Shown here in pieces: positions 1 to 64,000 of a stretch of DNA of 64,000 nucleotides. The stretch's first letter is position 1, and each line of letters begins with the position of its first letter. The notes under the pieces were generated by a model. That model saw only the letters and a program-made list of their open reading frames with translations, was not told where the DNA came from and did no database searches. Origin of the DNA: Chondrosia reniformis (lineage: Eukaryota; Porifera; Demospongiae; Chondrillida; Chondrillidae); contig OX359189.1 of NCBI GenBank assembly GCA_947172415.1, positions 3,052,501 to 3,116,500 on the forward strand. Direction: 5' to 3'. The translations under genes were made by a program, and so were the position numbers.

Positions 1-383
1 CTTTCAATGGATTAGGCCTAGTGGGTTTGACTGAAAATTAGTCACTCCAAATTCACCACTCGACTTTCATTGGATTAGGCCTAGTGGCCTCGACTGAAAT
101 TTAGTCACTCCAAATTCACAACTCCACTTTCAATGGATTAGGCCTAGTGGCCTCGTCTGAAAATTAGTCACTCCAAATTCACAACTCCACTTTCAATGGA
201 TTAGGCCTAGTGGGTTTGACTGAAAATTAGTCACTCCAAATTCACCACTCGACTTTCATTGGATTAGGCCTAGTGGCCTCGACTGAAATTTAGTCACTCC
301 TAATTCACAAATCTACTTTCAATGGATTAGGCCTAGTAGCCTCAACTGAAATTTAGACACTCCAAATTCACAACTCGACTTTC
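1..383. repeat. 63-bp tandem repeat (minisatellite)
   Basis: About six copies of a 63-bp unit, recognisable by the recurring words ATTAGGCCTAGTGG and TTAGTCACTCC. Copies start at 1, 64, 127, 190, 253 and 316, and a broken copy starts at 379. Units differ by a few substitutions. The array probably continues to the left of the window. Confidence 0.95.
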
Positions 384-563
384 TAAGGGCCTTATATACA
401 CTATTTTGGCGCCAAAAGTTAAATAAGGTGTTAACTAAGACACAAGATGAAATTTAATTTTATGAAAGGAATGTAGGTCCAATTAATTTTCTATTAGTAA
501 TCTTGCTCGTATAGGTAAAAACAGACTCAGCATAACTATAGACACAAATAGGACATATTAAGT
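384..563. other. AT-rich spacer, nothing recognised
   Basis: Short AT-rich gap between the 63-bp array and the Penelope-like fragment. I see no gene or repeat structure in it; it may be the eroded 3' end of the retroelement. Confidence 0.4.
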
Positions 564-1490
564 CTACCCTTTAGGTCTTCTGGTAGTAACATTTCTTTGG
601 AGATGGGGTAACACAATATGGGGTAACACAAGACAGTCCTTAAGCATACTAGCTACTTTTTGCTTATGCTTGATTCTAACTAGAGGCTGCCGGGATAGGA
701 AGGTTTTAAAGGTTGATTTTAGCTTAAAGTATATATTTGTAACCCTGCTTAATAAGCTTACTGCATAACTGCAAACTTTTAGCCTGAAAACTGGAGAAGT
801 CACTACATATTCTGGAATACCTAATTAGTTGTGAAATAAAGACACCATAGGCTGGGGTATTAGGAATATTACTATCTAAATGAGGGAAATTTACAATATC
901 AAAGTTAATATCCTCTCGCTTATCATATACTTTAGTAATAAATTGATTACTAGTAATGGTTATATCTAAGTCTAAAAAGGGGGATTTCATAGGGCTGGTA
1001 TTTGTCTTTTTAAGAATATTAAGTTCTTTGGGGTAAATGTCACTAATTGACAGTTCAAAATCCTTGTTGTTAATACATAAAAGGTCATCAATATACCTAT
1101 AAGTATTGGAAAATTTAATAGCTAGGGTGATGTTATCCTTAAGTATTCCTTTCATAAACTCATACTCATAGGCAAACAGAAAAAGATTAGCAACTACAGG
1201 GGCACAGTCAGTACCCATAGGGACACCTACACATTGCTTAAATACAGAACCGTCTACACATACATTAATGTTGTCAATAAGGTAATTAAAGAGCTCTACT
1301 AAATGAACAGCTGTGACTGCTTTATTGGAGACATTGTTAGACCAAAAGGCTTTATCTCACAGACTTCTATATATTGGGACTTCCTACAGGTATAGGCACT
1401 ATGAATAAGGGTAGTAATCTATGGGGGATCGCTGTATATAAGGTAGAAAAATCAAAACTAGCTAGCTGGGCTTTTCTAGTGGGTATAGAC
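564..1490 (-). pseudogene. Penelope-like element reverse transcriptase, decayed
   Basis: On the minus strand the stretch reads as the palm of a Penelope-like reverse transcriptase. A segment near 1470-1390 reads SFDFSTLYTAIPH (motif A). Then comes NKAVTAVHLVELFNYLIDN, then GVPMGTDCAPVVANLFLF, then the catalytic box RYIDDLL, followed by PFLDLDI and the tail IRYSRICSDF. A stop after the motif A segment, an in-frame TGA near 1360 and a frameshift near 724 break it, and about 80 more residues continue in another frame to 564. The fragment is therefore dead. GIY-YIG endonuclease and terminal repeats were not seen. The RT family assignment is confident; the exact PLE subclass is not. Confidence 0.85.
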
Positions 1491-1522
1491 CTATATACAT
1501 CTATTCACATATTTGTCTACAG

Positions 1523-4054
1523 CTGTAGACTGTTCTACTAGCGTAGCAGATATAGCAAATGGCTACGCAGAAATCAGTAGAGGGACTACGTTTGCTTCCT
1601 TAGTGGAGTACAGGTGTATCCCTGGTTATGAGGCCACCGGAAACACTCTCCTGACCTGTGGAGCTAACAACGCACTGATAGGAAGTGTACCTTTGTGTAA
1701 TGGTGAGAATTATTTCAAATAGCCTTGACAGTTTACAACTATGTTATATTATAGAAAAACAGACCTTTCACACAAATAGCATTGAGCATAATGTGTACAT
1801 ACGTATGTTTCCACTTATAAAGCTTACCTTAAGATTTTTTGACTCAATGGAATAGTTTTACGAATGCCTGTAATAAAATAAATGCCATATCTGTAGATTA
1901 ACTAATTTAGCCTTTTCACTTTTATCCAGCAACAACATGTAGTTTAGCAACTGGATTCTCTAATGAGACTGAAGTGGTCCTCTTCAACCAAACCATTTTT
2001 CATCCTTGTCAAAGTGGCTCCGTATTATCTGGCAAAGTAAGGACTTGTGGAGAAGGAGGACAATTTAAAGAATCATCTCCATCATGTCAAGGTACACTTA
2101 AATAAAACCTATATAAAATGGTTGCTTGGAAAATTTTGAAAATCTTTTATTTCATGCATACCACTCATTTTGTTCTCTTATATATATAGCTGTTATCTGT
2201 GGTAGCCCTATGCCAGCTCCTATAGTGGAGATGTCATTTATACTATGGGGGGTAAATTTCCCTCTAACAGCATTTTAACTTGTGACACTGGGTATGGCCT
2301 AAATGGATCGTCCTCTAGATCATGTCTAGAAACTGGAAACTGGTCTACCATGTCTCAGCCATTTTGTGAAAGTAAGTGATGGTCGAAACAACTGATACTA
2401 TATTCCTGCATTTATAGTGCTCCTTCATAAATTATGACTATGTATATAATGTTTTGGTTATATGACTTTGGTATTGTATTTCGTATAGTTGTAAACTGTG
2501 GTAAACCTGAGCCATTAGGAAATGGCACTATTACATACAAAGATACAATTTATGAATCATTCTCACTATCTTCCTGCCTTCGTGGCTTTAATCTGATTGG
2601 CTGTCCACTAAGACTTTGTTTGAGCAATGGTTCTTGGAGTGGAGAGGATCCATTTTGTCAAAGCAAGTATTTTCCTAAAATCTTACATTTATATACATGT
2701 GCATATGAAATTCAATATGTGTAGTAGAATTACTCTTACAAGTGGTTAAACCTAAACTGCGTTAAGATAGGATAAATTCTGATTTATGTATGTTTAAAGT
2801 TAATATAGTATGAATGCTGTACTTACAAGTGCTTAAAAACACTTATTTCTCCAGTATGTTTTCATTAGATGCTCATATCAGCTAAAAGGTGTTGCTCTTC
2901 ATTCTATCATGAATGTAGTAATGTTATTTATATCTCTTTTGAGAATGATAAAATGCTGATCATTCTAATTAGCTTTACTACCCATTTTAGAATGCTAATA
3001 AAATGTTCATACATATACGTAAAATGTAGAATATGTCTGACTCAATCAATGTTATATACATTTAGAGTATTTTTTGCATTATATGCAGTTGTAGACTGCG
3101 GAGTCCCACCACTAATTGAGAATGGACAGTTTGTCATAATAAATGGAACAACCTACTTGTCTAAGGTCGCCTATGTATGTAACACTGGCTATATACTAAC
3201 AGGCGTTGCTTTTAGAAGTTGTCAAGCAGATGGTACTTGGAGTAGTGAAGAACCATCATGTGAAAGTAGGTCATTGTATGATATATTAACTTTCATATTA
3301 AGATCTCAGTATTATATGTATACAATTTACTACTTTTCTTCCTAACTAAAGAATGGAATGTATTAAAGTATATAATTGGTATACATGCATATAATCAATG
3401 CACTATATGTAGTGTCAATATAATCATGAATTTCATTTTTAGTTGTCGACTGTGGCTTACTAGAAGCTGTGGAGAAGGCTACTATTGAATATTTTACAAA
3501 TTCCGAATATAATTCCGTTGCTACATACATTTGTGACAGTGGACATGAAGTAGTAGAAGGTTCAATGCAGAGACATTGTGAAGCTAATGGATTTTGGAGT
3601 GGTATACCAGCAGTTTGCAGAGGTCAGTACATGCATATATACGTAGCTATATAGTTTATAGTCCTATATATTAGTTATACTGAACTTGATTATGTACCAC
3701 AGAACCTCTTCCCCCTGAGAATCTAACAGTGACGGCTATCAACTCAAGTTTTGTATTGGTGACCTTTGATCAACCGCAAGTAGCTCGATCTTGTCAAATT
3801 GTATACTTTAGGGTACGCGATGGCATGGATTCAGTAAGTATAAACAGATGCATGTGTCTCCAATTGTTTTGGTATATTTCATAGTAACGGAATGAGAATG
3901 TAACGTTTTTGAAATGCATGCATACATATGTTCTCTCATGCAGGAGTTAGTAGCAGTGCCCCCTAACCAAGATTTAACTATGACTGACAACACTGAAATT
4001 ATCGGTCCTGTTATGGTTTGTGTATATATAACTGTTAAAGATAATCACACTGAG
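1523..4054 (+). CDS. Sushi (CCP) repeat protein with FN3-like end, partial, one frameshift
   Basis: Eight exons read as an extracellular protein: 1523-1702, 1930-2091, 2190-2371, 2489-2662, 3089-3265, 3443-3622, 3703-3833 and 3944-4054. The first six each encode one sushi/CCP module, begin near V(V)DC or CG and are bounded by phase 1 introns, the usual shuffling arrangement. The last two, phase 0 between them, look like half an FN3 domain starting PPENLTVTAI. Exon 2190-2371 is 182 nt, not a multiple of three: its first cysteine is in one frame and the rest in another, so one base is missing. The intron after 2662 has a GC donor (A/GCAAGT). No signal-peptide exon or stop was found; the 5' part may lie left of the window beyond the retroelement, and the 3' end is unresolved. 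Sushi proteins serve in adhesion or complement-like recognition. This one may be a decaying copy. Confidence 0.75.
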
Positions 4055-4127
4055 GTATACAATATAATACGGATGCAAATGACTCCCAAAATAATCACAA
4101 TCAGGTATATTAAACGCTACAAGACTT

Positions 4128-4420
4128 TAGCCACACTGAAATTCTCAACTGCTGCATACAGAGTAGTAGTCTCTACAGATCATATAAGGTTAAACGCATG
4201 GCCTTCCAATTACCTTTTCACACCTTAGTATAGACTAAAGATGATGCATCTGCATGCCATTAGCAGCAAAAATTCCAGTCTCATGCAGGGGTTCTCAGCC
4301 AATAATCACCGCAGATTTGACTTGCCTTGAGTGTGAGCTAGGAGTACCGTTGGTTGCTTGCATGCATTCACATAAACAACAGGGTGAGAGACAATTTAGT
4401 AACTTGCACACAAGGGACAT
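4128..4420 (+). repeat. MITE copy with the empty target site of the large transposon
   Basis: Diverged copy of the repeat family whose other copy is split at 40705/54508. Shared words include CCAATTACCTTTTCACACC on the left and GATGATGCATCTGCATGCC on the right. Here the two halves are joined as TTAGTATAGACT at 4225-4236, so the TA at 4231-4232 marks an unoccupied insertion site. It overlaps the 3' side of the sushi gene region. Confidence 0.85.
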
Positions 4421-4439
4421 TGTTCAGGAAATAAATTAA

Positions 4440-5478
4440 AGGCCCCAAGTGTGCACCTTATAATTATGTGTGCCTCCTATTTCTGTTAATTAATTAATTC
4501 ACTGTAGGAATAGGGAGAGTTTGCAATGTGCCAACTACTTGCAAAGGTATTGAGTTTGCTATAGTTTGCTATATAGTTTGCTAGAATTAGATGTACGCGG
4601 GATAGGCTGATTTGACTCCCAGTATATATATGTAATCATTCTGTTTATCCTCTGCAATGTATTAAGGATTGTGATCATATTGTGATGTGGCTGATTATTA
4701 CATGTCATTATCCATTAACAGAAATTAGGTTGCATATGAAGATAGGGATTTCTTCTAATTGCTCCAAACTTATCTTTGAGATGGTTCATCTCCATATAAT
4801 GGATCCCAGTTCTTATATACATACAATAATTTATCTATCATACAGAATAGGCATGCATATATACCATGTAGGAAATTAAAATGGTGCATTAGATTTTTCA
4901 TGGGAGCTGTACATGTTCCTTTCAAGTTTTTATGTGCTTACGTATATAGGCCATTGAGTATATAAACTTAGTATATAACAGTTAAGCTATGTATGTATCA
5001 GATTATGAACTAGAATAGCTACCATTTTTGCTATTAATAATGCTAAACTAAGGTCATTTGTTTACCTGTTTTCCTTCCATCTAGATTTGAAAATCTATAT
5101 AGTATTGAATTTAACATTTCATGATGACATCAATGTTTACTTCCTTCAAATATAGGATTTTCCTACTATAGATGTGTTTTAAAGTTTCCCTTAAAATATA
5201 TTACATCATGCCTGCACATTGTATTTACAGAATGTATATATAAGTAATGATATTCATAGTTTACATAAATTATCTGTACCCAAACTATTCTGTTTTTGAA
5301 TATTATCATACTGAAACTACTCCTTAGACACTATGGCAGAAAACAAGTTAAATATAATTTTATATGTATATATTTTTAGCCAAACAGAGTCCTATTTAAA
5401 TAAAAATGCGGCTGATTGTAGCAGTTGATCAATTTTTAAGTCAAAGTTATATGCAATTCTCTTCTGCAAAAGGCCATT
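4440..5478. other. Intergenic, AT-rich; no gene seen
   Basis: About 1 kb with no convincing coding exon. The stretch near 4740-4800 (GGGATTTCTTCTAATTGC and following) resembles segments at about 12445-12500 and 15870-15930, so it is a member of a dispersed repeat. The last 100 bases should hold the promoter and leader of the next gene. Confidence 0.5.
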
Positions 5479-8400
5479 ATGCAAAGAATTGTTTTAGTTA
5501 TACTTTTGGCAGTCACTTTGATAGCAGTTACTAGCACAACAGCACAACCATTTGGCAATTAGTGAGTCAAGGAGATTAGACTGTATATAGAAAGCATCCA
5601 GTCATGCAGGTCACTTCCATAGTATACTATGGAACTTATTATAAATAAAACATTAGATGGTAGTACTTCCAACATTAGAAACGTAGCTGGAGAGCTCCTG
5701 TAAGCTTTATATACATATAAAGCCATGTAATTTAAAGGTCATTTTTTCAATTACGTACTTCATGCAAGTGTCTTTATACAGTATACGTATATACCCTGAA
5801 GCCAGATATACATGCACCTGGCTGTTTCTGTTTAAGGCTATAGCACTTTATGGTTTACGGTTTACGGTTGCTACCATATGTGAATTGGTTGAAATATATA
5901 GCATTGGATTGAGGTCTATTTGTCTAAATACTGTTACAGTACCACATTCAAGCATTGTTTACAGTAACTCAATCAAAACTCTGAATATGCATGTAGTATA
6001 TATGTATACTTATATAATTGATGAACCTAACAGTCAAGCAGGTATATATATTGCATGTTTGCATGGTGTATATACGTACACCTGCAAGTGCTATTAAAAT
6101 AAATTCTTTTTTACAGTGTATGTAGGTATAGTGCCTCTTATCGACAATCTGTAACTCAAAGAAACTCTCATGCGTCATCTTATCGAACTTGCACTGGTGG
6201 ATCCTGGTTTAGGCGAAAGAGATGTTCTACTCGGTATGTTTTGGTACACAAAGAAAAATTTGAATATTTATTTTACCCATCCTGGGTTACATTCCCTTTA
6301 CTCTATTCTTGTCTACATATGTAGATCTGATTCTATATGTATATATCATTTCAATTATCTATGCAGGTACAGATTAGGATATACATATAGTGTAGGCTTC
6401 GAAACTAGATACAGAAACGCTCTTCGTTGCTGTTCAGGATACACTGAGTTTGCAAATGAGTGTATCAGTAAGTGTGATTATATTGTCACATACGTAATGC
6501 TTACTTTCACTGCCAGTGGCAATTCCTTTCTACTTGTTCTTGTGCTGTACAGAACAGTGTACGCCATCATGTGCCACAGGGTGGTGCAATAATGACAAAG
6601 GAGTATGTCAGTGCCCAAGAGGACGAACTGGACCAACATGCAGTTCTGGTATGAGCTGTATATATATATATCATCATATCTATATAGCTGATTAGCTCAT
6701 AAGATGTCCTTGGTTGATGGTATTATGGTTCTTGCGGAAGAAGGAAGCACCTCTGGGTCAAAGGTCAAAACATTTAATTTCTGTTAAATGTAATTCCTTT
6801 GCAATCATTCAAAATTACCAAATAACATATAAACCATGGCCAGTATGGTAAATCAACTTTATAAATGCCCTACATCCCTGGTATATATATGTAATAATGA
6901 GCTAAATAAGTACATGAAGTAAATTAGCGACTCATAACACTATTTTGATTTTGTGGGCTAAAATCTCTTAGTAGGTACGTATATATACATATTCATAAAA
7001 TGTAAATAAAAATATATATGTATATGGGGAATATCTGTCTAATTGTATAATTTAGATCAATATTTTCTAATACATTCTTGTTGCAGACATTAACGAGTGT
7101 TCTAATGGCAATGGAGGATGCCAGCATACATGTCATAACACAGCTGGCTCATACTATTGCAGTTGTAACAATGGTTTCCGATTGGGTTCAAATGGAAAAA
7201 AGTGTATAGGTAGGTTAAGTCAAAATTTGCTTGAGTAGTTAGGTAGTGAATGTACTAGATTTTAGTGAATATATTAGACATAATAATCAAGCTTTATAGC
7301 TTTACAGCATTAACATCATTAACCCACCCGTTGTCGTGATAACAGGGTGTATAATTATAGGTCAAATTGGTGGTAAGTGAATTTCATAAAAATGGTGTAC
7401 TGAAAATACCCCTAGAAAAGTCAAACAGGATGTGAATCAATAATTAAACCTTCTACAGTGTGCATTGCATCATTGAAAATCAATCATTGCCATGGATCAT
7501 GGACAATGGAGTATATATAAATGAAGTATATATGGCCCACCAGAATATATATAATTACATAATTAATAGATACTACTACCATTACTGTCTCTGTTACTGT
7601 TACCGTGACTACTATTGTTATTATATTCTGGCTATATACTGTCCTTGCCTCAGGCTATAACTTATACATAAATGTACGTTGATCTATATTATGTAGTGAT
7701 TTATGCTTGTTAATTGTTGTAACTATTATCTTGGCAGGACATACTGATGATCCAACTATACATTTTACACTTCTTCATAATGTTATAATTATAGAGACTT
7801 CAACACATTGTTCCTCACCACAAGTACCTCTACCACCTCAAGTTGGATGTGTTGGAGTAACCAAGAGTGGAAGACACTTGGCTGTTTCATGGAGTGCAGT
7901 AGCTATTCCATCATATAATATATCATATGTAGTTGTGTATTCAACTGATAGTGGCACTAAAACAGATCCACCAGTTGATGTTGTAGAGAAATCAGTAATT
8001 AAAGATACATCAACTACACTGACTGGACTTCAATTAGGTGCCACCTACTATGTTTGGGTAGCAACTAAAATCATTGGTGCTGGAGTTCAAGGACCCTACA
8101 GTCAGAGAGCTGTAGTTGGAGGTAAACCATGGCCAATTATGATCTATACATTTTGGTATTAGATTGTGTAGATTCTATTATCCCTTAATTGGACCTCTGG
8201 TCACATAATCAATTAACTTCAATCCTTACATGCAGGCCAATTAGTGCAATCTGTTTACAATAATAAACATCAAAGTTATCTACCAAGTTTACTGGTAAAC
8301 CACTGGTACTGCCTGGTATATATAAACAAAGCATACCTTGCATATATATACACGCTATTCTATCTATATAACAGATGAGTATATAAGTAATTATAGAAAA

Positions 8401-11400
8401 AATAGGTGAACTTTAAGATCAGAAGGTGATCTTAAAGCATTGATACGTATATCAAGCAAACTTCTGTTCCACCCATTAGCTCATTGTGCTCCTCAGGGGA
8501 CATGAGCGGGCAGGGGTAATATCCAGAAAGTAATCATGATTTAATGGATATGTACTTTCTACTTCTAAAGCTAATTTTCTACTTATACGTATGTAGAAAA
8601 TTCCTGTGTTGATTGCACCAGACCTGGGATAGTTTCAGGAATAACTGCAGCAGAATTAAATGAAAGTTAGTTGAGTTAATTCAATTCTTTGACTATTAAT
8701 AGCCTTACTTAAATTAATAATTCTCTTAATAGTTGAGTTATTTTTATATTTTTACATTCTCTTGTTAGTTGCTAGAGTTGCTGCTCCGATACTTGAGAGA
8801 GAAGTTAGTAAATTTAGTATTCCTGATGTAGGAGGCAGTGTAAGCCTAAGAAAGTAAGTTACAACCATTCGATCACACCCATTCTCCTATTATACACTTA
8901 GAAATTATAAATTAATTATTATAATCAAAACAATTATTCTTTCTTTGTGTTAGCATTCAATTGGAATCATTCCACATTAGAAATCTAAGAATAACACCAT
9001 CTTCTTCGGGGATCACTTTATCTGCTACCATTAGTGCAGGAGTAGATTTAGATTGGAAATACTGCAAGAGAATTTTGTTTATGTATGTGATTTAAATCCA
9101 CAAAACTCTTTCAGACACATTTAAATTCATCTGTACTTGCTGTAGTAAACTTTGTGATGATGGAAATGCTGATATTGATGTTACTGCATCACTGAGATCA
9201 ACTTTGAAGATTCTTGTTTCCAATGGAAGATATAGCTTTACTTCTGAGGGTACAAGTGTATCTGTATCTAATCTTGATATTGATATTGGTGGTACTTGGT
9301 TGAGGTATGTACAAAGAATCAAGGCATGGAATACATTCATTTCATTTTGCTTATTTGTATATCAAAAAGGTTTATAGACTAAGCGTTTAATATAACTTTT
9401 CTGTTGTACTTATACGTATGTAGCATTGTCTACAATTTCCTTGCAAGTATCTTTAATGGCACTCTGAAAAGACGGCTTAGTAGCACTGTAAGCATTTGTA
9501 ATGTACTTTATAAATGTAGTTGTTATATATAAGACTGGATGGCAAGTGGCTATGTACATACATATATCTATAATCCATTTACAGTACGTACTACATATAC
9601 TACCTCATGCACTGCTGTCATATGTACATTTACATGAAGTACTAAACTAGACTGTATTTCTTTCTCAATTGACCTGTATGTAGCTGACATCACAACTGTC
9701 AACACTCATTAGAAAACACGGATCAGAAGCAATTGGCTCATTTCCAAGTACTAAGACTATATAATGTAATCCCAACGTTATTTTTAACAATATGCCAGGA
9801 CTCACAAAAGATTAAAAAGAAGATAAAGATACCCATGCAAGGTCACTGACAAAGGATAGCAGTATATGGCAGGAAAAACTCTTGTATCCTCATCCAGATA
9901 TCTTATTAGGTTTGGTTAGAATTCCTTATAGGCCTATATTTTAAAGTAGTTGCATTAGCTTGCATGAAAAATGGTGTATTAGATTATTCATGTATATTTT
10001 CTTTAAATTTGTTTACAGAAACACTGAGGGCACATGATAACTACAATATTGATTTCACCCTACAGTCAACCCCCAGAACACATTCATCTTATGTGTCTAC
10101 TTCATTCAAGGTACATACATACGTATGTATGTACTGAATAATATGGTCCCAAAAGCTGTACATGTATATGTATACAATGTACGTATAATATATATGTATA
10201 TAGTTGGTTCTATCACAAATATGCATTGAGTAAGAATTGTATACTTTAAGAGCTCATTGTCAGTCCATTTTGTTATGTAGGGAGTATTTCTTAAAACTTC
10301 AAGTCCTTTTCATCCTCCAATCTGCCCAAAAGTTAATCTACCAGGAATACCTCCAGCATTCCCTCACTGCGCCTACTACTTCTATATATCTGACTTCTTT
10401 GCCAATACAATGTTGTATACACTCTATCATGACAATGTCTTTCATTTTGATAAAATTATACCGCTCTCTTCCTTGAAACTGTTCCATGTCCCTCAAGGAG
10501 ATCCAGTAAGTGTATAGATACATACATTAATTGTGATTAGGTACTACTTGTGCTATATGCATCTTTCATTTAGAGTGACCATGAAGCTTTGAGGGTTGTT
10601 ATACGTGCAAAGAATGTGCCAAGCTTGATCTTCAACAGTGGTAGTCTCACTCTTCATTTTTCTGCGTCATTGAAAGCCTACTACAGAGGCCGCCTCTTTG
10701 ATGACCGCAACTGTTCAATAAATCTGGTATGAGACTGTATATATATATTATATTAACATATTGGAGAATCTGTATATAGGAATAGTATACCTCAATAGCT
10801 TTAACTAATTACTTCAATTGCAAGTCCCAAAAATAATACTTATAACCTCTATACCGTAGTAATATGTACATATCATTACATTTCATGTAATGTATCACAC
10901 TCACTTTTGTTATATGTATACAGGATGATATTATTGCAACACTCAGTTTGTCCATAAAAACTAGATCTGGAAAGCATTTTGTTACAGCAAGTTTCTCAGA
11001 ATTAAGGTATGTTATACATAAATTGTACACAAGCAAACAATATATACACATATATACACTGACCGTGAATGAAGACCTACATATAGTTCTTAATTGCCTA
11101 ACAGACACCCCTAAAATGTGGCCACCATGCAAATGCAGATACTTCTCAATATACAGACGTTATTCTGCTACGATTCCCCTGAAATAAGGACGTCCCTATA
11201 ATCAGACACTTTGGGTGTTCCCAAGAATGCCTGGACTATATAAAAGAGTTTCTTTTGTATATTGAAAACTTACCGAAGTTATTTAACACTAGAAATTACC
11301 TTAAGTATTCCATGAATTTCCTATACAATTTTAGGGGCTGCTATGCCCCAGAATAACTAGGTAAGCCCAACAAATCGGCCTTGTAAATTGAGTTGAGGGT

Positions 11401-12212
11401 GGTAGCCATACAAATCTTCTTCTAATTACTTATTTTTGTTTATTCCTTGGATAATATAACATTCTTATATGTGTATACTGTATAGTGTTCAGACATCTGA
11501 TGAATTGTGCAGCTGTTTTGGGCTTGATGTAAGTACAGTTATATAAGTTATATAACAGTATTTTATATGAATAATAATGTTATCAAATAGACAAGTGTTC
11601 TGCCTCCTGTGATTAATGCTCTTGCAAAAATAATAGTTCTACCCAAACTAAACGGTAAGTACAAGTTAACACATAATAGTATAGTATAATGGTTGAGAGT
11701 CTTTGCTATGTATAAATTCTATGTAATAGAATATGGTGCTGTGGGTATTCCCCTTCCGGAACTTGATCATATTGATCTCCATCATCCCATGATTCATCTC
11801 AAACCTGTAAGTATAATCTTTGTCTTGTCTTCAGTATTGTATTATATATATAAGTCTCTTAATCTCTCTAAATACTATATCGTATACGTATATATATACG
11901 AATTTTGCGTATAATATGGAATTGTGAAATTAATGGTACGTAAATCATTTCATTCAAATGAAGTTTGCTACTTTAATTTATCTAACAAGAAAGCTGCTCT
12001 CGATAAATCTTGTAAAGCCTGATCGCTATATTTAAAGGCCACTATTCTACTAATAAAATTACAATTGCTAAATAAAAGGGACTCCAGCTAGATTTACAGT
12101 ATACGTATGTTTATATCATGTGTGTATGTACATGTACCTGTATGTACTCCTATACATATTTTGTTTATAGGGCTATGCCACTTGTTGCTTTGATTTGGAC
12201 TATAATCCATGA
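5479..12212 (+). CDS. Secreted EMI-EGF-EGF-FN3-BPI/LBP protein
   Basis: Twenty exons join into 731 codons with every phase matching: 5479-5561, 6117-6233, 6367-6467, 6553-6648, 7087-7209, 7795-8121, 8597-8665, 8769-8853, 8954-9082, 9146-9304, 9424-9487, 9684-9747, 10019-10110, 10281-10505, 10574-10726, 10924-11006, 11486-11528, 11591-11654, 11730-11806 and 12171-12212. Exon 1 gives a signal peptide (MQRIVLVILLAVTLIAVTS). Exons 2-3 form an EMI-type cysteine module ending RCCSGY. Then come one EGF (CQCPRGRTGPTC), one calcium-binding EGF (DINECSNGNGGC) and one FN3 domain. The rest is a two-lobed BPI/LBP/CETP fold starting RPGIVSGITAAELNE, with the first lobe through exon 12 and the second from LRAHDNYNIDFTLQSTPRT to the stop. 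BPI folds bind lipid or lipopolysaccharide; the EMI/EGF/FN3 part would mediate matrix or protein contacts, so an extracellular lipid-binding or immune-recognition role is inferred. An alternative acceptor at 7738 would add about 19 residues before FN3. Confidence 0.9.
8467..8520 (+). repeat. Dispersed 55-bp hairpin repeat, copy 1
   Basis: One of three similar segments, the others being about 22857-22912 and 57125-57180. They share a left arm containing TTCCACCC or TTCACCC, a middle word like GCTCATTGTGCT and a right arm like GGGTGGGGTAA. The arms can pair. Two copies are intronic and one is intergenic. Confidence 0.5.
11985..12095 (-). repeat. Dispersed repeat shared with 23955-24055
   Basis: This intronic stretch, with CTTGTAAAGCCTGATCGC and AAAGGCCACTATTCTAC, is the reverse complement of part of DDX19 intron 1 around 23955-24055. 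No coding capacity or element type was recognised. Confidence 0.55.
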
Positions 12213-13064
12213 TCTCTTGCAAGGCTACATTCATAGGTGTCATCAAAATGGAAGATTACTCTATAAAGCGTGTGTTCTAATGTTTAAATTTACTACAACT
12301 TTTTGAACTAAATCATTCAATATCCAATAACACAACACTACTCCTTTTATGCATTAATTAATAGTTTTTACCTTTGTGTGTTGAGATTTAATTGAAAGTG
12401 TTCAAGCAATTATGCAACACGTAAGAGAATGCGTATAATGTGATAAGGGTTTCTTCTAACTACGTTGAACTTATATTTGAAATTAAAGGGTTCATCTTTA
12501 ATTTGATCTGCTTGTCATTGGATGAGTGACAAAGATAAAGTAAGAGATTGTCATTACCTAACCTATAGATACACTTGCCCTGTAAAATAAAAAAATGAAG
12601 TTATCCAAACACATCACTTCTGTGTTTGGGTGCAGCTTTTATATAGCCGAGGTAGAGATGGTGTACCCAAAAACATGCAGAAGTTAACATTCACATGACC
12701 ATCCGAGGAGCCATAATGAATTATACATTTATTCAATTACATTACATTAGAATAGTATAATGTAACTTGCACTTCATAATATTATGTAACGCAATGTATG
12801 TGCGTATGTACATCTTGAAGGTTGTTTGATTGTCTAAAACAATTTGCAGAGGGAGTTAATTTCATGTAGAAAAAGATATTCTCTAGAGAGGATGCATTCA
12901 CTGAACAAGTAGACTATCACTGGCTAACTTGCATACATTTAGGCATAACAAAACAGCTCAGAACAACACAACACAATTTTACATAACTGCTTATTGCACA
13001 AGAGGTAATTCGTGAGGTCATATATTGTCTACAGAAGAAATAATTTAAATAAAATGACAGAAAA
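12213..13064. other. Convergent 3' intergenic region
   Basis: Spacer between the stop codons of the EMI-BPI gene and DR1, which face each other. AATAAA at 12586-12591 could end the first gene, and TTTATT near 12728 could end the second on the minus strand. A dispersed-repeat fragment with AAACACATCACTTCTGTGTTTGG lies near 12605; related words occur near 37525, 39325 and 54975. Confidence 0.45.
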
Positions 13065-14281
13065 TCAGTCTTCATCATAGTCATCATCAATTTCAGGTGC
13101 AAACAAGTCTGCCTGTTCGGAGGCAGTAGCTTGAGGGTCAGGATTATGTATGTCTGTTGAAGAAGACAGAAGAGCAGAGGCGTCATTCTGACTTCGGAGC
13201 TGCTGAATCAAGATTTGTTGATACGACGCCTGTTCACTCTACAAGGACAAGTATATGTCATATGATAGAGTAGAGGTTCACTGCTACATATACAAAATGA
13301 TTATGGGACAACTAGTTGAGTGCTTTGAGAGCAAAACATGAAACTGTAATTACAACGTTTTGGTCCGTAGACCTTCCTCAGCCAATGACATACCTCTTTA
13401 CACACGTGTATGGGAACCTCTAATTAATAATTTGATCTTCACCACCACCTGAGAAACGTTACTAAATTGATCACCAATAGGTATCAAATGTTCTGTATAC
13501 TGACTTCTTACAGTAACTTAAAAGGATTGTGTTTTAGACTTAGCACTACACACACTAAACTAGTACCTCCATTCCTTGTCTTGCTTGAGCAAACAGTTCT
13601 TGCTGTTGCCTTAGTAACTCTTCTTCTGGAATTCCAAGCTTATCTAACCTTGAACTGCCTTTCTTCTTTTTCTGAATTAAATGAAACAAGATGACTGAGG
13701 GGGAAGTATACATGCATATCCTATGTTTATTGCAACATATTTGGTCAAGACATACTGCAGACTGCTTTTTATAGTCATCTAGCACTTCTTTCATGTCGTC
13801 AAGGTATTCACCAAAACCTAGCTCCTAGGAGAGAAAAACAGAAAGGTGTACACTTTATGCATGCGTAATTTAATTCCCCAAGCATTGTGCATGCATGGGT
13901 GTCGAATTACTTGTAATGCGTTAGTCACGTGTTCTGGTTGTATAGTTTTCCGCTGATTTCTATCCGATATCTCTGTAGCTCGTTGCGCCACCAAATGTAT
14001 AAACACTGTTATGTATAAGGAACACGTGCATAAAACAGTCACGGAATCTTTATATACATTCACTTACAAGTGGAACATTTAAGAAGTAAATCTCTGGAAT
14101 CAACGGAAACTCGCAAATGGGGAACAATCTCCTTAATTAACTTATTCATTGCAGCTATACACAAACAGTATAACGTATAATAGAGTATATGATTTAATAA
14201 ACTCTTGTTACTAGACGGCTTACTTCTTGGAAGGTACAACTCATCGTTATCCTCTTCAACAACACTTGGTCCGACGTCCAT
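13065..14281 (-). CDS. DR1: DR1 / NC2-beta, histone-fold transcription repressor
   Basis: Six minus-strand exons, 14281-14224, 14154-14068, 14005-13911, 13824-13756, 13671-13567 and 13238-13065, give 195 codons with matching phases. The family is about 176 residues. DR1 pairs with DRAP1 to form NC2, a nuclear complex that clamps TBP on DNA and controls RNA polymerase II initiation. The histone fold runs from MNKLIKEIVPHLRVSVDSR through FIHLVAQRATEISDRNQRK to TIQPEHVTNALQ and LGFGEYLDDMKEVLDDYKK. It is followed by the hallmark GIPEEELLRQQQELFAQARQ and an acidic tail ending DDDYDED. The start is the first ATG in frame with the conserved DE-rich leader. It is divergent with ALG3, whose ATG is 24 bases away. 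Confidence 0.96.
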
Positions 14282-14305
14282 TTTTCTTTGCAAGTTAAAT
14301 TAAAA
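14282..14305. promoter_or_regulatory. 24-bp divergent start-codon interval, DR1/ALG3
   Basis: Only 24 bases separate the two start codons, so any two 5' leaders longer than that must overlap in antisense, or the promoter must lie inside coding sequence. No TATA box is visible. Confidence 0.6.
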
Positions 14306-17300
14306 ATGGCCGCCAAGGAATTTCTGCAAAGGCTATCAGCTTACTTAGCATCATTTATATACCTATTTCTGATTATTGCTGAAATCCCTTTGAATTTATT
14401 TATTGTCAATAGAGTATCATGTGAGTGTAATTAGTGACAAAAGAAGGTACTGCCTGAGTTATTACTTACCTTAAAAATAGATACAGAGATCGATTGGAGA
14501 GCATACATGCAGGAAGTGGAAGGATTTTTAAATGGCACTACTGACTATTATCTTCTGAAGGGAGACACAGGTCCACTAGTGTAAGTAAGAGTTCATCAGG
14601 TACCTGTAGAAGGTACTAGTGGCCTGTAGTTTAATTTTTAATGGAATGTTTGCAATATAGTAAAGGGTTTTCAAAGAAATTATATTAAATTCTACATGTG
14701 TAAGTTTATAGCATTGCATAAGCCAGACTAGGTACTACATTATGTAGATAGTTAACTGGTGTTTTACAGCAGTAATGTATTTGCTATGTATACATATATC
14801 TCACTTTACATCGAGTATGGTGCATGCATGTTACAGATATGGTATGTAGTTTCATTAAAAAGATTATCTGAATCACGACTTGTGTGTCCTGAATTTTTTT
14901 CCTTTAACTTCAGTATTATCTTTACTGTAGTTACCCAGCTGGTTTTGTATATGTATATTCTCTACTACATTGTGTCACTGAAGGAGGTGCTTTGATAGGT
15001 CGAGCTCAATATATATTCATTGGGTTTTACCTTCTTAATCTGTTATCAGTTTTAAACATCTATCGTAAGACTGCACAGGTACGTAAATTATTGTAGATAT
15101 TAATGATTTCTTGTAAATGCATCAAGCTTATCTTAGACATTACATACGTATACGTAATTCATTCGTTTTCAATGATTTTTTGACATTCTGTAAACAATAT
15201 AGTGTTACTTTAAGAAAATGCCTCAAAGCAGGGAAAATCAGAAGAATTTTGAAGGCGCAACCTAATTCAATAAGTTTTTTAAAGTTTGCTATTAAAATAG
15301 CAATTTTGATTTTCCTCAAGGGGGGAAATGCCCGCCTGTCCCCCACCAATTAGATGCTTTGAACAGTAAAACACAACAGCCATGCCTGCCTTATATTGCA
15401 AGCTTCAGTTCACCTTCTTCAAGTCACTGCATATATTTTTGTGTGTTTCTATATCAGGTACCATGGTACGTATTGGCTGTAATGTCATTCATGGCTTACC
15501 GTGTTCACTCCATATTTGTGTTGAGGCTGTTTAATGATCCCATTGCCATGCTGATGCTCTATACGGCTATCAATCTCTTTATATACAGACAGTGGCTGTG
15601 GGGATGTGTGTTATTCAGGTGAGTGTGTGCCAGGAGGAGAACATGACCTCTAGGAATCACAAGAGATGACTTGTAATTTGTTATCTTTCTTTTCTCAGTT
15701 TGGCTGTCTCTGTAAAGATGAATATCCTCCTGTTTGCTCCTGGTTTATTGGTGATATTGCTGATATGTGTGGGATTCCGGTCAGCTATCATCAATATAGC
15801 AGTGTGTGCTTTTATTCAGGTACTGTATAGTCAATATTAGGTTCTTGCCGCATATCTTTATTAGTATAAGGATTTCTTATAACTGCATCAAACTTATCTT
15901 TGAAAAGATAATCTTTCGACTTTTATACCATCTAAAGACACAGTTTTATTGTCTCTGTGACTGAAGAAACTCGGGATTGAAACGTCTGACAACCAAGAGA
16001 GTCAACAAACTGCATCTTTATATGTTCTAAAAGTCAAAAGATGATCCTTTTAACACATATCTTTAGTCAATTACTTCTTCTAATTCTTTAGAATGTTCTT
16101 TCCTTCCTTCAGGCGCTCTTGGCACTGCCATTTCTTGCCACTAATCCATTGGCTTATGTTTTGAGATCATTTGAACTGCAAAGACAATTTTTATATAAAT
16201 GGACAGTCAATTGGAGATTTTTATCGGAAGAAATGTTTCTCAATCGCTGGTTTCACTTACTTCTCTTATTGTCTCATATAACAATGTTGTTAGTGTTTGC
16301 AGTAACCAAATGGACCAAGTACGTACATACTGGAAGATTGTTTCTTTCACTGTTACACAGACATTGGCTTGAATTTGTGGATTTTAATTTTTCTAAATGT
16401 TTTATAATTTTTATTTAGAGGACATGCGATAGGCAGTACTGTGTCAACATTGACTGCAAAAGGTAAGGGCTGTGTTGAGTATATGAAGTTATACTTAAAA
16501 CCTATTATTACCTGCTAAAGTTTTGCTTTCCAAAGGACTTGTGAATATGCTTAATTTATTTATCATTGATCATTTTTGTGGTTTGCTAGAAATTGTTGGA
16601 ATACTGTTCACTTCAAATTTCATTGGCATGGTGTTTGCACGTTCCCTGCATTACCAATTCTACGTCTGGTATTACCATACCCTCCCATTCCTTATATGGA
16701 CTACCAATTTACCGATTCCAGTCAAGTGAGGTTTTCATGAATGCTGTTGAATTGTAGTAGACAACTTAGTGTGAATATACAGAATGTTTGATTCCTTTTA
16801 GGAATTATGTAATAGCTTGTATGAGTTCCATGTTAACATTACACCTAGTTTGTTGAATTTTGCTAAAGGAGAGTTTATTGCACAATGGTTGGGCAAAGGC
16901 AACTGTATAATAAGTGTTAAACCCAACCAGCCAAGTGACTGAAGTCTTATCTTGGCTGGGGGACCAAATGTCTAGTAAGTGTACCAATCAGTGATTATGT
17001 ACTAGTCATCCTAGATGGTAAACATGCAGCTTTAATGGTTTAACCACAAACAGCTGCTTGCCCTCTTTATGCATCTGCAATGTGGTGTACTGTCGTTGTT
17101 AGTTTGGATTACTGCTGATAGGACTAATCACTTGGTGACATGTGTTGATGTAATACGTATATAATACGTGCATGCATGTAAATAATCTAAAACCTATATT
17201 CTACATCCATTCTACACTAAAAGGTATATAGAAACTAAGCCTAGAGAGAGCTTTGGCTAAGGATACAAGAGTCTTCTTTTTATTCTTCTACTTTACTGGG

Positions 17301-17593
17301 TCAGATAGCTGTTTCTGGGAATGCTACCCTTCATCAGTGACCCTGGAAGTTCCTTAGATCCTTAGCTTAATTGTGTTCAGATGCATATACACTCCATCCT
17401 TCCCCTATACTCAAGTTTACATCCTATATATACATATTTCTGCAGACTACTTCTTCCACTTGTCATTGAGTGGTGTTGGAATGTGTATCCATCAAATGTG
17501 CTCAGTTCAGCAGTGCTTCATTGTGCCCATTTCATACTTCTAGCCGGCCTCTTACTTAGCAGGCCCACGCCAACCAAAGAACACAAAATGTAA
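14306..17593 (+). CDS. ALG3: ALG3, dolichyl-P-Man:Man5GlcNAc2-PP-Dol alpha-1,3-mannosyltransferase
   Basis: Nine exons, 14306-14420, 14481-14580, 14931-15078, 15458-15618, 15699-15819, 16113-16318, 16419-16462, 16590-16725 and 17446-17593, give 392 codons, close to the family length. The enzyme is a multi-pass ER membrane glycosyltransferase that adds the first lumenal mannose, from dolichyl-phosphate mannose, to the N-glycan precursor. Conserved segments are [87 protein letters not shown] and [19 protein letters not shown]. The exon at 16590 was preferred to longer alternatives because [13 protein letters not shown] matches the family. Its last intron contains a hammerhead-like motif on the opposite strand. 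Confidence 0.96.
17298..17343 (-). ncRNA. Degenerate hammerhead-ribozyme-like motif
   Basis: On the minus strand, CTGATGA is followed by a GGG/CCC stem with loop TAGCATT, then GAAAC and a TATC cleavage-like site. A perfect 6-bp stem I (GGGTCA with TGACCC) encloses it. Stem III is almost absent and position 11.1 is unpaired, so activity is doubtful. The stem II loop resembles that of the intact motif at 40875. Confidence 0.4.
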
Positions 17594-17699
17594 AAATTTA
17601 CCAAAATTATTTCACCAACTATTAAAGATAATTAAGGATCATAAATTTGTATGTTGATTTTATGTAAACCAAAGTTTATAAAGATTAAACGTTCATTTG

Positions 17700-20093
17700 C
17701 TACTGCGTGCGTACAAAAACTAAAGCCACGCGTGATGGTAGATACACCTGAATGGAGCTTGGTCGGCCGTCATGCTTGTAGTCCCCCGCAATGTGTTTCA
17801 CCGCCTCATCAATTCTTCCGTGGCCATCAAAGCTAGTGCTATCACTGTTTAGAGCCACCTTGTATTCACCAGCCTCGGGTACTCCAATTCGATAGTCAGT
17901 GTAGCTTCTTGTTGGATGAAAATTGAAAACAAATACTGCACCGCCCCTCTCAAACACTATCACCTTGTCTCCTTCATCTTTCTTGCTCACGTAACCACGC
18001 CCACCGGACAGGAAATGCACGTGCTCTTCCAGTGCCATCATTGCCTTGTCAAATGCATACAAATACTGATATCTGAGCTGTTTATTCTCAATCAGTCCCC
18101 ACTGTCTTCGAGCATAATGATAACTTTTGTTATTACCATCTCTGGGGAAGTCAAGCCACTCTGGATGGCCAAACTCATTTCCCATAAAGTTGAGGTACGC
18201 CTCCCCTCCAAGACCAAATGTAATCAGACGGATCAGCTTGTGCAGTGCAAGTCCCCTGTCAATGATGACTGAGCGGTGGGTAATGGTGGACATGTTGGTG
18301 TACATCTCCGCATCCATCAGCCAGAAGGCCAACGTCTTGTCTCCCACTAGAGCCTGATCATGACTCTCTGCATAAGCCACTGCCTTCTCCTGCTCCCTGC
18401 GGTTGGTCAGCGTCCACCAGATACCTGACATGCTCCATTCGTTGTCACTCTTTTCTTTGAGTAGCTTGATCCACATATCAGGGATAGCCATGGCAAGGCG
18501 GTAGTCAAACCCCACCCCTCCCTCATCCACAGCTCGGCACAACGAAGGCATACCTACATAACAAAATAACAAATATGATTAGTTATCATAAAAATACATT
18601 ATAATGATAAATATCTATTATTAGCTTTCTGTATATGATCATATAGATAGGGAATAACCAACACTGCAATGACATCTTCTCAGACTAACTCGTGAGTACA
18701 TATGAAGCATACGATACTAAGGAAATATACTATAATTAGACTGAAACACTATTTATTACTTAGGGAAGGCCAAGGTATTATCATCATTAGATACTATGAT
18801 GATTCAAGTGATGATAGTCTAATATAAGATCAGCTTTAGATCTTATAAAGTCCCCTATTTTTATGGCCTCAGTTATATGTAGCTACTTTTGATAATTAAA
18901 GGAACTCACTCACCAGACACATCTTCTGCTATGGTGATTGCAAAGGGGTAGGCATCATGTAGCATCTTATTGGCCATCATCAGGTACACCAGTGCATCCA
19001 CATCGACAGACATGTTGAAGTATTCGTCATAGTTGCCTGTGAAGCCAGTCCCAATGCCATGGTGATGGTATAACATGGAGGTTATTCCATCAAATCTGAA
19101 GCCATCAAACATGTACTCATCAATGTACCACTTTAGGTTGGAAAGGAGGAATCGGATTATCTCCCACTTGTTGTAATCAAACAGCTTTGAGTCCCACAGC
19201 TCCTGCTTGCCCTTTGCCCCACTGTGGAAAAAGCAGTGATCTGTGCCGTTAAACATGTTAAGACCATCGTTAACATTTCCTGCTGCATGACTGTGGATCA
19301 CATCCAGAAGAACAACTAGTCTCAAGGAATGGGCCTTGTCAATGAGGTACTTGAGCTCGTCGGGGGTACCATAGCGACTGGAGGCTGCAAAGTAACTGCT
19401 AACATGATACCCAAAGCTGCCATAATAAGGGTGCTCCATGATAGCCATCAGTTGCACACAGTTGTAACCAAGGTCCTTGATCCTTGGGAGAACGTTATCG
19501 GCAAAGTGTCGGTAACTAGCCACCTTTGGTTCCTCACTAGAGATTCCTACATGAGCTTCGTATATTCTGAGAGCATGAGGTGTCGGAGGGTGATCACTGG
19601 TCCATTTGTATGGTTGCTGTGGAAACCAGTGGGTGGAGATGTATTCAAGCTCACCCTCGGGCTGCTTGGCATAATGTGCCCAGGGAGATATTCTCCAGAG
19701 CACCTCCCCACTGTCAGTAGTGATGACAAGTTTGTACATGGAATTGTGGGGGATAGCCGGCCCATTCGTAGTAGCTGGTATTCGGATATACCATTTGCCA
19801 AAATCTCTCTTCTGCATCACGTGACTTGAGGTAGACCATCCATTGAAGTCACCAGCTATAGCAACCTGCTTCACGTGAGGAACCCATTCCAACACTTCAA
19901 TGTCCCCGTTTTCGTGCTGGATCACTCCATACTTTTTGTAGCTATCTGCAAATGCGGCTAGACTAGTTTCACTGTCCTTAATTCGAGACACGAAATTCGA
20001 GAACCGGTCATAACGGTAAACGATGTCGGATTCGTAGTTCCTCAGATAACAATCACTTTCAAGGAGCTTGTCTAACTGTGGTGGACGAGCCAT
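17700..20093 (-). CDS. GBE1: GBE1, 1,4-alpha-glucan (glycogen) branching enzyme
   Basis: Two long exons, 20093-18914 and 18553-17700, with one phase 1 intron give 677 codons against about 700 in vertebrates. The cytosolic enzyme cuts alpha-1,4 glucan and rejoins the piece as an alpha-1,6 branch during glycogen synthesis. An N-terminal CBM48-type beta domain carries [18 protein letters not shown]. The GH13 barrel has [35 protein letters not shown] (nucleophile Asp), [14 protein letters not shown] (acid/base Glu) and [16 protein letters not shown]-terminal beta domain ends [10 protein letters not shown]. The first in-frame ATG before [10 protein letters not shown] is taken as start. The gene is unusually intron-poor for this window. 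It is tail to tail with ALG3 (stops 106 bp apart) and head to head with THOC3. Confidence 0.97.
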
Positions 20094-20260
20094 TGTAGGC
20101 AAAGGAAACTTGACCTATTACGAGTTCTTTTCTGCTTTATAGACGATTAGAAAACGTGATTTGGATGTGGCTAATGCGGCATTCAGTTAGGAATCACCTG
20201 CTTAGCCGCTAAACACGTGACTTTCATATAGGGAAGGTCCCTTACTTGGAGGGCATAAAA
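20094..20260. promoter_or_regulatory. Divergent promoter region, GBE1/THOC3
   Basis: 167 bases between the two start codons must hold both promoters or both leaders. It contains two CACGTGA/ACGTGAT-type words (about 20151-20157 and 20214-20220). No TATA box is evident. Confidence 0.5.
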
Positions 20261-23232
20261 ATGGAGGATTTGCAGAAATATTTTGAGAGTCACAAAGACA
20301 AACGAGACTTTGTGGGACATTCCAGTAAAGTGCGTTTCGTAATGGATTTATATGTAAACGTTATTTACAATTTGTTATGGAAAGTAGGTTCATTCAATAG
20401 CTTGGAATTTGGATGGTAAGTGCTTGGCAAGTGGATCGATGGATAAAACAGTATGCATCTTCCACCTGGAAAAGACAAAGCTGGTAAAATATTTTCTTTA
20501 TTAGAAATATCGATTAAATTACTATTCGCGGGTTTTGTAAATTTATTCAATTATGCAAAGGTCAAAGAGACTTCTCTGAAAGGTCATTCTGATAGTGTGG
20601 ATCAGGTGGACTGGAGTCCCACGCACGTGAATCACTTAGTGTCTGCATCAGGAGACAGGACAGTCAGAGTGTGGGACATGAGGTGTAAGTGAGGAAATAT
20701 CCTTTGTTAGCAGGTGTAGATCATGTTATGTTTATTGCAGTCTGGTACTATTGTAAATTATTATATATTAAATGTATAGGGAAAACGAAACAACCGGTAC
20801 CATTCCTACATAGATACTGTCCCAGTCAGGATATATAATATGTGTATATTATATATAATAGGATATATAATATGTATATATTATCTATAGTAAATGGCTA
20901 CTGTAGTAAAAATTTATGTATAGAGTCAAGAGATCAGGTCCTGATATATTTCAATATTCATAGTTTTGCTTGGCATTTGATATGTGTATGTTATCAGACA
21001 GTGATTGGTAAATGCTATAACCTTTGACCTTTAAATGTGCATCATGTGTGGGAAATGCCACTCAATGCCTATATAAGTACCTCATTCGTCTTTCCTTTCT
21101 GTTGACCACTATGATGTGTAGCAAACAAATGTAGCCACACCATTCAGACCAAAGGAGAGAACATCAACCTCTGTTGGTGTCCAAACGGTCAGGCAGTCGC
21201 CGTGGGCAACAAGGAGGACCTTCTCTCCATTATAGACATGAGATCTTACAAGATTATCCAAGAGGAGCAGTTTAAGACAGAGGTACTATAGTACATAAGA
21301 TTAGCCGAGGAAGCAGAATACAGATTTTAGGACCAGTGTCTGTTTAATCATAGGCTAGTCTGTGATTCACAGATGATGCTGTTTGAATATAAAATGTCCC
21401 CCCTGAAATTGTCTGCACTATAGTAGGGATGTAATTAGCAGTAGCTGGCAAACAGGTTCAGGGTTCAATTGTAATAAAAATGGAGGACCTAAAAATGTGT
21501 TAGCTTGTATATATGAAGTTTATACGTTGTTCTTTAAACACTATATATTGTCTCAGTATGGCTAATGTTGCAAGGCTATTTGGTACATGTACACAAACTT
21601 TATTGCTTTCTTGTGAAGTGCCATTATCTAGTCGCTGTATTTGACAGGTCTACAGTATTTAGGGTGCCTGCTTAGTGTACTAGCAGGGCTGCATGCAGAA
21701 CTTGAAAAGAGTATTCCAAGTCTACTATCCTTCCCATAAGATATTAACATGGATGGATACTGCAATTCTCCCCTTGGCTCAGAGGGGCAAAATTAATCCT
21801 AGGGGAGGGGGGAGATCCCCCCTCTATGCTGCCCTGACTAGTGTCTGCTTGCAGATAGCTAGACCCATTTTGAATCATGCACTTTGTTGATACAACCAGA
21901 CACACAAATGTATATGAACTCTTTCTGTGAATGTATGTATGTATGTAGGTGAATGAAATGAGTTGGAATAACAGTAGTTCTCAGCTCTATCTTACTAATG
22001 GGATGGGTTGCATATCCATATTGTCCTATCCTCGGCTGCAACACCTCCACACTATCACTGCTCATCCGGCTAACTGCATCTGTATAGACTTTGACCCCGC
22101 TGGAAAGTGAGTTGTAAAATTGACATTGAACTGACACTGTACTGTGATCGGCTTTCATATAAACATATAGTAAATTGCTACAAATTCTACCTTTCATGGA
22201 AATAGAGATTCTATGAAAATAATTAGTTGCCAGTACATTACATTCTGTATACAATTTACTGTGACTATTATAAGACTTAAAATAGTGTATCCTTTTAATT
22301 ATAAAATAAAACAAAGTAATTGTTCAACAATTTGCAGTTAATTTTATCTGTGTTTTTATATTCCTCTTTACAGTTTTATGTTCTTTGGGTTATTTTTCAC
22401 TTACATGTTGATGAAATTCTCTCTTTATGATAGCACTATATAGCAAATGTGAACTCAGTGATGTGTACATGTGACACTGTGTGCATGTAACATTGTGTGC
22501 ATGTGACATTGTGTGCATGTGTAGATACTTTGCAACTGGAAGTGCAGATGCTCTTGTGTCTTTATGGGATGCTGATGAGCTAGTTTGTTTAAGAACATTT
22601 TCAAGACTAGAGTGAGTCATTTTTCCTTGTACAATGGTTGTGGTTACAGTATCTTTGTCTATATACAGTTGGCCAGTCAGGTCAGTTAGCTTTAGTGGTG
22701 ATGGACAGCTATTAGCGTCAGGATCAGAAGACATGACTATTGATATAGTGAGCCATTTATGGTCGGTCAATGTATTAGAGTTCTCTATTTCATCATATGC
22801 AGTAGACAGTAGTTACCTAGTCCCCTAGCTAAGGGTAGGCTATGGTTCTCATTAAGTGAACTTCGGTTCACCCAGTAGCTCATTGTGCTTCACAGGAGAC
22901 ATTGTTGGGTGGGGTAAAGTTCAGAGTGTAGTGGCAATAATAATGTACCCAATTGTTGGTTTCTCTTCAAAACTAATTGCAAACTATTTTTTTATATTTT
23001 AGGGTTATTGTGAAAATGGTGAGCGAGTTGCAGAGCTGTCAGTGTCAGCCGCCACATTTGCTGTAGAATGGCATCCGAAAGAGAAATTATTAGCTTATGC
23101 CTGTGATGATAAGGTGAAGAATAATTAATCACAAATATTAACCCACTTTAACATCCCCTGTAATTCACTGCCTTATAGGATCGTCACAACAGAGACACTG
23201 GCACAGTATGGCTCTACGGGTTGTCAAGCTAG
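20261..23232 (+). CDS. THOC3: THOC3/TEX1, WD40 subunit of the THO/TREX mRNA export complex
   Basis: Nine exons, 20261-20329, 20388-20483, 20561-20684, 21122-21282, 21949-22106, 22525-22611, 22669-22747, 23003-23113 and 23179-23232, give 312 codons (human about 351; the shorter N-terminus is the main difference). THOC3 is a nuclear beta-propeller in THO, which couples transcription to mRNA packaging and export. WD motifs are visible at HSIAWNLDGKCLASGSMDKT, GHSDSVDQVDWSP with ASGDRTVRVWDMR, KGENINLCWCPNGQAVAVG, CICIDFDPAGKYFATGSAD, PVRSVSFSGDGQLLASGSED and FAVEWHPKEKLLAYACDDK. The end DRHNRDTGTVWLYGLSS also fits the family. The downstream neighbour DDX19, also an mRNA-export factor, starts 315 bp further on the same strand. 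Confidence 0.96.
22857..22912 (+). repeat. Dispersed 55-bp hairpin repeat, copy 2
   Basis: Intronic copy in THOC3 of the repeat described at 8467: GGTTCACCC, AGTAGCTCATTGTGC and TTGGGTGGGGTAA. Confidence 0.5.
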
Positions 23233-23547
23233 CACCGTAGTCTTATTTTCACTAACGATACTTGGTTACGTACTTGGCTTAAGCTTGGTAATTTCGTGTT
23301 TTTAATCTTCGTGTGCATGCGTTGCGTACCTATACGGTCTAAGGGTCAAAAAGTTTCCGTTCAGACTAAGCCGGAACGACCGTTTCTTAGTAAAGGGCAA
23401 TCGTTTTTCAAAGACGAACGATCGTTCGTAATTGTCCTCGCACCGTTTTTCGTAGGAACGAAACTAAGTGTAAACGAAACGACTCCTACCGTACGTTAGG
23501 GGAGGTCCCTTTAGCTATTGCCTAATAAACGCACGTGTAGATTGAAA

Positions 23548-26500
23548 ATGGCTGATCTGGACTGGTGCGCTGAAGCAGAAGCTCTAGAAAATGAACCGCA
23601 ATCTCTCCCAGAGAAAGTAAAGGAATTGCAAATCACAAAATCAGAGCCTAAATCAGAAGTGGTAGAAGGAGACAAAACTATAACCCAAGCGGAGTCTTCA
23701 TATTTGACGAAGGTACTGAGAACACGTCTGTTGAACACATCATCTGCAGTAGAAGTACAAAGAGCGGACCCTAACTCCCCTCTCTATTCCGTTAAATCGT
23801 TTGAAGAGCTACGCCTGTAAGTCTACGGAAAATTATTGTCTGTTAAGGTTTTATTGCTTTCTTGTTTCGTTACTTTCTCTATACATACGTATACATATGT
23901 ATGAAGTTTTTTTATAATTTGGAGCCAGGAGCTGCCTTATACTGTAAATCCCATTAATATGGAGTCCCTTTTATTTAACGATTGTAATGGTATAAGTAGA
24001 ATAGTGGCCTTTAAGTACGTATAGCGATCAGGCTTTACAAGTATTTATCGACATCAACTTTATTGCTAGAAATAGTGGCAAACTTGCTAATCTTTGCACA
24101 AAGTTCAGGATGGTGTGAGCTTGGTCTCTTCCTTTGCAACTCTACCAGTACCCTTTTATTTACTTCTCAGACTTCTGCTTCTCTGCGACTCTTTACCTCT
24201 AACAACCGATACAACCACCTCTTGACAGTGATGTGACGTGACTTACATACATACCATTAATTTCACGATTCCATACTATACGCACAACTCGCTTTAATAA
24301 AGGGACCGCTTTAATTTTGGGATTTACAGTATTTCCTATAAGACAAAGTACAGATTGGAAATATAACTTTGTACTATTGCAAACGATGTAAATGTTTATG
24401 TAGTTCATTGAAATTAAAGAAAATTTGTAGATAGTTCCAAATTTTCGTTTTGTACTTCTGGCAGTGTACATTAATTAGCTTACTCATTATGATAACAGAA
24501 TGCTAGAAATAGCCAGTATAAATGCAAATGGCTGCCACTATAGATAAGTGAGGATTTACTGTACCTGATATATGTCTTTTATAAATTCTAATATTACTTC
24601 TCTGTCAATTAATAGGAGAAAGGAATTATTAGAAGGCGTTTATGCAATGGGATTTAACAAGCCCTCAAGAATACAAGAAGTTGCCTTACCATGCTTGATT
24701 ACTGATCCGTAAGTGTATGCTTACTAAGCATGTTACTGTGTTGTGAGAGCTCCTCTGACATTCATTCAAATGTGATCATTTCTCCTTCATAATTTTTAGC
24801 CCGAAGAATCTGATTGCACAATCCCAGAGTGGAACTGGTAAAACAGCCGCATTCGTTCTTGGAATGTTAAGTAGAGTTAAACCCAATGAGAAATATCCCC
24901 AAGTAAGCAAAAACTTAATTTATTGCCTTCTGCATGATTGTTTATCTCTTTTTACTTTCTGATGAATTTCTGTATATGCCATTTACATACATACATACCT
25001 GTATATGACATATACATACGTACCTGTACTTATATGACATATACATACGTACCTGTACTTATATGACATATACATACGTACCTGTACTTATATGACATAT
25101 ACATACATACCTGTACTTGTATGACATATACATACATACCTGTACTTATATGACATATACATACATACCTGTACTTATATGACATATGCATACATACCTG
25201 TACTTATATGACATATACATACATACCTGTACTTATATGATATATACATACATACCTGTACTTATATGACATATACATACATACCTGCATTCATAAATAT
25301 ATGCACACACTTAAACTTACTTATGTAGGTTTTGTGTTTGTCTCCAACATTTGATTTGGCCCTTCAAAGTGGAAAGGTCGTGGAGCAAATGGCAAAGTTT
25401 TTACCAGAAATAAAAGTGGCTTATGCTGTAAAGGGAAGACAGGGTATGTGTATCTATAATATGTTTAGGTATAATCACTTGTAATATTTATTACATATGT
25501 ATATGTGTGTATGAAGACCTCTAAAGTGGATTTGTTTAATTGATTATTGGCCTTCAGAATGATCGAAACCGCCTTCTGAATGATCGAAACCACCTTCCGA
25601 ATGATCGAAACCGCCTTCCAAATGATTGAAACCACCTGTGGAATGGTTGAGATCACCATCCTAATGATCTAAATCACCTTCTGAATGATTGAAATCACCT
25701 TCCGAATAATTGAAACCGCCTGTGGAATGGTGACATTATGGCACCTATTAGTATAAAACATAATCGCCTAATGTTGCCACTGATAACACTTCATATCAGT
25801 TATGTTATGTACTTCTTCAGAACTTCTTCAGAACTGTGTGGTGTATCTTTTGGGAGGACATTCCACCTCAGAGCGTTTGAGTGCCTGAACTTCTACTTAA
25901 TATATTTTTGTGAAGTATGTGTTCTACATACTACTCCCAATAACAGCATTGGATAATATAACATATAGCACATATAATACATGTGTATAAACATATACTG
26001 TATCATGTACATACGTTTGTACTTATATATGCCACTTGTATGGTAATAGCAAGATTACTTCATTTTTAGTGACAGTGTAATCCATTTAAATTTAAATGAA
26101 AGCAATTCATTCAAGGTTTTCAAAAATTGGATTAATAGTAATTATTTTGACATTGGAAGACCTACTTGCTTCTGCAATTCTATATTTATTCATGTCTATC
26201 ATTGGTCTCTATACCCATTTACGCAACTAAATCCTCTGTTTAGTGTCTAAAGGGGATAGGATCACAGAACAGATTGTAATTGGTACTCCTGGTTCAGTGT
26301 TGGATTGGGTGTTGAAGAAGAAGGTCTTTGATCCCATGAAGTTGAAGTTGTTTGTATTAGATGAAGCGGACATCATGATAGCCACTCAGGGACACCAAGA
26401 TCAAACCATACGCATACATAAGTTAGTCCTCGTGCAACTTGATTATATATTGTCCTCTCATAATAGCATTGTAAGGTAAGGTTGTTATTTGAGCTAGAAT

Positions 26501-29500
26501 GTACTTTGGTCCCCCTGCCAAGTCAAGTCCAATATCTTATTTATACTGGGGAGAGCCCTTTAGCCGTATTCTAGGCACCCAGTTAATAAAGAAAAACAGG
26601 CCTGTAGGAAGCATTGGAAAAGTGGTAAGGCCAAAGGGAGAATATTTTGTGAGTGGAGTGAGCGAATTTTTTTTACCTAATTAAATTGGACTAGTTCTGT
26701 GCCTCAAGAGGGGGTCTCCTTCATTGCTGCTCCCTTTAATCTATAGTCATTGGTCTGCTTCTGCCATAGCCATACCAGCTGTACTGTGTCCTACGGCACC
26801 ATGCATGCATGATGTGAACAAACAAAACGAATTTGAAATAGTCATGAAAGGAAACAACCCAAACTTTTTACGTGAGAAATATACAAAATGCAAGAGTAAA
26901 ATGGCTGAGCTTGTCTTGCTTCATCTTGGACAGTGGCATGTCGACCTAGTCGTGCCATGCGTCATCCAGACACTATTTTGCCACGTGGTCATGGCGTCAG
27001 ACAGTGTTATGCAATAAAGATGGCTGCATGTGTATCTCAAATCGAAGGGAGGATAAAACGCGTTCGTTGGACCTGTTGTAGCGGTCATTTCAAGTTGGAA
27101 TCTAGCTGTACAGAAAAATTTAGTTGGGTCTGGCTTAAAAACTGGTACGGCTCTCAAAAATAGGGTAGGATGAGAGTAAAAGACATGGGGGTGAAATAGG
27201 TGGTAAAAATAAAAGACCTAATTGTCCACATACAAGACATTACTATGGTTGAAACGTCCTTTATCAATAATTTATGTTGCTGTTGCTCAATAATACCTCT
27301 GGATTAAAAGAAATTACTAGGATGATCAAATACAGGAAACAATGAATTATAAAGATTACAGGAAATGGGAGAGGGCATAATACATAAAGATGAAAAAAAT
27401 TATTAAAGGGTCTATCAATATAGGGTCAATAGTAATAAAATAATGATATACAGATAATTAATGTTAACAGCAAGAGCTGGAAATGTGGCAAGAGATGAAG
27501 CTGTCTTGACATCTAGTGGATTTGATCTCCAGATGGACAATCTGCAATAGGAGAATGACTGTTTTCCCATGTTTGTCTTGATAGAAGTAGGTTGAAGTCA
27601 AGAGCACTCCTCTTTGTGCTGTAGTGATGGGAAGGAAATTTAAGTTGATAACCAAGATACGTAGGATGGATGCATGCCCTTGACAGATTTATAGACATGT
27701 TGAGCCAGGTGGAGAAGCCTTCTAAAATCTAGTTAAATAACACCATTGTCTGGCGGCAGAGGTAGAATCAAAACGACTTCATCATCACAGCAATCAAAGA
27801 ACAGGATCCTTAAGGGTGATGGGAGAAACCAAGATACAATGGAACCTGTCTGATCCGATCACCTACGGGACCTTATTTGTCTGGCTGCATTAGACAGGTG
27901 GCCGCATTATAAAAGAATCATTAATTTTCATAGTTGATGAATAATTGCTTTTGAGTAAACTGAGGTGTTGGTCTTGGACTTGAAGTATCCTGTGTGTGAT
28001 TTTAGCAGTAGGAATAGTTACATGTACAGACCCGGAGCTTTATTAGATAACTTCTAAACTATTTATTTGTCTCTGTTATTACTATTCGTTCTTTATCAGA
28101 TCTGTTTCTTGTGTTATATATGGTAAGCTCGGCCGGATATGAAGGTAAGAAACCTCTTTGGACTTGAAAAAAGTGACCGTATCACGGATTAGACGGGTGG
28201 TTAGCTATCACACTGCGAATGCATATGAAATGAGGGTAAATATTTCTTCCACTTTGTAGATATGGTCTGCATCTTGAGCTTTATAGCAAACCTCTCTCTT
28301 ACTGATGGATCTTTCCTGACTATGTAGATATATATAGAATCAGTACATTCTGGCAGCTCCACTGTTATGGAGGATTGAAAAATAACCTCCTTAGGCTTAT
28401 AATAATAACTAGCATCGAATCCTGCTCCGGTGCCCTATGATGACACCTCCAGCGAAGGCACTTCCAACTTCCAACAACAGCTGTCTTCGTCAAGATGGGA
28501 CGAAATCTCGTATGCAGGACGTAGGAAAAACATGGTGTTTTCTGTAAAGGAGGGAATTCGTGAGGCACCTTTCTCAGGCTCGTCAAATCATCATATGCGT
28601 CACTCGTGCATAAAGGGTTAATTTTCATCTAAACTCGTCAGTTGAAAGATGTACTTCCCCTCAGTGTTAGGTACATGAGGAGCTTTAATGTACCTAACAC
28701 TTGTAGGGTCACTGCTCCAGTATGGAATGTGCAGATCAAGTGGTTTAGATACCAAATCCATTTTCAAGTCCAGGTAAACCACTGGACTCACCAGCTTATA
28801 ACCATCAGGCAAAACAAATGGTCCAGTGATTATGTAGCCATACTGAACATTTAGTTGGGCACTGCTTATGTATGAGCTACCAAGCTGTTCATGAGGGTGT
28901 ACTCTAAACCAAGAGTGATCAAGGCTTTCTTGGATAGCCCTCCATTTTCATTTGGTTCTAAGTTTTAGGTACCACTCACAATGGTATCAACCTGAATGTG
29001 GTTAATTCCAAGAGACAACCAATAAAGATCCTTCAACTGCAATTAATGATCATACAAGGCTGCATAGAGGTAGCTGGCTTCGTTCAAGATGAACAATCGA
29101 CGTTCACTTTAGGTTGATTTTAGTAACAGTAAAAGGACATTGTCTCTCAGTTTACTCTTTAGAAGTTATTCACGAATTGCTTTTTTATTTTGTTCCAGCG
29201 TTTCCACATCTGGGTTTTCAATAGTGCTGTTGTTGGAAAATGTGTATCATCTAAGAGGCTCTGCTGCTGGACTCTTCTTTTTTGGCATAGGTGTCCCTTC
29301 ATTTTCGGATAATGCTCATTTATCCTTTCTGCAATCTCTTTTGATAACATTTCTTACTCTTTCTACCATTTGTCTGCCCATGATTGCCACAGGCAAACAT
29401 TGGTGCAGGGCCACTACAATCTTCCCTTTTAGCTGCAGGACAGGGTTCTCTGTCAGATACAGAAGGTCTTAAAATGCACTCTGGTACCAAAGGGACTTCC

Positions 29501-32500
29501 CTTGCCAAAATGGTTGCCGTGACTGTCTTCTCCACCACCATAAGAGCTTCCTTGATGTCATCTAGTTTCCCTCGTACAATAATTCATGGCTGGGCGGTTG
29601 GGACATTTTCAGCTGCCTCCAAAACACTATCACCATCCTATGTAGCGAACAAAATTCAGAAAATACACACGATACGTATATCATGCCATGTACAAGTAAG
29701 TACATGTATATAAGTGCATGCTATAGTGTAAAAGCTATTATGTACACAAATTATGCTCAAGTGAAAACTGCAGTGTTGTAACTATGCTACAATATTATGA
29801 TTTTTCTGAAGATTTATGAGTACTAGGATGTGGGCAGATACATGCAGGTATACCTACCTCAAGTAGAGTGATCACTCGTGATAGATCTGGTTATGTACGT
29901 GTATCAGGCAGAAGGTGGTAGAGTAAGCACAAAGCAACTACAGTTTTGCTGTCTGTTGTAGTAAAAAGGCAAAAGAAAGACATGTACACGTATAGTCCCA
30001 ATATTAATGATTGCATGCGTGCAAACGATGTAATTAGTTCATAAAAAGAAGTGCAGGTGTTGTCAAAGGTAAAATATGTACATGAAGAAATAGAATTCTA
30101 TTTGCTAGAATTTGCAGCCACCAAGGTGATGGTGGTTGGCTGCATCCTCGTGAGCTCCCCTGATTTCCATCTATTGCAAGTGTAGTCTTCGGCCGACTTT
30201 CCGCTACAGAAATTCTTGTCTTACATGTTAGTGGACTTCATCAACTATGTGAAATGTTAGTGACCTTCACTAATTGTTATGTCACCACCGTGTAGTGAAC
30301 GCTGGAGGTGGTGAATGTCACTACATTTGGTAGTGATGTTCACCACAATGTTTTTACAGTGAAATTCTTTCAGTTTTTCATTGGTGCACATTGGAAAGCA
30401 CACCCGAAGTTGACTGAGTAGTCCCTTGCTGCTCTCTTTAAAGGGGAACATTCCCAAGCCACAACTTTACTTTTGTCTAGGGATGCAGCAAGGAACTGCC
30501 CAGTCAAAGTACATAGTTTGCTCCCTGCCAAGACTGGTCAGTTCACCTGTCTTGGTATTACACTGCCCATGCCTGTTAAGCAAGACAGTGAATGGTTTTT
30601 CCCAGACCAGATCTCTGTCTGGAACCTTAGCGGTAAATTGCCATTCAGTCTTATAGAAGTTTGTTCGCTTTGTGCCCAGATTTAATTGTTTTACTCTCTT
30701 TGTAATATATCTATACTTGGCAAGCAGAGCTTCAGCCAAACTGTCAGTTACAAGCAATGATCTTTCCAAGACTTCCATCAATTTTGGGATAACCTCCTTG
30801 ATTTCAGCCAAGGATGTGGCAACTAATATGCCATTCAGTAGGTTGTATATCTCCTTGCTTCAAGTATAAAGGTTATAGAAGCCTCATAAAACCAAGTTTA
30901 AGTCAATCACTATTTTAAGCAAATTAATCATATACAAATCTCCCCTCTATATTCCTTATCTACATGCATCACTGTATACCTTATTACTTTTTCCAAATGC
31001 ATGTGCTAGTCATTGTTGCAAGCACTGCCATCCCTTCTTCTAACTTCTCTTTAGATTTTTATTATAACTTGTATTTACTGCATATCGGGAATTGAATGCG
31101 TGTGTCAAAAGAATGCGTATTGCGAGTTTTGACTGTATGCGCAATCTTTTGACACGTATTGATTTGACACCTCATAATTTCGTATACACGTCCCGTACAC
31201 CTAAGCTTTATCTCACATTCTTTAACCACAATGTTTACTTAAACGCGTAATTCGCAATCTTTAACTCTCGCATTCATATCCCGATATACGGTATTAGATT
31301 ATTATATAGCTTTCAATTTATAGTTGATAGGATGATGGTGGCCCTGGTTGGTAGGATGATGGTGGCCCCGGTTGGTAGGATGATGGTGGTCCCGGTTGGT
31401 AGGATGATGGTGGCCCCAGTTGGTAGGATGATGGTGGCCCCGGTTGATAGGATGATGGTGGCCCCGGTTGATAGGATGATGGTGGCCCCGGTTGGTAGGA
31501 TGATGGTGGCCCCGGTTGGTAGGATGCTGGTGGCCCTGGTTGGTAGGATGATGGTGGCCCCAGTTGGTAGGGTAATTGTGTGTAAGGCATTAGTATTGTT
31601 GGTTGGTTCAGAAGCTGAACACCAGGTGGCCTTGTATAATTATTATACCGTGACCTAAGGTAAAAAGGCACAAAAACTTGGTATGCTTTTCTTTTTGATG
31701 CCTCCTAAGTGAACTGGGTTCTGTGTACCTCTTTCACAACCAGGTTATAAGCAAGCATACTTTTTCTGTATATATACAAAGAAAAGATTATTATACAAAA
31801 TACATTGATATACGTACATATACAAAACAGTTGTCAAACGTCAATTATCTGAACGTCAATTATATAAATTGTCGATTATCCGAACGTCGTCGCAAGATGC
31901 TGACTCAGCCAAAAATGGCCACCAACCAACGTAAGAGAACTGTACTAAGTGTAGACCAGAAGTTTGAGATCTGCAAACGATTAAAGAAAGGGGCTACTAT
32001 TACTTCACTTTTGAAGGAATTGAATATTGGGAAGTTGATGATTTGTGATATAAAGCGAAATGAAGAAAAATTGGTCACTTTTGTTGAGAAACTCTTCTTT
32101 ACTTCTATAACTTCTTTTTTCATGACATGCAGTATATTTACTGTAGGGGGAGAGGTTTTTGTGTTACAGTACTACCAATTATGCATTCACTTTGTTCATG
32201 GTGTAATGCTGTTTGATTATACGTACTTTTTCATTTTACGAACAGGCTAATCCCCAATTAGTTTGGATAATTGACTTTCTACTGTATACAATTTTTGGGA
32301 GTATTTAGTATACTGAAGATTTAGCTGGGTATCACTTATGTATGAGCTACCAAGTTGAGGGTGTACTCTAAACCAGCAGTGATCAAGGCTCTCTGGGATA
32401 GCCCCTCCATTTTCATTTGGTTCTTGGTTATAGGTACCACCTACAATGATATCAACCTGATTGTAGTTAACTCCAAAAGATCCTTATAAAGATCCTTCAA

Positions 32501-35500
32501 CTGCAATTAATGATCATACAAGGCTGCATAGAGGAGGGCAGGGAATACCCCTCCCCCCTAAGCAACTTCCTTAGTTCCTTTCTGATCTAAAATGCTTGCA
32601 TTTTTGCATACCAATGAAATATCCATTGAATATTTTTGCTATCTAACTATGAAACATGCTGTGTGGTCAGTGGGTTCTCAGCAACGAGTGAAACTGTCAC
32701 TGAAGTTGCAGCAGGCTAGATGGTGTGTTTTATCATTCTATAATGGGGCTAAATGGTGTGTTTTGACTTAATATGATTTCTGTATTAAACTTGCAACAGA
32801 AGTGGGTGTCAGTAATCGCTGGACTGGATTACTGGACTGGACTACTGGACTGGACTACTGGACTGCCATAATTATTTGCACAGCACAATAATAATGATGT
32901 CATAATATGGCCACGGGCCTACGCAACGTAGTCTAGAGTATCTTCGACTAAAACGTTTATATGGCTGCAATTCCACGAAGGACAGCAGACTATTCTCCTG
33001 TAGTATGGCTATGTACGAATGGAATTTGAAAACGGTTTGGAGAAAAAGTAACTCCAATAGTAAAAGAAACTCCAAAGGTGTTAGCTACATACAGCACAGC
33101 ACATTGTTTGACTTAACTAGAAGACTATATTCAGATGGATAGCTAATGTTTTGTTACACGCACTGCGACCCCCCTGACAGATGCATATCTACGTATATAG
33201 CTACCAATATCGCAGTGCAATTAATGCACATATACAAGCAAGTGCATGTATTACTATGCTGTATATATGTATCTGCATGTGCGTTAATTGAGCTGGGAAA
33301 GTAATGTATGTAGCTATATAGGCTGTGGCTACATGTCCAATTGTCAGCTCAGCAAAATAATATGAAACAAGCTAAACTCAGCTAGCACATAAAACTGAAA
33401 CTCAACAATAACATTGTAATGATGTCAGTGTTTGTCAGTGTTTGTGTCCAACAATCCAAATACTGATGCCAGGTGAGCCTTGTGAATTGGAGACAGTTGC
33501 TCTTGTACCTCATCAGGTACCTCAAGCTGTGCTGGCACAAAGTCTGGGCATCGTAGCCACACACACTCTGGTGTGCAATGGTAGTACACGTAAGCATGCA
33601 AGCACAACCAACCTAAAGTTCTTCCCCTTCAGTACTTTCAATGGGGACCCTTCTACTATCACAGGCTGCTGAACAGGTTGTTGATTGTAGCTGCCAAATG
33701 TCACCTCCTCCTCAGAATCAGAGTCAATTGTGATGGGAGCTTCTCTCCCTGATCCAAGCTGTTAACATATTAGATGACCATGTTACCCACAGCAATTTAC
33801 TAGCAAAATTTCTATGACACACAGTTGTACCATGCAATTACCTCTGCCATAGCAGCAAAAGTCACGAAGAACACCAAGAACAACGCCATCGAATGGGTTG
33901 TGGTCGTGGAATATGAACTGTGATTAAAGAGATAGAAAACAACCAGAGGCCACGGGGATTTGCACTTAAAGCTTAGTACACATGCTAATAAGAAGTTTTG
34001 TTCTACTTCCTGGCTTGCTGGGATTTTAAGCTTTTGGAAGCCCCAAAGTAGGTGGTTTCTAAATTTAGAAATAGGAGTTGAAACATCAACCTGCATGGGC
34101 ATGTTTAAAATAAAACTTACTTCTGCACATCAGGTGACATCCTTAAAATTAGCTAGTCCAACAGAGGGGACCATTCCTTTAATTTTAGCTTCACTGAGAG
34201 CAATAAATTCAGTTCCATCAATGTCATTATCTACAATGAAAGAATGACAATAAATATTTATTATTCTGCTCCAATTAACCCTACATGGGTTGTATTTTTT
34301 ACAGAACCAGTCTAAATTATAAACATTTTAATGGCTCAATCTTTATCTTTGATTAAAAACTGCAGTACTGATTAAAAAACATAACTACCTTAAACGTGTG
34401 TAGCCTTGCTTAGTTCTAGCGGGTACATGCGCTTACACGCGAGTACTCACTTAGTTAACACTTTAGAGTCTAGGCTAGAAAATCGAATAATTGCAACTTA
34501 CCTATTTCAAACTAGACTATAAACCTTCTTGTAGGGTATATAATGGTAAGGTAAGGCAGTCGTCGGCCATTTTCTCCTGTATATATTTACTAAAATACAC
34601 GGACGTATACCATATACGTAATGTAATAGTCGTTTAATTATCATGTATTTATACTTGATTGTTCTCACGTCTTTGGTCATTAATATCTAGTGTGAACTTA
34701 CTTGAATAAGAGAGCCTCCGCAAATTTGAGCGAACATGACTACCCACCTTTTTAGTTATCAGAGAGAGCAAATCGTTCATTTATTTGAAGAAGGCCCTAC
34801 AACTTCAAAAATAATACCAATACTAGAAAAAGCTACACTAAATGTTTAACGTTAACACAGTCAACCAAACCCTTATCTTTCGATTCCAGCCATTCCATGG
34901 AAATCTTGTTGTACCTGTGAGGCATTTTCTTTGCGAGCTACTTTGAAAATTCGATTAACAGTGATATATGTAATAGATGATGACTTTATTGGTGTCAAGA
35001 GCACCTGACAAAAATTTCCAGTTATGGTTGCTTGTTCAGTTCCAAGATCACTAAGTTCACCGGTAAAGGTGTTGCACTGGTCATGATGAATTAATATTAG
35101 CCTTTAATATTCTCCTGAAGGGTTAGGAACTACCTGATCAGTGTGTTCTTTCTATATACAGTATAAAGGCTTAATAGTACAATGGGTAAATTCTGTTATT
35201 TTGAACCTGCTTTGTTAATGTTATACCTATTTTTGCAGCTATATAAGTATGTAATCCCAATTGATACCCAGAAGTTGACTGTTTAAAAGTTGTGCCAATG
35301 AGCAAATATTTCCTCTTAAATTGGCTGTTTTCAATTGGATAATCAACTGGTTCATCATCTTGGGAATTTGTCTTGGGAATTTTGCTTTATTATTTGGTTG
35401 TACATCTTAATCTATACATCTGTACATCTATTAATTAGACTTGTTCCCAAATTTGGATACATAACCTGTTTAAATTTTGCACCGCTGTTACCACTTGATC

Positions 35501-37153
35501 ACTGCTTACCATACTTACCATACTGTTTGTATTTTTATTGGAACTCTTATGCAGCCAGACCAAAACGTAAAATGATGACTTCTGATTTAAATAGCATTTT
35601 TATGAAAACGCTCACTCTTTCTCTGAACAGTGAAAACTGGTTAAGGAGAAATCCATGGTGCAAGTCGAATCATTTCTCGTTACCAGTATTTCTTGCTATC
35701 GGTTGTTGGTTAACGATTCCCTTATGTTAACGGTTAATGCCTTTTAAAGTGTAAAGCACCTTTTGTTGTTGGCTTTAGGCAACCATTTAACGGTTGACGC
35801 TTATCGCTTAACGTTTAATGTTTGTTGAAATAAGCAGAAACAATATTAATGCTTATCATTTGCCACTTATCGGTTTATTTAACTCTTGTAAATTCTCGTT
35901 TAACGTTTCACTGTTACTTTTTCTGTGGCGCGTACTGTACAAACGTGTTCAGGCCTTTGCGTTAACAGGCACTTTTCGCGAAAAACAGTATATTTTAGTA
36001 CAGTAAATAATCTGGTCTTGGCGAATTGTTTGTGTTAAGCAATATTTCGTGTTAAGCGACTTTGTGTTAGGCAGTTTTCACTGTAAATAATAATTATATC
36101 TGATTCTTAAACGGCCAACACTTGAACACTCATTGACAAGTCTTTCAAAACCATTGTTAATAATATTAGCCTTAGCAGAAGGTTTTATTAGACAAGGCAC
36201 ATGGACTTGAATTGACGAATATTATGTTGGATACGTATTAACACTTACTGTATTTTTTTTATTTAGAAATGTCAGTGAAAATTGTCAGATGGCTCTCTTT
36301 TCTGCTACCTATGATGATACTGTTATGAACTTTGCTAAACAGATAATTAGGAAACCACTCATCCTCCGACTAAAAAGAGAAGAGGAATCACTTGACAACA
36401 TTAAGCAATTCTACATCAAGTGTAATACCAATGAAGATAAGTACATGTCCTTAGCAAACATTTATGGTACTATCACCGTGGGACAAGCGATGATATTCTG
36501 TCAAGTGAGCTTACAGCACACAATGTATATACGTATATATGCTGTATGCTGTTGCAAGTCTATAGCTATTTTACTTTAGGTTTTATGAATGTCTGTGTTA
36601 GAATTAACAGTATTAAATGGTTGTGGTTAGGCTTGTATTCAAACTATGTGATTAAAATATCATTTTTTTATGTATATAGCTACATAGGTATATATGCTGT
36701 ATATTTATGTGGTGTGCTTAATTTTTACAGACAAAAAGAGCAGCTAATTGGCTAGCAGCCAAGTTGGTGAAGGATGGTCATGCTGTAGGTCTACTGACTG
36801 GAGAGTTGGAACCTGACCAGAGAGTTGCTGTGTTGGCTAGATTTAGAGATGGTAAGGAGAAAGTGCTCATCACGACTAATGTAATGGCAAGAGGAATTGA
36901 CATAGAACAAGTCACCATGGTAGTCAATTATGATGTACCACTGGATGTAGACCATAGACCAGATTTTGAAACCTACCTTCACCGCATTGGACGTACTGGA
37001 AGATTTGGAAAGACTGGTCTAGCTATTAATCTAGTAGATGGACCAAGATCGTATCACAATCTAATGAAGATTCAGGAGTACTTTGGTAGAAAAATAGAAG
37101 AATTAAAGACAGATGACCCAGATGTAATTGAAGAGGCTGTAGGTGAAAAGTGA
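23548..37153 (+). CDS. DDX19: DDX19/DBP5, DEAD-box RNA helicase of mRNA export
   Basis: Seven exons, 23548-23816, 24616-24708, 24800-24902, 25329-25443, 26244-26421, 36267-36504 and 36731-37153, give 472 codons (human DDX19B 479). The helicase acts at the cytoplasmic face of the nuclear pore, where it strips export factors from mRNA with GLE1 and NUP214. All helicase motifs are present: the Q motif region [14 protein letters not shown], motif [11 protein letters not shown], Ia [20 protein letters not shown] within [25 protein letters not shown] and [10 protein letters not shown]. Phases agree across every junction, including the 9,845-bp intron 5 (26422-36266), which carries MITEs, minisatellites and gene fragments while the other introns are under 1 kb. 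The N-terminus ([14 protein letters not shown]) is acidic as in the family. A poly(A) signal lies at 37313. Confidence 0.96.
23955..24055 (+). repeat. Dispersed repeat shared with 11985-12095
   Basis: In DDX19 intron 1; it is the reverse complement of the segment at 11985-12095, with GCGATCAGGCTTTACAAG as a shared word. No coding content. Confidence 0.55.
24989..25300. repeat. 29-bp minisatellite in DDX19 intron 3
   Basis: About eleven copies of a 29-bp unit built from TATGACATATACATAC and CTGTACTTA. The phase word TACCTGTACT recurs at 25021, 25050 and 25079. Most differences are at two positions (CGTA versus CATA). Confidence 0.9.
25552..25735. repeat. 21-bp minisatellite in DDX19 intron 4
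   Basis: About eight or nine diverged copies of a 21-bp unit beginning AATGATCGAAACCGCC. Since 21 is a multiple of three, all frames of the array are partly open; the resulting heptad-like frame is not evidence of a gene. Confidence 0.85.
26422..27248. other. Start of the giant DDX19 intron; no gene recognised
   Basis: Open stretches at 26724-27163 on the plus strand have no family I recognise and no convincing splice context. They may be eroded element sequence. Confidence 0.4.
27249..27310 (+). repeat. Solo arm of the 61.97-kb foldback MITE
   Basis: Matches the right arm of the element at 61972-62334: GAAACGTCC, then TTATGTTGCTGTTGCTC and AATACCTCTGGATTAA. It retains the GAAAC half of the hammerhead-like core. 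Confidence 0.75.
27836..28212. mobile_element. Possible Tc1/pogo-type MITE
   Basis: The left side (CAATGGAACCTGTCTGATCC and ACGGGACC) and the right side, read inverted (CACCCGTCTAATCCG and ACGGTCAC), are loosely similar, and the wording resembles pogo/mariner-like ends. The terminal match is weak and no clean TA duplication was fixed. Confidence 0.35.
28365..29075 (-). pseudogene. ZU5-domain (possibly death-ZU5) gene fragment
   Basis: Minus-strand reading around 28850-28620 gives [20 protein letters not shown] and onward [14 protein letters not shown], ending [12 protein letters not shown] before a stop. The SPVV... KPL...IP pattern is typical of ZU5 domains, found in ankyrin/UNC5 relatives and expanded with death domains in some non-bilaterians. 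Upstream, at about 29060-28990, [19 protein letters not shown] resembles a death-domain helix, but stops interrupt it. The part beyond 28618 shifts frame. A second copy of the upstream segment lies at 32329-32540. No start or complete exon set was found, so it is treated as debris inside the DDX19 intron. Confidence 0.45.
29100..30890 (-). other. Unrecognised open stretches, antisense in DDX19 intron
   Basis: Minus-strand open frames at 29541-29159 (basic, with [19 protein letters not shown]) and 30811-30467 (with [18 protein letters not shown] and [12 protein letters not shown]) look protein-like in composition. I cannot assign a family or join them by splice sites. They may belong to the same decayed gene as the ZU5 fragment or to an old DNA transposon. 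Confidence 0.3.
31076..31293. mobile_element. 218-bp MITE with terminal inverted repeats
   Basis: Left end TACTGCATATCGGGA then TTGAATGCG; right end, read inverted, TACCGTATATCGGGA then ATGAATGCG. The arms match at nearly every position for about 25 bp and end in TA. There is no coding capacity. Confidence 0.75.
31318..31671 (-). repeat. 24-bp coding-like minisatellite, (YQPGPPSS)n on the minus strand
   Basis: About ten copies of a 24-bp unit (GGTTGGTAGGATGATGGTGG and four more bases) at about 31325-31570. On the minus strand the array is fully open as the octapeptide repeat YQPGPPSS, with one A-for-S change. It is preceded by [18 protein letters not shown] and an acceptor-like CCTTAG near 31655. 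This could be the last exon of a proline-rich antisense gene, or a chance open array; no upstream exon was found. Confidence 0.6.
31828..32284 (+). mobile_element. Internally deleted pogo/Tigger element
   Basis: Ends match inverted: CAGTTGTCAAACGTCAATTATC on the left and CAGTAGAAAGTCAATTATCC on the right, flanked by TA-rich sequence. Inside, 31897-32085 encodes the N-terminal CENP-B/pogo DNA-binding helix-turn-helix ([20 protein letters not shown], then [10 protein letters not shown] and CDIKRNEEK). The DDE catalytic domain is missing, so this is a non-autonomous derivative. Confidence 0.75.
32329..32540 (-). repeat. Second copy of the 28862-29075 segment
   Basis: Shares long stretches with 28862-29075, for example TATGAGCTACCAAG, CCTCCATTTTCATTTGGTTC and GATCCTTCAACTGCAATTAA, in the same orientation about 3.5 kb apart, with small indels. 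It belongs to the death/ZU5-like debris. Confidence 0.7.
32541..33380. other. Intronic, nothing recognised
   Basis: Contains a short CTGGACTGGACTA direct repeat at 32818-32865 and otherwise no structure I can support. Confidence 0.4.
33382..33889 (-). CDS. Possible small secreted protein nested antisense in DDX19 intron
   Basis: Exon 33889-33842 encodes [16 protein letters not shown], a good signal peptide, and ends in a GTAATT donor. Exon 33758-33613 follows an AACAG acceptor in phase and reads [20 protein letters not shown], then a Q/P/V stretch and [10 protein letters not shown], with donor GTTGGT. Further coding beyond 33613 is unclear: one frame ends soon (near 33522), another runs as [20 protein letters not shown] to a stop near 33425. 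No homologue is recognised. The splice phasing is the main support; it could be an evolutionarily young or decaying gene. Confidence 0.35.
35629..36082. mobile_element. 454-bp MITE with CAGTGAAAACTG ends
   Basis: Starts CAGTGAAAACTG and ends with its exact complement, CAGTTTTCACTG. Internal sequence is full of TTAACG/GTTAAGC words in both orientations. No transposase. The superfamily is not certain (pogo- or hAT-like ends). Confidence 0.7.
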
Positions 37154-37312
37154 CAGCTCAGCAAATGCACCAGCTAACAGCCACCTAATTGAATTCATTC
37201 CTTTCGTATTATTTACTTTTAATGTTAAGGAGCACCTTAGTATGTACTGTAAATGTTTACCATCTTAATTTATATGTCATGCACTGTAATTATGTTCATA
37301 TCTCTTAGATGA

Positions 37313-37318
37313 AATAAA
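37313..37318 (+). terminator. Poly(A) signal of DDX19
   Basis: AATAAA 160 bases after the DDX19 stop codon. Confidence 0.6.
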
Positions 37319-37821
37319 TATCTTTGGTATATAAATAGAAAGTGAAGTTCAAACTTTTAATCAGTCTCTCTCGATCTATATTTAGGGGTATGGAATAAGG
37401 GTATATCAGATAGTGTAGTACTCTCTTATAGTAGGGATCATTGAAAAATATGGAAAATTAACAATAATTATGTGTTAAGGCTATAGCTAACCATACAGAA
37501 GTGGCATACTGAAATTTAGTAAACACACATCACTTCTATGTTTGGTGCATCATTTAGTTATTATATTCCAAACATAGGAGTGAGTAAGATTAAGTCACTT
37601 AAATCTCACTGTGCTGCTGCTGTATGGCTAGCCTTATCACATGATCACTGTCTTATTTTGTAACTGTGCCAGTCACTGTTGCAGGTACTGGGATCCCTAT
37701 ATACTTCTGACTTAATATTTATTTTAACTTGTACACTTTGCATAGGAACTATATACAATATGAATGTGTCAATGTAAAATTAATTCCAATGAAAGACATA
37801 CAAACATGTACATTTAGTATG

Positions 37822-38075
37822 TACCATATAGCCGGAAAATTTGGCGATTTGTCGAGTAGTTTGAAGCTCGCCAAATTTAAATCTTCGCCAAATTTTCCTT
37901 AAGCAGGATAAACAGCTATCGATATCGAACGTAACGGTACCATCGTCCATTTAAACAATTAAGCCAACGATTGCGTCATAATTACGGGGCAATACGCCAA
38001 ATATAAAACTCGCCAAATGCAAAATCGGGTATTTCGCCAAATATATTGCCCGCCAAATTTTCCGGCTATACGGTA
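37822..38075. mobile_element. 254-bp MITE with long terminal inverted repeats
   Basis: Left end TACCATATAGCCGGAAAATT then TGGCG; right end inverted TACCGTATAGCCGGAAAATT then TGGCG. The arms match over about 25 bases with one difference. The interior repeats the word CGCCAAAT in both orientations. No coding capacity. Confidence 0.85.
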
Positions 38076-39717
38076 GTTAACAACTATCCACTTCCTCTTC
38101 AGTTTTACATATACGTATATACAGTAATCTGAACCTCCAGAATACCCATAAGAAATACGTATATTCACTGAATCTATGAAGACCAGCACTCCAATACTTG
38201 TAAACTGCAGCTGTTTCAAATTCTATATGCATTGATATATGAACTCTGTATATTACAATTATTCCTATATATATTGGATATATAGCTGTAAATTTAAGTT
38301 ATAATTCTTCAGGTACACGTAAGTGTTCATTTAAGAGATTGGAGAAGGTTAGAGGAAACCTTTAGGAACATATATATACAGGCTCATATAAAGAGTGTAT
38401 GGTTTTATACTTCATCAGGTACAGTAACTATAGCTAGCTGTATATAGCCGTTAGTACATATATCATTGCCATAAACAGTTCAGAAGAAGGCCTAGGAAAT
38501 CTGTCCACAGCTTTTCCAACAGAAAATAGTAGTAAAATAGTTGCTTTTCTTCTTCAATCTAGCAATAGTCTGAAAACAGTTTATTCTGAGTTTACGTATG
38601 TTTTCCCTCTCCTCATATTGATGTCAACCATGCATATCTTTAGGAAAATGCATATCAAATATTGCGGTAACTTGAATTTTAATGTCTGTTTCAACTGTAT
38701 ACACCTATACATATATTCCACTGAAAAATAACTACATCTCGAAAACAATGTTTGCATATTATTCCTTTTGGTTAGTGGATGGTTACCAAATTGACACATT
38801 TATATAATCAATAACATGTATTGATAGCAGACCTAAATTGAATATATATATATATATGTTGAGTGTAAGCACCTATACCACCTCTGATCATTTCACATTC
38901 TATATATTCACTTTCAACTACCTGGGTTATTCATGTACATGTACTACTCTAGCCATATGTGAGCAGGTTACAAAATTAATGGATCGGAAACATATAGTGA
39001 TTTAATTTTACATATTAAATTGAGTCAGGTATATATATATATATTACCGGTATGTATACATACTGGTATATACGTACATATATACCTGCATGACTCAATT
39101 CGAAGAGTGGCATTATAACAGTAACATGCATCTAATTATATAAATTCCCAAAAACCTGACCAAGTATATATATAAGTTAAATAAAAACATTCAAAAATGA
39201 GTTAGGGATGGCACTATATATAACAGTGATTGGCACATCTAGAAAGAGTAACGAAACAAGACAGTGATCATATGATAAGGCTAACATTGCAGAAGTGGCA
39301 TACTGAAACTTAGCTATACACGTACATCACCTCTATGTTTGGGCACATCATGGATATATACAGTACAAGTTACAATATACTAAGGTAATCGAATATAAAT
39401 AATATAAATATTTCATATGGCTCCAGGAAAGGACTTAGAAACAGAATGGGTGTATTATCATAAAGTTTAGGGTATAAAACTCATTTTAATTAAGGGATTT
39501 TTCATTTAGGCCTCCGTTTGTTAGAAAACAGAGGACAAAGTCTGCATATAAAATGCCATAGGACTATAGAAAACCTATAGGAAATTTATATTAAAACCAT
39601 GTGTTATATTGATAAAAATTTTCACTTTGTCAGATAACTGTGAAACCAACATATATCATGGTACATGTGTATGACAAACGTCTGGCGAAGTTTTGCTTAA
39701 TTAAATGAGCAAAATAA
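38076..39717. other. Intergenic, no gene recognised
   Basis: AT-rich, with short TA-microsatellite runs near 38850 and 39030. A dispersed word (CACCTCTATGTTTGGGCACA and similar) near 39325 also occurs near 12605, 37525 and 54975. Confidence 0.4.
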
Positions 39718-39917
39718 TCAAGATATAATGAAGAATTCAAGGTTACGATTGCGCAATCTGGGGATGTATTTATGATGTTTCTCTAGTGCGTCACCAACAC
39801 CTTCGTATGTCGCTCCGTACACATTTAGTGAATCTTGTGACGTTGCGAAAACGTCACCGCCTCGTTGGCTAAAGAAGATTATCCCTTTGTGAACGGCTAT
39901 GACAAGTCGACGCTCTC
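39718..39917 (-). other. Possible terminal exon of an unidentified minus-strand gene
   Basis: Locally GC-richer. On the minus strand it is open for 66 codons, from an acceptor-like CTCGTAG to a TGA, with KGIIFFSQRGGDVFATSQDS and YGATYEGVGDALEKHHKYI. I do not recognise a family and found no second exon, so this may be chance. Confidence 0.25.
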
Positions 39918-40159
39918 CTACGAGAAGGAGCTAGCGAACAGGCGAGTTGTAGCGAAGGTTAGATAAAGCGTTTTTGTATACGTTCCCGTCAAGTTTGAGG
40001 CAGAGTTGTTCCTATATTGATGCGAAAGACTGAATTCGTTTGGTCGACCGTATTACTTTGGTAATTTAAGCTCTGTCTTCTCTTCTTACATTATCTGTTA
40101 ATATTTTTACTTGTCCATGCATGTGTAGGAATAAGGAGTGTTTGTTGCGATCATTACGA

Positions 40160-40318
40160 GAATAAAGCCTTGTTGAGTGTCAGCAACATGAATTTACTAA
40201 TTTCCTATTTATACTGAATTGTATTCCCATTCCTCATATATTGCTGATGAAGACCTCTGTTTCCAAACGTCCAGAATTAGTAAATTCATGTTGCTGACGT
40301 TCAACAAGGCTTTATTCT
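40160..40318. mobile_element. Foldback MITE with hammerhead-like core remnant
   Basis: Inverted arms of about 40 bp: AATAAAGCCTTGTTGAGTGT then CAGCAACATGAATTTACTAA, repeated inverted at 40274-40316. Between them lies TGCTGATGAAGACC and, after a few bases, AAACGTCC, the same layout as the 61.97-kb element but with the GAAAC box damaged. Confidence 0.75.
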
Positions 40319-40435
40319 TATCCATGTGTACTACATACAGTAACGAATTTGCTCATAGCGAATGTTTATAAGTATAGTGAAATACTTTGTTAGCTAATTA
40401 CACTCAAGTTCACTACACAGTGCAAGTTACTAGCA

Positions 40436-40705
40436 AATATATAAAATATTAAAAATACAATCAAGTACTACACAGTACAAGTTACAATTATAAGAGATCC
40501 AAGTGACTATGTAATATTAAAGTTACAATCAAGTACTAGCTACACAGTGCAAGTTAGAAATCCAAGTGACCCCTAGGATAATCAGTAGTATAGTTGCATA
40601 CTTTGAAATCCTCAACTACTGCATAGAGAGTAGTAGTTGATACAGATCATCCAATTGCAAGCTAGAACACATGGCCTACCAATTACCTTTTCACACCTTA
40701 GTATA
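40436..40705 (+). repeat. Left half of the MITE split by the CACTA-like element
   Basis: Left inverted arm (AAAAATACAATCAAGTACTA) up to the target TA at 40704-40705. The right half resumes at 54508, and the two arms are reverse complements. The joined family member is at 4128-4420. Confidence 0.85.
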
Positions 40706-40874
40706 CACTGTTAAAACACTGGTGTATATTATACACCAATTTGGGGGTTATAAACACCGTTCACTAAACCCACCAATGGTGGGTTTAAAGCTGGTGTGTT
40801 ACAACCACTGCTCACTACACAAATCATCACTCACAGGTTATAATTCGCTGGTGACATGATTCCTGTACATCCCA

Positions 40875-40931
40875 TCCTAGCTGATGAGCCCTGGCATTGG
40901 GCGAAACAGGTAGAACCTGCCTGTCCTAGGA
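40875..40931 (+). ncRNA. Type I hammerhead self-cleaving ribozyme
   Basis: All core nucleotides are present: CTGATGA at 40881-40887, GAAA at 40903-40906, and the cleavage triplet G-T-C at 40923-40925. Stem I is six perfect pairs (TCCTAG 40875-40880 with CTAGGA 40926-40931). Stem II is GCCC 40888-40891 with GGGC 40899-40902 around a 7-base loop. Stem III is ACAGG (the last A of GAAA and 40907-40910) with CCTGT 40920-40924 around a 9-base loop. Predicted cleavage is after C40925. It lies 169 bp inside the left end of the transposon and reads inward. Activity is inferred, not shown. Confidence 0.85.
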
Positions 40932-41070
40932 AGTGGAGCTAATATACGTATACGTGTACATGTCACTGAGTAATTGTTGATATACGTATTTCATATACGC
41001 TTAGTTTAATGCCACAAAGTGCATATACTGGTTGACAAGCAGGAAGAACCACAGACAACTGATCCAAATG

Positions 41071-41128
41071 ATGAAGTAAATGACCTTTTTATCAGTGCTC
41101 CCATTGATAAAAAGGTCATTTACTTCAT
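41071..41128. repeat. Perfect 24-bp-arm hairpin
   Basis: ATGAAGTAAATGACCTTTTT then ATCA, a spacer of about ten bases, then the exact complement. It lies just outside the inverted-repeat block. Confidence 0.8.
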
Positions 41129-41362
41129 ATATAGACACACAAATGACAGTTACACTGAAGGGCTCTCCTATATGCTTAGAGGTCAAGTACCCTATTAACA
41201 AGTTGTATTATACACACTATAATCTCAATTTCTCTGTCAACCTAGACAAAGAAACAAAACCTGTGAATAGAAAGGTCAACAAAAAGTATATATTAAAGTC
41301 GTGGACAAAACCTCAATAAATTCCCTTAAGCCATCTGCAATTAGTAAAAAAATACAAGCCAT

Positions 41363-42863
41363 GTCCACTGTAAGTATACATTAAAACTATTTAATTTGTC
41401 TTAAATATATGTTATTTCATTTCAGTTCTCAGTCTTTAGAATGTAAATGTTTCTTTCAAACACTGAATCTAAGAATCCAAATTAATATGGATTGGTTTTG
41501 TGCTGTAAGAAATAGTTACATTCAAAGGTCAAATCTATATACAGCCTTCTTAACAAGCTTTTCCTATCTGTCATATACACTTACATGGCTTCTCTGTTTA
41601 AACAGTTGTGGTTTAGAAATATGTACATTTTCTGATATTAATTGCATGTAAAAATAAGAAATGATGCAATTGAATAATCAAGGGGTCAAAAGTTTGCTTA
41701 CATCTGTAGACTTGTATGGCTTCAGAGACACAATTAGTAAAAAAATACAAGCCATGTGCACTTTGCTCTGTTCCATATGTGGTTCACTTTTGGGACCAGC
41801 ACCAAAGAAATTGGCCATTAAAGGATATTTGGTGTTGCTCCTAGAAATGAAGCCATATTGATAAAACGTTGCGAAACCATACTTTGTGAATGCTATACTG
41901 CTAACCACCTCATACAAATGCAATCTATCTAACAAGCTTTAACTATTAATGTAGTTCTTTGCAAGTTAATATATTTATTAGTAAATTTCTTATAGGGTTT
42001 TTTGGATTTGATTAAGAAATGGCAAACAAAACACTATCATTAGGATGCAATTCCTGTGCATTTTAAACAAAACATTTTAAAAGTATATTAAAGTCTCGGA
42101 CAAAGAGCTCAATAAATTCCCTTAGGCAATCTGCGGGATCCCAATCTGTGTTACTACGAGCAAGTAAGCGTAGCATAGCCATTAAAAAAATAGAACCAAT
42201 CCTATTATGGACTTAATGGTTACATTTAATTAAAAGTTTTGCTACACACGCATGGATAGTGCTGCTATGCATGGTGTATTTATAAGAATTTTGAAGATTA
42301 ATCCTCATTTATAGGTTAGAATAAAACGTACATTCAAGGAAAAGAATGCAAAAGGATTTTACTATGCACACACTGAAATATCCATTCACACAAAAACATG
42401 TCCTTTACTCACCTTCAATTGTGTACTCTTGTATGGCTTTTGTCCTTGTAAGGCTTCTTATAGATGACCCTTTTGGTGAAGTAATAATCAAACTGTTAAT
42501 GGACATTCTCTGTCACCCTAGACAAAGAAACAAATAGAAGGTGTTTGTTATTTAAATGGCTTGGTGACCTTTCTATTTACAAGTTTTGTTTCTTTGTCTA
42601 GGGTGACAGAGAAATTGAGATTAGTGTGTATAATACAACTTGTTAATGGGGTACATAACCTCTAAGCTATTAAAGGACAGACGATAAATTCTGATTGTAT
42701 ATACATATAAGATGCCACTTTCTCATGCATAGTAGGAATAAATTTAAACACACAACCAATCATTTGAGGGCCTGAAAGGGTGAGCGTGTTTAAATCCATT
42801 GCTTCGTGCATGAGGGAATTGTATGGCGCAACGTTATGGCACAGACAAGGTTACACGTAGTAA
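41363..42863. repeat. Left arm of a large inverted repeat inside the transposon
   Basis: Reverse-complement copy of 46460-47795, with small indels. Matching landmarks include the hairpin pair at 42511-42612 built on TCTGTCACCCTAGACAAAG, the ORF-like segment KYPLMANFFGAGPKSEPHM (minus here, plus in the other arm), and the inner end TTACACGTAGTAA. The conserved open segment is not a family I recognise. Confidence 0.85.
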
Positions 42864-43019
42864 GGTTATTTAGCCTTAAGCTAGGGTTGGTGAATCGGTG
42901 TCACCATACTTACTTTCGGCTTGGGCATCGAGCGCCTCTACTTTAACTTTAACATATCTTGGCAGGCTTCGAATATCCCAACTAGAACTTTACAACACGA
43001 GTCAATTAATCCTCGAGTT

Positions 43020-43176
43020 TTAGATAAACGTTTACGTTAACGTTGATAACGCGTAGGTTACGATACTGCCTTAGAATATCACAATAATATTATAATCATA
43101 ACGCCACATAACGTTATATTATTAGTACGCGTCCTATACAATATAAATTGTTAATCTGTGTCACGAACGTTTTGCG
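43020..43176 (+). repeat. Direct repeat flanking the RGM-like gene, copy 1
   Basis: About 155 bp (TTAGATAAACGTTTACGTTA through GTACGCGTCCTATACAATAT), repeated in the same orientation at 45982-46139 with a few changes. Confidence 0.85.
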
Positions 43177-43191
43177 TAGTCAGTACGAATA

Positions 43192-43575
43192 ATGGAATTA
43201 AGTTTAGCTTCACTTCCACTGGAACCGACACCCCAAATGGAGGAGGCTCCACAGGTTAGCGATTGTACTGCCTACGAGAGTCTCCCCTGTGACAAGGCAA
43301 GTGACAGGAGTGGGGCACTATTAGTACCAAAGCAAGAGAGAATATTCAATCCGATATACGGGGCTGGCGGCGGCGCCACGTCCACATCCTTCAAAGGTAA
43401 CGCCCCCAAGAAGCCTCCTCTCTCACTTACTACTGTCTCCCTCTCTCTTCCTCTCTCACGTACTGCTGTCTCCCTCCCTCTTCCTCTCTCACGTACTACT
43501 ATCTCCCTCCCTCTTCCTCTCTCACGTACTACTCTCTCTCTCTCTCCCATATTTCTAGTTTCACATTTTTATTAG
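43192..43575 (+). CDS. Unidentified reading frame, possible first exon running into a 33-bp TC-rich minisatellite
   Basis: ATG at 43192 opens MELSLASLPLEPTPQMEEAP and continues through ERIFNPIYGAGGGATSTSFK to a GTAACG donor after 43396. Read through, it becomes an 11-residue repeat (SLPLPLSRTTI type) from the 33-bp minisatellite at about 43420-43550. An inverted fragment of its ESLPCDKASDRSG region sits at 46403-46437. No partner exon was found. It could be a captured first exon of a host gene. Confidence 0.35.
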   Translation: MELSLASLPLEPTPQMEEAPQVSDCTAYESLPCDKASDRSGALLVPKQERIFNPIYGAGGGATSTSFKGNAPKKPPLSLTTVSLSLPLSRTAVSLPLPLSRTTISLPLPLSRTTLSLSPIFLVSHFY

Positions 43576-44139
43576 AGTGACACTTGCAAATCAAAATATG
43601 ATGTATGCACTAGGCCAGACTGGGCCCATGAGTCCCTATAATATATAAAATACAAGGGTCATGTTCAGTTTTAAAATACCATATCACAGATCAGAATCGA
43701 AGCTACATCTAAAGAGTTTCAACCAGTATTACTATATCTCTTCCTTGATTTCTTGCAATTGCATGGACATGGGTCTCTATTGATGACTGTAATATATATA
43801 TCTGACACATTTATCGGAAAATTGACACCATATAGTAAGGTACTATCAACAATCCAATGTTCTCAAGCCTAAATCATTCTAAATGGGTCTGCTGAGGATA
43901 CAGGTCATTGTGTATACAGATAAGAGTAAAATACAATGAAAATAAACTATATCACTTTAATTATGGATATATTATGAGTATCAAAATCATTCAATGAATA
44001 TTATCAATTAATTAAAAATTCTGTAGCAGGAATCAAGTGCTAGGTATACAATTACAATAAATTAAATGAAAAAAACAAATATAAACAAAAAGTACTTATA
44101 CATGGCAAAACTGTATATAGGAAAGGGGAAAATATAAAT

Positions 44140-45653
44140 TCATCTATGGTGGGAGACAGCTGGCAGAAAAAGGGTGTCCTCCCCCGCCAGCTTGCTTAGT
44201 AGAACCATTTCAAAGTCGGCTGCCTTGTATATATCAAATTGACAAATCTCATACAAGAAGGGTGGACCCCTCAACTGAAAATTATTAAAGACATGTTCTC
44301 TGGAGCTGCACTGAAGGAGAGACAACATATAATTGGTTGGACAATAGCTCTTTAGTTCACTGATAAATGTCTTCATTTGAACAAGTCTGGCGTGAGCAGG
44401 ACAGCCAGAGTTACACAATCCACTGTCTTTGAGCAGGAGGTGAGGCGGAGCCTGTATGGTCACCACAAAGTGGCCCTTGGCCAGTCGAATACTGATGGTC
44501 ACGTTGTAACTGAAGGATCGAATGAGAGCTGAACCATTTCTGTGAGCTTCAGAGTAACTTGCCTCTACTCGAAGCATACCATCTGATGATAATATTGTTG
44601 CATCAGTAAAGGTTACAGGAAAAGTTCCTACACTTGCTTTGAACAGCTTCTCTTCATGACAAGCATTAGAGTAGAACTTGACAGAAACCTGCAGAACAGT
44701 TAATTTTATGCAATATACGTGCATCATTACATAACACCACTGCAAGCGTGTAATGAAACTTTAACAGGTGACCTTACATGTTTATGATATTCAACGCAAC
44801 TAAGTCAGGTCTATAATATATAAAGCTTTTACAACATAATTCGAGTTACTCACTAGCACCCCCACCCATGTATGATGCTAAAAATGGTTTACCTCATTTA
44901 TCTGCGTGACAGTTTCAGCGGCTGACTTGCGAGGTACCATATTATCGACTGTCACCTCCAGGACTCCAGGGTACTTCATGAGGTACCACTTTCCAGGAGT
45001 GAAACAGGTGGAGATCTCATCAGAGTTAAAGGAGCTCAAATGGGAGAAGGAGAAGTAGCTACAAAACTTTAGTTCTGTGTTCTCCACATTCAGAGGGCAC
45101 CCTCTGGCCAGTGGAGGGTTGGTCCTGTAGCTCATGCTCTGAGGAATGGAGACAATTGGGTCAAACGTGGTGTTCTCCAGGAGAGCCATGTTCCTGACGA
45201 GGGAGCATTCAGAGGAGTCAGTTGGCTCTTCAGTTGGAGGTGGGGGAGGGATTGTAGTTGGACTGTCAGTGCAGTTCAAACTTTCCCTTCTCCTCTTGAG
45301 ATTGACCACCATTAGGGTGAGTGTGAAGCTGCAGCCCTCTCCTAATCTACGAAAGCACGATATGGCCTCAAGTAGCTCGGAGCAGACCATATCTCGATCC
45401 AGGTCCTCCAGCTCCTCCGCTGAGGCAGTGAGGGACACTGTTTGCCGGCAGCTATGTCTCAGATAGTGAGGGTCACAGTTTTGAGCAAGAACTACAAGAA
45501 CACAAAAGGTGGCAGTGCACACTACACCTTAATTGGTTAGGGAAGTGGGATGGCTGCTGTAACAGGAAGAAAGTAAATTGGGTGAGAGCAATAACACTTA
45601 CACTCACCAGAGTGGGTCGCTAGAAAGCCCAGGAGAATTGTAAAAGCGTACAT
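44140..45653 (-). CDS. RGM-like (repulsive guidance molecule / hemojuvelin family) secreted protein
   Basis: Three exons, 45653-45608, 45491-44893 and 44688-44140, give 397 codons in one frame. Exon 1 is a signal peptide (MYAFTILLGFLATHS). An N-terminal cysteine-rich helical part follows (CRQTVSLTASAEELEDLDRD to FTLTLMVVNLKRRRESLNC), then a proline-rich hinge. The C-terminal RGM domain covers CFTPGKWYLMKYPGVLEVTV, VSVKFYSNACHEEKLFKASV, FVVTIQAPPHLLLKDSGLCN and YEICQFDIYKAADFEMVLLS. Family members bind neogenin and BMPs. Two differences are visible: the GDPH autocleavage site is replaced (SFSHL at that place), and there is no hydrophobic GPI tail, the protein ending near FLPAVSHHR. It lies inside the transposon between direct and inverted repeats. 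Family assignment is by motif recognition; orthology is not proven. Confidence 0.75.
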
Positions 45654-45981
45654 GATTTAGGCCACAAGGAAACGTCTGGGCCGTGGTTGTGTAGCATAAA
45701 AGAGCCTGACTTACTAACCTTTCACACATAATTGTATAATGAATACTATTATAAAATCGTTGAATCACCTCTTTTCACTTAAAACAACAATCAAACAAAT
45801 GATATCAACATCTACTTGACGTACATACCAAGCATGGCACTACGCAAGTTTTAAAGTACGTACAGGTGGACTTACGAAAGAAATGAGCGGAGAAGCCTCT
45901 TACTGACAATGGAATCGTATTGGGTCTTTTCCTGCTGGAAACGTGTAGGTTACAAAACTTCCGTAGAATACTATATCAATA

Positions 45982-46139
45982 TTAGATAAACGTTTACGTT
46001 AACGTTGATAACGCGTAGGTTACGAAACTGCCTTAGAATATCAATATCAATAATATTATAATCATAACGCAACGTTACGTTATATTAATAGTACGCGTCC
46101 TATACAATATAAATTGTAAACTGTATCACTGACGTTTGC
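45982..46139 (+). repeat. Direct repeat flanking the RGM-like gene, copy 2
   Basis: Same-orientation copy of 43020-43176; the two copies bracket the RGM-like gene and the MELSL frame. Confidence 0.85.
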
Positions 46140-46174
46140 TCTTTATATTATACTAATAGAACGTACAGTATAAT

Positions 46175-46228
46175 CATAGATCTTATATACTTACGTAACG
46201 TACGTTACGTAAGTATATAAGATCTATG
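46175..46228. repeat. Perfect 54-bp palindrome without spacer
   Basis: The left half CATAGATCTTATATACTTAC and seven more bases is followed directly by its exact reverse complement, so both strands read the same over 54 bases. It can extrude as a cruciform. Confidence 0.95.
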
Positions 46229-46459
46229 GTATAATGATGCTAGACGTTTTGTAACCTATACGCTTGTTTCCTACTCATTTGCCTGAAATCGTTAAAAGGT
46301 GAGTCTTTTTGTTACCATTTTGGAACGATTATTAAGAGATTTTCTAATAAATAAACTTACACTAATAGTTAAAGTTTTGTGTTTAAATTTATTCCTACTT
46401 TAATCCACTCCTGTCACTTGCCTTATCACAGGGGAGAGTAACCTAGTCTGATAAAATCA

Positions 46460-47795
46460 TTACTACGTGTAACCTTGTCTGTGCCATAACGTTGCGCCAT
46501 ACAATTCCCTCATGCACGAAGGAATGTATTTAAACACGCTCACCCTTTCAGGCCCTCAAATGATTGGTTGTGTGTTTAAATTTATTCCTACTATGCATGA
46601 GAAAGTGACATCTTATATGTATATACAATCAGAATTTATCGTCTGTCCTTTAATAGCTTAGAGGTTATGTACCCCATTAACAAGTTGTATTATACACACT
46701 AATCTCAATTTCTCTGTCACCCTAGACAAAGAAACAAAACTTGTAAATAGAAAGGTCACCAAGCCATTTAAATAACAAACACCTTCTATTTGTTTCTTTG
46801 TCTAGGGTGACAGAGAATGTCCATTAACAGTTTGATTATTGCTTCACCAAAAGGGTCATCTCAAGAAGCCTTACAAGGACAAAAGCCATACAAGAGTACA
46901 CAATTGAAGGTGAGTAAAGGACATGTTTTTGTGTGAATGGATACTAAAATCCTTTTGCATTCTTTTCCTTGAAAGTACGTTTTATTCTAACCTAGTCTGA
47001 TAAAATCATAACGTTGCGCCATACTATTCCCTCATGCATGAAGGAATGTATTTAATTAGAAATGTGGTCTGTACGTAAATGTCTACTGCATAAATACACC
47101 ATGCATAGCAGCACTATCCATGTGTGTGTAGCAAAACTTTTAATTAAATGTAACCATTAAGTCCCTAATAGGATTGGTTCTATTTTTTTAATGGCTATGC
47201 TACACTTACTATAGTTAAAGCTTGTTAGAAAGATTGCATTTGTATGAGGTGGTTAGCAGTATAGCATTCACAAAGTATGGTTTTGCAACGTTTTCTCCAT
47301 ATGGCTTCATTTCTAGGAGCAACACCAAATATCCTTTAATGGCCAATTTCTTTGGTGCTGGTCCCAAAAGTGAACCACATATGGAACAGTGCAAAGTGCA
47401 CATGGCTTGTATTTTTTACTAATTGTGTCTCTGAAGCCATACAAGTCTACAGATGTAAGCAAACTTTTGACCCCTTGATTATTCAATTGCATCATTTCTT
47501 ATTTTTACATGCAATTAATATCAGAAAATGTACATATTTCTAAACCACAACTGTTTAAACAGAGAAGCCATGTAAGTGTATATGACAAATAGATAGGAAA
47601 AGCCTGTTAAGAAGGCTGTATATAGATTTGACCTTTGAATGTAACTATTTCTTACAGCACAAAACCAATCCATATTAATTTGGATTCTTAGATTTAGTGT
47701 TTGAAAGAAACATTTACATTCTAAAGACTGAAAACTGAAATGAAATAACATATATTTAAGACAAATTTAATAATTGTAGTGGACTAATCTTTTAG
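46460..47795. repeat. Right arm of the large inverted repeat
   Basis: Inverted copy of 41363-42863, ending 86 bp from the stop codon of the transposase-like gene. It also contains the inverted TCTGTCACCCTAGACAAAG hairpin pair. Confidence 0.85.
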
Positions 47796-47881
47796 ATTGG
47801 TTGTGGCTTTTAAAAAAGCCAATTGAAATAAAAGCAATGGATAACAATAAGGGACAAAGTGAATAACAATAAAAAAACTAA

Positions 47882-50800
47882 TTAAAAGAAACCGTATTTT
47901 GTAGATATAACAAGTTTACTGGATAGTCTATGTGTAGTCATGCAGTGATAATCAATAAGAGATGTTAGTGGTATACAGAAAATGTTAGGGTTGATACTTT
48001 TAATTGCGTAACAATGAAAATGATGATTAAATTCCGATTCCACTTGCTGTACTATAAAGAAAACTTGCTTATTTAAGTCTTTTATTATTTTTTGAATCTC
48101 GCAAAACACTGGGGACTCATTCTCTATGGCTGTAACTACTATTTTTTTGGGACGGAAGTACACATTGTGCACAAGTAAGCATTGTACTCTGAATAAAATG
48201 TAATACAAATACACATAAATAATTGTTAGCTTTTTTGTCTTAATTAAAATACTTACTGAGAGAAGTCTGAGGATATGGAATGCTGTTTCACCATTTCGAC
48301 TTCCACACTGTTGTCATCAATTGGTGATTCTGTATAAATGGTTGTGAAACATTAGTAGTGCTCTCTACATTCATATATGAACACATGCATTGTCACTTTA
48401 CATGAGTGTGAGCATACCTTCCCTAAATTCTGAGCCTGACTTAAGCACAGACCCCATCAATTGATAACAAGAGAGCCTTTGGTGTCTCTTGGATAAAGAC
48501 TTCGGTACATTAATGAAGTTACCCAAAGTGTGGGCCAGCTTCTTAAAATATTGGTGCTTAGCTTCGAACCGCATGCACCACAGCCGACTTAAAGGACCAT
48601 ATCTAATTCAGTAGACAGAAAATTAGTCATGTACCTATACATACATATTACTTTGTGTAAGCCCTACTTTTCAATGAAATCTGGATAATGCACCATATAG
48701 TGCATCTTGGGTATTATAGAACGATTAGGATACAAAGTCCTAAATGTTGAATGATGAATCTATAATTACAAACATTAATATGTGCATACATATATATATA
48801 TAAATATAAAAATACCTATGCACACAATGTATGTATACTTACATACCTTGATAAGTATTCTCAAATATGAAACTTGATCTTCTGAGATACAAGGGGCAAA
48901 TAGAATATCCATAATTTCCAACAATAGAAGAAAGCATTCCCAATTTTCATTTCTTTCTGGAATCAGGTCACCAATAAGTAAAGGTAGATACCGGCCAAGG
49001 CACCATAACTGTGAAGCTACATAATTGCAACACTTCATTAATTGATTGAAAAGGCATACATGAATGACTTTGTTACCTGACTGTTTAAAACTTGTATCAT
49101 TTGTATTAAGGTTGGCAAGTAAAATTTGTGATGGCTTGTTTGTTCTGTCCTCTTCTCCATAAGGGTACGCCTTGATACGGTTATTAAGCTGGTCCAGAGT
49201 GAAGATTCTATCAAGAAGAAATTGACTAAGCAACAGCTTTATCTCTAAAGGGAGTGCTCCCTCTAAGACATCATGCATGATGTCTGGTGGTAAGCCATCA
49301 ATTATATGGAAATATCTCAGCGAATTCAGGATTGAATTTCTAGACACACCATATGTAGTGGCAATGTGGCTTCCTAAAGTATCCCCTAGAGCACTACAGT
49401 ACTGAGTGTGACTTTCCACTGTTCTCATTTGCAACTCCTCTGTACTAAACTATATAAATAAACAGAATGAGTAATTATTATTATATTATTTTTATACACG
49501 TACAAAAGTCTGTTAACCTTTGAATCAATGTCCTTATTAGTTGCCATGCAAAATCTACATTTCCTCATGGCAGACTGCAATCCAATGAAACCACCCAAGG
49601 CTTGACTAGCCAAATTATCTGCTGACACAGCCACCACTGTGCCAAACAGCTTTTGACTTTGGCCATGGACAGTAAAATAAATTCCCTAATATGTAAAACA
49701 TACAACATATGTAGAGCCATGCGTGAATGCATTTTTCAAGGTATACAGATGTCTTTAGAAGGTATTATATATGTACCTCTTCTAATTCCTTTATACGAGA
49801 CACAAAGGATTCCAGAATAGTATCCAAACTGTACTTCTTGATATACGCGTGTTTGATAACAGTAATTAGTTGGATGTTCTGCAAGCTTGATCTATATTCA
49901 GGGTGGATGTTTGACAAAGTGTAATAAAATAGACCTATACAAGATAACAGAAGTATTTAAGTCAATAATGCATGCAAAATTGTATATACCAGTGAAATTA
50001 CCCAGCTTATGGATTTTGGCCTTAGAACCCAGAGGATTGCAAACTTCAACATCATCATAGTAAAGGTGTATTTGAACACCCTTTGCATTGGCACCAAAGA
50101 GAGGGTTGGTTAGGAATATATGTCCATCACACAAGTCCCGCAACTTTCCATCTTTGGACTGGTGACTCCTGAGAACCTAAATGTAATTAAGAAATAAATT
50201 GCAGTTCAATATATTCTCATTCATGCTTAATGTATTTATATATATACAGTATATTGTAACTTGCACTGTATATATACCTGTGAGGCCACATCTGAATTGT
50301 TCAACAAAGCTTGCAAGGACTCCAAGACATCTACTTCATAGGTACAGTCCCATACTTTGCGTACAACTGACTTACCTTTTCTGTAAAATGTTTTGAATGT
50401 GCAGCCTAAACGTCGTTCTTTTGGTGCCTACAATGCCACAATTTATATATGCACATAAAAGGTTACATACGTATATGTACATATTAACTATTTACACTCA
50501 CCACAAGTCCAAAATTATCGGAAAAAAATTTTGATTGACGATACTCTGTGTCTAAGTCTGCAAAAGGTGATACTACATTTGTTGACATGAAAGTATCCTC
50601 TACTTCCTGTACTAATTCCTCATTTTCTGTTTTTTTAATTAGATTGATGACTTGCTCCTTAGTGTGATCCAGAACAAGGTTCACAAATGATGTGATGTCA
50701 CTTAGCAGAAGATCTACAGTTTTCTAATTATCATATGTATTAGAAGAAGACATGTATATATACACACATTAATAGATAGTTTAGCTTGCATATGCATGTT

Positions 50801-51186
50801 GCACTAAATCTAACTTGAGGTAGTTGTCTTTCCTCCTTAATTTTTAGAATAAATAGAGCTTTAGCTCTCTTGAAAGCCAGTTCTTTTTCAATTATACTGC
50901 TTTCCTCAGGAAAATCGTCCACTACTTCACCAAATTCGTCCTCCACTGTCACATCACATTGCCACTCGTCATTGGTTGTAATGATTGCTTGGCTTAAATC
51001 TAAATGATCCCTGTGTTGACGATAGATATGCTTTTTGAGCGATTCAACTTTATGGTAAGATCTTCGGCAACCGCGAACACAACAATCTACGGAAAATCCT
51101 GGTTCGTTCTCGTGAATCCTCAGATGATTAAGGATTGTCAGTAAAGTCCGAGCTTTAAACAAACGGCAATAGGGACACGAATACAT
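47882..51186 (-). CDS. C2H2 zinc-finger, CACTA-type transposase-like protein
   Basis: Eleven exons, 51186-50815, 50723-50502, 50427-50278, 50176-50002, 49934-49777, 49685-49518, 49449-48847, 48759-48668, 48602-48418, 48329-48257 and 48188-47882, give 834 intact codons. The N-terminus has two C2H2-type units (YSCPYCRLFKARTLLTILNH and CCVRGCRRSYHKVESLKKHI). Characteristic blocks of the family follow: VCNPLGSKAKIHKLG, FYYTLSNIHPEYRSS, GTVVAVSADNLASQALGGF with RKCRFCM, GLPPDIMHDVLEGALPLEIK, PKMHYMVHYPDFI and GPLSRLWCMRFEAKHQYFKK. Proteins with this PPDIMHDVLEG block are repeated in many animal genomes and resemble tnp2/CACTA transposases. That it mobilises this element is inferred from its position. 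An ATG 18 bases upstream (51204) is an alternative start. It is head to head with the SAMD3-like gene. Confidence 0.85.
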
Positions 51187-51204
51187 TTTTAAAAGAGGAT
51201 TCAT

Positions 51205-51472
51205 AAAATCATTACTTATATATAAGGTTTTCGTAAATAGGTATAAACAGAAATAACAGAAATAACAGAAATAACAATAAATTAACAAGAATGTGACTGT
51301 TTATTCTCGCGCATGAGTGTGGAATGCGTATGTATCTTAGCGACTGTAGTGAGAAAGTTAAACCCAATTCTTCAATCATTCTACGTATATCGTTTGTGAG
51401 TGTAGTGAGAAAGTTAAACCCAATTCTTCAATCATTCTACGTATATCGTTTATTTACTCGTGAGTTAAGGAA
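51205..51472. promoter_or_regulatory. Bidirectional promoter region with a 56-bp tandem duplication
   Basis: Interval between the two divergent transposon genes. Positions 51345-51400 are repeated at 51401-51451 (TGTAGTGAGAAAGTTAAACC and onward), ending 21 bases before the plus-strand ATG. The repeat may hold duplicated binding sites. Confidence 0.55.
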
Positions 51473-54163
51473 ATGAAACTGCTTCTACTTTACAAGGATA
51501 GAAAAAGGCCTGTGACAGTGCCCGATGAAGGAAACGTCGTCGAAAATATAAGGGTGGCGTTTCAGTCAGCATTCCAAACAAATTTGACTGTAAATTTTAC
51601 CGTGTACTCGGAAGAATGGCAGGAATACATCGATATTGACTGTGAAGAGATTAAATCAGGATCGAAAATAATGATTACCTCAGTAGACGCTTGTGAAAAT
51701 AAAAATCAGGTATCAGTGGAATCTGCAATATCTCTTCCCGATTCGGAAGTGGTGAAGAAAGAAGATCCAGACAAAGTAAGATATTATATATATAGCGCTT
51801 GACAATATACTGTTATAATAAATAAATAAATAGTGATTTTTATTAACATGACATGTTGCAATGCTGGAAAGATTAATATAGAATAGCCCAACCCATGGTG
51901 GGTTTAAAAGTCACTGGTAGGGTATATATAAAACTGAGATCAGTTCAAGGGCCTGGGAGGTTGCGCGCATAAACCTGATGGGTCAAAATTTATGAGAATG
52001 AATGAGTGATTAATGAACGTACATACTGTAAATATAATTAGAGATTTTATGATTTGGGAATGTAAGGATAATATATAGATCATAACTACTTAATCTAAAA
52101 AGAATAGAATACAAATATACAATTAATGATTAATAAGAAAAATTAATAGAAAAAAGGAAAATAGTATTAATGATATATCTAGAAAAGTAATTTAATATGC
52201 AAATATACACCCTTATATTGTCTACTTGGTTTTGTATGTATAGCTCCATGCAGATCTGCATGTATATAGAATTCATCGCTTGTGCATTTAGGTTCCACTC
52301 CAAGATTGCACTAATGTGCAAGGTGTCCTGCAAAAAAATAAAATTAAGGAAGAGTACATAATTCTTGATGAGACTGAGTCTGAAATACCAAACCCATTTC
52401 CTTTTCCAAAGTTCCCCCTTGATGTTGCAGTAGCATTACAGAAAGGAGAAATAACTGCAAGAGCACATCGTGAATTAATTAGTGGTGTGGCAAGAGCTAT
52501 GTTTAGTTTTAAGAGACATCCAACAGCAGAGGATAGGAGAAGGGTAGCTAATGAAATTGTATCCAAGTATCCTTCCTTGAGAACACCAGGAAAGAATGCT
52601 GCAGTGAGTATAAAAATATATATAATGTAATTATACAGCAAGTGAGAAAAAAACTGAGGGATTCAAATCAATTAAGAATAATCAAAGGGGGAAAAGGTTC
52701 CTAATTTGTTAAAATGATCAATGGCAAGTGTATATATTTTGCTGAACCTTAATGTCCTCAAGACAATAACTTATATAATTCCACATACATGCAAGCAGTA
52801 CATTCTTGCATTGAGGAATATGGTATATAGAAGGCTATGACGTGATCCAATATTGTGAAATTCATTAATTATACATGCATATATTGCATTTTTTGCGATG
52901 TAAGATTACTAGCTTACTAGAATTGCCTATAATATATGTGTCTCTTTTGTACAGTCCGGTGTTTCTGAAGCAATACGTTCACGCTTCAAGGAATACAACA
53001 GAAGACCTGTTAATTCACCTTTAAAAGATAAACCTCTGCCAAAAAAGAGAAAGTTGACACCCAAACTACCTGCAGTAGAAGACAAGTTTGCACAACGCCT
53101 ACATGTATGTTCGCAAATGCAATCAAAAATGCTATAGTTGTTGTGATACATATACATAATACTGATGTATTATAACATTTTTTATAGGATTTGCATAATG
53201 GTGAAGATGACTTATCCTATGAACGCAATCATGCAATGTTGAAAACCTTACATGCTAAACCAAACACAGATGCTGGGGTCATTAAAAAACTAATGGAACT
53301 TACCTGGGAAAGGAGACATCATGACATTATTACCAATCCTGCAGATGTTTTAGTTCTCCTTGAAAGGTACCCCTACCTAGGTGAAAAGGATTATGTAAGT
53401 TTAGCAAGTATATGTAGGCTAATTAATAATATATATACCTATATATGTTGGTTGTTCTATTTAGGTAATACATCAGTTTACATTAATGTGTAAGAGTGTG
53501 GATTCTGGGGCTTGGTCTATTTGGAAGGAGCGAATAATGAAGTTGGCAGCTCGAGAAAAGAAGATTATGGAACAACTACAATCTTCAGATGACAATGGTA
53601 AGTATGTTCGTGCATTTTGTAGTCACTAAAATTGACATGCATCCTGGTTGTTAATTTACTAAAATCCTATTCCATGTTATACAGACAATATCAAGGCCCT
53701 TAAAAGCCTAATTATGTTGCTGGCCACAAGAAACACGAAAACCAAGGACAACCTTGATCACCTGTGTTTATATGTTCCAGTAAGTACATATATCCACAGG
53801 TATATACGTATATATATGTATATTATTATTTGCCAAGTATATTTGTTCATCTTTTAAATTAATGAATTCTTATAGGAAAACCTTCCACTAGATGAGGCAG
53901 CAAAGTTGCCAACCAATAGTATGCCATGCATACTATATAAGGGTGGGCAGCTTTTCTTATCTGTTGATAAGATACCACTCTTTGAAGTGTCACCACAAGA
54001 GGCAGCCATGGCACTCCTGGCCTCACACTATGTATTCAACATAGCTTATCCCATGGGATTGGAGCAGGTGTTTTCTTTTTTGGAGTTTGTCTTTTTAGGC
54101 AAACTCCCAAAGAAACAAGGGAACACCTTTTCACGGGTGTTTTCCGAACTTAATTCTATTTAA
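51473..54163 (+). CDS. SAMD3-like partner protein of the transposon
   Basis: Seven exons, 51473-51775, 52292-52603, 52955-53104, 53188-53394, 53465-53597, 53685-53779 and 53876-54163, give 495 intact codons. The N-terminal part (MKLLLLYKDRKRPVTVPDEG, then VYSEEWQEYIDID) has the look of a ubiquitin-like/PB1-type domain. It is followed by a basic helical region (RRRVANEIVSKYPSLR, IRSRFKEYNRRP) with a nuclear-signal-like PKKRKL. The end SVDKIPLFEVSPQEAAMALL and SHYVFNIAYP is typical of proteins named sterile alpha motif domain-containing 3-like, although no SAM domain is evident here. Such genes are multi-copy in many animals. The head-to-head pairing with the transposase-like gene suggests it is the second gene of the element; its biochemical role is unknown. 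Confidence 0.8.
51825..52010 (-). mobile_element. LINE 3'-end copy
   Basis: Reverse complement resembles 63310-63490, the end of the LINE at 62533: shared AAACCCACCATGGGTTGGGC, CATGT and TTAATAAAAATCA, then a short-repeat tail (ATTT here, ATT there). It sits in intron 1 of the SAMD3-like gene. Confidence 0.75.
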
Positions 54164-54288
54164 TTTTTATTTATATGTTAAACTTTATTACTTAAACATA
54201 ACTATTTTTTATTAACTTCATCAAGTTAACATATTTACTTTTAACTATTTTTCATTATTGTTTTGTATTTCTATATTGTATGCATTTT

Positions 54289-54294
54289 AATAAA
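54289..54294 (+). terminator. Poly(A) signal of the SAMD3-like gene
   Basis: AATAAA 125 bases after the stop codon. Confidence 0.6.
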
Positions 54295-54507
54295 ATAATT
54301 AAATGGACAACTATGAATTTAGTTAAATAATTTACAAGCACTAATTAAGCATTCATTTACAATCTAGGAGAAACCTGGTGGGTACCATCAATTAACACTC
54401 ATAGATGCCAGCTAGTGGCTGTTACCCACCACATAGTGGTGGGTTAGCAGGGACAGAGTTAACCCACCACTTTTGGTGGGGGATAAACACCATCAATTTT
54501 CACAGTG

Positions 54508-54955
54508 TAGACTGAAGATGATGCATCTGCATGCCATATATCAACAAAGGTTCCAGTCTTAAAGGGGTCTCAGCTAATAACCACAGCAGATTTGATTTGC
54601 ATTGTGAGGGAGCTAAGAATACCGACGGTCGGTTGCATGCATGCATTCACATAATCAACAGGGTTAGAGACCATTTTGTAACTTGTACGCAAGGGACATC
54701 ATATGACATACGTATATAAAGGCCTTGGCCTTTTATGTCCTTGCATAGTTGTAGTTGAGGATTTCAAAGTATGCAACTATACTATTTAAAATACTGATTA
54801 TCCTAGGGGTCACTTGGATTTCTAACTTGCACTGTGTAGCTAGTACTTGATTGTAACTTTAATATTACATAGTCACTTGGATCTCTTATATAATTGTAAG
54901 TTAAACTTGTACTGTGTAGTACTTGATTGTATTTTTAATATTATATACTATATAG
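54508..54955 (+). repeat. Right half of the split MITE
   Basis: Resumes at the TA 54508-54509. Its inverted arm, 54735-54955, is the reverse complement of 40436-40660. From 54521 it is also part of the tandem duplication. Confidence 0.85.
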
Positions 54956-56925
54956 AAGAAGGGATCAATGCACCCAAACATAGAAGTGATGTATATGTGT
55001 ATAGTGTATGTATATGCATGTGTGTGTGAAGAGCTAGACTTACATGTAATTGTAACATAACATTAAATATCTTCTCTTTAAGGCTACTGCTTAAATGTTA
55101 TCACAAAATACAGACTGAACGGCTTCTGAACACTGAGACCTGCTGCCCCTTCTACCCATTCCTGACTACTACCAGAGAGGAAGGTGTTAGTGTGGCAGCC
55201 AAAGCAGAGAATAAGAAATTTGGGTACTTCCTATTCTTTCACCCCAATTGCTGCAGTAGAGACTGCTGGTGCTTTTGGTCCCTATCACATGTATTCACTG
55301 AGCCAAAACCACTTTTAGGAAGTAATATGTAAGTAGGTAACTTGTAAGCTGCTGAGCCATGCACTCACTGTCATTGACCTTTGCCAACTTGTAGCTCCTC
55401 CCCTTCTTCTCCTCTTCATGCAAGTAGTCATCAGTGGCATTCTCTTTGACCACACTTACAGCGCAGACACAGCAAGTAAATTATAACAAGATGATTTGTA
55501 TACTTATATACATCTATTATATAACTGACAGTAGATATAAATATAATATTATTGCATATATGTTTCATACAAAGTTTCTTGATTTGTTCGATCTACTATA
55601 TATTCTACTGAGAAGTGCTCACAATTACAGGGAATTTATACATACAGTGATTAAACTTCAAAATTCTTATATATATAGTTGCAACGTTTAAATGTTTCAA
55701 AAGTATATGGTTCTGTACATGCATCTGCATGCCATATATCAACAAAGGTTCCAGTCTTAAAGGGGTCTCAGCTAATAACCACAGCAGATTTGATTTGCAT
55801 TGTGAGGGAGCTAAGAATACCGACGGTCGGTTGCATGCATGCATTCACATAATCAACAGGGTTAGAGACCATTTTGTAACTTGTACGCAAGGGACATCAT
55901 ATGACATACGTATATAAAGGCCTTGGCCTTTTATGTCTTTGCGTAGTTGTAGTTGAGGATTTCAAAGTATGCAACTATACTATTTAAAATACTGATTATC
56001 CTAGGGGTCACTTGGATTTCTAACTTGCACTGTGTAGCTAGTACTTGATTGTAACTTTAATATTACATAGTCACTTGGATCTCTTATAATTGTAACTTGT
56101 ACTGTGTAGTACTTGATTGTATTTTTAATATTATATACTATATAGAAGAAGGGATCAATGCACCCAAACATAGAAGTGATGTATATGTGTATAGTGTATG
56201 TATATGCATGTGTGTGTGAAGAGCTAGACTTACATGTAATTGTAACATAACATTAAATATCTTCTCTTTAAGGCTACTGCTTAAATGTTATCACAAAATA
56301 CAGACTGAACGGCTTCTGAACACTGAGACCTGCTGCCCCTTCTACCCATTCCTGACTACTACCAGAGAGGAAGGTGTTAGTGTGGCAGCCAAAGCAGAGA
56401 ATAAGAAATTTGGGTACTTCCTATTCTTTCACCCCAATTGCTGCAGTAGAGACTGCTGGTGCTTTTGGTCCCTGTCACATGTATTCACTGAGCCAAAACC
56501 ACTTTTAGGAAGTTTTATGTAAGTAGGTAACTTGTAAGCTGCTGAGCCATGCACTCACTGTCATTGACCTTTGCCAACTTGTAGCTCCTCCCCTTCTTCT
56601 CCTCTTCATGCAAGTAGTCATCAGTGGCATTCTCTTTGACCACACTTACAGCGCAGACACAGCAAGTAAATTATAACAAGATGATTTGTATACTTATATA
56701 CATCTATTATATAACTGACAGTAGATATAAATATAATATTATTGCATATATGTTTCATATAAAGTTTCTTGATTTGTTCGATCTACTATATATTCTACTG
56801 AGAAGTGCTCACAATTACAGGGAATTTATACATACATACATATCAGTGATTAAACTTCAAAATTCTTATATATATAGTTGCAACGTTTAAATGTTTCAAA
56901 AGTATATGGTTCTGTACATGCATCA
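54521..56925. repeat. Tandem duplication of a 1.2-kb segment
   Basis: 54521-55718 and 55719-56925 are nearly identical. The junctions share ATGCATC, so the duplication probably arose through 7-bp microhomology. Differences are a few substitutions, a short deletion near 56095 and a CATACATACATATCAG-type expansion near 56835. The unit holds the MITE right half plus about 750 bp without a recognised gene. Confidence 0.95.
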
Positions 56926-57124
56926 ATCAGCTGTTACTTACAGCTTACAGTAGAGATTTACAAAACAACAGTGGTTCGTCAATGCAAAGTGTGGCTGACC
57001 ACTGAATATGAGAAATAGGGATCTGAAGCTGATCTGAAAGCTTAAATTTGATATTCTCATCATTTGCCGGATGTTTAGATCTACGTATGGTTTGACCATC
57101 TTTTGAGTGGCTATAGACTCTGTG

Positions 57125-57180
57125 TCCCATCAAGTGAACTTTGGTTCCACCCTTTGCTTGCTATGCTCATGAGTGGGTGG
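57125..57180 (+). repeat. Dispersed 55-bp hairpin repeat, copy 3
   Basis: Most diverged of the three copies: GGTTCCACCC, then GCTATGCTC and GTGGGTGGGGG. Confidence 0.4.
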
Positions 57181-57377
57181 GGGAAGTTGAGTATATACGT
57201 ATATCAAAGCTGTAAGATAATAGCTTTAATATATTTGGCTAACATTAGCTATAAGCCATGTGATATGATCGTGTGCCTTTCCTATGTAACACCTCAGAGG
57301 TTCATATACATATCATATCAGTATACTTGGATAGCTTAGCATATATATATTAATAATCTTGATTAGCTATTGGAAGG

Positions 57378-57387
57378 ATATAAAAGG
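57378..57387 (+). promoter_or_regulatory. TATA box
   Basis: ATATAAAAGG 78 bases before the start codon at 57465. A start site about 30 bases downstream would give a 5' leader of about 50-55 bases. Confidence 0.7.
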
Positions 57388-57464
57388 GAGGCCACCAGCT
57401 CATTCTAGTCAAATCTACAAGAAGCTTTGAGAATTCTTTCCAGATATTTCCAAGAAATCAAAAG

Positions 57465-57959
57465 ATGTTTAAGCTGATTATCTTGTCGTTGGTAATGTGT
57501 TACTCCTTTGAAGGCGTAGCTACAACATATATTTATAAGATTTTAGCGCTTGCATCAGACTCTCCTAATCCTGACATCCCTCCTGGCTTTGTACTTATTG
57601 ATGTGGACCTTAATCAGGGTGCTGGAGGCAAGTACATCTATCTGGCTTACAAAACAACAGACATACTGTGTGAAGCCCTAACAGGACTGGATTTAGAGGG
57701 AGGGAGTTCCAATGACTTTCCATTCCAACCAGGTTTTGACAAAATAGATCAAGACTTAAATCAGGGAGCATGGGGAAAATATGTGTACGCCTATACTACC
57801 AGTAATACGGCACGCCCCCCAATTAAAGAGGTTGCAGTTATTGTTGGGGATACAAGGCATACTTACCCAGCGAACAGCTCCTGGATTAGAATTAATCAAG
57901 ATACCAATGAAGGTGCTGGGGGAAAATTCATTTATGTTATATACAAGACTTCCTACTAA
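57465..57959 (+). CDS. Small secreted protein with three DLNQGAGGKYIY repeats (MABP/VPS62-like)
   Basis: Single exon of 164 codons. A signal peptide (MFKLIILSLVMCYSFEGVA) is followed by three related units: GFVLIDVDLNQGAGGKYIYL, GFDKIDQDLNQGAWGKYVYA and SWIRINQDTNEGAGGKFIYV. The pattern of a hydrophobic strand, D-x-N-x-GA-x-GK, then an aromatic strand and YK is that of MABP- or VPS62-type beta-prism repeats, which can associate with membranes. The match is by motif and the function is not known. Only two cysteines are seen, one in the signal and one mature. It has its own TATA box and poly(A) signal and lacks introns, unlike nearly every other gene here, so a retrocopy or an inducible effector-type gene is possible. 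Confidence 0.75.
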   Translation: MFKLIILSLVMCYSFEGVATTYIYKILALASDSPNPDIPPGFVLIDVDLNQGAGGKYIYLAYKTTDILCEALTGLDLEGGSSNDFPFQPGFDKIDQDLNQGAWGKYVYAYTTSNTARPPIKEVAVIVGDTRHTYPANSSWIRINQDTNEGAGGKFIYVIYKTSY

Positions 57960-58059
57960 GAAAGAAACAATAGCAAGGCTGAAATAGAATTCGAAATTAC
58001 ATCACGTAGGACAAATGTAGAACCCTAGAGTACCCACTTACTCATTATATTTGGCATTT

Positions 58060-58065
58060 AATAAA
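58060..58065 (+). terminator. Poly(A) signal of the three-repeat secreted protein
   Basis: AATAAA 100 bases after the stop codon. Confidence 0.6.
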
Positions 58066-58651
58066 TATTATTATCAGAATTTGACTTGACACAATACATT
58101 CCATTCTTTTAAATGAAGCAATAAATGAACTGGGAGTAATAGTATATACCATTGCACATTTCATCTCCCTTGCTATATAAACATATACAGCTTAATGATT
58201 ATGAGACTAACATATAATAAAGATGGTATTTCCTCAATATATATAACAAAATAAAGTCTAACAATTATTGTTAGATTTATGCATGACTCTTGAGTTCCTA
58301 CACTTTTGACAATTAATGACAGGAGACTATTAATAACTTTAGCAATAGTGTGAGCTCCAAAGACCATTTCTTTTTAATGAGAGAAGGAGACGCGGATATA
58401 ATTGACAAATTTTCTCTCTGGAGACATTCTAGAAGGAATACAATTTTACAGGTCAAAATGAATACAGGGTAATTCCAGTTTTACTAAATTATGCAGGGCT
58501 TGCATCATGCTTACACAAGTATTACAAACCTGATGCCTGGTTGAAAGGCAACTTTGTGTTCATCTTTACACACTTCTACCACATCTGTGCAAGTTTTAAA
58601 GATTTAGATAAAATATGGATCCTCCCAGCAGCATAAATGAACACTTTCAAG

Positions 58652-58755
58652 TACTGTATTTGTCAGTATAGAGGTCCGGGGTCAGTTGGTCTATTCTTAA
58701 ATAGGGGTAATGATTGATATAGAGGCCCCAGGCCTCTATTTGGACAAATACAGTA
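58652..58755. mobile_element. 104-bp MITE
   Basis: Inverted ends TACTGTATTTGTC(AG)TATAGAGG and TACTGTATTTGTC(CA)AATAGAGG, followed by the paired words CGGGG and CCCCAGG. It is nearly a hairpin. Confidence 0.75.
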
Positions 58756-59009
58756 ACATTCCAGGTTCCAAACAGATATAGCCATGAACTTAATATCAAA
58801 TACAAATTCAAAGCACAGCTAACCTCTCCCATCAATCTGTTTAGGAAGCAGTATCCACAGAAAATTCCCTCCCTACAAGTGAGGCGGGCAAGATGTACTG
58901 TATATACTTATCATCATAGACTTTGCACAGTTAACTACCTTCACTCCCCTTTAGTTTAAATACACACACATACACACACATCGTACTGTGCATGACACAC
59001 AGGTCTGAC

Positions 59010-60148
59010 CTTTGGTCTCTTGATAGAAGCACAAGAGAGCTCCTTCTCAAGAGTGTCACAAAATGCATCGTCGCATCCCTCCTAAATACACGGACAATAT
59101 ACATGGAGAGAACATGTGTGAATACTGTCTGTTGAGTAGACCTCTTTGGTCTAAAACAAGTCTGTAGACAGGTCAATAACTAATACTAATACATACAAAT
59201 ATACATTAAACAGTATATGAACACATTATATATAGATATAGACTACATATATACAAATATTCACTATATAGTATATAGAGTATATGAAGACATTATAGAT
59301 ATATATACAGTATGTAGACTACATACAACATACTTTGAGGAATGCTCTTGTTCCTTGGATATTCTCTTGCAGCAGACCAAGGGAAAAAGGCTGGCCATTA
59401 TTTCAAACATATAGCGTGATTAAATCCACCATTACTCCATAGGTAACCACTACATGAATATAAAGAAATTTGGACCTATTATAAAAGGCTATGGGTACCT
59501 ATTAATATTAATATACAGGCTGTGGGTACCTATTAATATTAATATACAGGCCATTTGGGTACCTATTAATATTAATGTACAGGCTGTGGGTATACCTATT
59601 AATGAATTTGTTCACAACTCTTTGTGGGGCCTCCAGCCATCCAATGCGATTACCAGGAGAAAATATCTTGGAGAATGTGGCATTAGAAACTACATTTCCC
59701 TTGTAGTCTGGATCTCCTCTAGGGCAAGAAGAGAGATGAAGAGCAGGATTAATAGACATGAGGATATTCAGTGCAAACACAAAACTACTTGTCATCGTAT
59801 GCAAACAGTCTCTTTGGTGGTCCAGTGTCTCTGTCAGGTTCGGGAAAGTAGTCTTCCGCTACGACAAGAAAATTGTGACGTCTTGCTACGTATCTACACT
59901 AGCTGCTTGCAGCGATCTGACCAGAAAGAGCACAAACACACCCATCAATGGGCACCCACCCACTCCAGCAGCAAGACACCACAAACCTGAACTGCAGCAC
60001 ACTCCTGTCGGGTTCTGGAAGGGTATGGTGTACATCATGGCCACAAATGGTTTATCCTCTGTCACTATCTGTGGCCTCCTACCAAAGTGCTCTTTGATAG
60101 CCCTCTCCAGGTCCTGTGGGACTATGCCATCATCGTCCAGGGCAATTA
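59010..60148 (-). pseudogene. Class I/II PLP aminotransferase (2-aminoadipate transaminase-like), disabled
   Basis: Minus-strand exons can be placed at 60148-59987, 59916-59789, 59718-59596 and 59081-59010. They read GIVPQDLERAIKEHFGRRP to MMYTIPFQNPTGVCCSS, then DRCKQLV, FLVVAEDYFPEPD and KRLFAYDDK, then GDPDYKGNVVSNATFSKIFS with SPGNRIGWLEAPQRVV (PLP lysine in FSKI), then DDAFCDTLEKELSCASIKRP. Exon 59916-59789 contains a TAG right after KQLV and is one base out of phase, so the frame is broken there. An exon between 59596 and 59081 and the N-terminal exons are not identifiable. Splice sites are otherwise good, which suggests recent loss; a sequencing error cannot be excluded. Confidence 0.65.
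59493..59600. repeat. 31-33-bp minisatellite
   Basis: Three and a half copies of GGGTACCTATTAATATTAAT plus a TATACAGGC tail, starting at 59493, 59524, 59557 and 59588, just beyond the aminotransferase exon at 59596. Confidence 0.9.
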
Positions 60149-61971
60149 GATACAGACATTATAAATGGAATTCTAATATCATAGTTAGGTATTCTCAATT
60201 CCAGCTTACAGTTTTGCTCAAACAATTGATCAAACACTCAAAAGAACAATTAATCACACAGCATCGTTTTGGCTGTCATACTGCATCCTTCATCAGGATA
60301 GAAAAGGATATAATGACAGTAGAGATATGGTTACTAGGTAAATATTAAATATTAGGTTCTGATGTCAGAAAGGTGGGTGTGGTCAGGAAACAGGAATGGA
60401 ATTCTAATACATTCCAAAACACACCTATGACAGATATATAGATGCACATATGTATAACCTACCACCAGACCATCAGTACCAATCTTTCAAATGTGAAGTA
60501 TAGCCCTATATAAGCTAAGTCAGCTAGCCAATGGGAATGTGTAAATCTGTGGGCAGCTGCAGACGTGACAAATATCATTTTTATCATAACTCAATTATAT
60601 GGTATAATTAAAGAAAATAATTACCGCCAGTGAGTTCAATTGGACATCCTGAACATGCTACATAACTTTTATTTTGCTGGGCTAATTTGAACATTTGTAC
60701 TGTATATCTAGTATAGACCAATGGCATAACAGAGGCCTAATTAAAAATTCTGCTAAATTTAATTTTCGTTAAAATACTGGTACTGTCAACATTAATTTTG
60801 GTTCAAATGACCCTCATAGGAACCATATGAATTAGTTAACTTATTTAACTTAACTTAGATTACTAGTATATATTATAACTTGCACTAGTACTGTATATTA
60901 AAGTGTGTATATACCCTCATCAAAACCTCTATGGGTTTCTATAGGTGTAGTCTATAAATCAAAACAATCTATTCTATTTTTCCATAATTTGTTAATATCA
61001 ATTGTGTCCACGTGTTGGTGGTGTTTTAGTTAATTCAGAAGCATTATGATTTTTTTTAATGAATTTACCCCATATACATAGATGCTGATGATCTCTTTTC
61101 TATCTTCAGCGATACTTTCTCATCCATCACAATCAAATGGCACAATATATTGTATTATATTTAACTGACATTGGAACCTCTAACTTTCGCTTGAGGCTAA
61201 AAACTAAGTCTGTTTAACCAATAAATTCATATACTGATTAAAGTTCATTTCTTTGGCCAGATTATAATATATATATATATTGGATCGATTCCTAGTACAC
61301 ATCTCAAGTGGCTCTCAATCTCTTTGTGTTTTAACTAGTAAATACCTTCAAAAGAGGCAATATAATTAACAGGTCACATGCACTATACATTTATTATAAA
61401 TTGGGTAATAATAATATAATTAAACTGAATTGCCTGTATGTAGGAAATGTAGGAAATTTACATAATAAAGTTTAAAGTTTATATTATATATATATAGGAC
61501 CATATAAAATTTAAGAGAAATTAATTGAATGGAGACATGCAGATAGTTCACATGCAATTCATTTTAGATAGATCTCTTACACACACAGCAAGCTATAATA
61601 CATGTAACTATGAATATGCTCCAACTGATTATTAGGAGTGAAACCAACACACCAGATGTACGTAGCCATCCAAGGATTAAATCTAAATCCCTCTGAAACT
61701 GTATACATAAGGTACGTTACTTAAATTCATGAAGCTCAACAGGATGTATATACATATACTCACAATTATCAATTTGTGTTGACTTTCAATTTCATATTTT
61801 TACTGACTAAAACTACATTTTGAAAGCAATAAGCAATCCACTCCAATGAGGTAAAACAGCTGGCACTAAATTTTGGTATATATGCATGTGTCATTTATAG
61901 TTGCTTTTCTCAAACTAGATGCATCTCCACTCTTTGCCATGTTCGTACATTATAGTGTAGTTATTAAAACA
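60149..61971. other. Intergenic, no gene recognised
   Basis: AT-rich. A CCTGATGAAGGATGCAG stretch on the minus strand near 60280 followed by AAAACG near 60258 loosely resembles the hammerhead-like motifs elsewhere. A TA-microsatellite run lies near 61268. Confidence 0.4.
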
Positions 61972-62334
61972 TTTAATCCAGAGGTATTATTGAGCAACAG
62001 CAACATAAATTATTGATAATAGGACGTTTCAACCCGTAGGTATTCATCAGCAAACATGATGAAAGGAATGGTTGGTTCAACATGGATCAGGGAATCTCCC
62101 TTGATCCTATTTGGAATGACCTAATCAATTAACTCCCTTAGCCTAGAATTCATTTTTATCTTAATTTAATATTCGGCGCAATTTCACAATGACATCATCT
62201 TTTCACACCTCTCATCCAACTTCTATATAAACCCCAATGCAACCATTCCTCTTTTATCATGTTTGCTGATGAAGACCTACGGGTTGTAACGTCCTATTTA
62301 TGTTGCTGTTGCTCAATAATACCTCTGGATTAAA
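61972..62334. mobile_element. 363-bp foldback MITE with hammerhead-like arms
   Basis: Inverted arms of about 80 bp, beginning TTTAATCCAGAGGTATTATT and GAGCAACAGCAACATAAAT. Both arms include a hammerhead-like core. The left arm, read on the minus strand, has CTGATGA, then TACC-TACG-GGTT, then GAAACGTC. The right arm has CTGATGA, GACC-TACG-GGTT and a mutated GTAAC. A solo arm is at 27249-27310, and a related element is at 40160-40318. Confidence 0.85.
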
Positions 62335-62532
62335 TCATGATCGCAACAAACAACCCTTATCACTTTATTAAAACATGTACAGGCATCACTGTGGGACCAT
62401 GTACATCAGGGAAATTGTATCTTCAGATTTATTGAGGATATGCAGCCAATTTTGTATAGGTGGATTTAGGTATATGTATATACTCATGATCAGCATCACT
62501 TATGAATTATTTTGTCTACTTGTATAATATAT

Positions 62533-63493
62533 AGACTGCTCCTCTTGTCGGACTCATGGGTGAACTAAACTGGAAGCCATTACACTGGCATACTAAATTT
62601 ACCACCATTAAATTCTGGCATCACCTTTGTGGTCTCCCTATTAAATGCATGCCCAAGAAGGTATTATTGTTTTTAGCCAAACTTAACCTCAAAGATACAT
62701 GGTATAGCAATGTTATGGATGTAATCTCTAAATTAATTACCCCCAATGATGCTCCTTATCCTGCTATTTCTAACCCCAGTAATTTCATGAACACCATCAT
62801 GTATGATAGATCACACTTCCTCAGTTATACAATGCAACTTATAAATAAATTAGCCTTACAAGATTGGACCTTAAGACTAGACACTATAGACAAAAATAGT
62901 AGATCTGGGGGCAGGTTAGCTGACTACAGGCTCATTAAGAGAACGCCCTCAACTGATGACTATATAAGGACTGGTAATTTTGATAAAAGGAGAGTCCTGG
63001 CAGCCCTGAGGTGTGGGTGCCTCCCTCTCGAAATTGAGAAGGGCAGATTGAGACACCCTAAGGTTGATCTGGAGAGCAGGATTTGCCAGCTGTGTAACTG
63101 TGGTGCAATAGAGGACTCCACTCATTTTATTACAACCTGTCCAGCTTTCAATCATATAAGATGTAATCTTTTTGCTGAATGCTCACTTTTATCCCCTAAC
63201 TTCTACTCTTACCCAAGTATCCAAAAAAAATACTTCATCCTAACATACCCAAATCAAAAGATCTCAAATTATATTTACAGTATGTACATTCATCGTAAAT
63301 CTCTCACTCATTCTCACTAATTTTTGTTCCATAAAGGTTTTGTAATACACACACCCTCCCTGCATGGCCCTGGAAATGTATACCCAGTGACTTGTAAACC
63401 CACCATGGGTTGGGCTATTTCTGACTGATCTTTTTTTCAGAATAGCATGTCACATGTCACATTAATAAAAATCATTATTATTATTATTATTAT
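62533..63493 (+). mobile_element. 5'-truncated LINE (non-LTR retrotransposon), ORF2 C-terminus and 3' tail
   Basis: An open frame from about 62533 (first ATG 62556) to 63320 encodes the end of a LINE reverse transcriptase: GELNWKPLHWHTKFTTIKFW, RVLAALRCGCLPLEIEKGR and the zinc-knuckle-like CQLCNCGAIEDSTHFITTCP. There is no RT palm, so the copy is 5' truncated and inactive. The 3' part ends TTAATAAAAATC and an (ATT)n tail at 63473-63493. A shorter copy of the same 3' end is at 51825-52010. Confidence 0.85.
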
Positions 63494-64000
63494 ATGTTCA
63501 CTACATTCTTTACAAATATATGCAAAAGTAATTAAATAGTAATTTTAGGTGCATGCTTCCTTGAAGTTCCAAATGCTGCTAATCTAACAAGTTAGGTACT
63601 TTCCCTGTGTAATTTTCCTTCATTGCACTCAACAACCAGTAGTCCACCAGATGTGGACATGTTCCTTGTGTTTGAACAGTAGTCATTCATTGGAAGATCG
63701 AAAAGGGACACACTATATACATGTATATGAAGGCAGCATATAAACCATTATACATAATCATACTCTCTAAGTAGGAATGGCCGAAAAAATGGCTGCCCTA
63801 TACAATGTATTAGCAAGCAACACCTCATAAATAACCGATCTACACGCTCTACAGCATTCAAAAAGTGGCTCACCAGGAACAGGCCCATTTCCAAAATTCA
63901 TTTTTCTTCTTTTATTGAATGGACTAGCACTAGTATGAGAATTTATGCGGGCACATACAAGTTATAAATCGTCATAAATATTTCCGAACTAGGGAATAGA
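63494..64000. other. No feature recognised at the window end
   Basis: About 500 bases without a supported reading frame or repeat. Confidence 0.4.

Follow-up and report, generated by a model that had tools for sequence, protein, structure and literature searches.

The hammerhead ribozyme at positions 40875-40931 of the window (the whole 64,000-nucleotide stretch of DNA that was analysed) is very probably a resident and selected part of the ends of a CACTA-like DNA transposon. The copies share a common layout, the ribozyme is constrained, and the element end was located beside 19 of the 29 loci examined; therefore, residence and selection are the most likely reading of these sequence comparisons. 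The role that the ribozyme might play for its host element is proposed with less confidence.

The hammerhead motif and its copies

The motif lies on the plus strand and begins with the 5ʹ strand of stem I (TCCTAG, 40875-40880), followed by the catalytic core letters CTGATGA (40881-40887), stem II (GCCC and GGGC with the loop TGGCATT, 40888-40902), the core letters GAAA (40903-40906) and stem III (CAGGTAG and CTGCCTG with the loop AAC, 40907-40923; seven base pairs, one of them G-U). TC then completes the cleavage triplet GTC (40923-40925), and CTAGGA (40926-40931) is the partner strand of stem I. Together with an outer stem I (40870-40872 and 40935-40937), the type I ribozyme covers 40870..40937, as supported by the Rfam model, the fold and the covariation of copies. 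The core and the triplet were read from the sequence, both parts of stem I and stem II were assigned by fold and covariation, and stem III was assigned by fold and by pairs that covary across families. The cut is predicted after C40925, which we take from the standard hammerhead rule.

The invariant core CTGATGA/GAAA, an NUH triplet, three stems and an open stem I place the motif in type I. All core letters and the triplet were found where the original prediction had put them. The 5-bp stem III it gave was too short, as the modelled stem has 7 bp plus an A-U pair, and its stem I was understated, being extended in the model by outer pairs past a small internal loop. When 295 nt of RNA from the element end were folded, the hammerhead was again predicted, as both the MFE and the centroid structure, and the ribozyme in the window is predicted to fold as a monomer. 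When six ribozymes were folded, the hammerhead was the MFE structure in four (window, L004, L010 and L016); the MFE structure of L075 had a partly different core, and L025, which has a mutated core, took another fold.

From the window sequence by itself the call would be uncertain, because the Rfam model Hammerhead_1 (RF00163) gave 24.8 bits against a gathering score of 34 (E = 0.00029 for 156 bases), and because chance alone would give a loose core pattern 0.33 times in a window of this composition. The Rfam scan of the whole window gave no match at the gathering score. The Infernal check suggested in the original prediction thus matched the type I model, but below the gathering score, and the statement that a chance match was very unlikely did not hold for the lone sequence. 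It was restored by the copies in the genome. The pattern of the ribozyme family, with up to three mismatches, was found at 28 places in the genome and at 0 with the reversed control, and the pattern CTGATGAGN{8,26}CGAAAC, in which all hammerhead families are pooled, gave 312 genome matches versus 3 for the reversed controls; therefore, chance was excluded. At the level of sequence, the type I hammerhead at 40875-40931 is confirmed as real. No match was found in viral contigs.

For the 29 loci examined, the more divergent members L028 and L075 were added through other searches, and one family place with three mismatches (C9:2622821) was left out. The pattern CTGATGAG...CGAAAC was intact in 23 of these loci and broken in six; L019, counted among the 23, is without the 3ʹ half of the ribozyme. 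Decayed cores are seen in L005 and L022. A covariance model built from 23 copies scored the window at 90.7 bits, although the window copy (L001) belonged to the training set. Other hammerhead families were also observed genome-wide (TCCTAATAAGGA, CCCAAATGAGGG and CCCTAAAGAGGG), whose stem III (CAGCTG) is a palindrome without a loop, for example at C3:1599837-1600235 and C6:4724360-4724997. Some of them lie about 354 bp apart in tandem, and others form inverted pairs.

A CACTA-like host element

The element that carries the ribozyme spans 13.8 kb (40706..54507, CACTGTTAAAACACTGG ... CAATTTTCACAGTG), as delimited by a boundary shared among copies, by right-end homologues and by rejoining of the flanks. 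Its ends are CACTG...CAGTG, the target-site duplication is TA, and the terminal repeat is short and imperfect (left CACTGTTAAAA, right CACTGTGAAAA). Among aligned copies the left border CACTGTTAAAACACTGG was sharp. The left flank (40604..40705, plus strand), whose last bases TA are the duplication, is part of a dispersed repeat that served as the insertion target, and is 83% identical to window 4137-4236; the repeat continues in the right flank (54508..54699, plus strand, first bases TA), which is 83% identical to window 4227-4420. The uninterrupted target paralogue (~4137-4420, 83% identical) is thus present in the same window, and joining the flanks minus one TA gave the order of this paralogue.

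The left terminus with its subterminal inverted short repeats occupies 40706..40874 (plus strand), as judged from the sequence and aligned copies. The ribozyme begins 169 bp inside this end and reads inward, and the predicted cut lies 220 nt from the border. The right terminus (54293..54507, plus strand) was recognised from homologues at seven other places and has no ribozyme; when four right ends were scanned with the ribozyme covariance model, no ribozyme was found. The original prediction had put the ribozyme 169 bp inside the terminus of a cut-and-paste DNA transposon. The distance is exact with the element beginning at 40706, and the type of host was borne out by both ends, the 2-bp duplication, the uninterrupted paralogue and a transposase gene.

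The transposase gene has several exons on the minus strand (47882..51300), with its 3ʹ end toward the ribozyme end, and was recognised from open reading frames, relatives and a weak Plavaka match. The joined frames matched Plavaka (PF18759) with E = 0.0059 and 16.3 bits, under the cut-off of 26.3. No Transposase_21 match was found in the transposase of the window; a relative at C7:787966-788922 shares 40% identity over 315 residues and overlaps a Transposase_21 match whose score, 29.4 bits, is slightly above the cut-off of 28.6. A second gene (51464..54163, plus strand), divergent from the transposase gene and ending near the right terminus, was defined from open reading frames here and similar ones in L093. 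No reverse transcriptase was found in the nine element ORF translations scanned.

CACTA/EnSpm transposons are characterised by CACTA/CACTG inverted termini, a 2-3 bp duplication, a tnp2/Transposase_21-type transposase and gene capture, and animal CACTA elements have 2-bp target-site duplications. Inverted CACTG termini and a 2-bp duplication are present in the window element, which resembles this group in its CACTG...CAGTG ends, short duplication and gene capture, and has a transposase with a relative that overlaps a Transposase_21 match. CACTA-like is the best label for the host, because of the CACTG ends, the 2-bp duplication and the transposase relative that overlaps Transposase_21. A MULE/Mutator host was rejected in view of the 2-bp duplication and the transposase common to both-ended copies. 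A MULE domain (PF10551, E = 5.7e-9), accompanied by a weak match to SWIM (E = 0.042), was observed at L089 (C1:4865800-4873000), in or beside the L006 copy of the element; this transposase domain lies about 6 kb inside that copy, and the gene may be a secondary insertion. Description of family A, to which the window copy belongs, as a 370-bp or 975-bp element proved wrong, as the copies share more sequence past an insertion.

Between the left end and the transposase gene, inverted arms (41379-42863 and 46460-47781; 41379..47781 in all, unstranded) were identified by self-comparison and by comparison with L002. They surround a captured RGM-like gene fragment in two pieces (44140-45528, minus strand; PF06534, E = 1.9e-12 and 0.0044). 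The region of about 41945-48061 is missing from L002, the copy on C8. An RGM (repulsive guidance molecule) fragment, 99.4% identical over 1169 bp, is also carried by the L003 copy on C7 (C7:1478361-1478897), and a third RGM_C match (C4:14052-14582) may be the parent gene. Two further features were observed in the window. At 41071-41128 there is a palindrome with 27-bp arms, which contains CACTGATAAAAAGG-like ends set back to back, and family A copies diverge there. At 30345-30361 of the minus strand, CACTGTAAAAACATTGTGGTGAACATCAC resembles the terminus of another such element, with no ribozyme match.

Element families and conservation of the ribozyme

Among the seven other places with right-end homologues, three sit 7.6-10.5 kb downstream of the left ends of other ribozyme copies. 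Both ends were located for five elements. Besides the window element, these were the C8 copy (7.8 kb, TT/TT duplication), two C4 copies (10.7 kb, TA/TA, right end CAAAGTG), which are probably one duplicated region, and an element at C5:2295552-2319980 (~24 kb, with the pairing of its ends inferred). In four of the five (the window, C8 and both C4 elements) the ribozyme is found 154-169 bp in from the left terminus and reads inward, with the transposase on the opposite strand. The C5 element has lost the ribozyme region, and its first ~25 bp run directly into the body. The C8 copy (C8:3813817) was 97% identical to the window over the left 1.24 kb and about 68-71% identical in the transposase and second-gene regions, so it looks as if element ends had been exchanged between families.

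The end sequence was sought at all 29 loci. An end of the form CACTGTWAAAA, with at most one mismatch and within 250 bp, was found upstream of the ribozyme in 19 loci, at distances of 77-179 bp and oriented like the ribozyme, and the reversed end was found upstream in none. Five control stretches of equal length gave 0, 0, 3, 0 and 0 ends; the three were those of L001, L002 and L075, located downstream and reversed. The 19 loci represent four families: A (seven loci), B (nine), D (L013 and L024) and E (L075). The ten loci without this end were L016-L019, L023, L025-L027, and L005 and L007 of family A, which have changed ends. The border of family B rests on L028, because seven of the eight compared loci share sequence upstream of CACTG as well and only L028 parts there. 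The L024 element seemingly interrupts an open frame, presumably pogo-like, exactly at CACTG. At L015, a family B locus, a Transposase_21 match on the minus strand lies about 4.4 kb inward and, if part of the element, would give a layout like that of family A. At L027 (C1:3940779), the ribozyme is sense to a related transposase and lies about 235 bp downstream of it. A ribozyme was found within 15 kb in five of 30 places with a related transposase, by our own grouping and with 65 of 152 candidates scored. No element borders were found for the C-type loci.

Other frames were seen near some of the ribozymes. Upstream of the B-type ribozyme, L011, L012, L014, L015 and L020 have opposite-strand frames that contain GRPxGTTAxAGY repeats in tandem, and the frame of L020 has a match to DUF5568 (E = 1.2e-33) and a weak one to zinc ribbons. 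A histidine phosphatase-like frame (PF00300, E = 1.8e-7 in L016) lies about 0.5 kb downstream of the C-type ribozyme in L016, L018 and L027, and is common to the copies. A RAG/Transib-like identity for an ORF upstream of L016 was discarded, as Pfam gave nothing and the structure library gave chance-level matches only.

Pairing of the stems was tested on 23 aligned copies (21 distinct) with 500 shuffles, using the structure derived from these same sequences. Standard pairs were found in 89.7% of pair cells versus a shuffle mean of 86.1%, which none of the 500 shuffles reached. When the partners were slid by one column, 41.6 or 49.7% were paired, a control that favours the structure because it came from the same sequences. 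Cells changed on both sides numbered 29 versus 14.8 expected, again reached in none of the 500 shuffles. Pairs with two-sided change (6 versus 5.2) and further pair types (16 versus 17.2) were not above the shuffles, and two of the five structure measures were thus no better than shuffling (198 and 439 of 500). The exchanges were concentrated in stem III, where GC and AU were swapped (12 and 9 rows), and in outer stem I, where UA and CG were swapped (11 and 8 rows); stems I and II showed almost no variation among aligned copies. Stem III varied between copies in length, loop and sequence, with pairing retained, and the unpaired catalytic letters were about as conserved as the stems. The covariation called for by the original prediction was seen in the exchanges on both sides of pairs in stem III and in outer stem I and in the excess of paired cells, and the outcome that it had named as refuting, copies without stem conservation, did not appear: the stems were conserved and partly covarying.

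Constraint was also evident within family A. In six copies (L001, L002, L004, L006, L007 and L008), counting columns with at least five letters, one of 53 columns varied in the ribozyme versus 89 of 291 in the flanks (41/164 left, 48/127 right; Fisher p = 7.6e-7, with columns treated as independent). Three copies were excluded: L003, which matches L001 and L002 at 97-98% identity; L009, which is almost the same as L008; and L005, which has decayed. In this alignment, variability is lowest in 57-column windows that begin within three columns of the ribozyme. With L005 added, the pairwise difference was 3.2% in the ribozyme, 12.3% on the left and 17.3% on the right. Between most of the element families compared, alignment was confined to about -18 to +63 relative to the core; it reached further for loci of one family and for some C-type pairs.

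A possible role at the element border

We propose that the ribozyme would act in cis on RNA that crosses the left end inward. Such RNA would be started by outside host promoters or by the terminus itself, and would be antisense to the transposase gene. The processing of read-through transcripts from the left, which the original prediction had offered as its first possibility, would agree with this anatomy. Cleavage after C40925 would deprive the upstream piece of a poly(A) tail and give the inner piece a 5ʹ-OH in place of a cap, leading to quick decay. The cut would thereby end host read-through at the element border and shield the transposase gene from silencing by antisense or double-stranded RNA. 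A resident and selected ribozyme combined with this mechanism comes, in our estimate, just short of an even call, and for the cleavage of inward RNA taken separately we are somewhat less sure.

Alternatively, the terminus could hold a promoter, and the ribozyme could trim the 5ʹ end of an inward transcript made by the element, either non-coding or directed to the second gene. HDV-like ribozymes trim the 5ʹ end in this way for R2-type retroelements, whose RNA obtains its 5ʹ end through the cut. The inward orientation and, in 19 of 29 loci, a distance of 77-179 bp to the terminus would suit a start near the end. However, more than 10 kb lie between the terminus and the start of the second gene, which diverges from the transposase gene in the middle of the element, and transposition of a DNA element does not depend on a precise RNA 5ʹ end, so that we consider this explanation unlikely. 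The ribozyme of the window does resemble those of the R2 type in its predicted self-cleavage, in its place at the element border and in its proposed action on co-transcripts from outside, but it has another fold, and the cut in R2 serves to make the end of the retrotransposon RNA.

The ribozyme might instead be a passenger, derived from a single insertion of a retrozyme or a Penelope-like ribozyme near an element end and copied along since then. One-time capture is a plausible origin, and the genome contains hundreds of other hammerhead patterns, some of them about 354 bp apart in tandem, in the manner of Penelope-like elements or retrozymes. Animal non-LTR retrozymes are described as non-autonomous repeats of retroelement type, about 170-400 nt long and mostly arranged in tandem, that give circular RNA; like the window element, they are mobile elements that carry a type I hammerhead with a stable stem III (PMC7229834). 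In the window, however, a single motif lies in a DNA transposon of 13.8 kb that encodes a transposase and has a 2-bp duplication, and no tandem hammerhead units of about 170-400 bp were found at the element. A nested retrozyme, which the original prediction had offered as a second possibility, is disfavoured by the single motif, by the lack of a tandem unit and by the same place and orientation in several diverged families, and a satellite unit was rejected for want of a tandem repeat.

Penelope-like elements and Terminons also carry hammerheads near the terminal region of an autonomous mobile element; these are described as minimal hammerheads in retroelements, without helix III or loop interactions and possibly acting as dimers (PMC7761336, PMC6431247). 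Unlike them, the ribozyme of the window has several pairs in stem III, a predicted monomer fold and a transposase element as its host, in which no reverse transcriptase was found among the nine ORF translations scanned. Stem III is full and is not of the palindromic CAGCTG type frequent in the other families of this genome. A passenger would also fit poorly with a ribozyme that is much more conserved than its flanks and is common to families whose flanks no longer align. We therefore judge a passenger to be improbable.

A comparably improbable explanation is that the ribozyme tunes the sense mRNA of the transposase or of another element gene, with the C-type ribozyme in the 3ʹ region of a gene removing the poly(A) tail. 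The same-strand position downstream of the transposase at L027 would agree with this, as would the ribozymes of L016 and L018, about 90 nt past the stop codon of an upstream ORF. The ribozyme is, however, antisense to the transposase in the window, C8 and C4 elements, and the C-type loci gave no element borders. Slightly less probable still is that the sequence is kept as DNA, as a transposase-binding site or a cruciform, with ribozyme activity being incidental. Transposases of the CACTA-like kind bind subterminal DNA, and the subterminal place and the short inverted repeats in the neighbouring segment would be in keeping with such a site, but the conservation of the unpaired catalytic letters is about equal to that of the stems, pairing in stem III persists although its length, loop and sequence vary, and ten of 29 loci have no nearby end. 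Least probable is a ribozyme without function, conserved through recent homogenisation of element ends by gene conversion: the near-identical left end of the C8 copy beside its diverged body speaks for it, but the flanks should then be homogenised too, and 89 of their 291 columns vary versus one of 53 in the ribozyme.

Cleavage of inward RNA by a resident ribozyme does not follow as a general rule. The ten loci without an end, the sense orientation at L027, the five of 30 transposase places with a ribozyme and the loss in the C5 element all run counter to it, and the right end has no ribozyme although inward RNA there would be antisense to the second gene. We know of no CACTA/EnSpm transposon with a ribozyme, and a search of titles and abstract openings in the open-licence literature did not turn up a hammerhead in any eukaryotic DNA transposon.

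Genomic animal hammerheads have mostly been explained through RNA-based replication, as in retrozymes and Penelope-like elements. A hammerhead that is conserved in a recurring position within a DNA transposon does not fit easily into that scheme, and therefore offers a clean case for asking what a ribozyme does for an element that does not need its own RNA as a template. It may be, and we suggest this more tentatively again than the mechanism, that a lineage of class II transposons adopted the hammerhead as a lasting border device, an insulator unrelated to retrotransposition that would destroy RNA reading in from one side and protect the transposase from antisense silencing. Antisense control, insulation from read-through and escape from small-RNA silencing would become testable.
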